A DNA stretch of 48,478 nucleotides from Gammaproteobacteria bacterium. Lineage in GTDB: Bacteria > Pseudomonadota > Gammaproteobacteria > Methylococcales > Methylomonadaceae. The notes beneath the pieces were generated by a model, which saw nothing but the letters and a program-made list of their open reading frames with translations, did not search any database and was not told the DNA's origin. The stretch is from positions 1 through 48,478 of the forward strand of contig VGVA01000008.1 of NCBI GenBank assembly GCA_016874115.1, given 5' to 3'. Positions 1 to 48,478 of the stretch are shown here, piece after piece (within the stretch, counting starts at the first letter, position 1; the number at the start of each line of letters is the position of its first letter). The position numbers and the translations under genes are program-made.

Positions 1-1
1 T

Positions 2-139
2 AAGATACTCAAACACACCCTCAACCTCGGCCTACCGGACTGCTATGTCGAGCAAGGCACACGCGAGCAGCTTTTGTCGCATTGCAGGCTCGATACAAAC
101 GGGATTTTGCAGCAGATTGAGGAGTTTATAGGGCAGTAA
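2..139 (+). CDS. dxs: 1-deoxy-D-xylulose-5-phosphate synthase, C-terminal end (partial)
   Basis: The last 45 codons of a gene that begins outside the window. The frame enters at base 2 and stops at TAA 137-139. The tail carries the run NLGLPD, then YVEQGT, then a CRLDTNGI-like segment. This matches the usual DXS ending (an IGLPD motif, an acidic loop, then a GLDAxGI helix) in the transketolase C-terminal domain. DXS condenses pyruvate and glyceraldehyde 3-phosphate in the MEP isoprenoid pathway. Only the tail is visible, so the call rests on this short match. Confidence 0.75.
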   Translation, partial: KILKHTLNLGLPDCYVEQGTREQLLSHCRLDTNGILQQIEEFIGQ

Positions 140-263
140 TCGGTTATATACGGCATGATTTTCAGGCTGAGAGATTCGCCTCTGCTCATTAATTAATACC
201 GCTATAATAAAAGCCTGGAGCATGTTAGCCAGATGCCGACTTATGTAAGTTTGCGAGGTTTTT

Positions 264-1028
264 ATGTTAGAAACTATTGCCTTACCGGTACTATCTGATA
301 ATTATATCTACCTGCTTCATGATACCGTAAGCGGCGAAACGGCAGCGGTTGATCCGGCATTAGCGCAACCGGTATTAATGAAGCTGCACGAAAAGGGCTG
401 GCGGCTTGCAGCAATATTAAATACGCATCATCATTTCGATCACGTCGGCGGCAATTTAGAACTAAAAGCGCAAACGGGTTGTAAGATTATCGCCAGCGAC
501 TATGACCGCAACCGCATTCCCGGCATTGATGTGACAGTACAGGAGGGCGATGTCGTCCGTATTGGCGAGCACAAGGCCAAAATTATTTTTACGCCCGGCC
601 ACACGCTAGGCCATATCCAATATTATTTTGAGCAGGATAAGCTTTTATTCTGCGGCGACACCTTGTTTGCCTTGGGTTGCGGACGTTTGTTTGAAGGTAC
701 GGCGGAACAACTTTGGTATTCATTGCAGAAACTGAAAGCCATGCCGCCGGACACCCAGGTTTATTGCACCCACGAATACACTCAGAATAACGGACGATTT
801 GCCTTAACGGTAGAGCCGGATAATATGGTTTTGCAAGAAAGAATGGAATTTGTTAATCGTCTGCGCGCCCAAAATCTTCCGACCTTGCCGACAACAATAG
901 CCGAGGAATTGGCGACTAATCCGTTTTTACGAGAAGACAGCGCATCGATTAGGCATACGCTGGGCATGATCTCAGATGCACCGTCTGATGTGTTTGCAAA
1001 ACTCAGGCGATTGAAAGACAGCTATTAA
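264..1028 (+). CDS. gloB: Hydroxyacylglutathione hydrolase (glyoxalase II)
   Basis: A 254-residue cytosolic enzyme that hydrolyses S-lactoylglutathione to lactate and glutathione, the second step of methylglyoxal detoxification. The metallo-beta-lactamase fold is evident. The binuclear metal motif THHHFDH lies at residues 54-60, followed by TPGHTLGH, the bridging aspartate in FCGDTLF, and the last histidine in YCTHEYT. Length and the C-terminal helical part (a hydroxyacylglutathione hydrolase C-terminal domain) match the family. The gene stands alone after dxs. Its stop codon TAA lies inside an ATTAAT palindrome. Confidence 0.95.
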   Translation: MLETIALPVLSDNYIYLLHDTVSGETAAVDPALAQPVLMKLHEKGWRLAAILNTHHHFDHVGGNLELKAQTGCKIIASDYDRNRIPGIDVTVQEGDVVRIGEHKAKIIFTPGHTLGHIQYYFEQDKLLFCGDTLFALGCGRLFEGTAEQLWYSLQKLKAMPPDTQVYCTHEYTQNNGRFALTVEPDNMVLQERMEFVNRLRAQNLPTLPTTIAEELATNPFLREDSASIRHTLGMISDAPSDVFAKLRRLKDSY

Positions 1029-1123
1029 TACGTTTCCTCCATGCCGTCGGCATGATTGCGTTGTTCCTTCGGAATAACAGCGCCAGCGTTGTGATTCAAG
1101 ATTCAAGCAGATGAAAATTCGAA

Positions 1124-1507
1124 TCAATTTTTAATATATACGTTCCACGCTTTCAAATCGTTACAACCGTCGTGGCTTTCCGAGGTCACTTTTACCCAGG
1201 CTTTGCCTTCCCGGATCGGTTCGGGCAATTTGCCGATAATGTGGTAATTGCCGCTGCCTTTCCTATCTTTTTTGACATCGACCAATTGGTTATTGACCCA
1301 CACTTTAAGGGTGTCGGCGTCGGTATTTTCCGATGTCCAGAAGTTGAAATTTTGAAATTTGTTGACCTCTGAGTTTGCAGTCGGCGTTTCCTGCATGAAT
1401 TTAGGTTTGTGACACACCACCACAAAGTCGCCGTGATGACCGGTGCGCGGCCCGGCGTAGGCAAACGTCGAAGCCAACAAAAGTACGGCAAGTAGTGTAT
1501 ATTTCAT
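1124..1507 (-). CDS. Small secreted protein of unknown function
   Basis: A 127-residue protein. The start is the ATG at 1507, because it opens a textbook signal peptide (MKYTLLAVLLLASTFAYA, cleavage after AYA). A longer reading to 1615 only adds unlikely residues, and an AAGG lies about eight bases upstream of the chosen ATG. The mature part, about 109 residues, has two cysteines far apart (VVCHKPKF and HDGCND) and alternating hydrophobic strands, such as LKVWVNNQLVDVKKD and GKAWVKVTSESHDG. This suggests a small beta-sandwich domain with one possible disulphide. I recognise no family. It is convergent with gloB and probably periplasmic or extracellular. Confidence 0.7.
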   Translation of the reverse strand: MKYTLLAVLLLASTFAYAGPRTGHHGDFVVVCHKPKFMQETPTANSEVNKFQNFNFWTSENTDADTLKVWVNNQLVDVKKDRKGSGNYHIIGKLPEPIREGKAWVKVTSESHDGCNDLKAWNVYIKN

Positions 1508-1724
1508 GAATCGCCTTTTTAGTTCGTTATTAATGGATGAAGGGGTTAAACGGTAGAAAAAACCCTGGCAAAATGTTATTGCAAATACGATAAGGCGATT
1601 TCTGCAAGACTTCAATGATGCAGATCAAACTATCGATTGAAAATCGACCGGTTAGTTATTAATGATGATCGGCAAGGCGGAGTTAAATTGCTATAGGATA
1701 TATAACTGTTTGAATTTATTAATG

Positions 1725-1752
1725 TAAGCCGGGTTAGCAATAACCCGGTTTA
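1725..1752 (-). terminator. Hairpin downstream of the mtd pair
   Basis: A 12-bp stem (one G-T wobble) with a GCAA loop on the plus strand: the arms are TAAGCCGGGTTA and TAACCCGGTTTA. It lies 21 bases past the stop of the second mtd gene, where the minus-strand operon should end. The T tract is weak in that direction, so it may be a Rho-assisted or mRNA-stabilising hairpin. Confidence 0.5.
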
Positions 1753-1773
1753 ATCGAGTGACATCATTAAACC

Positions 1774-2676
1774 TTACATTTTCCTGGCTTTTGCAAACGC
1801 ATCGCGGAAATCAAGATATACGGGCTTATCGGTTTCTAATAATTCTTTTAACAGCAGATTTTGCAGTTGGTATTTCACGTTGCCGACCGCCAGTGCGCCG
1901 ATACCGACCGCTCCCGGAGAATTAATGGCATGGATTAATGGTGCGCCCATATCGCTGCGCTTAATGCCTTCAATGCCTAAAGGCGGAACAGCGTTGACAT
2001 CGCCCGCCACCAACAGTTGTTTGGCGTCATCCAGAATATCTTTGTTCAACACTTGAATACCGGCTTTGGCCGTGCAGAAAATGATGTCGGCATGCGTGAC
2101 TAAGCGCGCCTTGTCGGCATCGGAGCTGGCGTAAGTGCCTTTCAGTGTACAGCCGAAACGGCCATTGTATTCGTTGGCGACAGCCAGAGCGGTGTCGACG
2201 GACAGGTGGTCGGTTAAGGTGATATCCGCACCAGCCAACGAAGCGATTATGCCGGTGGCAATACCGACAGAACCGGTGCCGCCAAATACCACGCCGTGGC
2301 AATCCTTTAATTCTTTTCCATGTTTTTCCTTAAGCTGCTTCTCAACGCAGGCAACCAAAGCCGCAGCCGTGGTATATGCACCGCTAGGGTCGGCAAAGAC
2401 CGAGACTTCAAAGGGCGGTACCATGGCCTTTTTGGCGGCTTCCATCATGTCCACCGCCACTCCCAGATTACGGCCGCCGATGAAAATCGCCGTTTTTTTG
2501 ACGCCGCCTGGGCCGCGCGAAAAAATCGCATCCTGCACCAAGCCGTGTACACTCTCCAGCTTGACATTGCTGTACGGCATCATGACATCAAAACCGGCAT
2601 CCATTGCCATATTAATGTCGAAGGGACTGTTGTGGGGGTTAGGGTCTAACATGTGGAGGATGCTGCGTTTTTCCAT
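1774..2676 (-). CDS. mtdB: Methylene-tetrahydromethanopterin dehydrogenase paralogue (MtdB-like, NAD-type signature)
   Basis: A 300-residue enzyme of the tetrahydromethanopterin C1 oxidation pathway. It oxidises methylene-H4MPT, made from formaldehyde, to methenyl-H4MPT with NAD(P)+ in the cytosol. The N-terminal HMLDPNPHNSPFDINMAMDAG, IFIGGRN (residues 65-70), the VPPFEVSVFADPSGA loop (86-100) and the DVNAVPP loop match MtdB more closely than MtdA. The dinucleotide site is GGTGSVG at 132-138. The end of the next strand reads TLTDH, with an acidic residue at 156 that usually binds the ribose of NAD. The gene follows a close paralogue by 33 bp and is probably co-transcribed with it. Its upstream ribosome site is weak, which suggests coupling. 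It could be called mtdC-like; the cofactor call is inference. Confidence 0.85.
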   Translation of the reverse strand: MEKRSILHMLDPNPHNSPFDINMAMDAGFDVMMPYSNVKLESVHGLVQDAIFSRGPGGVKKTAIFIGGRNLGVAVDMMEAAKKAMVPPFEVSVFADPSGAYTTAAALVACVEKQLKEKHGKELKDCHGVVFGGTGSVGIATGIIASLAGADITLTDHLSVDTALAVANEYNGRFGCTLKGTYASSDADKARLVTHADIIFCTAKAGIQVLNKDILDDAKQLLVAGDVNAVPPLGIEGIKRSDMGAPLIHAINSPGAVGIGALAVGNVKYQLQNLLLKELLETDKPVYLDFRDAFAKARKM

Positions 2677-2709
2677 GGCTGATCTCGCTTTATTTTATTA
2701 ATTAATAGC

Positions 2710-3618
2710 TTACGAAGCCGATTTGATGTAATCCTGCGCTACTTCGAAAGCATGTTCAAAGTGCAGGTAAACGGGTTTGTTGGTTTCGATCATTCGTTTT
2801 AACAAGCGGTTTTGCGCCTGATATTTAATGTTGCCGATGGCTAACGCGCCGATGCCGACCGCACCGCTACCGGAGCCATTAATCGGTGTGCCGTTTTGCA
2901 TGGCGTCTACACCTGCAATACCGGCTGGCGGCACTGCGTTCACGTCGGCGGCGACTTTTAATTGCGGCGCAGAGGCAACCAGTTCCGCGCTCAATAATTC
3001 AATGCCAGCAGCGCCTGTTGCTACGACGATGTCAGCGGTTTTAATGTATTCGGCTTTGTCGGCGTCCGCACCGGCGGCAATGGCTATTTTGCCTTCGCCG
3101 AATTCAGTATTGCACATATCGGCAATACCCTGCGCTTTTTCCAGTTGGCGGCCGATAATTCTGACGTTTGCGCCCGCTTTGGCGGCGATAACTGCTGCTG
3201 CTTGCCCGACGGGGCCAGTACCGCCAAGAGCGATCATGTTTTTGCCTGTCAAGCCGGTATTGAATTTGCTATTGAGTTCACGTTCTACTGCCGCCATCAT
3301 ACCGGCTGCGGTGGTAAAGGCCCCGCTGGGATCGGCAAAAACGGAGACTTCGAAGGGCGGCACCATGGCTTGTTTGGCGGCTTTGAGCATGTCCATCGCC
3401 TGTTTGGTATCGCGCCCGCCGATAAAAATCGCCGTCCGTTTCAGGTTTTTGGTACTGCGTGAAAAGATGGCGTCCTGGACAAGACCCTGAACTTCGCCGG
3501 GTTCAACATTAATATAAGGCACCGCGGAAACCCAGCCCGCATCCATTGCCATATTGACATCGAATGGGCTGAGATTTTTTGCTGTGGTCAGCATGTGTAA
3601 GATGTAAGGTTTTTCCAT
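2710..3618 (-). CDS. mtdB: Methylene-tetrahydromethanopterin dehydrogenase (MtdB-like, NADP-type signature)
   Basis: A 302-residue paralogue of the next gene and first in the operon. It has the same MtdB hallmarks: SPFDVNMAMDAG (17-28), TAIFIGGRD (62-70), VPPFEVSVFADPSGA (86-100) and a DVNAVPPAGIAG loop. The nucleotide site GGTGPVG at 132-138 is followed by IIGRQLEKAQ, with Arg157 after the second strand, as in NADP-dependent MtdA (CGRKLDKAQ). This predicts NADP preference, unlike the neighbour, which has Asp at the equivalent place. The start has a clear GAGG site. The product feeds methenyl-H4MPT to formate production and NADPH to biosynthesis. Confidence 0.88.
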   Translation of the reverse strand: MEKPYILHMLTTAKNLSPFDVNMAMDAGWVSAVPYINVEPGEVQGLVQDAIFSRSTKNLKRTAIFIGGRDTKQAMDMLKAAKQAMVPPFEVSVFADPSGAFTTAAGMMAAVERELNSKFNTGLTGKNMIALGGTGPVGQAAAVIAAKAGANVRIIGRQLEKAQGIADMCNTEFGEGKIAIAAGADADKAEYIKTADIVVATGAAGIELLSAELVASAPQLKVAADVNAVPPAGIAGVDAMQNGTPINGSGSGAVGIGALAIGNIKYQAQNRLLKRMIETNKPVYLHFEHAFEVAQDYIKSAS

Positions 3619-3645
3619 GTGTGATCCTCAAGTAAACAGCGCGAG

Positions 3646-3674
3646 AGTATAAAAGATATTTGCTTATCTGAACA
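3646..3674 (-). promoter_or_regulatory. Candidate sigma-70 promoter of the mtd operon
   Basis: On the minus strand TATACT (plus 3646-3651) lies 17 bp after TGTTCA (plus 3669-3674), just upstream of the first mtd gene. The -10 matches five of six consensus bases; the -35 is weak. Confidence 0.4.
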
Positions 3675-3726
3675 CTGGTCGATTGATTAATACTGTTATG
3701 AATACAAGCATTAATTATTAATGAAA

Positions 3727-5997
3727 TTAATTCTTTATCTTATAATTCCAATACTTGCCAGATGATTTGCGCCACGTTTCCAGGTTGGGCCGTTGTTCGA
3801 TATCTGCGATTATAGCGCCGTCGTCCGCGCTTTTGCGCCAATTAATCTTATGGTTGCGGTAACGCGCCAGTACGTCTTCGTGCGGATGTCTGAACTGATT
3901 GCGGTAACCTGCAGGTATCAAAATAACTTCGGGTTTAACTGCATTTAGAAAACGGCTGGTTGATGATGTTTGGCTGCCGTGATGCGGTGCTATTAATAGG
4001 TTGGCGGCGAGCCGTTCCCGATAGGTTTCGGCCAGCCACGTTTCCGCATCGGCTTCGATATCGCCCGGCAATAACGCTGAGCCGTGCTGCGATTGAATGT
4101 GCAGCACACAAGAGTTGTTGTTATCCGAAGGAAATGTTTTAGAACCCGGCGACAAAATGGTAAACCTGACGTCATCCCACTGCCAGGACTGCTTAGCGGT
4201 GCAGGCAATCGGCGAATGCTGGCTTAGCATTGCCGGTACACTGGTGACGACTTGCCCGGTATTAATGGTTTTTAATAAAGATTCAGCGCCGCCGATGTGG
4301 TCGTTATCGCCGTGGCTGATAATTAAAGTATCAATATTATCAATACCCTGGCTACGCAGATAAGGAATAATCACGCTTTGCCCGCTATCGCTATGGGCAG
4401 AAAATTTCGCGCCGGTATCGTACACCAGCACATGTTTTGCGGTTTGCACCACGGCGGATAAGCCCTGGCCGACATCCAGTAAAGTCAGTTTAAAGGTTCC
4501 CGGGTTTGGCTTTTCCGCCGCTGAAAAAATCAACGGAAACAACATAACCAAACCGAGCCATCGTAGCGGTATGCCTTTGGGTGCGAGCAACAGCAGGATT
4601 GCCGGTACCGCAAACAGGAATGTCCACCAAGACAACTGCGGATGAGAAACGGTCGATAAGGGCAGGGCGGCAAGTTGAACCAGCAGCCACCATAAACCTT
4701 GCAAAATCCAATCGACCAGCAGAAACAGCTTTGCCGCCAGTAACGGGCTGATAAATAAGATTAATGTCGCCATTAGTGCAACGGGAACCGCGATTAAACT
4801 GATCAGCGGCGCGGCCAGCAAATTGGCCAGAGGGGCTATTAATGAAACCTGCTGGAAAAAAAATAAGGTTAATGGGGTTAAGCCAAGCGAAGCCACCCAG
4901 TTGATTTTAATACTGCCGCTAAGGAATCCTGGTTGTTGCAAGCGGCCTGCCAAGGTATAAATAATCAGGCTGACCGCAATAAACGACAGCCAGAATCCGG
5001 GTAGCAGCACAACCAGCGGATCCAGCAACAACACAGCCCATAAGGCTAAAGTCAAAACATGAAACGGTTTGCTGTGTCGCTGCCTGCTGACAGCAAGCAT
5101 TGCAATGGCAACCATGAATGCCGCCCGTTGCGCAGGCACCGAAAAGCCGGTAAGACCGGCGTATAAAAACGCCACTGACAAGGCAGACATGGCAGCGGCG
5201 CTTTGCGGCGAAATCGCGATAATACCGGTTCTGAGCTATATCTTTCTGATTATCCAATATGCCAAAGCGGCAATCAGGCCGATATGCGAACCGGAAATAA
5301 CCATTAAATGCGTGGTTCCTGTTTGCCGGAAAACCTCCCATTGGGTGGCGGTTAGACTACTGCCGTCACCCAGAGTGAGCGCTTTGATTAATGGCAGGTT
5401 AGGGTAGTTTGCCAGCAGGTTGTCCAGCCGATCGGCTAATTGTTGCCGCCAGCCACTTAAACCGAACGAGGCTTGCCGACTGGTAAGCAAAATGGGTTGC
5501 GGCCGGTCGCGGATATAACCGTTGGCTCCGATGTTTTCAACCAGCAACCAGCGTTCGTAATCGAAACCGCCGGGGTTAAAATTGCCGTGCGGCGGTTTAA
5601 GACGAACTGTTAATCGCCATTGTTGACCCGCTTTCGGCATTGTTTCGGGATGATACCAGGTAAGCCTCAGCTTGGCGGGAACGGTTCTGGCGGATTTGGT
5701 GACGGTTAAGTTAAAGCGGGTATGGTCGTTCTCGTATTCCGGTAGATCGGCAATAATACCCTCTATTTCAATATCTTTTCCTGCCAGCTGCTCCGGCAGA
5801 CGTTGTTCCAGGCGGTTAGCGGCAACAAGCGCCGCCCAAAGAAAACCGATGATTAAAAATACGCAGAGCCAGTAGCGGTAAAACGCCAGCACCAGCGCGG
5901 TACAGGCAACCGCAAGCAGGGCCGGTTTGTCCGGTAACTCCGGCAGTTGTTGCACCGATAGTACGCCCGTAAGAAAACATAAAGCCCGTGCAATCAT
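3727..5997 (-). pseudogene. comEC: ComEC/Rec2 DNA-uptake channel, interrupted by an in-frame amber codon
   Basis: The reading frame from ATG 5997 to TAA 3727 would encode about 756 residues, normal for ComEC, but TAG occurs at 5236-5238 with no frame change. The upstream part (253 codons) has the N-terminal membrane helices, the DUF4131-like domain and the start of the competence channel (VISGSHIGLIAALAYW). The downstream part continues in phase with 15 codons and then 487 codons from the next ATG at 5190. It contains the channel motif GFSVPAQRAAFM, many membrane helices and a C-terminal metallo-beta-lactamase domain (ISHGDNDHIGG, LLPGDIE, APHHGSQ). ComEC carries single-stranded DNA across the inner membrane during transformation. 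The gene may be a recent nonsense mutant, a readthrough case, two polypeptides or a base-call error. It is divergent from the DUF2062 gene. Confidence 0.85.
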
Positions 5998-6064
5998 TGC
6001 CGACCGTCATTAATCCGGTAAAAGTCTGATAAAATTAAGCGTATAGACGACATAATATGCGGTT

Positions 6065-6601
6065 ATGGCAAAGGAATTCATCGAAAAAATCATAAAAAAA
6101 GTGGTGCCCGATCCTAGCGTGATCAGCCAGCATAAAAGCTTGCAATTTTTGGGCGATCGATTGAACAGGCCTAACCTGTGGCATATTAACCGGCGTTCCA
6201 TCAGCGCCGCTATCGCCATCGGCTTGTTATTTGCCTGGATGCCGACGCCCACGCAAATGGCGTTCGCCGCCGCGGCGGCGGTTTTTTTTCGAGCCAACCT
6301 TCTGGTGTCGGTGGCTACGGTGTGGGTAACCAATCCGGTCACCATGCCGCCGTTATTTTATTTCGCTTACCGGGTCGGCTTGCATTTTACCGGACGTCCT
6401 TCGTCAGCGGATAGTTTCGTTTTTTCCCTGGAAGGGATATGGTCCGGTTTTGGCGATATTATCGGTCCGTTCTTGCTGGGATGCCTGCTTTTAGGTTTAA
6501 TGAGCGCAGTGGGCGGTTATATTGCCATGGATTCTTTCTGGCGCTATCAGGTTAGAAAGCGCTGGGACGAAAGAAAACGGAAACGGACAATTTCCGGCTA
6601 A
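6065..6601 (+). CDS. DUF2062 domain membrane protein
   Basis: A 178-residue protein with three hydrophobic segments (about residues 45-75, 84-106 and 130-155) between charged ends. The conserved region WMPTPTQMAFAAAAAVFFRANLLVS followed by TNPVTMPPLFYFAY is characteristic of DUF2062 proteins. The C-terminus is strongly basic (KRWDERKRKR) and presumably cytosolic. The function of the family is unknown; a link to envelope or polysaccharide processes is only suspected. It starts 67 bp from comEC in the opposite direction. Confidence 0.85.
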   Translation: MAKEFIEKIIKKVVPDPSVISQHKSLQFLGDRLNRPNLWHINRRSISAAIAIGLLFAWMPTPTQMAFAAAAAVFFRANLLVSVATVWVTNPVTMPPLFYFAYRVGLHFTGRPSSADSFVFSLEGIWSGFGDIIGPFLLGCLLLGLMSAVGGYIAMDSFWRYQVRKRWDERKRKRTISG

Positions 6602-6665
6602 GCGCTATTAATTTGCTTAAGCAACTGTCACACTTAATTTTTTACCGAAACATCTTATCAATATC

Positions 6666-7073
6666 ATGAATCAAGACACAATTAATCTTATCGAACAATA
6701 CTACGCTGCATTTAACAATGCCGATATGGACACTTTTCTGGGTTTATTAACAGATGATGTAATCCATGACATTAATCAAGGCAAGCGCGAAACCGGCAAA
6801 GATTCTTTTAGACAATTTATGGCGTGTATGAATTACAACTATAAAGAGCAACTGGTCGATATGGTTATCATGGCGACGCCGGACGGTAGCCGCGCGGCAG
6901 CCGAATTTGTCGTGTTGGGCAAATATTTACAGTCCGATGAGGGTTTGCCCGCCGCGCGCGGACAGGAATACCGGCTTCCGGCAGGCGCATTTTTCGAGAT
7001 CCGCGATGGTAAAGTGGCGCGGATTACTAATTACTATAACTTACAGGACTGGATTGCGCAGGTCAGCGCATAA
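6666..7073 (+). CDS. SnoaL-like / ketosteroid isomerase-related protein (NTF2 fold)
   Basis: A 135-residue single-domain protein. The opening IEQYYAAFNNADMDTFLGLLTDDVIHD is the classic N-terminal helix-turn of the SnoaL/NTF2-like cone fold. The strands ending in GAFFEIRDGKVARITNYYNLQDW are the conserved C-terminal pattern of ketosteroid isomerase-related proteins. There is no signal peptide, so it should be cytosolic. No substrate can be inferred. It is followed by a hairpin terminator. Confidence 0.8.
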   Translation: MNQDTINLIEQYYAAFNNADMDTFLGLLTDDVIHDINQGKRETGKDSFRQFMACMNYNYKEQLVDMVIMATPDGSRAAAEFVVLGKYLQSDEGLPAARGQEYRLPAGAFFEIRDGKVARITNYYNLQDWIAQVSA

Positions 7074-7109
7074 CGCGCGACCGGTTTTCCGGATCCGTCC
7101 CATTAACAT

Positions 7110-7161
7110 AGCCCAGGGTTGCAAGGTAAACCAGAGTGTTCTCCTTGCTGGGCTGCGTTTT
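7110..7161 (+). terminator. Rho-independent-type terminator after the SnoaL-like gene
   Basis: AGCCCA (7110-7115) and GCAAGG (7121-7126) pair with CCTTGC (7143-7148) and TGGGCT (7149-7154), separated by a five-base internal bulge, followed by GCGTTTTAT. Confidence 0.5.
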
Positions 7162-7202
7162 ATGGTAGAATGGCATTAACTATTTGAAAAATAAATAATT
7201 AG

Positions 7203-8126
7203 ATGCGTATTCTAACGATTAAAATTTTCCTGTTTTTGTTGGTTGCGGCTGGCGCAGTTAATGCGGCCGACGTGTTATCGGTTAATCGAATTGCCGACGG
7301 CGTGTATGTGCATTGGGGCGTGGTGGAATTTTCCGACAATAAGAACCACGGCGCAATCGCCAACATCGGTTTTATTGTTGGTGAACGCTGCGTTGCGGTC
7401 ATTGACAGCGGCGGCAACCCGGAACAAGGCGCGGCCTTACGGAATGCGATTGAAAAGACGACCGATAAACCCATCTGTTACGTCATTAATACCCACGTCC
7501 ATCCCGACCATATCTACGGGAATGCGGCGTTTAAGAGTGCTAACGTTAAATTTGTTGGCCACGACAAACTGGCGCGGGCCATTGCGTTGCGTAAGGATTT
7601 TTATCTGCAAAAAGCGCCGGAATTGCTGGGTATTCAGCTTATCGGCAGCGATCTGATTCCGCCCGATATTACCGTTAACGGTGAAATGGAGTTGGATCTG
7701 GGGAAGCGTGTGATCACTTTAACAGCCCATCCCGCCGCGCACACCGATAACGATCTCAGTGTTTACGACCGCAAAACGGATACGCTATGGCTGGCGGACC
7801 TGTTGTTTACCGAACATATTCCATCCGTGGACGGCAGCCTCAAAGGCTGGTTGGCGGAACTGGAAAAGTTGCAAACGAAATCGTTTAAACGCGTCGTTCC
7901 GGGGCATGGCAATCTGGTATCCGATTGGCCCGGTGGAATGCAGCCGCAAAAAGAGTATCTCAACACCTTATTGATGGAAGTCAGGACTGCCATCAAAAAA
8001 GGCGTTTATCTGGAAGACGCCGTGAAAACCGTCGGCCTTCAATTTAAGGACAAGTGGCGTTTGTTTGACGATTTTCACCGGAAAAACGTCACCAAAGCCT
8101 ATGCCGAGCTGGAATGGGAAGATTAA
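7203..8126 (+). CDS. Secreted MBL-fold zinc hydrolase, quinoprotein relay system type
   Basis: A 307-residue protein with a signal peptide (residues 1-22, ending AVNA-AD). The metallo-beta-lactamase fold carries THVHPDH at 97-103, later histidines in HPAAHTDND, the bridging aspartate in WLADLLFTEH, and the last metal histidine in VPGHGNL. The segment ADGVYVHWGVVEF, then NIGFIVGERCVAVIDSGG, is typical of the quinoprotein relay system zinc metallohydrolases. These are periplasmic proteins that accompany PQQ-dependent dehydrogenases. The fit with a methylotroph using PQQ methanol dehydrogenase is good, but no quinoprotein genes lie in this window and the substrate is unknown. Confidence 0.8.
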   Translation: MRILTIKIFLFLLVAAGAVNAADVLSVNRIADGVYVHWGVVEFSDNKNHGAIANIGFIVGERCVAVIDSGGNPEQGAALRNAIEKTTDKPICYVINTHVHPDHIYGNAAFKSANVKFVGHDKLARAIALRKDFYLQKAPELLGIQLIGSDLIPPDITVNGEMELDLGKRVITLTAHPAAHTDNDLSVYDRKTDTLWLADLLFTEHIPSVDGSLKGWLAELEKLQTKSFKRVVPGHGNLVSDWPGGMQPQKEYLNTLLMEVRTAIKKGVYLEDAVKTVGLQFKDKWRLFDDFHRKNVTKAYAELEWED

Positions 8127-8286
8127 CAGCTTGTTGCTTAACTATTATGCTTGCTTAGATCAAGCAAAATTGATTCGTACTGCGCTTAACACGTTAGTAA
8201 ACTCTGCTGCTTACGCGCCTATTTTTACCTTGCCATTGCTGCGCTCATAACGTTAAGCACCAACCTGTTCAACTACCGAAAAATTT

Positions 8287-9993
8287 ATGAGAATTGCATT
8301 AACTGCTACATTAATAATTTTGCTGGCCGGTATATTCTGCTATGTCTTTAATTTGTCTGAGGATATCGGCCTGGATGTACCGGACGGAAAACTGAACAGC
8401 CTGTCTTTTGCGCCGTTCCGCGAAGGCCAAAATCCGCTTTTGCAGCAGTTTCCTACGCCAGAACAAATCGACGAGGATTTAAAATTATTGGCGAAAAAAA
8501 CCCATAGTATCCGCACCTATTCCAGCACCTATGGCATGAAAGTCATTCCGGAGCTGGCGGGTAAGCACGGCTTAAAGCTGATTCAGGGTGGCTGGGTCGG
8601 TTATTACGATTATAACGTCCCGAATTACGACGATTCTCCTACGCGCGCAGAAATTGAGATGCTGGTTGATCTTGCCAATAAGTACCCCGACGTGATCGAC
8701 CGCGTCATGGTCGGCAATGAAGTACTGCTTAGGGGCGAGCGCACGGCGGAAGATCTTATAAAATTTATCCGTGAAGTCAAACAACGGGTCAAGCAGCCGG
8801 TGTCTTACGCCGATGTCTGGTCCATGTACATGAAGCACCCCGAATTAATCAAAGAAGTCGATTTCATTACCATCCACATCTTGCCGTATTGGGAAGACGA
8901 GCCGATCCCGGTGGAAAAAGCTCCCGCGCATATCGAGCGTATCTATAAACAGGTAAGGGAAGAAGCAGAGGCGATTGCACCCGGCAAGCCGATATTAATT
9001 GGTGAAACCGGCTGGCCGAGCATGGGTAAACAGCGCGGTTGGGCTGTGCCTGGTGTGGTTAATGAGGCGGCATTTATCCGCGGATTGTTGAAAGTTGCGG
9101 CTGACAACCGTTTTGACGTGAATATTGTTGAAGCTTTTAACCAGCCTTGGAAAAGCGAACTGGAAGGCGTGATCGGCGCCAATTGGGGCTTGTTTGACGC
9201 CAACCGCAAGGAAGTTTTCCCGTTGACCGGGCCGGTGTATGAAAATCCAGACTGGTGCATGCAATACCTGATTACTGCGGTGCTGATGGTATTAATTACG
9301 TTTTTCTACGCGCGCAAACTGAACGCTTTACCGGTCGTAAAAATCATCACGTTTTTGCTGTTCGCGCAGATTTTGACCTTGTTATTTACCTACCTGAGTC
9401 ATCAATCCTGGTATGCCAGCTATGATAACTGGCAACGGTTCCGGTCGTTGCTGGTGATGTTGCTGAGTATCGCGGTTATTGCATTAATACTGTCCAGAGC
9501 CGTCGATATTGTGCGGAACGAGACGACATCGGAAGCGAAAACCGACGCACTGACCTGGGTGTATGCGGTGGTTTTGCTGGTGTCGATGTATAAAACCTAC
9601 CTGTTGGCGTCTGATGGCCGTTATGTGAGCTTCCCGTTTGCCGTCACCTTAATACCCGTGACGGGTTTGCTGGGATTGTTCTGTCTTAAATCCTGGCGGC
9701 GGCAATTCACCTTTTCCAATTTGAATATTCATTCGTTATTCGGAAAAATAAGTTATATTAATCAATATGATAAATATATAGGCTGGTTAATTCTGTGGTA
9801 CATGGCCGGGCTGGTTATCGGCGAAATCATCGCTTTTGCAGTAGCCCGCGATTTTATCCAGGCTTATCCTGGACTGGGCGAACGTTTGCGTTGGGCGGCA
9901 ACCTTTACGCTGACCAATCGTCAATTGCTGCTTTGGCTGGCTTGCCTGGCGGTATTGGCATTGACGCGTTTGGCGGGTAAGCAGCGCAGTTAA
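8287..9993 (+). CDS. Membrane-bound glycoside hydrolase family 17 protein (beta-1,3-glucan hydrolase/transferase)
   Basis: A 568-residue protein. An N-terminal membrane anchor (residues 4-21) precedes a GH17 barrel (about 40-320). The acid/base glutamate is in MVGNEVLL (Glu145) and the nucleophile in IGETGWPS (Glu240). The C-terminal 240 residues contain about seven hydrophobic segments, an integral membrane domain. Proteobacterial relatives make or trim cyclic or linear beta-glucans in the cell envelope. The fused membrane part suggests that it acts on nascent glucan at the inner membrane. Its stop codon overlaps the proposed dusA start by one base. Confidence 0.82.
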
Positions 9994-11021
9994 TGACAGG
10001 TTCACGCGCTTCGGCTATTGCGGCAACTTCAGTTTATCCGCAAAACCTGCCATTAATGGCGGCGAGACGGTTTAGTGTCGCCCCGATGATGGACTGGACG
10101 GATAAGCACTGCCGCTACTTTCATCGCATGCTGACTAAAAAAGCCCTGTTGTACACGGAAATGGTGACGACCGGCGCATTAATTAATGGCGACCGACGCC
10201 GTTTTTTACGGTTTAACCCAGAAGAACACCCGATTGCTTTGCAGTTGGGCGGCAGCAATCCGCATGATCTGGCCTTATGCGCAAGGATGGCGGAAGACTA
10301 CGATTATGATGAGGTAAATCTCAATGTCGGCTGTCCCAGCAACCGGGTGCAAAACGGCCGGTTTGGCGCTTGTTTAATGCTGGAGCCGAACTTGGTCGCC
10401 GATTGCGTTGGCGCGATGAAACAGGCGGTTACCATCCCCGTTACCGTGAAATCCCGCATTGGTGTGGATGAGCGCGATAGTTACGAAGAATTGTATCATT
10501 TCATTAATACCGTGGTTGCCGCAGGTTGCGATACATTCATCATCCATGCCCGCAAAGCCTGGCTCAGCGGCCTGTCGCCCAAGCAAAACCGGGAGGTGCC
10601 GCCGCTTCAGTACGAAACGATATATCGCCTAAAGTCTGATTTCCCAGATTTGGAAATAATCATTAATGGCGGTATTAATACGTTGACGCAAGCGGAAAAT
10701 TTACTGCAACAGGTGGACGGCGTGATGGTGGGGCGGGAAGCGTACCATAATCCCTATTTTCTGGCTGACGTTGACCGGTGTATATTTAAAAGCAGTGAAT
10801 TACCCCGTTCTCGCCATGAAATCGTTGAATTATTAATTCCTTATATCCAATCGCAACTCAAAGAAGGAGTTCGTTTGCACAGCATCACCCGCCATATTTT
10901 AGGCTTGTTTCATGGCGAAACCGGAGCGCGCTTATGGCGGCGGCATTTGAGCGAGAATGCCACCAAGCCCGGCGCGGGCATTTCCATCGTTAGAGACGCC
11001 CTCGCTTTTACCGGCCTTTAA
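9993..11021 (+). CDS. dusA: tRNA-dihydrouridine(20/20a) synthase
   Basis: A flavoenzyme reducing U20/U20a in the tRNA D-loop with NADPH. The barrel starts with [17 protein letters not shown] (28-44). Cys114 in [12 protein letters not shown] is the catalytic cysteine, followed by the DusA-type NGRFGACLM segment and [18 protein letters not shown]. The 342-residue length assumes the ATG at 9993. An internal ATG at 10056 ([10 protein letters not shown]) would give 321 residues, nearer the family norm. Neither start has a convincing ribosome site, so the first 21 residues are doubtful. Confidence 0.93.
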
Positions 11022-11066
11022 GGTATACTGCCGCGACTGATAATTATTAATAAATTGGAATGCACG

Positions 11067-11618
11067 ATGGAAGAGCAATTTGCACAAATAATTTCGGCGA
11101 TAGGCGAGGATTTAAATCGCGAAGGGTTAATTGATACGCCAAAACGCGCCGCTAAAGCCTTCAAATTCCTCAACAACGGCTACGAAAAAACGCTGAAAGA
11201 AGTCTTGAACGGCGCAATTTTTACCGCCGATTCCGAGGATATGGTCATCGTTAAAGACATCGAACTGTATTCGCTGTGCGAACATCATTTGCTGCCGTTT
11301 ATCGGCAAATGCCATGTCGGTTATCTGCCGCGCGGCAAAGTGCTGGGATTGTCGAAAGTCGCGCGCCTGATCGATATGTACGCCCGCCGCCTGCAAATCC
11401 AGGAGCAATTGACCAAACAAATCGCCGATGCGGTAATGGAGGCAATCGATGCGCGCGGCGTCGCCGTGGTGATCGAAGCCAAACATCTGTGCATGATGAT
11501 GCGCGGCGTGGAAAAACAGAATTCGGTGATGACGACTTCTTGCATGTTAGGTGCGTTCCGTAAAGAAATCAGCACTCGCTCTGAGTTTTTAAACCTCATT
11601 AATCGTCCACATTCTTAA
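11067..11618 (+). CDS. folE: GTP cyclohydrolase I
   Basis: A 183-residue decameric enzyme converting GTP to dihydroneopterin triphosphate, the first step of folate synthesis. The start chosen is ATG 11067, with GGA eight bases upstream; a TTG at 11055 would add four residues. Zinc ligands are Cys71 and His74 in [10 protein letters not shown] and Cys142 in [10 protein letters not shown]. The conserved [17 protein letters not shown] segment is present. The stop TAA overlaps the hemH ATG as TAATG, so translation is likely coupled. In methanotrophs this pathway supplies tetrahydrofolate alongside tetrahydromethanopterin. Confidence 0.95.
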
Positions 11619-12580
11619 TGGCAGATAGACTTACCGGTGTTTTGCTTGTTAATCTCGGCTCGCCAACTGAACCGACGGTGCCGTCGGTGCGAAAATTTTT
11701 AAAAGAATTTCTCTGGGATCCGCGCGTCGTTAATATACCGCGCCCCTTGTGGTGGTTAATTTTACATGCGGTCGTGCTGCCTTTTCGTCCCAAACGTTCT
11801 GCAGTGGCCTATCAAAAAATTTGGACGGAGCAGGGCTCGCCATTAATCTATCTGACGCGCCAGCTTAGCGAAAAGCTGGCGAAAAAATTAAAAACGCAAG
11901 AGATAACAGTCGCTTACGCCATGCGTTATGGGCAGCCGTCCATTGCCAGCCAGCTAAAGGCATTCAAAGAGCAGGGCATTAATGACATCGTTATCCTGCC
12001 TTTGTATCCGCAATATTCCTCTACGACTACCGCTTCCGTTTACGACGATGCGATTACAGAATTCAATCGTTGGCGGCATTTGCCGAGTTTCCGGTTTATC
12101 AGCGACTATCACCAGCACGAAGGCTATATTGCCGCCATAGCGGAGTCGGTCAAGGCGCACTGGCAGGCGCACGGCAAAGCGGAATTGTTAGTGATGTCCT
12201 TCCACGGCCTGCCGGAATTGCTGACCAAGCTGGGCGATCCTTACTACCACCAATGCCAGACCACAGCCAAGTTAATCGCCGAACATTGCGGTTTGAATGA
12301 AAACAAATGGAAACTGGTGTTTCAATCCCGCTTCGGCAAGGCGGAATGGCTGAAGCCTTACTGCGCCGATACCTTGCAACAATTGCCCGCCACGGGCATT
12401 AAATCAGTTGATATGATTTGCCCCGGCTTTGCCGTGGATTGCCTGGAAACCCTGGAAGAAATTGTTATGGAAAACAAGCATATATTTATGGAAGCAGGCG
12501 GCGCAGATTACCGTTACATCCCGTGTCTGAACAGTTCGGATGCGCATGTTGCTGTGTTGGAGCAGTTGATATTTCATTGA
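11618..12580 (+). CDS. hemH: Ferrochelatase
   Basis: A 320-residue enzyme inserting Fe2+ into protoporphyrin IX, the last step of haem synthesis. It has VLLVNLGSPTEP at the N-terminus, the LPLYPQYSSTTTASV segment (128-141), the active-site His196 in SFHGLPE, and the conserved VDMICPGFAVDCLETLEEI near the C-terminus. It overlaps folE by one base. A repeat element begins 10 bp downstream, so transcription probably ends near there. Confidence 0.96.
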   Translation: MADRLTGVLLVNLGSPTEPTVPSVRKFLKEFLWDPRVVNIPRPLWWLILHAVVLPFRPKRSAVAYQKIWTEQGSPLIYLTRQLSEKLAKKLKTQEITVAYAMRYGQPSIASQLKAFKEQGINDIVILPLYPQYSSTTTASVYDDAITEFNRWRHLPSFRFISDYHQHEGYIAAIAESVKAHWQAHGKAELLVMSFHGLPELLTKLGDPYYHQCQTTAKLIAEHCGLNENKWKLVFQSRFGKAEWLKPYCADTLQQLPATGIKSVDMICPGFAVDCLETLEEIVMENKHIFMEAGGADYRYIPCLNSSDAHVAVLEQLIFH

Positions 12581-12590
12581 TTTAAAAAAC

Positions 12591-12763
12591 GTAGGACGGA
12601 TTAGCCACGCCTTACCCACCAACGTTATAAAAACCTGTACCTTTGGGCGTGGCGTAATCCGCCGCATGTCAAGAGTACACAACACATTCGACGAATTACG
12701 ACGTGTGCGACCAAAAATGAAAGTTTAGAATTCGAATTATTTGCGCGTCTAATCCGCCCTACC
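12591..12763. repeat. MITE-like element with 14-bp inverted ends
   Basis: GTAGGACGGATTAG (12591-12604) is matched with one difference by the complement of CTAATCCGCCCTAC (12750-12763). Inside lies a second inverted pair: CGGATTAGCCACGCC against GGCGTGGCGTAATCCG. The sequence style is that of the scattered GTAGG...GGATTA repeats of many gammaproteobacteria. A shorter relative lies at 43994-44026. There is no coding capacity, and it lacks ATTAAT. Confidence 0.65.
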
Positions 12764-12802
12764 TGTTTATATTTTGAAAAACCTGCTAGACAGCATTCAG
12801 GT

Positions 12803-14443
12803 TTGCTTATACCTTATCGCGTAACCCAGCATTACTCATTAATACCATTACTTATGCCGCAAACTCACCTAGAAGCCTGGCAAGATCTGACTTGGCCTGA
12901 AGTCAAAACCGATAAGCCTTTGCCGATGAGTGAAGGCGTCATCGACCAGGGCGCATTCAACATCATTGAAGTCGATAAACTGTTCGATGCCGTCAACCAT
13001 GCGGCGACAACGGTTGGGCAGGCCACGTTGTACCGGTCATTAACCCAGCCTTTAGCAACATTTGCCGGTGTTCAAGCCAAGCAGGATGCGGTTAAGGAAT
13101 TGCAGGATAACTCAACGCTTAAAACCCAAATTCAAGAGTTGATTGAGCAAGCCGCCAAAACCGAAGACAAGCTGTATTTGCTGCTGTTTGGGCAACATGT
13201 CGGTTCTTTCAGCACCGCGCGGGAAAAACATGAAATCGAAGGTTACGGCTACCGGGAATACCGCAATGGCGTCAAGTTTGTGCTTGATTTAATTGCGAAA
13301 GCCGCAACCATTAATGCGCCGCAAAGCTCCTATCTGGCGTCTGTTATAGCCAAATTAAAAGCATTTGCCGACAGCCGTTACTACACGTTAATGCAAGGGC
13401 CTGTTTATGTATCCGAGGGAAATATCAGGACGAAGGCGGAGCAGGGCGGTATTAAATTTCCTGTACCGGTCATTTTTAAGCCCACCATTTTTAAGCCCGT
13501 GGTGCTGACGTGCACTTTTTTATTAGTCTGGCTGGCTTCCACTTTTGCCGAAGCCGCCATCGGCATCGGCACACCCGCGGCGGCAATATTTTTGGGTCCT
13601 TTGACGTTGCTGTATTTGCCTATTGTCGGCGGATTCGACCGGGAAAATTGCATTAATCCTTTGCGTAACCTGTTCAAAAAAGCCGAACCTTTGGGCGAAA
13701 TGCTGGGTGCGCTCGGCCAATTGGACGAGTTAATGGCATTCGTCAAATTTGCCGAAACCTTCCCGCACAGTACCGTTTTGCCCCAACTCGAATCGGGCAA
13801 ACACCACCGCATTAAGCTGGCCGCTGCTGTTAATCCAGTGTTAGGTAAAACGAATGCTGAGTATGTCGCCAATGATTTCAAACTGGACGACGAAAATCTG
13901 GTGTTATTAACAGGCCCGAACAGTGGCGGCAAGACCGCATTTTGTAAAACCCTCACCCAAATTCAGGTACTGGCGCAAATCGGTTGCTATGTTCCGGCAA
14001 AATCGGCGGCATTAACGGTTGCCGACCGCATTTTCTATCAAGTGCCGGAAATCAGCCATTTGGACGATGGCGAAGGCCGTTTCGGTACGGAATTGAAACG
14101 CACCAAAGAAATATTCCTGGCGACGACTTCAAAAAGCCTAGTGGTGCTGGATGAATTATCCGAAGGCACAACCTTCGAAGAAAAGATGGAAGCGTCTATT
14201 AATACACTGAACGGCTTTTACCGCAAAGGCAACAGCACGGTATTAATAACCCATAATCATCAGTTGGTCGATCATTTCGTCAAGGAAGGCGCCGGTGTGC
14301 CGTTACAGGTCGAATTTGCCAAGGATGCGCCGACTTACCGGCTGGTTACCGGCATTTCCTGCATCAGCCACGCTGCCCGTGTCGCCAAGAAAATCGGCTT
14401 TTCCAAAGAAGATATCGATAATTATCTGGCAAAAGACCAATGA
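12803..14443 (+). CDS. MutS-family ATPase with internal membrane helices
   Basis: A 546-residue protein; a start at 12854 (MPQTHLEAW) is also possible, and no clear ribosome site decides it. Residues about 50-225 resemble the MutS core/lever region ([31 protein letters not shown]). Residues 232-275 form two hydrophobic helices. The C-terminal ATPase has Walker A GPNSGGKT (371-378), Walker [13 protein letters not shown] and a terminal ITHNHQL switch. It lacks the mismatch-recognition domain of MutS1, so it is not the housekeeping repair protein. A membrane-tethered role is inferred from the helices. It overlaps purT by four bases (ATGA). Confidence 0.8.
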
Positions 14444-15642
14444 AAGCAGGTTTGAAATTTGGATCGGCGCTTACGCCTACGGCAACCAAAGCGATGTTGC
14501 TGGGTTCTGGTGAATTAGGCAAAGAAATCGCCATATCGTTGCAACGATATGGCATTGAAGTCATTGCTGTGGATCGCTACGCCAACGCACCTGCTATGCA
14601 GATCGCCCATCGTAGTCATGTTATAGCCATGACTGACGCCGACGAACTGCGAAAAATCATAGACTTGGAGCAGCCTGATCTGATCATTCCGGAAATAGAA
14701 GCAATCGCCACCGAGGTATTAATGGAGGTCGAAAATGCCGGTCGAGCGCGTGTTATACCCAATGCCAGAGCTGTGCAATTGACGATGAACCGGGAAGGGA
14801 TACGTACATTGGTGGCGGAACAGCTACAAATTCCCACATCCTTATATGCGTTTGCCGAAAATTTCGACCAACTTAAAGCGGCAGTGGACGGTGGCATCGG
14901 TTATCCTTGTTTTGTTAAACCGATCATGTCTTCATCCGGCAAAGGCCAAAGCATGGTGTCTTCACCGGAAGGCCTTGAATCTGCATGGAATTATGCTAGA
15001 TTTAACGGTAGAGTCGAAACTGATAAGGTGATTGTCGAAGGCAAAATAGATTTCGACTTCGAAATCACCTTATTAACCGTCAGGGCAAAGACAGAAACAG
15101 GCGACATACAAACCTGTTTTTGCGAACCGGTCGGTCATCGTCAGGAAAACGGCGATTATCGGGAGAGCTGGCAACCGCAACCGATGAGCGAACTTGCCTT
15201 GGCAAGAGCAAAATCGATAGCGGACAAGGTGACTTCGGCGCTCGGCGGAACAGGATTATTCGGCGTCGAATTGTTTGTTAAAGGAGACGATGTCTGGTTT
15301 TGTGAGGTAAGTCCCAGACCGCACGATACGGGCATGGTTACAATGATTACCCAACAGCAAAGCGAGTTTGAGTTGCATGTGCGCGCCATCTTGGGGTTGC
15401 CGGTAAATACCGGCTTGCAAAAACCGGGCGCAAGTGCTGTAATTCTGTCTCAGTCAGCAGGCAAAACGAGCTATTTCACCGGTGTGGAGCATGCGTTGCA
15501 AATACCCGATAGTGAAGTCAGGTTATTCGGCAAACCGGAAGCATTAATGAATAGGCGCATGGGAGTGGTATTAGCTTCAGCGGAAACAGTTAAGGAAGCC
15601 AAAAAGAACGCAGTTAAAGCTGTGAGTTTTATTAGGTATTGA
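14440..15642 (+). CDS. purT: Formate-dependent phosphoribosylglycinamide formyltransferase
   Basis: A 400-residue ATP-grasp enzyme that formylates GAR with formate and ATP in purine synthesis. Hallmarks are [20 protein letters not shown] (19-38), [29 protein letters not shown], the ATP-grasp loop [11 protein letters not shown] (161-171), and [28 protein letters not shown] with metal-binding acids. Direct use of formate suits an organism in which formate is a central C1 intermediate. It overlaps the MutS-like gene by four bases and probably shares its transcript. Confidence 0.96.
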
Positions 15643-15661
15643 TACCGTTTAGCAGGTTTTC

Positions 15662-16360
15662 ATGAAAAGACACATTCTTTTTATTTGTGCATTAATGGCT
15701 GGTCAGCAGGTTGCAACCGCCGGCGAAATTAAAAAAATTATCGACGCCAACGGCCATGTCATGTACACCAACATGAGCAGCGGATTTAAAGGCCGTATCG
15801 TCAAACGTTTCGATTCAGGGGTCATCAGTTACCGCAACATACCCCGGCCTAATTTATCGGGGCGTGTCGTCAAAACCGGGGATAATTCCTACCGGTATAA
15901 TTTCGGCTCAAGTTATCCGGCCATATTCAGCCGTTTCAGTAATCGTTACGCACCGCCTTCCCGTAGTTTCAACAAAGCCAAATATTCGAACTTAATTGCC
16001 GGCGCCGCTTCAAGATACGGTGTTGAAGAAAGATTACTGCATGCGGTGATACAAACGGAATCCGCCTACAATCCCAGCGCGGTTTCTCGTGCCGGTGCGG
16101 TGGGTTTGATGCAATTAATGCAGGGAACTGCTGCACGCTACGGCGTTTTTAACCGGACCGATCCGGCGCAGAATGTTGAAGCAGGTTCCCGGTACCTGAG
16201 AGATCTCCTCAGTATGTTTAACTTCAATCTCGGTTTGGCCGTAGCCGCCTATAATGCCGGAGAAAATGCTGTCATTCGTTATAACAACTCTATCCCACCT
16301 TATCGAGAAACCCAAAACTACGTTCGCCAAGTGCTGTCGTTATATCACGGGTCAATGTAA
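15662..16360 (+). CDS. Exported lytic transglycosylase with DUF4124-like N-terminus
   Basis: A 232-residue protein. A signal peptide ends near residue 20 (QQVATA-GE). It is followed by a short DUF4124-like beta segment (GEIKKIIDANGHVMYTNM). The SLT domain lies at about 115-230: the catalytic glutamate is in VIQTESAYNP, then AVSRAGAVGLMQLMQGTAARYG, and AAYNAGENAV near the end. It cleaves peptidoglycan with 1,6-anhydro product formation in the periplasm. A strong terminator follows. Confidence 0.9.
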   Translation: MKRHILFICALMAGQQVATAGEIKKIIDANGHVMYTNMSSGFKGRIVKRFDSGVISYRNIPRPNLSGRVVKTGDNSYRYNFGSSYPAIFSRFSNRYAPPSRSFNKAKYSNLIAGAASRYGVEERLLHAVIQTESAYNPSAVSRAGAVGLMQLMQGTAARYGVFNRTDPAQNVEAGSRYLRDLLSMFNFNLGLAVAAYNAGENAVIRYNNSIPPYRETQNYVRQVLSLYHGSM

Positions 16361-16379
16361 TCGATTAACAAATAATTAT

Positions 16380-16418
16380 GGCTGCCGCTAACATATCTTT
16401 CAGCGGCTAGCCGTTTTT
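16380..16418 (+). terminator. Rho-independent terminator
   Basis: GGCT-GCCGCT pairs with AGCGGC-T-AGCC (one bulged T), followed by GTTTTT. It lies 20 bases after the transglycosylase stop. Confidence 0.75.
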
Positions 16419-16546
16419 ATACTTGATGTTAAAGTAACCGGCTATCCTTAAACCCTGTTCCAATCGCGGTTAATAACGTCTCCATTACCTCTCCAAAACG
16501 CGTTGTATTTGACGTACAGACCTTTTGCCTATATCATTTGTCGGTT

Positions 16547-17092
16547 ATGTTACCCCGATTGCCGAAAGAAATAGACGCCTTTGAACTGGCGGACAGACAT
16601 GCGAATATTAGGGGAGAGCTGGAAATAGGCAGTTTCGACCGGTTGTCGGAATTGTTATTCGACAATGCCGGTACAGTAACGTTTGATCTTACATTCAGTA
16701 AACAGGGCAGATTAACGGCAGTTGAAGGACATCTTTCCGCAACGCTTGTGTTGAAATGCCAGCGTTGTTTGGACGCGTTGGAATGGCCGATCGACAACGA
16801 TATAAAACTGGGCGTTGTCATTTCTTCGGAGCAGATAAGACGATTGCCGGAAGGTTACGAGCCGTTGCTTTTAGCAGAAAATGGTCTAATCTCCCTCATG
16901 ACGCTGGTTGAAGACGAACTGCTGTTGTGTTTGCCGGATATACCCAAACACCGGTATGAATGTTCAGTTCCTTTAACGTCGGAAAACCGGCAAACAGCTG
17001 TGTCCGGCGTAAAGACAAAAAAAGAAACCCCTTTTTCCGTTTTAGCCAATTTAAAAAATTTGGAGAACCACAATGGCAGTACAAAAAAGTAA
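16547..17092 (+). CDS. yceD: YceD family (DUF177) protein, 23S rRNA accumulation factor
   Basis: A 181-residue protein from ATG 16547; a TTG nine bases upstream is an alternative. It begins [29 protein letters not shown], the usual YceD opening, and carries the CQRC cysteine pair ([15 protein letters not shown]) and a second pair near [12 protein letters not shown]. YceD is encoded next to rpmF in most bacteria and is needed for normal 23S rRNA levels. Here it overlaps rpmF by 20 bp. Confidence 0.9.
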
Positions 17093-17261
17093 AGTATCAC
17101 GTTCCAGACGAGGTCAAAGGCGTTCGCATGACTCCTTAACTGCGCGGACTCTAGCGCAGGATCCACTGACCGGCGAAACGCATATTCGCCATCATATTAC
17201 CCCGGACGGTTATTTTAAAGGCCGTCAAATCGTTAATAATGATTTGGGCGACGACGAATAA
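17073..17261 (+). CDS. rpmF: 50S ribosomal protein L32
   Basis: A 62-residue ribosomal protein, [20 protein letters not shown]..., the standard L32 start. GGAG stands ten bases before the ATG. The C-terminus lacks the zinc cysteines of some L32 forms and ends in an acidic NNDLGDDE. It overlaps yceD and begins the rpmF-plsX-fab series typical of Gammaproteobacteria. Confidence 0.97.
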
Positions 17262-17346
17262 GCGCTATACAATAAGTAAGACCAAGCGTTATTAATTACC
17301 GCATCATTTGTATTAGCTTTTCGTTTAATCAGAACTAATTTTCAGA

Positions 17347-18375
17347 GTGAGTATCACAATCTCAATCGATGCGATGGGTGGCGATTTCGGCCCCGACATT
17401 ACGGTGCCTGCAAGCCTTGAATGCTTGCAAAGAAACCCGAACCTGAAATTAATCTTGGTTGGCGATGAAACGCTACTCAAACAAAAAATCGGTCAGAAGT
17501 TAGCTGCTTTCAACGGCAGATTAACGCTACAACATGCGTCGCAAACCGTCGAAATGCACGAGTCGCCGTCCAAGGCATTGAAAAATAAAAAAGATTCTTC
17601 GATGCGGGTGGCTATTAATATGGTGCGCGATGGTCTTGCCGATGCCTGTGTCAGCGCCGGGAATACCGGCGCATTAATGGCAACGGCAAAATTTGTGCTT
17701 AAAATGATACCCGGCATAGATCGCCCGGCGATTATTTCCACAGTGCCTTCGATAAACGGGCATACGCATGTGCTTGATTTAGGAGCCAATGTCGATTGTA
17801 CTGCGGAACATTTGTATCAGTTTGCCGTCATGAGTAATGAGCTGGTTAAGGCCGTGGAAAACATCGAAAACCCCAAAATCGGCCTGCTTAATATCGGCGA
17901 GGAAGAAGTCAAAGGGAACGAGCAAGTCAAAACGGCGGCGAAACTGCTGGAAGCCAGTGGTTTGAATTATATCGGCTTTGTCGAAGGCAATTCGTTAAAC
18001 GCGGGTAATGTCAACGTGGATCTCATCGTCTGCGACGGTTTTGTCGGCAATGTGGCGCTAAAAACCATGGAAGGCTGCGCCAAAATGATCGGCACTTTTA
18101 TGAAAGAAGCGTTTGCCGGGTCGCTCTACGGCAAAATCGCCGCTCTGATTTCCTACCCTATTATTAAAGGTTTTAAAGATCGCATTGATCCGCGTCTTTA
18201 CAATGGCGCCAGTTTTCTAGGTCTGAAAGGATTGGTCATTAAAAGCCACGGGGGAGCCGATGCGCTGGCTTTTAAAACAGCAATTCTGCTAGCGGAAGTC
18301 GAGATTGAAAAAAACGTACTCCAAAAAATCAGCGAACAAGTAGAAGCATCCCTCGCCATGAGTCAGAGCGCATGA
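17347..18375 (+). CDS. plsX: Phosphate acyltransferase PlsX
   Basis: A 342-residue peripheral membrane enzyme converting acyl-ACP and phosphate to acyl-phosphate for phospholipid synthesis. The start is GTG 17347 and is fixed by the family N-terminus, [15 protein letters not shown]. Other conserved parts are [51 protein letters not shown] and [25 protein letters not shown]. It overlaps fabH by four bases (ATGA). Confidence 0.96.
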
Positions 18376-19340
18376 CGGCAAACGCTAAGATACTGGGTAC
18401 AGGCGGCTATTTACCTGCTGAAATACGCACCAACGACGACATCTCTAAAACTGTCGATACGTCGGACGCCTGGATTTACGAGCGCACCGGCATAAAAAGT
18501 CGGCGTATTGCCGCGCCTGAGGAATCTGCGGCCAGCATGGCTGAAATCGCGGCAAAACAAGCCATCGCCAATGCAGCTATTAATGCCTCCGATATTGATT
18601 TAATTATCGTTACCACGGGTACGCCGGATTGTGTCTACCCAAGCACAGCCTGCATCGTACAAGAGCGGTTGGGCATTAAAAATTGCGTTGCTTTCGATGT
18701 CCAGGCGGCCTGCTCCGGCGCGTTGTTTTCCTTAAGCATTGCCGATCAATATATTAAAACCGGCGCGGCGAAAAACGTGTTGTTGATCGGGTCTGAACTG
18801 TGTTCCAGAATCGTAGACTGGACCGACCGCGGCACTTGTATCCTGTTCGGCGACGGTGCAGGCGCATTATTGTTAGGGGCCTCCGAAGAGCCAGGGGTGC
18901 TGTCGACACATATCCATTCGGACGGCGCCTACTGCGATTTATTATATTGCCCTAATCCGCAGGTCGAAGCCAGAAACGATAAAAACGGGCTGGGCTTTAT
19001 TAATATGCGTGGCAATGAAGTTTTCAAAATGGCGGTTACCACGCTGGAAAGGATTGTCGATGAGACGTTGGAAGCCAACAATCTGAGCAAGGCGGATATT
19101 CATTGGCTGGTACCGCATCAAGCCAATATCAGGATAATCGCGGCAACCGCAAAAAAACTGAAAATGTCCCTGGACCAGGTTATCGTTACCTTGGAAGAAC
19201 AGGGCAATACATCGTCAGCCTCCGTATTGTTGGCGTTGCATCAAGGGATTAGCGACGGCAGAATCCAGCGCGGGCAAAATATATTACTGGAAGCCTTCGG
19301 CGCCGGGTTTACCTGGGGCTCCGCGTTGATTAAATATTAA
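18372..19340 (+). CDS. fabH: 3-oxoacyl-ACP synthase III
   Basis: A 322-residue condensing enzyme starting fatty acid synthesis from acetyl-CoA and malonyl-ACP. The catalytic triad is Cys114 (QAACSGA), His249 (VPHQANIRI) and Asn279 ([10 protein letters not shown]). The [16 protein letters not shown] segment is standard. The TAA stop is part of an ATTAAT. It is 16 bp from fabD. Confidence 0.97.
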
Positions 19341-19356
19341 TAAGAATTCTAACTGC

Positions 19357-20310
19357 ATGAGTAATCAACAAAAAAATTTCGCTTTTGTGTTTCCCGGGCA
19401 GGGTTCTCAAGCCATCGGCATGTTGAACGAGATTGCCGGGCAGTATACCGAAGTTAAGCAAACCTTCGATAGAGCCTCGTCGGTAGTAGGCAAAGATCTA
19501 TGGCAACTGGTAACAGAAGGCCCGGAAGCCGACCTAAACCAGACTGAAAACACCCAGCCGGTAATGTTGGCGGCTGGCGTGGCTATGTGGGAGCTATGGT
19601 GCAAATTAAGTTCCGTACGTCCTGCATGGATGGCCGGGCATAGTCTGGGCGAGTATACGGCGCTAGTCTGTTCCGGCGCGTTAGCGTTTGAAGATGGCAT
19701 CCGGCTGGTCTCCGAACGGGCGCGGTTAATGCAGGCGGCAGTACCCGCTGGCGTTGGCGCCATGGCAGCGATTTTAGGGCTTGATGACGATCAGGTTATC
19801 GCCATTTGCGCAGCTGGCGCGGCAGACAATGAAATTGTCTCCGCCGTTAATTTTAATGCGCCGGGGCAGGTGGTTATTGCAGGCCACAAAGCCGCCGTTG
19901 AACGTGCGGCGGAAGCGGCAAAAGCAGCAGGCGCAAAACGGGCGGTACTGTTGTCGGTCAGCGTACCTTCGCATTGCGCATTAATGCAGCCTGCTGCGGA
20001 GCAACTTGCCGCGAGTCTTCAAAATATTACGATTAATAGCCCTAACGTCGGTTTAATTCATAATGTGGATGTAGAAGCGCACAGCACGGCGGAAGCAATC
20101 CGCGGGGCGTTGACCGAACAGCTATATAAACCTGTGCGATGGGTGGAAACCATTAATTATCTCAATAATCAAGGAGTTAACCGGTTTGTCGAGTGCGGGC
20201 CGGGCAAAGTATTAATGGCGTTGAATAAACGCATCGCAAAAGAAGCGGAACATTGGGCAATTTACGATTCCGCCACATTAACGCAAGCAGTGGAGCAACT
20301 TAATGACTAA
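19357..20310 (+). CDS. fabD: Malonyl-CoA:ACP transacylase
   Basis: A 317-residue enzyme moving malonyl from CoA to ACP. FVFPGQGSQ is at 10-18 and the nucleophile Ser96 lies in AGHSLGEY. Conserved SVPSHCALMQPA and the late CGPGKVLMALNKRI are present. Its end overlaps fabG by eight bases. Confidence 0.97.
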   Translation: MSNQQKNFAFVFPGQGSQAIGMLNEIAGQYTEVKQTFDRASSVVGKDLWQLVTEGPEADLNQTENTQPVMLAAGVAMWELWCKLSSVRPAWMAGHSLGEYTALVCSGALAFEDGIRLVSERARLMQAAVPAGVGAMAAILGLDDDQVIAICAAGAADNEIVSAVNFNAPGQVVIAGHKAAVERAAEAAKAAGAKRAVLLSVSVPSHCALMQPAAEQLAASLQNITINSPNVGLIHNVDVEAHSTAEAIRGALTEQLYKPVRWVETINYLNNQGVNRFVECGPGKVLMALNKRIAKEAEHWAIYDSATLTQAVEQLND

Positions 20311-21031
20311 AGCAGTCGCATTGGTAACGGGGGCAAGCCGCGGCATCGGCAAAGCTATTGCCCTGCAATTGGCTGAAGACGGCTTTTTTGTTGCCGGTAC
20401 CGCCACATCAGATGCCGGTGCCGAAGCCATTTCGGCTTATCTGGGCGAGAAAGGGACAGGTTTAAAGCTGAATGTCGCCAATCCCGAACAGGCGGAAGCA
20501 ATTATCAAAACGATAACCGATACTTACGGTGCGCCAGCGGTGTTGGTGAATAATGCCGGGATCACCCGCGATAACTTATTAATGCGGATGAAAGACGATG
20601 AATGGGATGAGATTATTAATACTAATCTCAGCTCCATCTACCGGATGAGCAAAGCGGTGCTACGCGGCATGATGAAAGCCAGAAAAGGCCGCATTATTAA
20701 TATTTCGTCCGTTGTCGGCTCAACCGGCAATGCCGGGCAAGTCAATTATGCAGCGGCCAAAGCAGGAATGATCGGATTTACCAAATCGCTGGCGAAAGAA
20801 GTCGGTTCCAGAAATATTACAGTCAATACCGTTGCGCCGGGATTCATCGATACCGACATGACCAAAGAATTGAGCGAAGACATCAAGCAGCAATTATTAA
20901 CTGGAATTCCGTTAGGAAGGCTAGGAGACGCCCAGGAAATTGCTCATGCCGTGTCGTTTTTAGCATCTGACGGTGCTGCCTACATAACAGGAGAAACTTT
21001 GCACGTTAATGGTGGTATGTATATGCCTTAA
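20303..21031 (+). CDS. fabG: 3-oxoacyl-ACP reductase
   Basis: A 242-residue SDR enzyme, NADPH dependent, reducing 3-oxoacyl-ACP. The cofactor loop TGASRGIGKA starts at residue 9, NNAG is at 83-86, catalytic Ser136 and the pair Tyr149/Lys153 (YAAAK) are in place, and the chain ends VNGGMYMP. It is followed by a gap with a separate promoter for acpP. Confidence 0.97.
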   Translation: MTKAVALVTGASRGIGKAIALQLAEDGFFVAGTATSDAGAEAISAYLGEKGTGLKLNVANPEQAEAIIKTITDTYGAPAVLVNNAGITRDNLLMRMKDDEWDEIINTNLSSIYRMSKAVLRGMMKARKGRIINISSVVGSTGNAGQVNYAAAKAGMIGFTKSLAKEVGSRNITVNTVAPGFIDTDMTKELSEDIKQQLLTGIPLGRLGDAQEIAHAVSFLASDGAAYITGETLHVNGGMYMP

Positions 21032-21033
21032 AA

Positions 21034-21063
21034 TTGTGAGATTTTTACAATTTCAAGTATAAT
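21034..21063 (+). promoter_or_regulatory. Candidate acpP promoter
   Basis: TTGTGA (21034-21039), an 18-bp spacer, then a perfect TATAAT (21058-21063), starting just after the fabG stop. A dedicated acpP promoter agrees with the high ACP demand known in related bacteria. Confidence 0.6.
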
Positions 21064-21172
21064 TCTTCCACCGTCTGGGTATGCCAGCGACGGAATTCCT
21101 GCTAACCAAATGACAATTGCATTGTAAGCGACTGACTAAAAAAACAAACTTACATTAATTGAGGAAATAACT

Positions 21173-21403
21173 ATGAGTAATGTTGAAGAACGAGTAAAAA
21201 AAATTGTTGCAGAGCAATTGGGCGTTAAAGAAGATATCGCTAACGATGCTTCCTTTGTTGACGATTTGGGTGCCGATTCCCTGGATACAGTTGAACTCGT
21301 TATGGCTTTGGAAGAAGAATTCGAGTGCGAAATTCCGGACGACGAGGCGGAAAAAATTACCACCGTGCAGCAAGCAATTGATTATATTGTAAAAAACGCA
21401 TAA
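21173..21403 (+). CDS. acpP: Acyl carrier protein
   Basis: A 76-residue acidic carrier. The 4'-phosphopantetheine serine is Ser36 in [22 protein letters not shown] stands ten bases before the ATG. A stem-loop follows at 21418-21444. Confidence 0.98.
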
Positions 21404-21417
21404 ATCATATCGATCTG

Positions 21418-21455
21418 TTGTGGATGGACCCTGTTCATCCACAAAACTTCATTTT
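21418..21455 (+). terminator. Stem-loop after acpP
   Basis: TTGTGGATG pairs perfectly with CATCCACAA (9 bp, 9-base loop), then AACTTCATTTTT. The offset T run suggests partial termination, which would keep fabF expression below acpP. Confidence 0.6.
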
Positions 21456-21500
21456 TACTGTCAGTTTATTCCCGCCATATTTTTTTAACGGATTCCAACA

Positions 21501-22745
21501 TTGAGTGTGCGTAGAGTTGTTATTACCGGCTTAGGCGCTGTTACGCCGTTGGCGAATACAGTGCCCGAAACCTGGGAAGGCATTATTAATGGCAAAAGCG
21601 GTATCAGTTTTATCGATTCTTTCGATATCTCTACGTTTGCAACCCGTTTCGGCGGTGTAATTCGAAATTTCGATGTCACCCAGTACATTCCTGCGAAAGA
21701 CGCACAACGGATGGATGGAGTGCTGCATTACGGATTGGCGGCTGGTTGCCAAGCTATAGAAGATTCGGGTATTGAGGTGACGGAAGCCAATGCGGAACGC
21801 ATCGGCGTAGCCATCGGCGCCGGTATCGGTGGAATTACCGGCATTGAGGAATGTTACGCGGGATTTTTAAAATCCGGTGCGCGTAAAATTTCTCCGTTTT
21901 TTGTGCCGGGCAATATCATTAATATGATTTCCGGCAATCTCAGTATCAAATACGGTTTAAAAGGGCCGAATTTCGCCATCGTTACAGCGTGTACTACAGG
22001 CACTCACAATATTGGCGATGCGGCCAGATTAATCAAATACGGGGATGCTGACGTGATGGTGGCCGGAGGTGCGGAACGCTGCACAACCTCGGCGACTGCA
22101 ATGGGCGGATTTATTTCGGCCAAAGCCTTATCGCGCCGAAATGACGACCCGCAACATGCCAGCCGTCCCTGGGATAAAGACCGTGACGGCTTTGTATTGA
22201 GCGACGGAGCCGGTGTGGTTGTTCTGGAAGAATTGGAACACGCCAAAGCGCGCGGCGCCAAGATTTACGCCGAATTAATCGGTTATGGCATGAGCGGCGA
22301 CGCTTACCACATGACATCCCCGGCTCCCGGCGGCGAAGGTGCTGCACGTTGCATGCGCAACGCCATGCGTGATGCCGGTATAAATCCAGAGATGGTGGAT
22401 TACATTAATGCGCATGGCACGTCTACTCCGGCGGGCGATGTCGGCGAAACGCAGGCGATGAAAACTGCATTAGGCGACCATGCTTATAAAGTTTCCGTCA
22501 GCTCTACTAAATCGATGATCGGCCACATGTTGGGTGCTGCCGGCGGTATCGAGGCTGTCTTGACTGCGTTGAGTATTAAAAACCAGATTGCACCGGCGAC
22601 AATTAATCTGGAAAACCAGGATCCAGCCTGTGATCTGGATTACGTTCCAAATGTTGTCAGGGACATGAAGATTACTATTGCCATGTCCAACTCATTCGGA
22701 TTCGGCGGCACGAACGGAACGTTGGTGTTCAAGCGTTTTGAATAA
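21501..22745 (+). CDS. fabF: 3-oxoacyl-ACP synthase II
   Basis: A 414-residue elongating condensing enzyme. The start is TTG 21501, preceded by GGA with an eight-base gap, giving the family opening SVRRVVITGLGAVTP; GTG 21507 is possible. The triad is Cys164 (VTACTTGTH), His305 (NAHGTSTPAGD) and His342 (IGHMLGAAGG). The glycine-rich NSFGFGGTNGTL is near the end. Confidence 0.97.
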   Translation: MSVRRVVITGLGAVTPLANTVPETWEGIINGKSGISFIDSFDISTFATRFGGVIRNFDVTQYIPAKDAQRMDGVLHYGLAAGCQAIEDSGIEVTEANAERIGVAIGAGIGGITGIEECYAGFLKSGARKISPFFVPGNIINMISGNLSIKYGLKGPNFAIVTACTTGTHNIGDAARLIKYGDADVMVAGGAERCTTSATAMGGFISAKALSRRNDDPQHASRPWDKDRDGFVLSDGAGVVVLEELEHAKARGAKIYAELIGYGMSGDAYHMTSPAPGGEGAARCMRNAMRDAGINPEMVDYINAHGTSTPAGDVGETQAMKTALGDHAYKVSVSSTKSMIGHMLGAAGGIEAVLTALSIKNQIAPATINLENQDPACDLDYVPNVVRDMKITIAMSNSFGFGGTNGTLVFKRFE

Positions 22746-22779
22746 TTTCTAAAACCAATCACCTTTGTGATTAGCTCTG

Positions 22780-23601
22780 ATGACCCTTATTAATGGCATT
22801 GAGACTGATCACCTACCCATTAATGACCGTGGCTTGCAATATGGCGATGGCTTGTTTGAAACCATCGAAATCAGCGATGGTCGTCCGGTTTTTCTTGATC
22901 GGCATTTACAGCGCTTAGTCAAAGGTTGTATAGCCTTAGCAATTCCAACGCCGGACTCGGCAATCCTCATAGAGGAAATTCAACGGGTTTGCCGGGAATC
23001 GCCGCAAGCCGTTCTAAAAATAATCATCACCCGCGGCAACGGGGGGCGCGGTTATCGTTTGCCGCAAGCCGTTAATCCCACACGCATTATCAGCCTTCAT
23101 CCATTTCCAGAATATCCTGCAGACTATGCCGAACACGGTATTAATGCGCGTTTTTGCGAAACACGCTTAGGTCTAAATCCCGCGTTGGCCGGGTTAAAAC
23201 ACCTTAACCGACTGGAACAAGTGCTGGCGCGCTCAGAATGGAATAACGACAGCTGCCAGGAAGGAATAATGCAGGATGCGAATGGCTATGTGATCGAAGG
23301 AACGATGACAAACCTGTTTTATCTAAAAAACGACCATTTATACACATCCTCGTTGCAATTATGCGGCATTGCAGGCATTATTCGGGATATAGTTATGCAT
23401 TTGGCAACAAGCCGCCAGATGCCATTAATCGAACATGATTACGATAAAGCGGAATTACTCAGTGCCGACAGCGTGTTTGTATGTAATTCCGTGATTGGGA
23501 TATGGCCGATAAAACAACTGGAAGGCGTACAATTTGCTGTCAGTCAAACGATAAAGGAACTGCAACGGGCTTTAACGGATTTTAAGACGAGTGGACAGTA
23601 A
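22780..23601 (+). CDS. pabC: 4-amino-4-deoxychorismate lyase
   Basis: A 273-residue PLP enzyme of fold type IV releasing p-aminobenzoate for folate synthesis. The PLP lysine is Lys140 in AGLKHLNRLEQVLA. DRGLQYGDGLFETI (16-29) and the EGTMTNLFYL segment are typical. It overlaps mltG by one base (TAATG). Its place between fabF and mltG is the usual gammaproteobacterial order. Confidence 0.94.
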   Translation: MTLINGIETDHLPINDRGLQYGDGLFETIEISDGRPVFLDRHLQRLVKGCIALAIPTPDSAILIEEIQRVCRESPQAVLKIIITRGNGGRGYRLPQAVNPTRIISLHPFPEYPADYAEHGINARFCETRLGLNPALAGLKHLNRLEQVLARSEWNNDSCQEGIMQDANGYVIEGTMTNLFYLKNDHLYTSSLQLCGIAGIIRDIVMHLATSRQMPLIEHDYDKAELLSADSVFVCNSVIGIWPIKQLEGVQFAVSQTIKELQRALTDFKTSGQ

Positions 23602-24596
23602 TGCGAGCTAAAATACTTGGCGGCTTGATCGTGGTTATCCTAACCGTGCTTGGTTGGTGCGGCATTAATTATTATCAGGCCCTGACCAGTCCCGCCGTCG
23701 GCCAAAAAGCCATTGTCGAGATCGCCAAAGGCGATACTTTTGCGGCTATCACACAAAAACTGCTCGCGCAAAACATTAATATCAAGCCATTGTGGTTCAA
23801 GGTTATCGCTTACCAGCAGAAAGTCATTAATCGATTAAAGCCAGGCGAATATGAATTAATGCCGGGCTTATCGTCTTCGCAAATATTGGCGCAATTTGCC
23901 GAAGGGAAATCCATACGTTACAGTGTCACTTTCCCCGAAGGTTGGAGTTTAAAAGAAATTTTGCACACCTTGGCGAAAACGCCAAACCTTGAGCAAACCC
24001 TGGCCAATGTTCCAGTGTCCGAGCTGTCGGCCAAGCTGGGAATGACGGAAAAAAATCCGGAAGGCTGGCTGTTCCCCGATACCTATTATTTTGAAAAACA
24101 TAATACCGATTTATCTATCCTGATGCGGGCGCATGCCAAAATGCAGGAAGTCCTGAACGATGAATGGCAGCAAAAAGCGCAGGATTTACCCTACAAAACG
24201 CCGTATGAAGCGCTTGTCATGGCGTCCATTGTGGAAAAAGAGACCGGCGCTAAAGTTGAACGCCCGCTCATTGCCGGTGTTTTTATCCGCCGTTTAACTA
24301 AAGGAATATTGTTGCAAACCGACCCGACGGTCATCTATGGCATGGGCGATAACTATAAAGGCAACATCAGAGCAAGCGATCTGACCGGTAAAACACCGTA
24401 CAACACCTATGTTATTGCCGGTTTGCCGCCGACGCCGATTGCCATGCCAGGAAGTGACGCCATCCATGCCGCCTTGCATCCGGAAAAAGGCGACAGCCTC
24501 TATTTTGTCGCCAAAGGCGATGGTAGCCATCAGTTTTCAGCTACGCTGGAAGCGCACAATCAAGCGGTTAACGTTTACCAAAAACACAGAAGATAA
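23601..24596 (+). CDS. mltG: Endolytic murein transglycosylase MltG (YceG)
   Basis: A 331-residue inner-membrane enzyme with one N-terminal helix (residues 5-28) and a periplasmic YceG domain. It cleaves nascent glycan strands and sets their length. The active-site segment is SIVEKETGAK, with EKET at 212-215. FPEGWSLKEIL, EGWLFPDTYYF and QTDPTVIYG are family landmarks. It overlaps both pabC and tmk by one base. Confidence 0.95.
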   Translation: MRAKILGGLIVVILTVLGWCGINYYQALTSPAVGQKAIVEIAKGDTFAAITQKLLAQNINIKPLWFKVIAYQQKVINRLKPGEYELMPGLSSSQILAQFAEGKSIRYSVTFPEGWSLKEILHTLAKTPNLEQTLANVPVSELSAKLGMTEKNPEGWLFPDTYYFEKHNTDLSILMRAHAKMQEVLNDEWQQKAQDLPYKTPYEALVMASIVEKETGAKVERPLIAGVFIRRLTKGILLQTDPTVIYGMGDNYKGNIRASDLTGKTPYNTYVIAGLPPTPIAMPGSDAIHAALHPEKGDSLYFVAKGDGSHQFSATLEAHNQAVNVYQKHRR

Positions 24597-25225
24597 TGCC
24601 TGAAACCGGAAAATTTATTACGATTGAAGGCGGCGAAGGTGTCGGTAAAACCACCAACATACCGTTTATTAAAGAATTTTTGGCCGCACAAAATATTAAT
24701 GTTGTTATGACGCGGGAGCCGGGCGGAACGGTTTTAGCGGAAAAAATCCGAGATTTGCTATTGCATAATCCAGGTGAATCGATTACCGATGATGCAGAAT
24801 TGTTACTGGTTTTTGCCGCGCGTTCACAACATTTGCATCATGTCATTAAACCCGCATTAGCGCAGGGGCGCTGGGTTCTGTGCGACCGTTTTACCGAAGC
24901 CACTTATGCTTATCAAGGCGGCGGGCGGGCTTTGCCGGTGTCGGCGGTTAACTGGCTGGAAAATTTCGTACAGGACGACTTAAGACCGGATTTAGCTCTG
25001 CTTCTGGATGTGCCTGTTGAAATAGGCATGGCGCGGGCGAAAAATCGGGGCGGACAGTTAGACCGCTTCGAATCGGAGCGGATAGAATTTTTCGAACGGG
25101 TCAGGCGTAGCTATTTAGCCCAAGCCGAACAACACCCGCATCGCATTCGGCTAATTAATGCGGCGCAGCCTTTATCCGCAGTGCAAAACGATATCATTAA
25201 TGCTTTAACACCATTGCTGCCATGA
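24596..25225 (+). CDS. tmk: Thymidylate kinase
   Basis: A 209-residue enzyme phosphorylating dTMP. The P-loop GGEGVGKTT is at 12-20, TREPGGT follows, then CDRFTEATYAYQGGGR, and the lid basic segment RAKNRGGQLDRFE. The P-loop residue after TT is Asn rather than the common Gln. It overlaps holB by four bases. Confidence 0.96.
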   Translation: MPETGKFITIEGGEGVGKTTNIPFIKEFLAAQNINVVMTREPGGTVLAEKIRDLLLHNPGESITDDAELLLVFAARSQHLHHVIKPALAQGRWVLCDRFTEATYAYQGGGRALPVSAVNWLENFVQDDLRPDLALLLDVPVEIGMARAKNRGGQLDRFESERIEFFERVRRSYLAQAEQHPHRIRLINAAQPLSAVQNDIINALTPLLP

Positions 25226-26214
25226 GTCCTAAAACTACACTCTTGCCATGGCAACAGCAGCCGTGGCAGCGAATAAGCCAATACATACAACAGAATCGCA
25301 TTCCTCAAGCTTTGCTGATTACCGGCGCTAACGGTATCGGTAAATACACATTAGCTCACCGTTTTGCGGCGGCGTTGTTGTGCGAACGCAGAACAAAAGA
25401 TGGATTAGCTTGTGGGCAGTGCCATAGTTGTACATTAATAAGCGCACAAACGCATCCCGATTTCATAACAATTGTGCCGGAAGTGGACAAAATGTCTATT
25501 TCAATTAACCAAATCCGGCAAATAGTGGCGGATACTTATTTAAAACCCCAATTTGACGGCTACCGCATTGTTATCATCAAACCGGCGGAGGTGATGACCA
25601 TACAGGCCATTAATGCGTTTTTAAAATGTCTGGAAGAACCAGGCGAACGGACAGTTTTTATATTAATCACTACCAAACCCAGTAAATTACCGGCAACGAT
25701 AATCAGCCGCTGCCAGCAGCTTGCACTGAGCTTGTCCGATCCGCACACGTTGCGTGAATGGTTGAATTCGCAATACATACGGCAAAATCAGGAAACTCTG
25801 ATTAATTTGGTGCAAAATTCGATCTTATCTTTGGAGCAAATCGGCGATGCCGTGTTATTAACCCAGCGCCGCGACTGTTTTAAGGACTGGTTGGCGATTG
25901 CAAAACAGCAAATGCATCCGGTTCTGGTATCGGAAAAATGGCAAAAACTGCCCAAGCAGACATTAATTAACTGGCAACTGTCCTGGTTGAGCGACGTAAT
26001 TAAATGCGCTTTCCGCATACAACACCAGCAAATGTGCAATCAAGATTTGGTGCAGTCTATACAATCGTTAGTGCAACAACTACAATTAAGCCAAGTCTAC
26101 AAGCTGTACGATAAACTGATTTATTGCAGGCAACAACTTGATACGCAACTGAATTTTCAATTAATGCTGGAAGAAGTATTAATACAATGGCAAGGGCTTA
26201 ACAGGAGACACTAA
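25222..26214 (+). CDS. holB: DNA polymerase III delta-prime subunit
   Basis: A 330-residue clamp-loader subunit. GANGIGK at 35-41 marks the modified P-loop. The zinc module is Cys54, Cys64, Cys67 and Cys70 (CGQCHSC). The sensor-like FLKCLEEPGERTVFILITTKPSKLPATIISRCQ segment is strongly conserved. It is followed after two bases by the PilZ gene, as in many Gammaproteobacteria. Confidence 0.94.
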   Translation: MSPKTTLLPWQQQPWQRISQYIQQNRIPQALLITGANGIGKYTLAHRFAAALLCERRTKDGLACGQCHSCTLISAQTHPDFITIVPEVDKMSISINQIRQIVADTYLKPQFDGYRIVIIKPAEVMTIQAINAFLKCLEEPGERTVFILITTKPSKLPATIISRCQQLALSLSDPHTLREWLNSQYIRQNQETLINLVQNSILSLEQIGDAVLLTQRRDCFKDWLAIAKQQMHPVLVSEKWQKLPKQTLINWQLSWLSDVIKCAFRIQHQQMCNQDLVQSIQSLVQQLQLSQVYKLYDKLIYCRQQLDTQLNFQLMLEEVLIQWQGLNRRH

Positions 26215-26216
26215 CA

Positions 26217-26570
26217 ATGGCGGAAGCAGCAGCACCCAGGCAAGGTATATTGTCGCTGTCTATCAAGGATAAGAACGCCTTGTATCAAGCCTATATGCCT
26301 TTTGTAAATAATGGCGGTTTGTTTATTCCTACCGACCGCGATTATCAAATGGGTCAGGAAGTTTTCATGTTATTGAACCTGATGGAAGAACCCGAGCGTC
26401 TACCGATTGCTGGTAAAGTCGTGTGGAAAACGCCTGTCGGCTCATCCGGTTTCAGGACAGCGGGCATCGGCGTACAGTTTAGCGACCAGGACGGCGGTCT
26501 GGCGCGTTCCAAAATCGAAAACTATCTGGCCGGCGCATTAAATACCGATCGCACTACTCATACCATGTAA
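26217..26570 (+). CDS. pilZ: PilZ domain protein
   Basis: A 117-residue single PilZ domain with a good ribosome site (AGGAGA). It has the NNGGLFIPTDRDYQMGQEVFMLLNLM core and GKVVWKTP. The RxxxR and DxSxxG motifs of c-di-GMP-binding PilZ proteins are absent. It is therefore the type IV pilus PilZ class, which acts with PilB and FimX by protein contact. This place after holB is typical of that class. Confidence 0.88.
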   Translation: MAEAAAPRQGILSLSIKDKNALYQAYMPFVNNGGLFIPTDRDYQMGQEVFMLLNLMEEPERLPIAGKVVWKTPVGSSGFRTAGIGVQFSDQDGGLARSKIENYLAGALNTDRTTHTM

Positions 26571-26637
26571 TTTTCCAGGTTTTTACTCCGCATTCATTCT
26601 CTTCCGGGCTTTCTGAGCCTTTTTTATACATTTATTC

Positions 26638-27408
26638 ATGTTAATAGATTCCCACTGTCATTTGGATCGCCTGGATCTGGCGCCGTATCAGCATGATTTT
26701 AGCCGCTTTATGGAGGCGGTTAATGACAACCAGATTGATCATTTACTGTGTATAGCAATTGATTTAGAAGCCTATCCTGTCATGTTGTCGTTGGTGTCGA
26801 CATATTCGCAGATATCGGTGACTGTCGGCGTACATCCCAATGAGCACGACGGTAAAGAACCGGCCATTAATGATCTTATCGAATTGGGCAAAAACGAAAA
26901 AGTCATCGGTATCGGCGAAACCGGGCTGGATTATTTTCGCAGCGAAGGCGATTTGTCCTGGCAGCACGAACGCTTCAGAAATCATATTAGTGCCGCCAAA
27001 GCGCTGAACAAACCATTAATCGTTCATACGCGCGACGCCAAGGAAGACACCTTGCGGATTTTGCGGGAGGAAAACGCGGGCGAAGCGGGAGGCATCATCC
27101 ATTGCTTTACCGAAGATTGGGATTTTGCGCAACAGGCGTTGGACATGAATTTTTACATTTCCTTCTCAGGCATTGTCACGTTTAACAGCGCCAAAGAAAT
27201 CAAAGCCGTAGCGCAGAAAGTGCCCGCCGACCGGTTTTTAATCGAAACCGATTCGCCTTACCTTGCGCCGGTTCCGTTCCGTGGCAAGCCCAATTATCCC
27301 TTGTATGTCCGCTATATAGCTGAACAAATCGCCGATTTGCGCGGCATGACCTTTCAACAGGTAGCCGAGCAATCCAGCAGGAATTTTAGGACGTTGTTTA
27401 ACCTTTGA
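26638..27408 (+). CDS. TatD-family metal-dependent hydrolase
   Basis: A 256-residue TIM-barrel DNase/hydrolase of the YcfH type. Metal ligands are DSHCHLD (4-10), the glutamate in IGIGETGLDY, HTRD, IHCFTE and ETDSPYLAP. The conserved place downstream of holB-pilZ supports YcfH. The biological substrate is uncertain; TatD relatives are 3'-5' exonucleases. Confidence 0.93.
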   Translation: MLIDSHCHLDRLDLAPYQHDFSRFMEAVNDNQIDHLLCIAIDLEAYPVMLSLVSTYSQISVTVGVHPNEHDGKEPAINDLIELGKNEKVIGIGETGLDYFRSEGDLSWQHERFRNHISAAKALNKPLIVHTRDAKEDTLRILREENAGEAGGIIHCFTEDWDFAQQALDMNFYISFSGIVTFNSAKEIKAVAQKVPADRFLIETDSPYLAPVPFRGKPNYPLYVRYIAEQIADLRGMTFQQVAEQSSRNFRTLFNL

Positions 27409-27416
27409 CGCAATCC

Positions 27417-27440
27417 GGTTGATTAATTAACCAGATTTTT
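27417..27440. terminator. Weak convergent terminator
   Basis: GGTT, then GATTAATT, then AACC, followed by AGATTTTT, lies between the ends of tatD and the minus-strand lipoprotein. The stem contains one ATTAAT. Confidence 0.4.
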
Positions 27441-27458
27441 CGGTATCGTTGATGCGAA

Positions 27459-27866
27459 TTACTTAACAAAACACATCTTTTCCGCATAAGCCTCGGCTTC
27501 TTTCAACTTTTTCCGTAAATCCTTGGATTGTTTGGGATCGCGGAACACGCCGCCCGCATCGCCCGGAGTACTTTTTAACAGGCTGAAAGTTTTCGCGGCT
27601 TCGTATTCTTCAAACGTCAGTTTTTCCGCAATTTTGTCGATCTTGCAGCCGCAGGCGTATTGTGTAATATAAGATAACTTGCCGCCGTGCTGGGCAATGC
27701 AGTTAAAAACGTATTCCACGCGGTCGCGGGTAGGGTAGTCGTATTTTTTGACGTCCTGCTGTCCGGCAGATTTATCCTCTGCGGCTTGATCCGGCGTGGC
27801 GGCGCAACCGATTAATGCGAGTGCAGAAACTAAAACGAAGGCAGAAATAAAATGGTTGGACTTCAT
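27459..27866 (-). CDS. Small lipoprotein of unknown function
   Basis: A 135-residue protein. A signal sequence ends in the lipobox LIGC, with Cys21 as the predicted lipidated residue. The mature part has a VFNCIAQHGGKLSYITQYACGCKIDKIAEKLTFEEYE segment with four cysteines (Cys55, Cys71 and Cys73 nearby, and a late one in EKMCFVK). This suggests a disulphide-stabilised or metal-binding helical domain. I do not recognise the family. It lies 33 bp downstream of the DUF302 lipoprotein, in one transcription unit. Confidence 0.75.
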   Translation of the reverse strand: MKSNHFISAFVLVSALALIGCAATPDQAAEDKSAGQQDVKKYDYPTRDRVEYVFNCIAQHGGKLSYITQYACGCKIDKIAEKLTFEEYEAAKTFSLLKSTPGDAGGVFRDPKQSKDLRKKLKEAEAYAEKMCFVK

Positions 27867-27899
27867 GGTGGCAAAATATCCTATTAATGATGTTACATG

Positions 27900-28358
27900 T
27901 TATTCATCGGCCGCAAAATCGACGATGTTTTTTAAGATTTTGTTCATTTTACCCGAAAACTCGTCCAAAGCCTTATCGCCGGTGTCTGTCGGCAGCAAAT
28001 GGCTGCGGATGATGGTTTTACCCTGATATTGGTAAGTGACGACATTGCAGGGCATGTGCCTGATCGCATGGGGCGACATTAATAAAATTTTTTTGGCTTC
28101 GGTCAGGTTACAAAACTGCACGGTATCGAATTCCGGGAAATTAAGGGTGCCACGGTCGCGAATGACTTTACCGACGCGGCTGTGCCCGGTTATCCTAAAA
28201 TTATTTTCGGCGATGGCGACTTCCAGTTCTGCCAGCACGTCATCGTACGGCTTCTTGGTTTCAACCTGATAAAAGGGTATAAATTCACCCGGCGGCTGGC
28301 TAGTGCAACCGGTTAACAAGAACAGGCAAAACGTCATCAAATAACGTAAACGCATCAT
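27900..28358 (-). CDS. DUF302 domain lipoprotein
   Basis: A 152-residue protein with a lipobox LLTGC (Cys18). The body matches DUF302: the KPYDDVLAELEVAIAENNFRITGHSRVGKVIRDRG start, then TVQFCNLTEAKKILLMSPHAIRHMPCNVVTYQYQGKT. In DUF302 proteins this fold resembles a small alpha/beta binding domain. The start ATG overlaps an ATTAAT, and a second ATG follows at once. It is probably in one operon with the next lipoprotein. Confidence 0.82.
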   Translation of the reverse strand: MMRLRYLMTFCLFLLTGCTSQPPGEFIPFYQVETKKPYDDVLAELEVAIAENNFRITGHSRVGKVIRDRGTLNFPEFDTVQFCNLTEAKKILLMSPHAIRHMPCNVVTYQYQGKTIIRSHLLPTDTGDKALDEFSGKMNKILKNIVDFAADE

Positions 28359-28395
28359 TAATGGTAATTAACATTGGAGTGCAGAGCTTAGCATT

Positions 28396-28983
28396 ATGGA
28401 CGCACAAACAAAAGTCACCGGCGTGATTTTAGCGGGCGGACTGGCTCGTCGCATGAGCGGGCAGGACAAGGGGCTTGTGGATTTCAAAGGGAAGCCATTA
28501 ATCAACTACGCCATTGCCGCCATAAGCGAAATTGCCGATGTGACGATCATTAATGCCAACCGTAATATTAAGCAGTATCAAGAATACGGTTTCCCGGTTA
28601 TTAGCGATTTAACAGGCAATTTTGACGGGCCGCTGGCGGGCATACTGGCGGCGATGGCCTACGCCAAAAACGGCATTTTATTAATCATGCCTTGCGATAT
28701 GCCGTTCGTTAAAGCACAGCACATTAAAAAATTGCTCAACGCACTTGTAGAGAATGACGCAGATGTAGCCGTGGCTTGCGATAGCAACCGTTTATATCCG
28801 GTATTTTTAGCCATTAATACCGCATTATTGCCTAGTTTGCAGGCTTATCTGGGCAGCGGGTATCGAAAAGTGGAAACGTGGTTGGTGCAGCAAAAGCTGG
28901 TTAGGGTGGATTTCAACGGTGAAGCGGAAATCTTTATTAATATTAATTCCATGACGGAATTAATGGTTATGAGGGAAGATTGA
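28396..28983 (+). CDS. mobA: Molybdenum cofactor guanylyltransferase
   Basis: A 195-residue enzyme attaching GMP to molybdopterin. It has the nucleotidyltransferase signature LAGGLARRMSGQDKG (12-26), the metal-binding PCDMPFV loop, and a FININSMTEL end. The bis-MGD cofactor is needed by formate dehydrogenases and nitrate reductases, which fits C1 oxidation. It is divergent from the DUF302 lipoprotein. Confidence 0.93.
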   Translation: MDAQTKVTGVILAGGLARRMSGQDKGLVDFKGKPLINYAIAAISEIADVTIINANRNIKQYQEYGFPVISDLTGNFDGPLAGILAAMAYAKNGILLIMPCDMPFVKAQHIKKLLNALVENDADVAVACDSNRLYPVFLAINTALLPSLQAYLGSGYRKVETWLVQQKLVRVDFNGEAEIFININSMTELMVMRED

Positions 28984-28988
28984 TTAAC

Positions 28989-29017
28989 GTGGTGGTTTTG
29001 GATTATAAAACCACCAC
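28989..29017. terminator. Convergent stem-loop between mobA and pnp
   Basis: GTGGTGGTTTT pairs perfectly with AAAACCACCAC (11 bp, 7-base loop) in the 46-bp gap between two convergent genes. It can serve either strand, although no long T run follows on either side. Confidence 0.6.
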
Positions 29018-29029
29018 ATCTAAACAATA

Positions 29030-31108
29030 TTACTCCTTATCCACATCCTTCATGCTCAAGCGGACGCGGCCCTGGCGATCAATTTCTAGAACTTTAACCC
29101 GCACTACATCGCCTTCGCTGAGCTTGTCGCTGACTTTATCGACACGTTCGTCGGAAATTTGGGAGATGTGTACCAGACCGTCTTTGCCGGGCAGGATAGT
29201 GACGAAAGCACCGAAGTCCATTAACCGGGCGACTTTGCCTTCATAAATCTTGCCGACTTCGACTTCGTCGGTGATTTCTTCGATCAAGCGACGGGCTTCT
29301 TCGCCTGCCGCTTTATCAACGGAAGCGATTTTTACTACGCCATCATCGGTCAGGTCAATGCTCGCGCCGGTCTGCTCCGTGATACCTCGAATAGTCGCGC
29401 CGCCCTTGCCGATGACTTCGCGGATTTTGGCCGGATCGATTTTGAAGCTGATGATGCGCGGTGCAAAGTCTGACATTTGCTCGCGGCTGGCGGACAAGGC
29501 CTTATTCATTTCGCCCAGGATATGCAAGCGTCCTGTTTTGGCTTGTTCCAGCGCCGTTTTCATGATTTCGGCGGTAATGCCGTCGATTTTGATGTCCATT
29601 TGCAACGCGGTAATGCCGACGGCTGAACCGGCAACTTTGAAATCCATGTCGCCTAAATGGTCTTCATCACCCATGATGTCGGATAACACAGCAAATTGCT
29701 CGCCTTCTTTAATTAATCCCATCGCAATACCGGCTACCGGCGTTTTAATAGGTACGCCAGCGTCCATTAATGCCAAGCTGCTGCCGCAGACCGAAGCCAT
29801 GGAGCTTGAACCGTTAGATTCAGTGATCTCGGAAACTACGCGGATAACATAAGGGAATTCGTCCATATCCGGCAAAACCGCCAATACGCCGCGTTTCGCC
29901 AAGCGGCCATGGCCGATTTCCCGGCGTTTGGGCGAGCCGACCATGCCGGTTTCGCCGACGCTGTACGGCGGGAAGTTGTAATGCAGCATGAACGGTTCTT
30001 TGTATTCGCCGGATAAAGCATCGATGATTTGCGCATCGCGCTGGGTGCCCAATGTGGCAACCACCAACGCTTGAGTTTCGCCGCGTGTAAACAGGGCGGA
30101 GCCGTGGGTTCTGGGCAGAACGCCGGTGCGGATGGAAATCGGACGAATGGAATCAAGCGCGCGGCCGTCGATACGTTTGCTGTCATTCAATATCGCGCTG
30201 CGGACGATGCGATATTCTAGGTTTTCGATGATGGTGCGGATTGCGCCTTCGGCGTACTCGCCGGTTGAGGTGAGTTTTTCGACGATGTCATTGCGGATAA
30301 GCTTGAGCTTATCTTGGCGCACCAGTTTTTCCGGAATTTGATAAGCGGCTTTGATGGCTGCTTCGACGGCATGGACGACTTGTTTTTCCAAGTCGGCATT
30401 GGTATCCGGCGCAGTCCATTCGACTTTGCCGCAACCAGCAGCTTGCGCGAAATCATTAATGGCATTAATGGCGGCCTGCATGTGTTCATGGCCGAACAGT
30501 ACGGAACCCAGCATGATTTCTTCCGATAAACCAGCGGCTTCCGATTCCACCATTAATACGGCTTTGGCGGTGCCCGCCACAACCAGATTCAGTTGCGATT
30601 CTTTGAGTTCAGCCGGAGAAGGGTTGAGCAGGTATGCGCCGTCTTTATAACCGACACAGGCAGCGCCGATCGGTCCGTTGAACGGTAGCCCGGAAACAGC
30701 CAATGCGGCGGATGCACCGAGAATAGCGGGTACTTCTGTATCTACTTCCGGATTCAGTGATAAGACCGTGGCGACTATCTGTGTTTCGTGGGTATAGCCT
30801 TCCGGAAAAAGCGGGCGGATAGGGCGGTCGATCAAACGGGAAACTAAAGTTTCCTGCTCGCTCGGACGCCCTTCGCGCTTAAAAAATCCGCCTGGGATTT
30901 TGCCGGCAGCAAAGGCTTTTTCCTGGTAGTTAACGGTCAGCGGAAAAAAATCGCCGCCGCTCGGCTCTTTTTTGCCGACAACGGTGACCAGCAGTGTGGT
31001 GCCTTCGACATCAATAATGATGGCGCCATCGGCTTGGCGGGCGATTTCCCCTGTTTCTAAGGTTACAGTACGGTTGCCGTATTGGAATTGTTTCCTGACT
31101 GGATTCAC
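29030..31108 (-). CDS. pnp: Polynucleotide phosphorylase
   Basis: A 692-residue 3'-5' phosphorolytic exoribonuclease and degradosome component. The start is GTG 31108, preceded by AGGA, giving [28 protein letters not shown]. Two RNase PH domains are present: [17 protein letters not shown], and [23 protein letters not shown] with the catalytic [21 protein letters not shown] domain ([21 protein letters not shown]) and an S1 domain ([27 protein letters not shown]) follow. It lies downstream of rpsO, as in E. coli. Confidence 0.98.
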
Positions 31109-31171
31109 TATGAGATTCCTACTGGGTTAACGATTGGATTAAGGGGTTCACTATACTACGTTAGTGAAATG

Positions 31172-31201
31172 GGAACGGCTCGCTTTTTGACGAGCCGTTC
31201 C
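31172..31201 (-). terminator. rpsO-pnp intergenic hairpin
   Basis: An 11-bp perfect stem, GGAACGGCTCG with CGAGCCGTTCC, and an 8-base loop between rpsO and pnp. Its position matches the E. coli rpsO terminator and RNase III processing region. No T run follows on the minus strand, so processing or partial termination is more likely than full termination. Confidence 0.6.
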
Positions 31202-31210
31202 AGACGCGTG

Positions 31211-31480
31211 TTATTTGCGTAAGCCGAGCCGGTCGATTAATGAACGGTAACGGTTAATGTCCTTATTTTTCAGGTAGTCGAGCAATTTGCGGCGTTGGTT
31301 AACCATGCGCAATAAACCGCGGCGCGAATGGTTGTCTTTTTTATGTTCGGCAAAATGCGGCGTTAAATGGGTAATATGCGCCGTTAATAAGGCGATTTGC
31401 ACTTCCGGCGAACCGGTGTCGGTATCGGAAAGGCGGTATTGTTCGACAACAGCTTTCTTTTGTTCAGCAGTAAATGGCAT
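31211..31480 (-). CDS. rpsO: 30S ribosomal protein S15
   Basis: An 89-residue ribosomal protein: [36 protein letters not shown], then [26 protein letters not shown], the standard S15 sequence with its rRNA-binding HxxxxHSRRGL motif. It is the first gene after truB on the minus strand, with its own leader hairpin. Confidence 0.98.
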
Positions 31481-31509
31481 TTTGTTTATCCCTATGATGG
31501 TTAAATTAA

Positions 31510-31543
31510 AGCCCGGCTCGATTAATGAATAAATTGCTGGGCT
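31510..31543 (-). promoter_or_regulatory. rpsO leader stem-loop (possible attenuator or S15 operator)
   Basis: On the minus strand AGCCCAGC pairs with GCCGGGCT (8 bp, one G-T), followed by TTAATTT, 30 bases before the rpsO start. It could end truB transcripts or form part of the S15 autoregulatory site known in E. coli. The sequence alone does not decide. Confidence 0.4.
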
Positions 31544-31610
31544 GGAAATAAAAAAGCAACTCCACGATAGGGTGTAGAATGCTTCGGTTAAGTCTAAAAT
31601 ATAGTTGAAA

Positions 31611-32513
31611 TTAACTGGTTAAACAGAATATTTTTTTCGGCGCTAGTTTACCATCCAATCGCATTTCTCCCAAGCCTAAAAACTCATTGGCGCAGTACAT
31701 GCGCACGGTTCCCTGAACCTCATTGTTCAATTTGAGTTGTTGACCTTGTTTCACGCTGGCGGCTTCCTGGGTATTCAGATTAACGGCAGGCAATGCAGAA
31801 AGGGGTGCATCGACAGCCAGAAGTTTACCGAGCAAAGCCTGTTCGTTCAGATTGGCTAAGTCGTCATACGAAATAGCTTGTTCAATGCGAAAGCCGCCGG
31901 TATTAATGCGGCGCAAAGCTTTGACGGTGGCGCAAGTTCCCAGAGCTTGGCCGATATCTTCCGACAGAGTGCGGATATAAGTGCCTTTGGAACAATGGAC
32001 TTCAAGTTCCAGGGTATCCTCATGGTACTTCAGGCAGTTAATCTCGAAGATAGTAATCGATCTGGCGGCGCGCTCGACAGTTCGACCGGCGCGGGCTAGT
32101 TCGTACAGTTTTTTGCCGTTCTGTTTTAAGGCCGAATACATGGGCGGGATTTGTTCGATAGCTCCAGTAAATCGCTTCAATACGGCTTGAAGATCGGCAT
32201 CGGTTAGCGCCGGAACAGGCTTGGTCGCAATTACATTGCCTTCCAAATCCCCGGTGTCAGTGGCTATACCCAATTGAATCGAAACCTGATAGCGTTTATG
32301 GTCGTTGAGCATTAATCCCGAGATTTTGGTGGCCGCTCCTAGACAAATCGGCAACAGGCCGGTCGCCAGAGGATCAAGACTGCCGGTATGGCCGGCCTTG
32401 TTGGCGTTATACAAGCGTTTAACTTCCTGTAAGGCGCGGTTAGAAGAAACGCCTAAGCGTTTGTCCAGTAGCAGAATACCGTGGATGTCGCGGCCGTGAT
32501 TCCGTTTGGTCAT
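31611..32513 (-). CDS. truB: tRNA pseudouridine(55) synthase
   Basis: A 300-residue enzyme making pseudouridine 55 in the T loop. Catalytic Asp47 lies in [17 protein letters not shown]. KxxG-type [18 protein letters not shown] and [19 protein letters not shown] are typical, and a PUA-like tail follows. The start overlaps the rbfA stop as TAATG, and the pair is embedded in ATTAATG. Confidence 0.96.
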
Positions 32514-32893
32514 TAATGGGAGTTGTTATCCGGTTTTTCGTCTTCGGATTTAATATCGCTCAGCAATTCCGCTACCCGCATACCGGTATCGAAAGAGCTG
32601 TCGTAATAAAATTTGAGTTCGGAAATATGCCGTAACCGCATTCTTTGCGCCAATAAATGCCGGATGACCGGCGTTTTTTCATTAAGCCATTTAATGTGAT
32701 TGCGCTTGCTTTGTTCGTCGGCGTTGAAGACAGTGAAGTAAATTTTAGCGGAGGCCAAATCTTTGCTCAGCACTACTTCATTAATGGTAATAAAGCCAAA
32801 ACGCGGATCGTTAATTTCCCGTTGCAAAATGAATGCGAGTTCTTTTTGCATTTCTGATGAAACCCGCGCGCTTCGGCCGTATTCTTTAGGCAT
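32513..32893 (-). CDS. rbfA: Ribosome-binding factor A
   Basis: A 126-residue 30S maturation factor: RSARVSSEMQKELAFILQREINDPRFGFITINEVVLSKDLASAKIYFTV, the KH-like RbfA core with the conserved DPR turn. It starts four bases after the infB stop, so it is probably coupled. Confidence 0.95.
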   Translation of the reverse strand: MPKEYGRSARVSSEMQKELAFILQREINDPRFGFITINEVVLSKDLASAKIYFTVFNADEQSKRNHIKWLNEKTPVIRHLLAQRMRLRHISELKFYYDSSFDTGMRVAELLSDIKSEDEKPDNNSH

Positions 32894-32897
32894 GACG

Positions 32898-35474
32898 TTA
32901 GATTACCCGTTTGACTTCGGTGCGTTCAAAGACTTCAATTTGGTCGCCAGCTTTAACATCGTTGTAGTTTTTCACGCCGATGCCGCATTCCATGCCCATC
33001 TTGACTTCCTGTACATCGTCTTTGAAGCGGCGTAAGGATTCCAACTGGCCTTCGTAAATCACGATGTTATCGCGCAATACGCGAATGGGCAGGTTGCGTT
33101 TCACATAGCCGTCTATCACCATACAACCGGCAATTGCGCCGAATTTGGGCGAGCGGAAGACATCGCGTACTTCCGCCAGACCGACGATCTGCTGTTTAAT
33201 GTCGGGCGAGAGCATACCGCTGATAGATTTTTTGACTTCGTCTATGGCGTCGTAAATCACGCTGTAATAATGCAGGTCAATGCCTTTTTCTTCGATTAGC
33301 CGACGGGCTGTGGCGTCTGCGCGGACATTAAAGCCCATTAAGATAGCGCCGGATGCCAGTGCCAGATTGACGTCGCCTTCATTAATACCGCCGACGCCGC
33401 CATAAACCACCTTCACTTCTACTTCATCATTGGATAAATCGACCAGTGAACCGCGCAAGGCTTCCAAGCTGCCCTGAACATCGGTTTTCAATACCAGATT
33501 AAGGCTGGCAGTTTCGCCCGCAGTCATTCTGGAGAAAACATCTTCTAGTTTGGAAGCGCTTTGCGCTGCATGCAGATTATGGCGTTTGCGTTCTTCACGG
33601 TGTCTAGCCAGTTCGCGAGCTACGCGTTCGTTTTGGACTACCATGAACTCATCTCCGGCATTGGGCGTACCGGAAAGTCCCAGAATTTCACAGGGAACGC
33701 TGGGTCCGGCTTCTTTGATGGGTTTGCCGTTTTCGTTAAACATGGCGCGTACGCGGCCGAATTCATGACCGCACAAAACCATCTGGCCGCTTTCCAATGT
33801 GCCTTTTTGCACTAACACGGTCGCTACCGCTCCGCGGCCTTTATCAAGCCGCGATTCGATGACAATACCTGAAGCAATACCGATTTTCGGCGCTTTTAAT
33901 TCCAGAATTTCGGTTTGTACGATCAGGGCTTCGATAAGATCGTCGATACCTTCACCGGTTTTAGCCGATATTTTCAGGAATTGCACATCGCCGCCCCATT
34001 CTTCGGGAATGACATTAATGTTTGCTAATTCCTGCATGACTTTGTCGGGATTGGCGTCGGCCTTGTCGATTTTATTCATAGCGACGATGATCGGCACCTT
34101 GGCGGCGCGGGCGTGATCGACCGCTTCCTTGGTTTGCGGCATAACGCCATCGTCCGCCGCTACGACAACGATGACCACGTCGGTGACATCGGCGCCACGG
34201 GCGCGCATGGCGGTAAAGGCGGCATGGCCGGGGGTATCCAAAAAGGTAACGGAGCCGTGATTGGTTTTAACCTGATAAGCGCCGATGTGTTGGGTAATGC
34301 CGCCTGCTTCGCCGGCAGCCACACGGGTTTTGCGGATGTAATCCAGCAGCGATGTTTTACCGTGGTCGACGTGCCCCATGATGGTGACAATGGGTGCTCT
34401 GGGCAGTTCCTTGCGGTTATCTTCTTCCTGGACGGCTTCGGCCAGCAATTCTTTTTCAAAGTCATCGTCATTTTGAATGATTGCCTTATGTCCCATTTCT
34501 TCCACCAAAATAACGGCGGTATCTTGATCGATGGTCTTATTAATGGTCGCCATAATGCCCAGCTTCATCAAATGTTTGATGACGGCTGCCGCCTTGACGC
34601 TCATTTTTTGCGCCAAATCGGATACCATGATCATTTCCGGTACGGCGACTTCTTTAATAATCGGCGCTACCGGCATTTCAAACTGATGTTTGCCGTCTGC
34701 CGTCACCGGTGCTTTAAAGGATGTCGGCTTTTTCTTTTTTTTGCGGGATTCTATGTTAATCGCGCGGCCTTCATCGTTCAGCATTTTGTTTCGATGCAAG
34801 GTTTGTTTTTTGCCTTCGGCCTGTAAGCGGACGCGCTCGGAATTTTTGCGAATGGATTCTTCCAGACGGCGTTCTTTTTCCGTAAGTTCTTTCGGTGCTT
34901 CGGGTTTGCTTTTCTTTTCGTTTTTGACCGTTAATAGATCAAGTTTAGGTTCGGGTTCGGAGGCCGCCTCAACCACGGGCGCGCTTACTTTAGCGGTTTC
35001 TTGATCTGGCGTTTTTTCCGGCTCTACGGCTTCGGTAATTTGCTCGGCTTTAACGTCCTGACCTGTAGGCTGCACTGTTTCCGCTAGTGTCAACGGGGCG
35101 GCGGGTTCGACCGATTCCGAAACTGCGGGTTCGGACGCTTGCGTTTCGTCTTTGTATTTTGGATTGACGTAGGTTTTCTTTTTGCGCACCTCGACAGTGA
35201 TGGTTTTGGTGGCGCTGCCGGGAATACTTGCTTGTTTAATTTCAGTGGTTTTGCGTCTTTCCAGCGTTACTCTGCGCGGTACGCCGGTTTCAGCTTCGGC
35301 GGCGGTTTTACCGTGGCGGTTGCGTAAATGCGAAAGCAGTTTTAATTGATCGCTGTCACTGATAACGTCGTCTGGCGACTCGACGGGAAGGTCTGCTTCC
35401 TTGAGTTGTACCATTAGCCGCTCAAGCGGAATTTTGACGACTTCGGCGAGTTCGCGTACTGTTTTATTGGCCAT
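32898..35474 (-). CDS. infB: Translation initiation factor IF-2
   Basis: An 858-residue GTPase that delivers initiator tRNA. The start is ATG 35474, with GGAG seven bases upstream; a longer reading has no support. Order: an N-terminal IF2N domain ([20 protein letters not shown]), a low-complexity Glu/Lys/Pro/Ala linker (about 90-280), a second IF2N ([23 protein letters not shown]), and the G domain with GHVDHGKT at 367-374, DTPGH and NKID. The C-terminal domains that bind formyl-Met-tRNA follow. It overlaps nusA by 11 bp. Confidence 0.98.
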
Positions 35475-37008
35475 ATTCGTCTCCTGCCAAGCTGGCTGCT
35501 TCCGGCGCTTCCGCAAACCACGGCTCACGCGCCTTCATAATTAATTGAGCAGCCCGGTCTTCTGTCATGCCATTAATTTCCAGTAGATCATCAATGGACT
35601 GTTCCGCCAGATCTTCCATCGTTTTAATGCCTAGTTCAGCCAATTTATAAGCTAAATCATTGTCCATGCCTGCCATCGCCAGGAGATCATCGGCCGGTTC
35701 GTTGGATTCGTCTTTTTCTTCCAAAGCAATCGCGCTGATTAATAACGCGTCTTTGGCGCGATTTTTCAGTTCGTTGACCAGATCTTCATCAAAACCTTCA
35801 ATCTCCAGCATTTCGCTAACTGGAACGTAGGCTACTTCTTCAACGGTGTTGAAACCTTCGTCCACCAGCGTCATTGCAATGTCTTCGTCGACATCCAATT
35901 GTTCGACGAACATTTGTTTGGTCAGCGCCGCTTCGGCTTCATTCTTTTCTTCGGCTTTGGTGGCGTCCAGAACATTCAATTCCCATCCCGTTAACTGGGT
36001 TGCCAAACGCACATTTTGTCCGCCGCGGCCTATCGCCTGGGAAAGGTTTTCCGAGCTGACCGCTAAATCCATGCTGTGTTTGTCTTCATCGACAATAATC
36101 GATTGGATTTCCGCCGGAGCCATGGCATTAATGACGAATTGCGCTTCGTTTGGATTCCATAAAATAATATCTATGCGTTCGCCCGCCAGTTCGTTGGTGA
36201 CCGATTGCACCCGCGAACCGCGCATGCCTACACATGCGCCGACCGGATCCAGGCGCGGATCGTTGCTTTTTACCGCAATCTTTGCTCTGGAGCCGGGATC
36301 CCTGGCGGCGCCCATGATGGTTATCATCCCTTCATTAACTTCCGGCACCTCCAGACGGAATAATGCGACGAGTAATTCCGGTGCGGTGCGACTGATGAAT
36401 AACTGCGGCCCGCGCGCTTCGGAACGGACTTCTCTTAAGTAGCCTCTGATTCTGTCGCCGTTGCGGACCGGTTCTTTGGGAATCATGTCTTCTTTGGCGA
36501 TAAACGCTTCAATGTGTCCGCCCAGATCAAGATAGACATTGCCTTTCTCAATGCGTTTGACGATACCGGTGATAAGTTCGCCGACGCGGCTTTCATACGC
36601 TTCGACGATTTTTCTGCGTTCGGCTTCACGGACTTTATGAATGATAACCTGTTTGGCGGTTTGCGCGGCGATGCGGCCGAATTCAACGGATTCGATTTCT
36701 TCCTGGGCAACATCGCCGACATTAATGTTGGGATTTTCCATGCGGGCGCTTTCCAACAGTATTTGCGAGGCCGGATGCTCCACGTCGCCGTCTATATCGG
36801 GATTAGCGTCGACGACATCCCATTGCCGATAGGTCACGTAATCGCCGGTTTTTCTATCGATGACGACATTCACTTTAATTTGGTTGGCATGGCGTTTTAT
36901 GGTCGCAGCCTCCAATGCCGATTCAATGGCTTGAAAAACAATTTCTTTATCGATGTCTTTTTCGTTGGAAAATACTTCGGCGACTAATAATATTTCTTTA
37001 TTTGCCAT
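35464..37008 (-). CDS. nusA: Transcription termination/antitermination protein NusA
   Basis: A 514-residue RNA polymerase-associated factor. The start is ATG 37008, preceded by a perfect AAGGAGGT. Domains are the N-terminal RNAP-binding region ([19 protein letters not shown]), S1 ([23 protein letters not shown]), two KH domains ([41 protein letters not shown]), and two acidic C-terminal repeats, as in enterobacterial NusA. It overlaps rimP by 11 bp. Confidence 0.98.
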
Positions 37009-37483
37009 TGCGACCTCCTTTTTTAATGGTGTAAATAGGCACCAGACGCGCTTTGCTGATCGCGCTGAAAGGCACCTCAAAAATCTGTTCTACTTCGCGT
37101 AGAGTGATGATGTCTGTCACGACTTTCTCGATAATGCCGGTAATTTTTTTGCGGCCTTCGATGCTTTGGTATAAATTGACCAAGACTGTACTGCCGATAA
37201 ATTGTTCAAATTGGTGAAGATAAAAAAATGGCCGATCCGCACCGGGCGAGGAAACTTCCAGTTGGTAATCTCCCTGAATCGGGTCTTCAACCTCCATGAC
37301 ACCGCTGACTTGATGGCTGACCCGGGAGCAATCGTCGACTAAAATGCCTTCCGGCTTGTCGATGTAGATTCTGATTAAGCCGCGACGAGGATGCGGAAGA
37401 TATTCAACGCCGACGCACTCGTAACCCAACCCGGTGACGACGGGTTCGATTAAATTGACCAAGTAATCGGGCGCTTGCCTCAT
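36998..37483 (-). CDS. rimP: Ribosome maturation factor RimP
   Basis: A 161-residue 30S assembly factor: LIEPVVTGLGYECVGVEYLPHPRRGLIRIYID, DDCSRVSHQVSGVMEVEDPI, YQLEVSSPGADRPF. It is the first protein gene after the initiator tRNA, and three hairpins intervene. Confidence 0.95.
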   Translation of the reverse strand: MRQAPDYLVNLIEPVVTGLGYECVGVEYLPHPRRGLIRIYIDKPEGILVDDCSRVSHQVSGVMEVEDPIQGDYQLEVSSPGADRPFFYLHQFEQFIGSTVLVNLYQSIEGRKKITGIIEKVVTDIITLREVEQIFEVPFSAISKARLVPIYTIKKGGRNGK

Positions 37484-37509
37484 TAATTCCTCATTAAATT
37501 AATACACAT

Positions 37510-37531
37510 AAAAAAAGAGCCAACGGCCCTT
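37510..37531 (-). terminator. Attenuator-like terminator before rimP
   Basis: On the minus strand GGGCC-GTT-GGCTC is followed by seven T. The stem is short, so termination should be partial. Confidence 0.5.
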
Positions 37532-37551
37532 CCATTAATAACCTGCCATTA

Positions 37552-37570
37552 AGCCCATGATTAATGGGCT
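37552..37570 (-). other. Stem-loop with palindrome in the loop, tRNA-rimP leader
   Basis: AGCCCAT pairs with ATGGGCT around a GATTA loop, and the right arm and loop contain an ATTAAT. There is no T tract. It is the middle of three hairpins in the leader. Confidence 0.45.
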
Positions 37571-37578
37571 GTCCAAAA

Positions 37579-37606
37579 ATAAAAAACCCCATAGCGGGGC
37601 TTTCTT
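37579..37606 (-). terminator. Rho-independent terminator after tRNA-fMet
   Basis: On the minus strand AAGCCCC-GCTAT-GGGGTTTTTT, then ATTTTT, begins 10 bases after the tRNA CCA end. It releases the tRNA transcript; readthrough supplies rimP-nusA. Confidence 0.75.
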
Positions 37607-37615
37607 GTTTTTAAT

Positions 37616-37692
<77 letters not shown>

Positions 37693-37704
37693 ATTAGACC
37701 GACT

Positions 37705-37732
37705 ATTATATATCAACCGTTTGAATTAGCAA
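37705..37732 (-). promoter_or_regulatory. Promoter of the metY-rimP-nusA-infB operon
   Basis: On the minus strand TTGCTA (plus 37727-37732), a 16-bp spacer, then a perfect TATAAT (plus 37705-37710), followed by a GC-containing discriminator (AGTCGGT). The tRNA 5' end is 12 bases past the -10. Confidence 0.7.
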
Positions 37733-38044
37733 TTTATTTCTAACGGTTTACCAAAGATTCGGCTGCTAATTAAACGCTACGCGATAACTGCTATCCGCCA
37801 GCCTATTAATTAACGCTGCATTAGACAGTTGTAATGCAGGCCAAGTTGCAGCCGATCTGTTATAAACTTGGTCGGACGATTAATGTACGTATGGGAATTA
37901 CCAAACGACCGGCCATCAGCAAAACTGGAATAAGGCAGCAGTTAATGGCTTGGCGGCTGTATGTTTTAATTCCGAACAGTCGTTAATACATTGTTGTGCT
38001 TGCTTAAGAAACGTTGAAGAGAGCATCATCATTAATTAAAAATT
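37733..38044. other. Intergenic region between metY and the ABC exporter
   Basis: This is the divergent region upstream of two genes. It contains three ATTAAT copies (near 37805, 37880 and 38031) and no reading frame that I would call. The exporter start at 38045 has no clear ribosome site and no obvious promoter. Confidence 0.5.
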
Positions 38045-39799
38045 ATGGACATTATATTTAAGGAATACGCCCACGTCGTTTGGCAGAAGAAAGGATATTT
38101 TTTGCTGGCGTTAGTGGCGTTGGCCGGTGCGACCAGCCTGGATTTGCTGGCGCCGGTTTATTACAAGTCTATCGCCAACGGTCTGGCAGCCAATTATTCG
38201 GAAAGCACGTTAAACAGTCTATTAACTAATTTGCAGCAACTGGCGCTGGTTTATGCGGGTATCTGGTGTTCGTGGCGGTTTTTGGAACTGGCGATTGTGC
38301 CGTTGGATGGCGGCGGCGTTAACTTGCTGGAGAAACGCTGCTTTGAGGTTTTAAAAAAGCAGAAATACACTTTTTTTGAGAATAACTATTCCGGAAGTTT
38401 AATTAAGCAGGCCAGCCGGTTTTCCCGTTCTTTTGAAATTATTATGGACTGGTTTCTGTTCCAGTTTTATATGAATCTATTGATGATTTCCATTTCATTC
38501 AGTGTGTTTTATCAGCATCATCGCCAGTTTGCTTTGTATTTTTTACTCTGGGTGGCGCTGCTCCTGAGTTGGAACATTCTGTATTCAATCTGGAAACTGC
38601 GTTTCGATAAAGCTGTGGCGGAAGGCGACAGCAGGGTTGGTGGGGCATATTCGGACGCCATCAGCAATATAAGTATCGTCAAGACTTTCGCACTGGAGCA
38701 AAACGAACAAAACCGCATTAATCAAGCGTCGGATACGGTTTACCGGCGCAAAAAACTGGCTTGGTTGCTGATTTTTATCTCTTTTGCCGTGCAAGGCGTC
38801 ATGACCTTCGGTATTGAACTGTTGCTGATTTACCTGATGATTAATAAATGGCAGGCTGGCGTTTTTGAAGTGGGGGAGTTCGTATTATTTCAATCGATCA
38901 TGATTATTTTGATCCAGCGCTTGTGGGAATTCGGCCGTTATTTCCGGAATTTTTTTACCGCGCTGGCCGATGCCGCCGAAATGGCGGAAATTATCCGCAA
39001 AAGCGACTTAGAGATTGATACGCCAAACGCCAGACCGATTAACATCATACAAGGTGAGATCAAATTCATTAATCTTAGTTTTACCTACCATGCCCAACAA
39101 TTGGAACAGCGGTGGTTATTCGATCACTTTAATCTGGACATCCAAGCAGGTGAGAAAATCGCTTTGGTTGGGCAATCGGGTTCGGGTAAATCGACATTAA
39201 CCAAATTGCTTTTTCGTTTTTTAGAACCGCAACACGGACAGATTTGCTTTGACGGTATTGACGCTAAGGCTTTCACGCTGACATCTCTGCGCAGGCAGAT
39301 TTCCATGGTGCCGCAGCAGCCTGATCTGTTTCACCGCACCATTAGGGACAACATTACTTTGGGTGCGGCTATTAATGATGAGCAATTATTGGCCGCTGCG
39401 CAAAAATCCTGCTGTTGGGAGTTTATTAATCAATTACCGGATAAATTCGATACCCTGGTCGGCGAACGCGGCGTTAAATTGTCCGGCGGCGAAAAACAGC
39501 GTATCGCGATTGCCAGAGCTTTTCTTGAGGATGCGCCAATCGTGATTCTGGACGAAGCGACCAGCGCACTCGATTCATTAACCGAACAGCAAATCCAAAC
39601 GGCCATTTTCAATCTTATTAATAACAAGACTGCCATTGTGATTGCGCACCGCCTGTCAACGATATTAAGCATGGATCGCATTGTGGTGCTGGAACAGGGG
39701 CGCATTATCGAGATGGGAACGCATCAACAATTGCTGTCCAATAAGAGCAAATACTATGCCATGTGGCAGTATCAGAGCGGCGGATTTTTGATAAATTAA
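38045..39799 (+). CDS. ABC transporter, fused permease and ATPase (exporter type)
   Basis: A 584-residue half-transporter. Six hydrophobic helices lie at residues 1-310. The ATPase follows, with Walker A GQSGSGKS (376-383), the Q-loop near SMVPQQPDLF, signature LSGGE (479-483), Walker B IVILDEA, D-loop SALDS and switch histidine in IAHRLS. This is the ABCB/MsbA type that works as a dimer in the inner membrane. The substrate is unknown, as no partner gene lies next to it. The TAA stop is within an ATTAAT. Confidence 0.92.
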   Translation: MDIIFKEYAHVVWQKKGYFLLALVALAGATSLDLLAPVYYKSIANGLAANYSESTLNSLLTNLQQLALVYAGIWCSWRFLELAIVPLDGGGVNLLEKRCFEVLKKQKYTFFENNYSGSLIKQASRFSRSFEIIMDWFLFQFYMNLLMISISFSVFYQHHRQFALYFLLWVALLLSWNILYSIWKLRFDKAVAEGDSRVGGAYSDAISNISIVKTFALEQNEQNRINQASDTVYRRKKLAWLLIFISFAVQGVMTFGIELLLIYLMINKWQAGVFEVGEFVLFQSIMIILIQRLWEFGRYFRNFFTALADAAEMAEIIRKSDLEIDTPNARPINIIQGEIKFINLSFTYHAQQLEQRWLFDHFNLDIQAGEKIALVGQSGSGKSTLTKLLFRFLEPQHGQICFDGIDAKAFTLTSLRRQISMVPQQPDLFHRTIRDNITLGAAINDEQLLAAAQKSCCWEFINQLPDKFDTLVGERGVKLSGGEKQRIAIARAFLEDAPIVILDEATSALDSLTEQQIQTAIFNLINNKTAIVIAHRLSTILSMDRIVVLEQGRIIEMGTHQQLLSNKSKYYAMWQYQSGGFLIN

Positions 39800-39930
39800 T
39801 CGGTTAATAACTAAGCATGCATGTTAGATGATTTCTCATTTGGGCATCCGCACTGACTGGGTTGTCCAGGAATCCGGTGAACAATGCAATAGAAACAAAC
39901 GCTTATAAAAAAATTATTTTTTGCTCAACA

Positions 39931-39976
39931 AGCACAATATATTGTGCTATAGTTTCATAAAATCACAATATATCGG
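39931..39976 (+). promoter_or_regulatory. Pair of NrdR boxes upstream of nrdJa
   Basis: Box 1 is the perfect palindrome AGCACAATATATTGTGCT (39931-39948). Box 2 shares CACAATATAT (39964-39973). The two shared cores are exactly 31 bp apart, about three helical turns, which is the usual spacing of NrdR boxes. NrdR represses ribonucleotide reductase genes in response to the ATP/dATP balance. Binding is inferred from the motif and the downstream gene. Confidence 0.8.
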
Positions 39977-40006
39977 AATTAATCTTAAGGGTTGTCCGGT
40001 ACAGAC

Positions 40007-40031
40007 TTTAACAGGCGCTACGCCTGTTAAA
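40007..40031 (+). other. Leader hairpin of nrdJa
   Basis: TTTAACAGGCG pairs perfectly with CGCCTGTTAAA around a three-base loop (11-bp stem), 78 bp before the nrdJa start. There is no T tract, so it is not a simple terminator. Confidence 0.5.
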
Positions 40032-40108
40032 CCAGGAAACGGTTAACGGGCTTTGGTCTTATTAATAAGCCTGTTGTCACATAAGTTTATTACACCGGGA
40101 GCGAAACC

Positions 40109-42259
40109 ATGCCAGCACAACTTCACGCCATTCCCAGCAACGTCACCGAAATACCATTTCAGGATGCGTCCGTCGATATCTGGGACACCAAGTACCGACT
40201 GAAAACCAAACAAGGCGAGGCCTTGGATAAAACCATGGACGAAACCTACCAGCGGGTGGCAAAAGCGTTGTCGGAAGTGGAAGAAGGCAAGGCAAAGCAG
40301 GAGCAATGCTATAAAGATTTTCTATGGGCGCTAAGACAAGGCGTGATTCCGGCTGGACGCATCATTTCCAACGCTGGCGCACAGGAACATAAGCCCGCCA
40401 CCTCCACCATTAATTGCACAGTGTCCGGCACGATTGAAGATTCCATGAACGACATTTTGGGCAAGGTTCATGAAGCCGGTTTAACGTTGAAGGCAGGCTG
40501 CGGCATCGGTTACGAATTTTCCACCCTGCGACCAAAAGATGCTTATGTCAGTGGCGCGGGCGCGTATACCTCCGGGCCTTTATCCTTCATGGACATCTAC
40601 GACAAGATGTGCTTTACCGTCTCGTCTGCGGGTGGGCGGCGCGGGGCGCAGATGGCAACCTTCGACATCGGTCATCCCGATGTCGTCGAATTTATCCGTG
40701 CCAAGCGCGAAGACGGCCGCTTGCGCCAGTTTAACCTATCTTTATTAATCACCACCGAATTCATGGACGCGGTGAAGAACGACCAGCCCTGGGCGTTGTC
40801 GTTTCCCGTCACCGAGAAAGAAGCCAAGGCCGATAAGTTGGATTTGACCGATGATAAGCTCATCGTCTGGCGCGAACATCCAGTCAAAACCGGTTATATC
40901 GTCAATAATGACGGTCTGGTCGCCTGCAAAATCAGCAAAAATATTCCGGCACGTAGGCTTTGGGACATCATCATGAGTTCCACCTACGACTACGCCGAAC
41001 CGGGCTTCATCCTGATCGACAAAGTTAATGAGATGAACAACAACTGGTTTTGCGAAAATATCAGGGCGACGAATCCCTGCGGCGAGCAGCCCTTGCCGCC
41101 TTATGGCAGTTGCTTATTAGGCTCTATTAATCTCACCCGCTTCGTGCAAAAGCCGTTCACCAAAGATGCCAGCTTCGATTGGGATACTTACCGCAAAACC
41201 ATCCGCATCTTTACCCGCATGTTGGATAACGTGGTCGAAATCAATGGCTTGCCGCTGCAACAACAGCGCGACGAAATCCTCAGCAAACGCCGTCACGGCA
41301 TGGGTTATCTGGGGTTGGGTTCCACAGTCACCATGCTCGGCATGAAGTACGGCGACCAGCCTTCCGTTGATTTCACCGAGGAAGTTACCAAAGTGCTGGC
41401 GGTGGAAGGCTGGAAGGAAGCCTTGTCGCTCGCCAAAGAAAAAGGTCCTGCGCCAGTGATGGTACAGGAATACACCGTGACCGGCGAGATGCTGCACAAA
41501 CGCCCGGAAATGCTGGCGGATGGTTATAAGATTGGCGACAAGGTATCTGGCAAAATTCTACACGCCAAATACAGTCGCTACATGCAACAAGTCGCGCAGA
41601 TCGAGCCTGCGCTGGTCGCCGAATTGGCCGAAACCGGTGCGCGTTTCACCCACCACAGCTCCATCGCGCCGACCGGCACTATCTCCTTATCGCTCGCCAA
41701 CAACGCCAGCAACGGCATCGAACCGAGTTTCGCCCACCACTACTCGCGCAATGTCATCCGCGCCGGCAAAAAATCCAAGGAAAAGGTCGATGTCTACTCC
41801 TTTGAACTCCTGGCCTACCGCGAGATGGTTAACCCCAAGGCCATGCCTTACAGCGAGGAACCTGCACTTCAACTGCCCGACTATTTCATCGCTGCCGACG
41901 ACATAACGCCCAAACAACACGTTGACATCCAGGCCGCCGCGCAAAAGTGGATTGACTCATCCATCTCCAAAACCGCCAACGTACCGACCGACTACCCCTA
42001 CGAAGACTTTAAGTCCATCTACGCCTACGCCTACGAAAAAGGCCTGAAAGGCTGCACCACCTTCCGCTTCAACCCGGCGGCATTCCAAGGTGTACTGGTC
42101 AAAGACAAAGACCTGGAAAACACCACCTACCAATTCACCCTGGAAGACGGCCACGTCGTGGAATTCAAAGGCAATGAAGAAATCGAATACGACGGCGAAA
42201 TCCACACCGCGGCGAATTTATTTGATGCGTTGAAGGAGGGGTATTATGGGAAGTTTTGA
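40109..42259 (+). CDS. nrdJa: Class II (adenosylcobalamin-dependent) ribonucleotide reductase, large subunit
   Basis: A 716-residue reductase converting ribonucleotides to deoxyribonucleotides without oxygen. Landmarks are STINCTVSGTIEDSM, LKAGCGIGYEFSTLRP, SAGGRRGAQMATFDIGHPD, the radical-site segment NPCGEQPLPPYGSC with Cys324, GSINLTRF, and HHSSIAPTGTISLSLANNASNGIEP. The chain stops before the C-terminal cysteine tail, which is encoded separately (44388-45086), as in the NrdJa/NrdJb pair of Pseudomonas. It contains only three ATTAAT copies and is richer in GC than most neighbours, which could indicate transfer. Confidence 0.93.
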   Translation: MPAQLHAIPSNVTEIPFQDASVDIWDTKYRLKTKQGEALDKTMDETYQRVAKALSEVEEGKAKQEQCYKDFLWALRQGVIPAGRIISNAGAQEHKPATSTINCTVSGTIEDSMNDILGKVHEAGLTLKAGCGIGYEFSTLRPKDAYVSGAGAYTSGPLSFMDIYDKMCFTVSSAGGRRGAQMATFDIGHPDVVEFIRAKREDGRLRQFNLSLLITTEFMDAVKNDQPWALSFPVTEKEAKADKLDLTDDKLIVWREHPVKTGYIVNNDGLVACKISKNIPARRLWDIIMSSTYDYAEPGFILIDKVNEMNNNWFCENIRATNPCGEQPLPPYGSCLLGSINLTRFVQKPFTKDASFDWDTYRKTIRIFTRMLDNVVEINGLPLQQQRDEILSKRRHGMGYLGLGSTVTMLGMKYGDQPSVDFTEEVTKVLAVEGWKEALSLAKEKGPAPVMVQEYTVTGEMLHKRPEMLADGYKIGDKVSGKILHAKYSRYMQQVAQIEPALVAELAETGARFTHHSSIAPTGTISLSLANNASNGIEPSFAHHYSRNVIRAGKKSKEKVDVYSFELLAYREMVNPKAMPYSEEPALQLPDYFIAADDITPKQHVDIQAAAQKWIDSSISKTANVPTDYPYEDFKSIYAYAYEKGLKGCTTFRFNPAAFQGVLVKDKDLENTTYQFTLEDGHVVEFKGNEEIEYDGEIHTAANLFDALKEGYYGKF

Positions 42260-42290
42260 TGATTTTAATATGTCGCTTTTTATTAACTAC

Positions 42291-42560
42291 CGTTCGTCCT
42301 GAGCTTGTCGAAGGATGAACACATTGAATTAAAGCCGGTTCCCGCACCGGCAGGCGGGTTTCTTTTCTTTGGGCGCGGCCAAAGAAAAGAAACCAAAAGA
42401 AAGGCCGCCCGGATGCCGCTTATTTCCTGCGCTTCTCGCATTTATCAGGGGTGGTCAAAAGGGACTCCTGTCCCTTTGACAATTCACGGCATCCCTGCCG
42501 TGACCCTAACGGGCTATTCCCGATAAATGCTCCGATGCTCGGCGTGGCAAAACGGGAAAG
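42291..42560 (+). repeat. Left copy of an inverted multi-hairpin repeat
   Basis: It opens CGTTCGTCCTGAGCTTGTCG and contains five stems. H1 is GCCGGT/ACCGGC (42334-42351). H2 is a perfect 16-bp stem, GGTTTCTTTTCTTTGG with its complement (42357-42394). H3 has 11 bp with one bulged A (42454-42480). H4 is CACGGC/GCCGTG (42485-42502). H5 is CGGG/CCCG (42510-42522). The same order appears inverted at 44040-44352. Confidence 0.85.
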
Positions 42561-42636
42561 GGTACAAAGATTGGGCAAAGGCAACAGTAGTACAGGGATT
42601 CAAACCCTGTCCCTAAGCAGTGAAATTTAAAAAAAT

Positions 42637-42706
42637 GTAGGATGTGCTGTACAAAGTGAAGCGCATGAATCGCGAACGATGCGGTTTGTTTCTCGGTACA
42701 TACTAC
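42637..42706. repeat. Short GTAGG-type repeat
   Basis: GTAGGATGTGCTGTAC at one end is answered imperfectly by GTACATACTAC at the other, with GCGCATGAATCGCGAACGAT between. The style is that of scattered small palindromic repeats in Gammaproteobacteria. Confidence 0.45.
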
Positions 42707-42751
42707 GAGCTAGTAACAAAATTTCTAATGATAAAGATGCAAGGTCATTAA

Positions 42752-43990
42752 ATGAGGCCACAATGGGAATCTCAAATTAGTATGCTAGACAGTGCGTTGC
42801 AGCAATGGGAAGAAATGTATCCCAAATTACCTGCAACTTTCACATATCAAAATGCTGTTTTTACAGTTAAAGAGCTAACTACATCGTTGAGAGAAATTAT
42901 TGGAATTGTCCGAGCCGTTTCCAGTTGTGAGGATATTGATCCAGTATTACTTGCTGTACATCAGCAAAACATTATCAATGTTTGTGGTCAGATTCCCTCG
43001 GCTATTGTTAATTCAATTGCTAGTCCGCAGAGTTATTTGGAACAATTAGTCGGCTACATCTGGTCGATTCGCTCTTCAATTGTGTGGCTTATTACACCGA
43101 GACTTACTGAATATTATGGAAATTGGGTCAAAAATTCTGATGTATATGGAAAGATAGAGGCTACCGAGGACTTATATAAACGGATATCAGATTCAATCGA
43201 ATTGATTAATAATTCAATAAGTCGTGCTAATGAAGCTGATAATACAGCAAAAAATATTTTACAGGTTATTCAGGGTTACGAACGAGAAGCGGCAAACGCG
43301 AAAACTAATGCTGAGAGTAGTTCATCATTAGCCTTAACAAATAAAGATAATGTTCAAGATTTACTTTCTAAACTTGAAGCTGGGCAAACAAAACAACAAG
43401 AGTTGTTTGAGAAAATTAATTCTCTTCATGAAGCTGCAAACGATGTTCTCGAAGGCTCAAGCAAGGTCGGCTTAGCTGCATCTTTTGCAGCGCGCCGAGA
43501 AAACCTTGAAAATAGCCAAAAATATTGGATTGGTTTCTTCTTTTTTGGAATAGGAATTTTAATTATTGGAATATTTTTGACCACTACTGGTTTCATTAAC
43601 TTAGTTCCTTTAATTAAGGCGGATGGAACCATGGACTCATGGGGTGTCCTTGTACGCATACTGCTTACAGGGCCAGCGATTTGGTTTACATGGTTTGTGG
43701 CGAGGCAATACGGACACACGATGAGATTAATCGAAGATTATGCCTTCAAAGAAGCATCTGCTCTTGCTTTTGTTGGTTATAAGAGAGAAATGGGTGAAGA
43801 CTTAGAAATGATTAAATTACTCAGGGAAACTGCGATCAAGAATTTTGGTGCAGCACCAACAAGAATGCTATCTATTTCAGAACCTTCGTCACCTGTTCAC
43901 GAGTTGGTTGATAAAGCTTTACAAGAAAAAGGTGGATTGGAAAAAGTTACAGAGTTTTTAAAAACAATAGTTTCTAGCAAAAACTCATAA
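42752..43990 (+). CDS. Coiled-coil, two-helix membrane protein of unknown function (cargo gene)
   Basis: A 412-residue protein. Residues 1-130 are mixed helical. Residues about 135-235 look like a coiled coil rich in Asn, Ala, Glu and Lys. Two membrane helices follow (about 259-283 and 297-316), then a cytosolic tail with the motif EDYAFKEASALAFVGYK (328-344). I recall this tail in uncharacterised bacterial membrane proteins of variable regions, but cannot name a family with certainty. Base use is AT-rich and unlike the flanking genes. It is the only gene inside the inverted repeats. A role in defence or stress is possible but unproven. Confidence 0.75.
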   Translation: MRPQWESQISMLDSALQQWEEMYPKLPATFTYQNAVFTVKELTTSLREIIGIVRAVSSCEDIDPVLLAVHQQNIINVCGQIPSAIVNSIASPQSYLEQLVGYIWSIRSSIVWLITPRLTEYYGNWVKNSDVYGKIEATEDLYKRISDSIELINNSISRANEADNTAKNILQVIQGYEREAANAKTNAESSSSLALTNKDNVQDLLSKLEAGQTKQQELFEKINSLHEAANDVLEGSSKVGLAASFAARRENLENSQKYWIGFFFFGIGILIIGIFLTTTGFINLVPLIKADGTMDSWGVLVRILLTGPAIWFTWFVARQYGHTMRLIEDYAFKEASALAFVGYKREMGEDLEMIKLLRETAIKNFGAAPTRMLSISEPSSPVHELVDKALQEKGGLEKVTEFLKTIVSSKNS

Positions 43991-43993
43991 ATC

Positions 43994-44026
43994 CCGTAGA
44001 TTACGCTACGCTAATCGAACCTACGG
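43994..44026. repeat. Short GTAGG/GATTA palindromic repeat
   Basis: CCGTAG...CTACGG ends enclose GATTA-CGCTACGC-TAATC. It resembles the ends of the element at 12591-12763. It sits four bases after the cargo gene stop and may act as its terminator hairpin. Confidence 0.55.
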
Positions 44027-44039
44027 ATGCCAAGGTGTC

Positions 44040-44352
44040 TTTTCCCCGTTATGCCGCGCCGAGCACTGGCGGTTTTGTCGGGAATAGCCCGAAGGGGTGC
44101 GGCAGGGATGCCGCAATTTGCCAGAAGGACAAGGATGTCCTTTCTGGTTTATGCCTTGTGGGTACAAACCTCGATAAAATCGACGGAGCGCAGGATGAAG
44201 CGGCATCGGGCGGATTTCTTTTGGATACTTTTCTTTGTCCGCGCAAAGAAAAGTATCACGCCTGCCGGTGCGGGAACCGGCATTAAAAAATTTGCATTAA
44301 TAACTATACAAAATCAAGTATCGTTCATGGTTCGACAAGCTCACTACGAACG
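44040..44352 (-). repeat. Right copy of the inverted multi-hairpin repeat
   Basis: This copy reads leftward. H1 is identical (44264-44281). H2 is GATACTTTTCTTTG with its complement (44224-44257). H3 is CCAGAAGGAC with GTCCTTTCTGG, one bulge (44121-44147). H4 is GCGGCA/TGCCGC (44099-44114). H5 is CGGG/CCCG (44079-44091). The outer end is CGTTCGTAGTGAGCTTGTCG on the minus strand. Stems differ from the left copy but remain paired. Confidence 0.85.
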
Positions 44353-44360
44353 GTTATAAA
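44331..44360 (+). promoter_or_regulatory. Possible promoter for nrdJb at the insertion edge
   Basis: TTCGAC (44331-44336), an 18-bp spacer, then TATAAA (44355-44360), straddling the end of the right repeat. It could restore nrdJb transcription after the insertion. The -35 match is poor. Confidence 0.35.
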
Positions 44361-44387
44361 ATATAAACAAACCAAAGGAGTCCAACC

Positions 44388-45086
44388 ATGACCCACAAAA
44401 TCAGCAAAAATATCGTCGGCTATAAGGTGCTGACACCGGAAGATAAGGTTGTAGCAGAAGCCAAAACTGCCGAAAGCCAAGTTCAAGCGGATAACCTTAG
44501 CGTTGAGAGTATGCACGAAAATGTCGAGCGACCAGAAGTGTTGCTTGGCTCGACATACAAGATTAAAACGCCGCAGTCGGAACACGCCTTGTATATCACG
44601 ATTAACGACATGATTCTGAATGCTGGAACGGAACATGAGGAACGCCGTCCGTATGAGATCTTTATCAACTCTAAGAACATGGAACATTTCCAGTGGGTGC
44701 TGGCGTTAACACGGGTTATCTCCGCCGTGTTCCGCAAGGGCGGCGACGCTTGCTTTTTGGTGGAAGAGATGAAGGCAGTGTTCGATCCGCGTGGCGGGTA
44801 TTTCAAGAAAGGCGGGGTATACATGCCCTCGCTGGTGGCGGAAATCGGTCATGCGATTGAGTCGCACTTAAAACACATCGGCATGATTAAACCGCAAGCG
44901 ATGAGCGCGCACCAGATACAATTTCTAGCGGATAAGCGCAAGGAATTTGAAGTGCAACACGGTGAAAGTGGTGAAACGGGCTTCCCCGATAAAGCCGTGC
45001 TGTGCACTAAATGCAGCACCAAGGCAATGGTGCTGATGGACGGTTGCATGACGTGCCTGAATTGCGGGGAAAGCAAGTGCGGTTAA
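44388..45086 (+). CDS. nrdJb: Class II ribonucleotide reductase, small C-terminal subunit
   Basis: A 232-residue protein with an AAGGAG site eight bases before its ATG. It has a TSCPD-type domain (YITINDMILNAGTEHEERRPYEIFINSKNMEHFQWVLALTRVISAVFRKGG) and a zinc-ribbon-like cysteine tail (CTKCSTKAM, then CMTCLNCGESKCG). In Pseudomonas, NrdJb is separate from NrdJa and is needed for the full reductase; the tail cysteines re-reduce the active site. Here it lies 2.1 kb from nrdJa because of the insertion. Confidence 0.88.
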   Translation: MTHKISKNIVGYKVLTPEDKVVAEAKTAESQVQADNLSVESMHENVERPEVLLGSTYKIKTPQSEHALYITINDMILNAGTEHEERRPYEIFINSKNMEHFQWVLALTRVISAVFRKGGDACFLVEEMKAVFDPRGGYFKKGGVYMPSLVAEIGHAIESHLKHIGMIKPQAMSAHQIQFLADKRKEFEVQHGESGETGFPDKAVLCTKCSTKAMVLMDGCMTCLNCGESKCG

Positions 45087-45150
45087 CGGCTGCAAAAGAA
45101 AGCGGAAAAAAGAAGTTACGTTATAAAAACACAACGAGAAGGCACAAAAA

Positions 45151-45184
45151 AAGGACTGAGCAGAAGCTGAGTCCTTGTTTTGTC
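45151..45184 (+). terminator. Rho-independent terminator after nrdJb
   Basis: AAGGACT and AGC pair with GCT and AGTCCTT (one G-G mismatch, AGAA loop), followed by GTTTTGTCTTT. It lies 64 bases past the nrdJb stop. Confidence 0.75.
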
Positions 45185-45372
45185 TTTGGTACGAGGGCCG
45201 GAATCCATTTGGCGTCCAACTTTATGATATACAAGATGTTTTCTGCTAGTATTTTTCAACGGGAACAGGTCGGGGAACAGTTTAAAATTGTTTCCTTGGG
45301 GTTGTTCCTATTTCAGTAACAAATGTACTCTTTTCATAAAGCCTCTGTCCATAAAATTTTGGTTGATGATGT

Positions 45373-45528
45373 CTAAAACCTCTCCATAGCATCCATCAAT
45401 ATCATTCTGACAAATTCGCTTTCCGATAAGTTTCGGCTTCTGGCTGAGGCATAAAGGCTGTGGGCTAATGAATGGCTCATTCGATAGGAACGCATAATGC
45501 CATAGGTCTTGTGTGTGCTTGGTTTCAT
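45373..45528 (-). CDS. Small ribbon-helix-helix-like protein
   Basis: A 51-residue protein. The start at 45528 is set by a strong AGGAG site; the frame stays open further upstream without such a site. The chain MRSYRMSHSLAHSLYASARS, then RNLSESEFVRMILMDAMERF, fits the strand-helix-helix pattern of CopG/Arc-type DNA-binding dimers. A polar Ser-Glu-Ser-Glu turn opens the second helix. It may be an antitoxin-like or mobile-element regulator. No toxin gene is seen beside it. Moderate certainty. Confidence 0.55.
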   Translation of the reverse strand: MKPSTHKTYGIMRSYRMSHSLAHSLYASARSRNLSESEFVRMILMDAMERF

Positions 45529-45712
45529 GATTTTCTCCTGTCTTACCCAGGTATTTATCATTGGATGACTCAAACCCGTAGCACCTTTAGTCGGTTTTAC
45601 CGACAAACCGCTAGCGATGGATTTTGGACGCAACTTTCCATTGGGGGGCAATGCTTTTTACGGTCAGATTTAACCGTAGATGCTACACGATGGAAGTGAG
45701 CTGACGCTCACT

Positions 45713-45750
45713 GGTGCTTCCCTATCGGTCAGCACCGCTTTTTCTTTTCC
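45713..45750 (+). terminator. Plus-strand terminator-like hairpin
   Basis: GGTGCT pairs with AGCACC over a 12-base loop, followed by GCTTTTTCTTTT. It implies a plus-strand transcript that would be antisense to the leader of the small ribbon-helix-helix gene. Confidence 0.5.
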
Positions 45751-45836
45751 AGTCTGATTTCAGATTCATTTTTTTTTGCTTTCATGCTTCAAAACTGCCA
45801 GGGCTACTATCGTTTATATTCAGGAGGATATTGCCT

Positions 45837-46010
45837 GTGGCTAATCTTCATCTAGATTACGATTTACTGGATTTTTGCCCCCAAATTGGGAGCAAAAACA
45901 TAATTTCATCTGAGTTGACTTCATTACCTAGAGTGACACTGATTACAGAGGCGGTTGGCCGTTACCTCGAAGTGCGCTTTTTGTTTCTTACGTTCCAACG
46001 GTGGCAATAG
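45837..46010 (+). CDS. Small hypothetical protein, GTG start
   Basis: A 57-residue reading frame with a perfect AGGAGG (45822-45827) nine bases before GTG 45837. The product begins MANLHLDYDLLDFCPQIGSK and ends in an aromatic, basic tail. No family is recognised. A strong hairpin lies inside its first third. The ribosome site is the main support. Confidence 0.4.
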   Translation: MANLHLDYDLLDFCPQIGSKNIISSELTSLPRVTLITEAVGRYLEVRFLFLTFQRWQ

Positions 46011-46419
46011 GAAAACACTCTAGTCGTAGCCCTATTACGTCTGGGAATTACCCAGTCTTTTAGCCTTTTCATGATATTCAAATTACCGAAATTGGTTTTA
46101 CAGAAGGCGTATCCAATCAGCATCCACAACACGCGGTGTGGGTAGTCGGTAAAGTCACTGCTTCAGCCCAGTTGTTCCCTCTACGCGAAGCACATTCCGT
46201 ATCTCGGGGCACCTCATCATTTCACCGGTGCAAGTTCTTATCTGAAGTGTTTGCCTATTGGTATTTGAGGAACCACTACCTTTCGCCGTTTAGCCTGTTC
46301 GATTGCCTATTCTTTTATTGCTTACTTTTATTTAGCAAAGTCAGACAAAAAGGGCCTGAAATAGTGGTTTTTTGATGGTTTTCAGTCAGACCGGATAAAT
46401 ATATTGAAGGAGAACCACG

Positions 46420-46800
46420 ATGAAGATCCAAGAACTACTCAGCGATGACGAGCTGTACGAACTGACGTTAATGATGACGGAAATCATTTGGCAAAGTTTG
46501 ATGGCCCATTCAATTTCAGATGTAAACGAAGCGTATAGACCGTCTCATCACCGGTCATTTAGACCCGTCAGAAGACCCGTTAATAGCGCCGTCACCCAAC
46601 GGCCCAGGGTGCCCGTTAAACCATTCCCGAAACCCAAGCCGCTTTATCCAGAACGCACCCAAATATCACAAGCTCAACGCCTGAAGACCAACCCCAAAAT
46701 TGATCCCTTAAAGGGCTACAACGCCAGGCTGGACAATACCAATGTATTCCCGGAAATCACCGATGCTGAAAAAGAGATTGAGAGGAAGCGAAATCGATAA
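46420..46800 (+). CDS. Hypothetical proline- and arginine-rich protein
   Basis: A 126-residue protein with a good AAGGAG site. The first 35 residues form an acidic, hydrophobic helix ([26 protein letters not shown]). The remainder is disordered-looking, basic and Pro-rich ([27 protein letters not shown]). No membrane segment and no known family. It ends within about 20 bases of an IS21-type istB remnant, so its C-terminus could have been altered by insertion. Confidence 0.5.
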
Positions 46801-46976
46801 AAGCCCGCCGGACAGTCACCGCTAATTTAAGTTTTGGCGAATGGGTGCAGGTCTTTGGGGATGCCAAAATGACCACCGCACTACTCGACAGGATTACCCA
46901 TCATTGCGATATCCTGGAAACCGGCAACGATTCCTTTCGATTTAAGCAACGCAAAAAGGCGGTAGAAAACCTATAG
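46800..46976 (+). pseudogene. istB: 3' fragment of an IS21-family istB
   Basis: The frame read from 46803 gives the IstB C-terminal signature [39 protein letters not shown] and RFKQRKK, ending in TAG 46974-46976. IstB is the AAA+ transposition helper of IS21 elements. The Walker A and B parts and all of istA are missing upstream, so this is a remnant. The element end lies at 47040. Confidence 0.85.
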
Positions 46977-46987
46977 CCTTACAGTTT

Positions 46988-47040
46988 GTCTGGAAACTAT
47001 TCGGCGCTCTTTAGTGGAAACTTTTCAAAGCCGTTTGACA
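46988..47040 (+). repeat. Right end of the IS21-family remnant
   Basis: Two iterated terminal motifs occur: TCTGGAAACT (about 46989) and GTGGAAACTTTTCAA (47014-47028). The end reads CCGTTTGACA. Its complement TGTCAAACGGCTTTGAAAAG aligns with the left end at 48223, including the TG terminus expected of IS21 elements. Confidence 0.75.
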
Positions 47041-47379
47041 GCCAGGTATGTCGCGCTTCGTGATAATGAATGTTTTACTAAAAATCTTATCACTGTTCAT
47101 GCTCTCCACTACTATGGCGGTCAGTCCGATCTGGACAAGGTTAATGACTATCTGGCGCATTTGATTTCAGATAGCAATCTGCATGAAGCCAAATTGACGG
47201 AGCTTTTTAATAAACCGTTTCAGTTCATCGAATCGCCTCATCATTGGAAAGCCATTGAGCGTCTGGCGGCTTATCTACTGGACAACAGTACGAAAACAAC
47301 CGTCAGCAGTGAGGAAGCCATGGCAGTGCTGGATGGAGATGCTAATGGTGACAGGAATTCTTGGACCAGGCAGACTTGA
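47041..47379 (+). pseudogene. Gene fragment truncated by the IS21 end
   Basis: The frame from the IS end to TGA 47377-47379 encodes about 112 residues: ARYVALRDNECFTKNLITVH, then YYGGQSDLDKVNDYLAHLIS, and so on. It reads like a soluble helical domain, but no family is recognised. A GTG at 47014 inside the IS terminus could start translation, giving a 121-residue fusion. The original 5' end was probably removed by the insertion. Confidence 0.45.
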
Positions 47380-47442
47380 AATACACAAACTAAAAAAGGC
47401 ATCAAATTCAACCGCACCAATGGGTTGATCATCATTTAATCC

Positions 47443-47488
47443 AGTTAAATATATTTAACTTGACATAAATAGTGATTTAGAGTAGGTT
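47443..47488 (+). promoter_or_regulatory. Promoter and palindrome upstream of the Cys/His-rich protein
   Basis: The perfect 18-bp palindrome AGTTAAATATATTTAACT (47443-47460) abuts a perfect -35 TTGACA (47460-47465). A 17-bp spacer follows, with an internal dyad TAAAT-AGTG-ATTTA, then TAGGTT (47483-47488). The arrangement suggests regulated expression, perhaps by a metal-sensing regulator; that is inference. Confidence 0.5.
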
Positions 47489-47521
47489 GAAGTCTCCTGT
47501 AGTCAAAAGGGAGAAATTGTT

Positions 47522-47908
47522 ATGAAAATTCAATTTTTAGTGCTGACATTTGCGCTGTTTATCTCGTTCGTGTCCACCTGGGCATGGGCGGAAACTAGTC
47601 AACCCCAGCACTGTGATATCCATAAAACCGACGCCGCACATGATTGTGCCAAGCATTGTGCTCTGCATCCAGGCGAAAAAGACCAAGCCTGTGCTAAGCA
47701 CTGTGCACCGGATACAATGACTAAAGCACATGTCTGTGATACGCCGCACTGCGATAAACATTTAGCGATGGCTGCGAAAAGCTGCGCGACAGAAAATTGT
47801 TCAAAGCATGAAGGCATGGCCGCACATAACTGCGGTACGGAGCATTGCGCCAAACACGGCGGTAACATGGCCGATTGTTGTGGCACCACTCAGCGCTGCG
47901 AAGTTTAA
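47522..47908 (+). CDS. Exported Cys/His-rich protein, candidate metal-binding
   Basis: A 128-residue protein. A signal peptide ends near residue 23 (TWAWA-ET). The mature part, about 105 residues, contains 14 cysteines and 13 histidines and no Phe, Tyr or Trp. Repeated units of the form C-x-K-H or H-C-x-K-H occur about six times (CAKHC, CAKHC, HCDKH, NCSKH, HCAKH). A GGGAG ribosome site precedes the ATG. Export of so many soft-metal ligands points to copper or another thiophilic metal in the periplasm. It is not recognisably a copper storage (Csp) or metallothionein family member. Confidence 0.75.
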   Translation: MKIQFLVLTFALFISFVSTWAWAETSQPQHCDIHKTDAAHDCAKHCALHPGEKDQACAKHCAPDTMTKAHVCDTPHCDKHLAMAAKSCATENCSKHEGMAAHNCGTEHCAKHGGNMADCCGTTQRCEV

Positions 47909-48222
47909 AGGGTGGACCATCTAAAACGTTTCATCTAAGACAGGCGGCAATCCAACCGATTGTCTGACTATATGTCAATTTGAAGTGCCTGATCACCTGT
48001 TCGCAGGCAATCAGGCACTTGCAAACATAGAAAAATCAGCATAAAAATAGTTTAAGGACGATGAGCATTCTGCTAAAACACACCGGTCCATGCTATAAAC
48101 TCCGTCCGAAACTTATAAGCCCAACATTGTTGAGCAAACTATCAGTATCACAAGAATGAATTTGCCCCATACCTGATATAACTTACCTTTGCTAAAAGTC
48201 AGTGGATTTGTTTCCAGATTAC
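47909..48222. other. Region between the Cys/His-rich gene and the IS21 left end
   Basis: Apart from the hairpin at 47983-48020 I see no supported feature. A 32-codon frame at 48061-48159 has AAGGA too close to its ATG to be convincing. Confidence 0.5.
47983..48020. terminator. Two-tier hairpin with TTCG tetraloop
   Basis: AAGTGCCTGAT pairs perfectly with ATCAGGCACTT (11 bp). A 2x2 internal CA/CA loop follows, then CCTG/CAGG closing TTCG. It lies 75 bp after the Cys/His-rich gene. No T run follows, so it may be a Rho-assisted terminator or an mRNA-stabilising end. Confidence 0.5.
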
Positions 48223-48287
48223 TGTTAATCAGCGTGCAAAACTTTCCAGGGTCCTGGGGAAAAGAGCGTTGAAAAGTTTCCACCCCA
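48223..48287 (+). repeat. Left end of an IS21-family element
   Basis: It starts TGTTAATCAGCGTGCAAAAC and contains two iterated motifs: GCAAAACTTTCCAG, and TTGAAAAGTTTCCAC (48272-48286). The latter is the exact complement of the motif at 47014-47028. Confidence 0.75.
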
Positions 48288-48335
48288 GGTAGTTCAATGA
48301 CCGGCTTTTTGCCGGAGAAACCTGGAGTGATAAAA

Positions 48336-48478
48336 ATGGATGTCATACCCGAAATCAGGCGACTGCATTTCGTTGAGAAAGTTACCATCAGCGACTTGGC
48401 GAAGCAGTTCAAATTATCCCGTCCCACGATTCGTAAACACCTCAACACGATCGAAGAGCCCGTTTATCCCACTCGTCA
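48336..48478 (+). CDS. istA: IS21-family transposase IstA, N-terminus (partial)
   Basis: It begins at ATG 48336 with GGAG nine bases upstream and runs off the window. The first residues, MDVIPEIRRLHFVEKVTISD, then LAKQFKLSRPTIRKHLNTIE, form the N-terminal helix-turn-helix of IstA, which binds the element ends. The catalytic DDE domain and istB should follow outside the window. Confidence 0.85.
   Translation, partial: MDVIPEIRRLHFVEKVTISDLAKQFKLSRPTIRKHLNTIEEPVYPTR

Follow-up and report, generated by a model that had tools for sequence, protein, structure and literature searches.

How did a single AT-rich gene come to lie between nrdJa and nrdJb, enclosed by two inverted and structured repeats? 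The question is raised by the window analysed here, a stretch of 48,478 nucleotides from a member of a gammaproteobacterial methanotroph family. A sequence-only reading had taken the locus for a non-autonomous, cargo-carrying element. This is supported, while "non-autonomous", in the sense of being moved by an enzyme in trans, is still an inference. Since relatives have different cargo or nothing at the same junctions, I interpret the window arrangement as a two-ended, transposase-less mobile gene cassette, with a probability of about 0.7. I hold it as highly probable that this is a real two-ended cargo element.

Anatomy of the window locus

The features of the locus are as follows, in window positions.

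40109-42259, + strand: nrdJa, the large part of a class II ribonucleotide reductase and the left host gene (PF02867, E 2e-125)
42289-42320, + strand: left outer REP palindrome (CCGTTCGTCCTGAGCTTGTCGAAGGATGAAC), of a repeat family separate from the unit, inverted with respect to 44323-44354
42329-42567, + strand: core of the left structured unit (covariance model R1, 229.9 bits; 251-position match to the right unit)
42334-42351, + strand: hairpin H2, GCCGGT..ACCGGC (covariation, helices 1 and 2)
42342-42345 with 42354-42357, + strand: pseudoknot of the left unit, formed by the H2 loop (covariation, helices 1 and 2)
42358-42393, + strand: long stem of the left unit, GGTTTCTTTTCTTTG/CAAAGAAAAGAAACC, then AAAAGAAA, a mirror repeat changing with the stem (helix 3; concerted triple)
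42413-42550, + strand: multi-branch part of the left unit, with closing helices ATGCCGC/GTGGCAA and TTTATC/GATAAA (helices 5-11)
about 42452-42482, 42484-42503 and 42505-42513, + strand: hairpins within the multi-branch part (helices 5-11)
42752-43990, + strand: cargo gene of 412 amino acids (a 30% identical homologue occupies the same junction of genome G001, also between units)
43997-44028, + strand: GTAG-type REP (CGTAGATTACGCTACGCTAATCGAACCTACGG) within the right unit, from the sequence
44034-44286, - strand: core of the right structured unit, an inverted copy of 42329-42567 (R1 at 44035-44286, 197.4 bits)
44323-44354, - strand: right outer REP palindrome, inverted with respect to the left one
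44388-45086, + strand: nrdJb (TSCPD domain), the right host gene (PF12637, E 1e-7), which adjoins nrdJa in relatives

A Polynucleobacter-1 RNA (RF01718, 70.6 bits) lies downstream of nrdJb on the opposite strand (46080-46236, - strand).

The two ends had been described as inverted copies of each other. When reverse-complemented, the right copy indeed matches the left one over 251 positions with 74.5% identity (BLAST, E 2e-37), and the two window copies are 74-80% identical. The compensated change from GTTTC/GAAAC to GATAC/GTATC is present in the long stem (called H2 in the sequence-only reading), as is that of its fourth hairpin, from CACGG/CCGTG to GCGG/CCGC. Its third hairpin, thought to be entirely different in the two copies, can be aligned between them; it shows compensatory changes, and the right copy has an extra 17 nt inserted. 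In a pairwise comparison of the window copies, 10 pairs are changed on both sides, 55 are identical, 1 is changed on one side only, and 9 are unpaired in one copy. Of the five mirrored hairpins that had been proposed, the inverted structure itself stands, while the outermost of them (42289-42320 and 44323-44354) is a short REP in its own right, with many solo copies in the same genome. Nor does the count of five hold, as the unit also has a pseudoknot, and its 3′ two thirds are enclosed by two long-range helices.

The enclosed gene is AT-rich, as had been noted: GC content is 0.38 inside, 0.56 in the units and 0.50 in the flanks. Its product has no transposase domain, and neither a transposase nor any other enzyme is encoded between the window units. 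As read from the sequence, the 412-residue protein has a long helical N-terminal part followed by two probable membrane segments. It has no match in Pfam and none in PADLOC below E 0.03.

A repeat family conserved as a fold

Is the unit confined to this locus? It is a repeat family with a core of about 240 bp (240-270 bp). When the window's own genome and 40 relatives were searched by BLAST, copies were found in 18 of the 41, both solo and as inverted pairs. In a sample across the whole class, the covariance model R1 detected the unit in 64 of 274 gammaproteobacterial genomes, representing 56 of 222 genera. The window's genome has about nine near-full copies, mostly solo and intergenic, and genomes of one genus have 19 to 59 copies each. 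Many units are solo and some are in tandem. A scan of named genomes with a strict unit pattern gave two records only. Rfam 15 has no match at the gathering score to positions 42200-44450, and the matches at a permissive threshold were dismissed as chance only. No unit match was found in the phage collection and only one weak partial match in the plasmid collection, and two exact unit patterns were both absent from the viral contigs.

As a separate observation, genome G017 has four near-identical units (L228 1884-2121, 4241-4478 and 12555-12792; L229 2179-2416), each inside a MITE-like element of about 500 bp with perfect 19-bp terminal inverted repeats (CAGGGCAAACGCATTAAAA). They were considered as evidence of unit transposition and rejected, as they hitchhike inside the larger element. 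Elsewhere, unrelated small palindromic repeats cluster just outside or inside the units (flanks in L027-L065). They comprise the CCGTTCGT REP, GTAG REPs, a CTCTCCC repeat and the TTGCCGGAATCC repeat, as if the units or their surroundings attract such repeats.

The fold was derived from an alignment of 34 unit copies from 8 genera and 2 families (A1). From 5′ to 3′, the unit consists of an outer hairpin (GTGTCGCTAnCGCGAC), H2, a polypyrimidine/polypurine long stem, a purine tract and a multi-branch domain. The H2 loop pairs with the bases after H2 to form the pseudoknot, and two long-range helices close the multi-branch domain. The window copies lack the outer hairpin or have it in degenerate form; in other copies, the position beside the unit is occupied by this hairpin or by other small repeats. 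RNAalifold predicted 71 pairs, and the addition of four pseudoknot pairs made 75. Altogether 96.4% of the cells are paired, and compensatory double changes occur in 47 of the 75 pairs (343 cells), including the pseudoknot and the long-range closing helices. None of 500 shuffles reached the observed values, and slid structures reached at most 66 cells. The slid control leans in favour of the structure because the structure was derived from the same alignment, and the usual caveat about relatedness applies to the shuffles. The covariation is thus strong and exceeds both controls, which bears out the earlier view that paired changes reflect a structure maintained as a folded nucleic acid. Covariation no greater than phylogeny would give, which would have refuted that view, was not what emerged.

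The purine tract switches in concert with the stem as its mirror image (A1 columns 35-42, 55-62 and 69-76). There are two states, AAAGAAAA..AAAAGAAA in 20 copies and AAAAGAAA..AAAGAAAA in 12; of the other two copies, one is a near-match and one is partly deleted. Both states were found within one genome. A purine triplex would suit this mirror repeat, which is otherwise unexplained. Outside two conserved positions, there are only 16 G-U cells versus 2351 Watson-Crick cells. This rarity of G-U pairs points to DNA rather than RNA as the working form of the unit. The working strand of the fold is undetermined, because A-C cells outnumber G-U cells (47 versus 16) while two G-U pairs are conserved.

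Pairs, cargo and junctions

Neighbouring units are mostly arranged with their 5′ sides, where the outer hairpins lie, facing outward ("+-"). For units 0.6-4 kb apart, the first set has 24 "+-", 4 "--", 2 "++" and no "-+" neighbours (p 4e-10). The second set, from ten genomes of which two are shared with the first, has 20, 3, 2 and 1, respectively, at the same spacing (p 4e-8). Taken together, 44 of 56 neighbouring units are outward and a single one is inward. Pairs less than 600 bp apart, mostly gene-less, are "+-" in 9 of 14 and 7 of 10 cases. In three complete genomes, 3 to 7 close unit neighbours were observed where 0.2-0.4 were expected. The two ends of one pair are more alike than the genome's other units are on average (0.835 versus 0.797, p 1.5e-4), and the end identity is 0.88-0.955 in about a quarter to a third of the pairs. 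In genome G125, two complete unit pairs with different cargo lie within about 8.5 kb of one chromosome (L304 1519-9837).

What lies between the pairs? The GC content over 41 pairs is 0.404 inside, 0.586 in the units and 0.537 in the flanks, and 40 of the 41 have less GC inside than in the flanks (p 3e-12). The general scheme is an AT-rich cargo of 0.5-2.3 kb with one or two genes and no mobility gene. As regards a composite or DDE transposon, the window cargo has no transposase domain, and Y1_Tnp was the only such domain in the other cargo proteins that were scanned. The first cargo set was gathered because BLAST showed unit pairs. It includes a type II restriction-modification (R-M) pair, Mrr, a PtuB-like HNH protein, a PtuA-like protein, OLD/HEC-04, DUF3644 (PDC-S19), PDC-S05, DUF5131 with a partner (PDC-M41), a dCTP deaminase, MqsA with its neighbours, and HEPN/RES. 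Further loci have R-M genes, a KAP-type gene (PDC-S20) and a SIR2-like gene. The DNA between pairs, which the sequence-only reading had suggested listing, is thus AT-rich, diverse and often defence-related.

In the first set, PADLOC matches with E below 1e-5 occur in 10 of 20 loci versus 4 of 20 flanking control genes, the latter matching via generic domains such as ATPase, deaminase and Fic. Defence enrichment as a universal rule was rejected, since in a systematic sample of one genus the cargo is mostly orphan and the 8 proteins tested gave one very weak defence match. Two pairs bracket native-looking genes, namely nif genes (L053) and metG (L218). When 65 cargo ORFs were compared all against all, they were unrelated except for three REP-associated transposases (RAYTs) and the window protein with its 30% identical homologue in G001. 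The same cargo was never found at two sites among these ORFs. As they share almost nothing, the movement of one intact cassette is not shown.

The junctions give the presence and absence of the element. In many relatives, nrdJa and nrdJb are directly adjacent, with about 20-40 bp or less between them (e.g., L128, L133, L173, L178, and L179), so that the empty site with which the sequence-only reading had suggested a comparison exists, and other relatives have other cargo there. Within the window's genus, the window gene occupies the junction in its own genome (G000), its 30% homologue that in G001, Eco57I-type R-M genes that in G004, and a cytosine methyltransferase with a second gene and a RAYT that in G005. 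Genome G003 has 226 bp with remnants of the outer repeat, and G008, of another genus, has a unit pair with a PtuA-like gene. In G001, a phytochelatin-synthase-like gene (PF05023, E 5e-24; L162 2183-2998, - strand) lies between a unit remnant and nrdJb. The bracketed window gene is not native; unrelated insertions around a native gene, the other outcome that would have told against the element, were not found here.

A second junction is that of ureC and ureE, which are 5 bp apart in the window's genus. In four other genomes, HEPN/RES, KAP-type, SIR2-like or lipoprotein cargo lies between these genes inside unit pairs. Three genomes have end scars there: in G054, a single H2 enclosed by the two outer hairpins, and in G018 and G099, one fused outer palindrome. 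The scars fit loss by slippage between the end palindromes, although a pre-insertion state cannot be excluded. At a third site, G113 and G125 have neither a unit nor an outer-hairpin scar, while five congeners (G082, G060, G018, G099, and G134) are occupied with different cargo. No target-site duplication is visible at the ends of the G060 copy (TTTGTGTCGC..GCGACACAAA).

Explanations and known systems

The repeat family, its fold, the outward inverted pairing, the foreign composition inside, the presence or absence at junctions in congeners and the cargo differences are direct observations. From them, I propose an element of two inverted units of about 240-270 bp, conserved mainly as a fold, with their 5′ sides outward and AT-rich cargo inside, which would frequently be a defence or toxin-antitoxin system without a mobility gene. 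Recognition at insertion or exchange may rest on the folded ends, in single-stranded or cruciform DNA, presumably through an enzyme that the cell provides from outside the cassette. After a pair has settled at a site, the cargo might also be swapped by recombination through the units, and loss might occur by collapse between the end palindromes, leaving small scars. The unidentified enzyme acting in trans on folded DNA is inferred because none is encoded in the window element and RAYTs were not matched to the units. No cognate enzyme was found for the units, the mechanism of movement is not shown, and I would give such an enzyme about even odds.

Homologous recombination through the units is the main rival and probably also a contributor to cargo exchange. 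The units would be portable homology arms that spread as a structured repeat, and homologous recombination following the uptake of DNA would be the only way in which the cargo is exchanged, as with the Neisseria minimal mobile elements; there would be no dedicated enzyme, and the fold would have another role. This agrees with the finding of different cargo in one junction whose outer flanks are similar, with the 70-95% identity of unit ends within genomes, and with the common solo and tandem units. I nevertheless consider it unlikely as the whole account, since it explains neither the excess of outward over inward pairs nor the clean unoccupied site of G113 nor the fold. It is less likely still that a Y1 (HUH) RAYT or TIRYT processes the units as long terminal inverted repeats, with the cargo having replaced the transposase gene. 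RAYTs do lie between the pairs in L058, L060 and L304 as well as in the nrdJ element of G005; the RAYT is the only family recurring as cargo (three annotated pairs carry one), HUH enzymes would be consistent with outward hairpin ends that lack a target duplication, and REPtrons and TIRtrons have already been described (PMC3733652, PMC8266576). Against this, GTAG-REPs of their own lie on both sides of the RAYTs in L058, L060, L051 and L166, the majority of RAYTs in genomes with units are not close to a unit, and Y1_Tnp is equally common in genomes with and without units. The RAYT as the cognate transposase, which the RAYTs between units in L058 and L060 had at first made a strong candidate, was rejected on these grounds, and the RAYTs near units are probably not cognate.

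Could the unit be a transcribed RNA that acts as a terminator, an attenuator or an sRNA, its pairing around genes being incidental? The strong covariation with a pseudoknot and the two conserved G-U pairs would allow it. I regard it as very improbable, given the otherwise very rare G-U pairs, the lack of an Rfam match and the unexplained foreign composition between the pairs; since the ends are inverted, at most one of them could be sense for the cargo. The idea that two ordinary intergenic repeats were inserted independently around a native gene has on its side only the solo units in the window's genome and the difference of about 20-25% between the window ends. The orientation and spacing statistics, the GC contrast and the adjacency of nrdJa and nrdJb in relatives have already refuted chance as a general account, and I regard it as scarcely credible.

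Returning to the two-ended cassette, it seems to be a hitherto undescribed means of mobilising defence genes that does not encode its own transposase. Tentatively, and with somewhat more doubt than belief, I suggest an unrecognised class of mobile cassettes, widespread in Gammaproteobacteria, in which an unknown enzyme recognises a folded-DNA end made up of pseudoknot, multi-branch core and mirror purine tract. Each genome would then hold many exchangeable single-gene cassettes, many of them anti-phage, as an integron-like reservoir without an integron. If this holds, there is a carrier for single defence genes scattered outside islands and prophages that escapes current annotation, since it lacks a transposase and it is the fold of its ends, not the sequence, that is conserved. 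The model R1 would be a handle to pull new candidate defence genes from genomes, since most cargo has no family and the nameable cargo is often defence. The question raised is which enzyme reads a DNA fold of 240 bases.

No description of this cassette was found in the open-access literature; subscription-only papers and preprints were not covered. The closest described kind is the TIRtron (PMC3733652). In TIRtrons and REPtrons, long terminal inverted repeats or REPs enclose a RAYT or TIRYT gene (PMC3733652, PMC8266576). They share with the unit element intergenic, inverted and partly self-complementary repeats around one gene (as in the window), solo repeat copies in the genome, and no obvious target duplication. 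In contrast, the gene between the units is usually not a tyrosine transposase (no Y1 gene lies between the window units), the cargo is diverse, the unit ends are about 240-270 nt with 11 helices and a pseudoknot, and RAYTs close to units come with REPs of their own. REPINs (PMC3116915) are likewise outward-inverted doublets of a palindromic repeat, and cargo-less unit pairs of 70-600 bp resemble large REPINs. However, the unit arms are about ten times longer and have genes between them; the window is not a gene-less doublet, although gene-less close pairs exist elsewhere.

Mobile insertion cassettes also have a passenger gene between inverted repeats, no transposase and a presumed mobilisation in trans. 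In those cassettes, the repeats belong to a known DDE transposon and produce target duplications, whereas the unit ends are structured and covarying and match none of the known transposons that could be tested, which did not include an insertion-sequence database. The Neisseria minimal mobile elements have different cassettes between the same two conserved genes without a mobility gene, as is also the case at nrdJa-nrdJb, ureC-ureE and the third site. They are not known to have dedicated structured ends and are exchanged through flanking host genes, while structured units lie at both ends of the cassettes described here. An integron has one attC per cassette, direct arrays and an integrase, whereas the unit element has two inverted ends and dispersed sites, and no integrase was noted in the regions read. 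The likeness to integron cassettes lies in the small, AT-rich and hugely diverse cargo, often defence or toxin-antitoxin genes, and in a recombination site that is conserved as a folded DNA strand, not as a sequence.

Follow-up and report, generated by a model that had tools for sequence, protein, structure and literature searches.

Introduction

Bacterial metallothioneins of the SmtA type are small, cytosolic proteins rich in cysteine and histidine; SmbP is histidine-rich, Csp1 is exported, and the Cu(I) protein CorA is copper-repressible. According to one report, Csp1 and Csp3 are cysteine-rich copper proteins of methanotrophs (PMC5171941), and another presents bufferins as exported, cysteine-containing copper binders that are modified by MNIO and act against excess copper (PMC12452194). 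Two further papers report transcription of corA-corB at low copper (PMC3912023) and induction of corA by copper limitation (PMC11784148). Copper decides the mode of methane oxidation in methanotrophs, yet for the gammaproteobacterial members little is settled about its sensing and acquisition.

Here, we analyzed a stretch of DNA of 48,478 nucleotides (the window) that carries a gene for a small exported Cys/His-rich protein. We consider it rather likely, at a probability of about 0.6, that the family to which this protein belongs consists of lineage-specific exported metallothionein-like proteins within a Methylococcales copper-limitation regulon, probably binding Cu(I).

Results

The gene, recognized by its open reading frame and translation and by the conservation of its family, encodes 128 amino acids at 47522..47908 on the plus strand. 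It is preceded by a ribosome-binding-like AGGGAG (47508..47513, plus strand) and by a promoter-like pair, TTGACA (47460-47465) and TAGGTT (47483-47488), separated by a 17-base spacer (47460..47488, plus strand). All of these elements were picked out by eye; the promoter also aligns with those of relatives, and the place of its -35 box was computed. Residues 1–23 (MKIQ...AWA; 47522..47590, plus strand) form, by eye, a signal peptide with an apparent cleavage site between AWA and E, leaving a mature part of 105 residues with 14 cysteines, 13 histidines and no phenylalanine, tryptophan or tyrosine. Both the reading frame and this composition confirm the initial annotation, which had described an exported protein with 14 Cys and 13 His in about 105 mature residues and no aromatics.

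Sequence and alignment delimit a repeat region at residues 30–126 (47609..47899, plus strand), in which one cysteine pair recurs every 15–16 residues in about six units, the last of them degenerate; the pairs run from C-x3-C (twice) through C-x4-C (three times) to CC...C. The motif C-x-K-H occurs exactly five times (residues 42, 57, 77, 93 and 109), compared with a mean of 0.15 in 100,000 shuffles of the protein, none of which reached five. The six similar units originally claimed thus survive as cysteine-pair units but not as exact C-x-K-H motifs.

Over 128 codons, the window gene and its relative at L003 differ 22, 17 and 72 times at codon positions 1, 2 and 3, respectively, and in comparisons with relatives 4–7 of the 14 cysteine codons are altered synonymously with every cysteine retained. 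Because the differences fall mostly at third positions and the cysteines persist despite synonymous change, the reading frame appears to encode a protein under selection. By this codon pattern, the gene retains an intact coding sequence under constraint, and the window copy most likely makes a working protein. The host, which groups with Methyloglobulus, encodes a pMMO/AMO-family subunit (PF02461, E 5.2e-129), in agreement with its earlier designation as a methanotroph.

With the window protein as query and E values of up to 10 allowed, searches returned no family from Pfam or NCBIfam and no PDB chain. AlphaFold2 models of nine sequences gave no confident fold (pLDDT 53, short helices). We found no earlier description of the protein family or of the operator presented below in the literature searched, mostly outside subscription journals; within it, both look undescribed, and it yielded no expression data on a family member.

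We then analyzed the distribution of relatives. A search with the window protein placed them in 9 of 61 near genomes, its own counted, and eight loci were found in GTDB contigs of Methyloglobulus, Methylobacter and one unclassified Methylococcaceae MAG. Profile A1 was positive in 39 of the 237 genomes of the host's bacterial family, representing 7 of 29 genera. At the level of the order, 27/201 genomes were positive, all within the same bacterial family. With this profile, the window's own genome was the sole positive in samples of the class (369 genomes, the other 368 gammaproteobacteria giving none) and of the phylum (398 genomes, the other 397 Pseudomonadota giving none). Across 12 aligned members, all 14 cysteines and 11 of 13 histidines are invariant, and some genomes carry two to three copies. 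Long forms with extra units occur in one genus, with 22 positive genomes (G543, of the same genus, is negative); a lipobox, detected with a simple pattern, replaces the AxA site in 21/21 long forms examined, mostly from that genus, and relatives of the window protein's length keep the AxA-type end of the signal peptide. These small exported Cys/His-rich proteins are a conserved, lineage-specific family of methanotrophs.

The genes of the relatives share a near-perfect 30-bp palindrome, ATTAAACTGTGTTAwATAACACAGTTTAAT, that lies upstream and abuts the -35 box. With up to five mismatches to its 28-mer within 200 bp, the family as a whole carries the operator of the proposed Methylococcales copper-limitation regulon at 26 of 34 genes (14/34 with up to three mismatches), compared with 0.000 genes expected from dinucleotide shuffles; these counts cover the 34 distinct family genes that could be scored, a 35th (L096) being left out as not scorable. 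The eight exceptions have 13 mismatches (the window), 14 (L023), 9 (L090), 8 (L007 and L015), 7 (L006) and 6 (L010 and L083). The best operator matrix scores at L006, L007 and L015, the same loci as L018, L019 and L022, are 14.5, 25.6 and 14.0, respectively. In 126 kb comprising the window, eight loci and a pmo locus, each of the nine sites that score at least 10 is located upstream of a family gene, at a distance of no more than 350 bp, for a matrix trained partly on such sites.

The window copy departs from this pattern. Its operator (47434..47460, plus strand) aligns with the relatives' palindrome, from whose right half it lacks 4 bp, and now reads as a palindrome AGTTAAATATATTTAACT (47443-47460); with 13 mismatches, this 4-bp deletion and a matrix score of -5.2, it falls outside the regulon as defined by the operator, and the decay suggests altered or constitutive expression. 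Good operator sites are kept elsewhere in the same genome, on contig C26 before a gene of the 'HTG...THGC' family described below; the regulator is therefore probably present and the window gene alone would have drifted. To the left lies the 3' remnant of an istB gene of an IS21-type element (46815..46976, plus strand; PF01695, E 7.6e-19, profile positions 190–238 of 238). To the right, a likely IS21-type istA start, cut by the contig end (48327..48478, plus strand), was recognized by eye and gave only generic HTH matches. Given its decayed operator and its place between IS21 remnants, the window copy may have left the regulon. The suggestion that the gene sits on a mobile segment is partly right, in that IS21 remnants flank it. 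Plasmids and viral contigs yielded no relatives. Separately, an ORF at 47014-47379 is similar, on visual inspection, to the C-terminal part of a longer protein encoded close to the L019 family gene (3053-3784); it has the look of a truncated leftover next to the IS21 end.

The operator also occurs at other genes. With up to three mismatches, the 28-mer was matched in 19 of 61 genomes and its reversed-pattern control in 0/61. Twenty-two loci fetched by the motif included four with members of the window family and three with TonB receptors, whose top NCBIfam match was TIGR01778, below its cut-off; one operator-linked TonB receptor matched OprC structures (E 6.3e-11). Among the remaining loci were HMA/ATPase-cat_bd clusters and unnamed exported proteins. 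Since these first loci had been picked by motif, we then tested loci picked by protein. For TIGR01778-like receptors, the operator core with at most one mismatch was found within 900 bp at 14 of 28 loci, 30 having been fetched and two of them dropped as further pieces of genes already counted. Mononucleotide shuffles predict 0.12 such loci, and gene bodies gave 0. Starting from corB-like peroxidase loci, we identified 12 corA homologues. A site scoring at least 10 lies upstream of seven of ten (expected 0.07), two homologues being left out for too short an upstream region; two of those with a site match PDB 4BZ4, a 'copper-repressible polypeptide' (E 9.6e-30 and 6.8e-32). No site was found at the other half of the receptors (14/28) or at 3/10 corA homologues. 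The corB-like genes themselves have a site within 1.5 kb upstream in 9/30 cases (expected 0.30).

A shorter core gave 1–13 forward-strand sites in each of eight genomes, against 0–2 for its reversed control. These sites also lie upstream of FecI-FecR-TonB receptor operons and of thioredoxin/DUF4266/DUF3570 clusters, several of them assigned by eye, and some genes linked to the operator lack any recognized connection with copper. To our knowledge, none of the Fur, Zur, FNR, CRP and NrdR operators fits well. Two candidate regulators were set aside because each is a single case: a TetR gene that follows two sites in L118, and a CRP-family gene in L018.

Several further observations concern genes near such sites. 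At TonB copper-receptor-like genes of other families in the order (L055, L056, L063, L064 and L066), the core TGTGNNATATNNCACA is often doubled upstream, with centers about 22 bp apart, as if two dimers sat side by side. A family of exported proteins of about 300 amino acids, marked by 'HTG...THGC', is often found behind a copper-type operator (L119:3173-4096 on contig C26 of the window's genome G000, and L030, L035, L042 and L131) and has no match in Pfam or the PDB. Their identification as CorA was dropped, as PDB searches gave no support and the true corA homologues adjoin corB-like peroxidases; the count of sites at these genes (6/7) was set aside as evidence because the loci were motif-fetched and three of the seven coincide in a single place. 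At L029, L031 and L037, a long ORF with a MTLPPHSIPSQS-like start, ATP-grasp-like by eye, is divergent from HMA/small-membrane-protein clusters, with the operator in between.

Discussion

The placement of most family genes behind the same operator as known low-copper genes suggests that these proteins catch or pass on scarce copper, with the sign of regulation borrowed from corA of other species. The probable role of the family is Cu(I) capture or relay in the envelope. Under copper shortage, relief (or activation) of the operator would allow the protein to be synthesized and exported. DsbD or TlpA-like thioredoxins could perhaps maintain its cysteines in the reduced state, and copper that has entered via OprC-like receptors and undergone reduction at the membrane would then be captured as Cu(I), to be held or handed to cuproprotein assembly such as that of pMMO. 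We infer this whole order, from low copper through expression, export, reduction and Cu(I) capture to hand-over. Several points fit it: the thiol/imidazole pattern; a dsbD gene at L017 that shares with a family gene a divergent intergenic region containing the operator; PepSY_TM neighbors of family genes at L019 and L020; and an SMBP gene about 3.5 kb from the family gene at L016. A PepSY_TM protein is proposed as a periplasmic copper reductase in PMC13038864.

The same composition would suit any soft metal, and the two to three copies in some genomes would suit capacity, as expected of an exported metallothionein-like sponge against excess or toxic Cu, Zn, Cd or Hg rather than a protein for copper acquisition. 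We regard such a sponge as unlikely, since the operator is the one common to corA homologues and OprC-like receptors, that is, to low-copper or import genes, and since no efflux or oxidase detoxification genes were recognized beside family genes in eight 10-kb-class loci, apart from an RND-type outer-membrane lipoprotein seen by eye in L023. Copper had initially been guessed from composition alone, with either a metal buffer or a scavenger in view. That guess now gains independent regulatory support through an operator that family genes have in common with corA homologues and TonB copper-receptor-like genes, albeit not through the decayed operator of the window copy itself; between the two roles, the operator context favors scavenging or relay at low copper over buffering or detoxifying an excess.

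The fourteen cysteines are also an even number set in regular pairs, and the protein is exported into an oxidizing space, where they may be in disulfides, which counts against Cu(I) binding. Together with the short helices of the weak AlphaFold2 model, this could describe a structural or redox protein of the envelope, stapled into helical hairpins by its CxxxC/CxxxxC pairs, with the histidines secondary. However, eleven of the histidines equal the cysteines in invariance, the proposed regulon is of copper type, there is no hydrophobic or aromatic core, and the fold is of low confidence; this explanation seems to us quite improbable. A bufferin- or methanobactin-like precursor with MNIO-altered cysteines is hardly credible even though the protein is precursor-like, exported and Cys-rich and the window's genome has an MNIO gene on contig C105 (PF05114, E 3.7e-104), because in tblastn against the fetched loci the encoded protein matches only its own locus (L133) and no family-gene locus, a search that a distant MNIO could escape, and the gene has, by eye, a Cys/Met-containing neighbor as its likely precursor. 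That locus (L133:4102-5476), in which the MNIO-type gene just follows the small exported Cys/Met-containing protein, is a bufferin-like cluster in its own right.

Returning to copper capture from scarcity, the family provides a candidate for a copper carrier, and the operator common to its genes offers a way to isolate the regulator and catalogue the targets, which makes a 'copper switch' directly testable. More tentatively, and with doubt prevailing, an unmodified ribosomal Cys/His-rich protein might serve gammaproteobacterial methanotrophs as envelope copper catcher in place of methanobactin, switched on by an undescribed copper-sensing regulator acting at the TGTGTTATATAACACA operator, which would be the missing Methylococcales copper switch. 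If true, corA, OprC-like receptors, thiol reductases and several exported protein families as yet unnamed would all be under the control of this operator.

Among known systems, SmbP (PF16785) is likewise a small exported metal binder, but the window protein does not match the SMBP model. Bufferins differ in that no MNIO gene was found near family members. Csp1 and Csp3 are four-helix bundles, whereas the window family has no Pfam match and no predicted four-helix bundle (weakly so for the fold, at pLDDT 53), and its histidines are conserved like its cysteines. The copper-repressible surface proteins CorA/MopE share with the family export, restriction to methanotrophs and the same operator, yet no sequence relation was seen: a PDB search with the window protein, allowing E values of up to 10, returned nothing from a set containing 4BZ4. 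Like the SmtA-type metallothioneins, the window protein is small, Cys/His-rich and free of aromatics, and it probably has little fold without metal; it matches no metallothionein model of Pfam or NCBIfam at E up to 10, and its family is set apart from these cytosolic proteins by being exported or lipidated and built from C-x3/4-C-x-K-H units of 15–16 residues.
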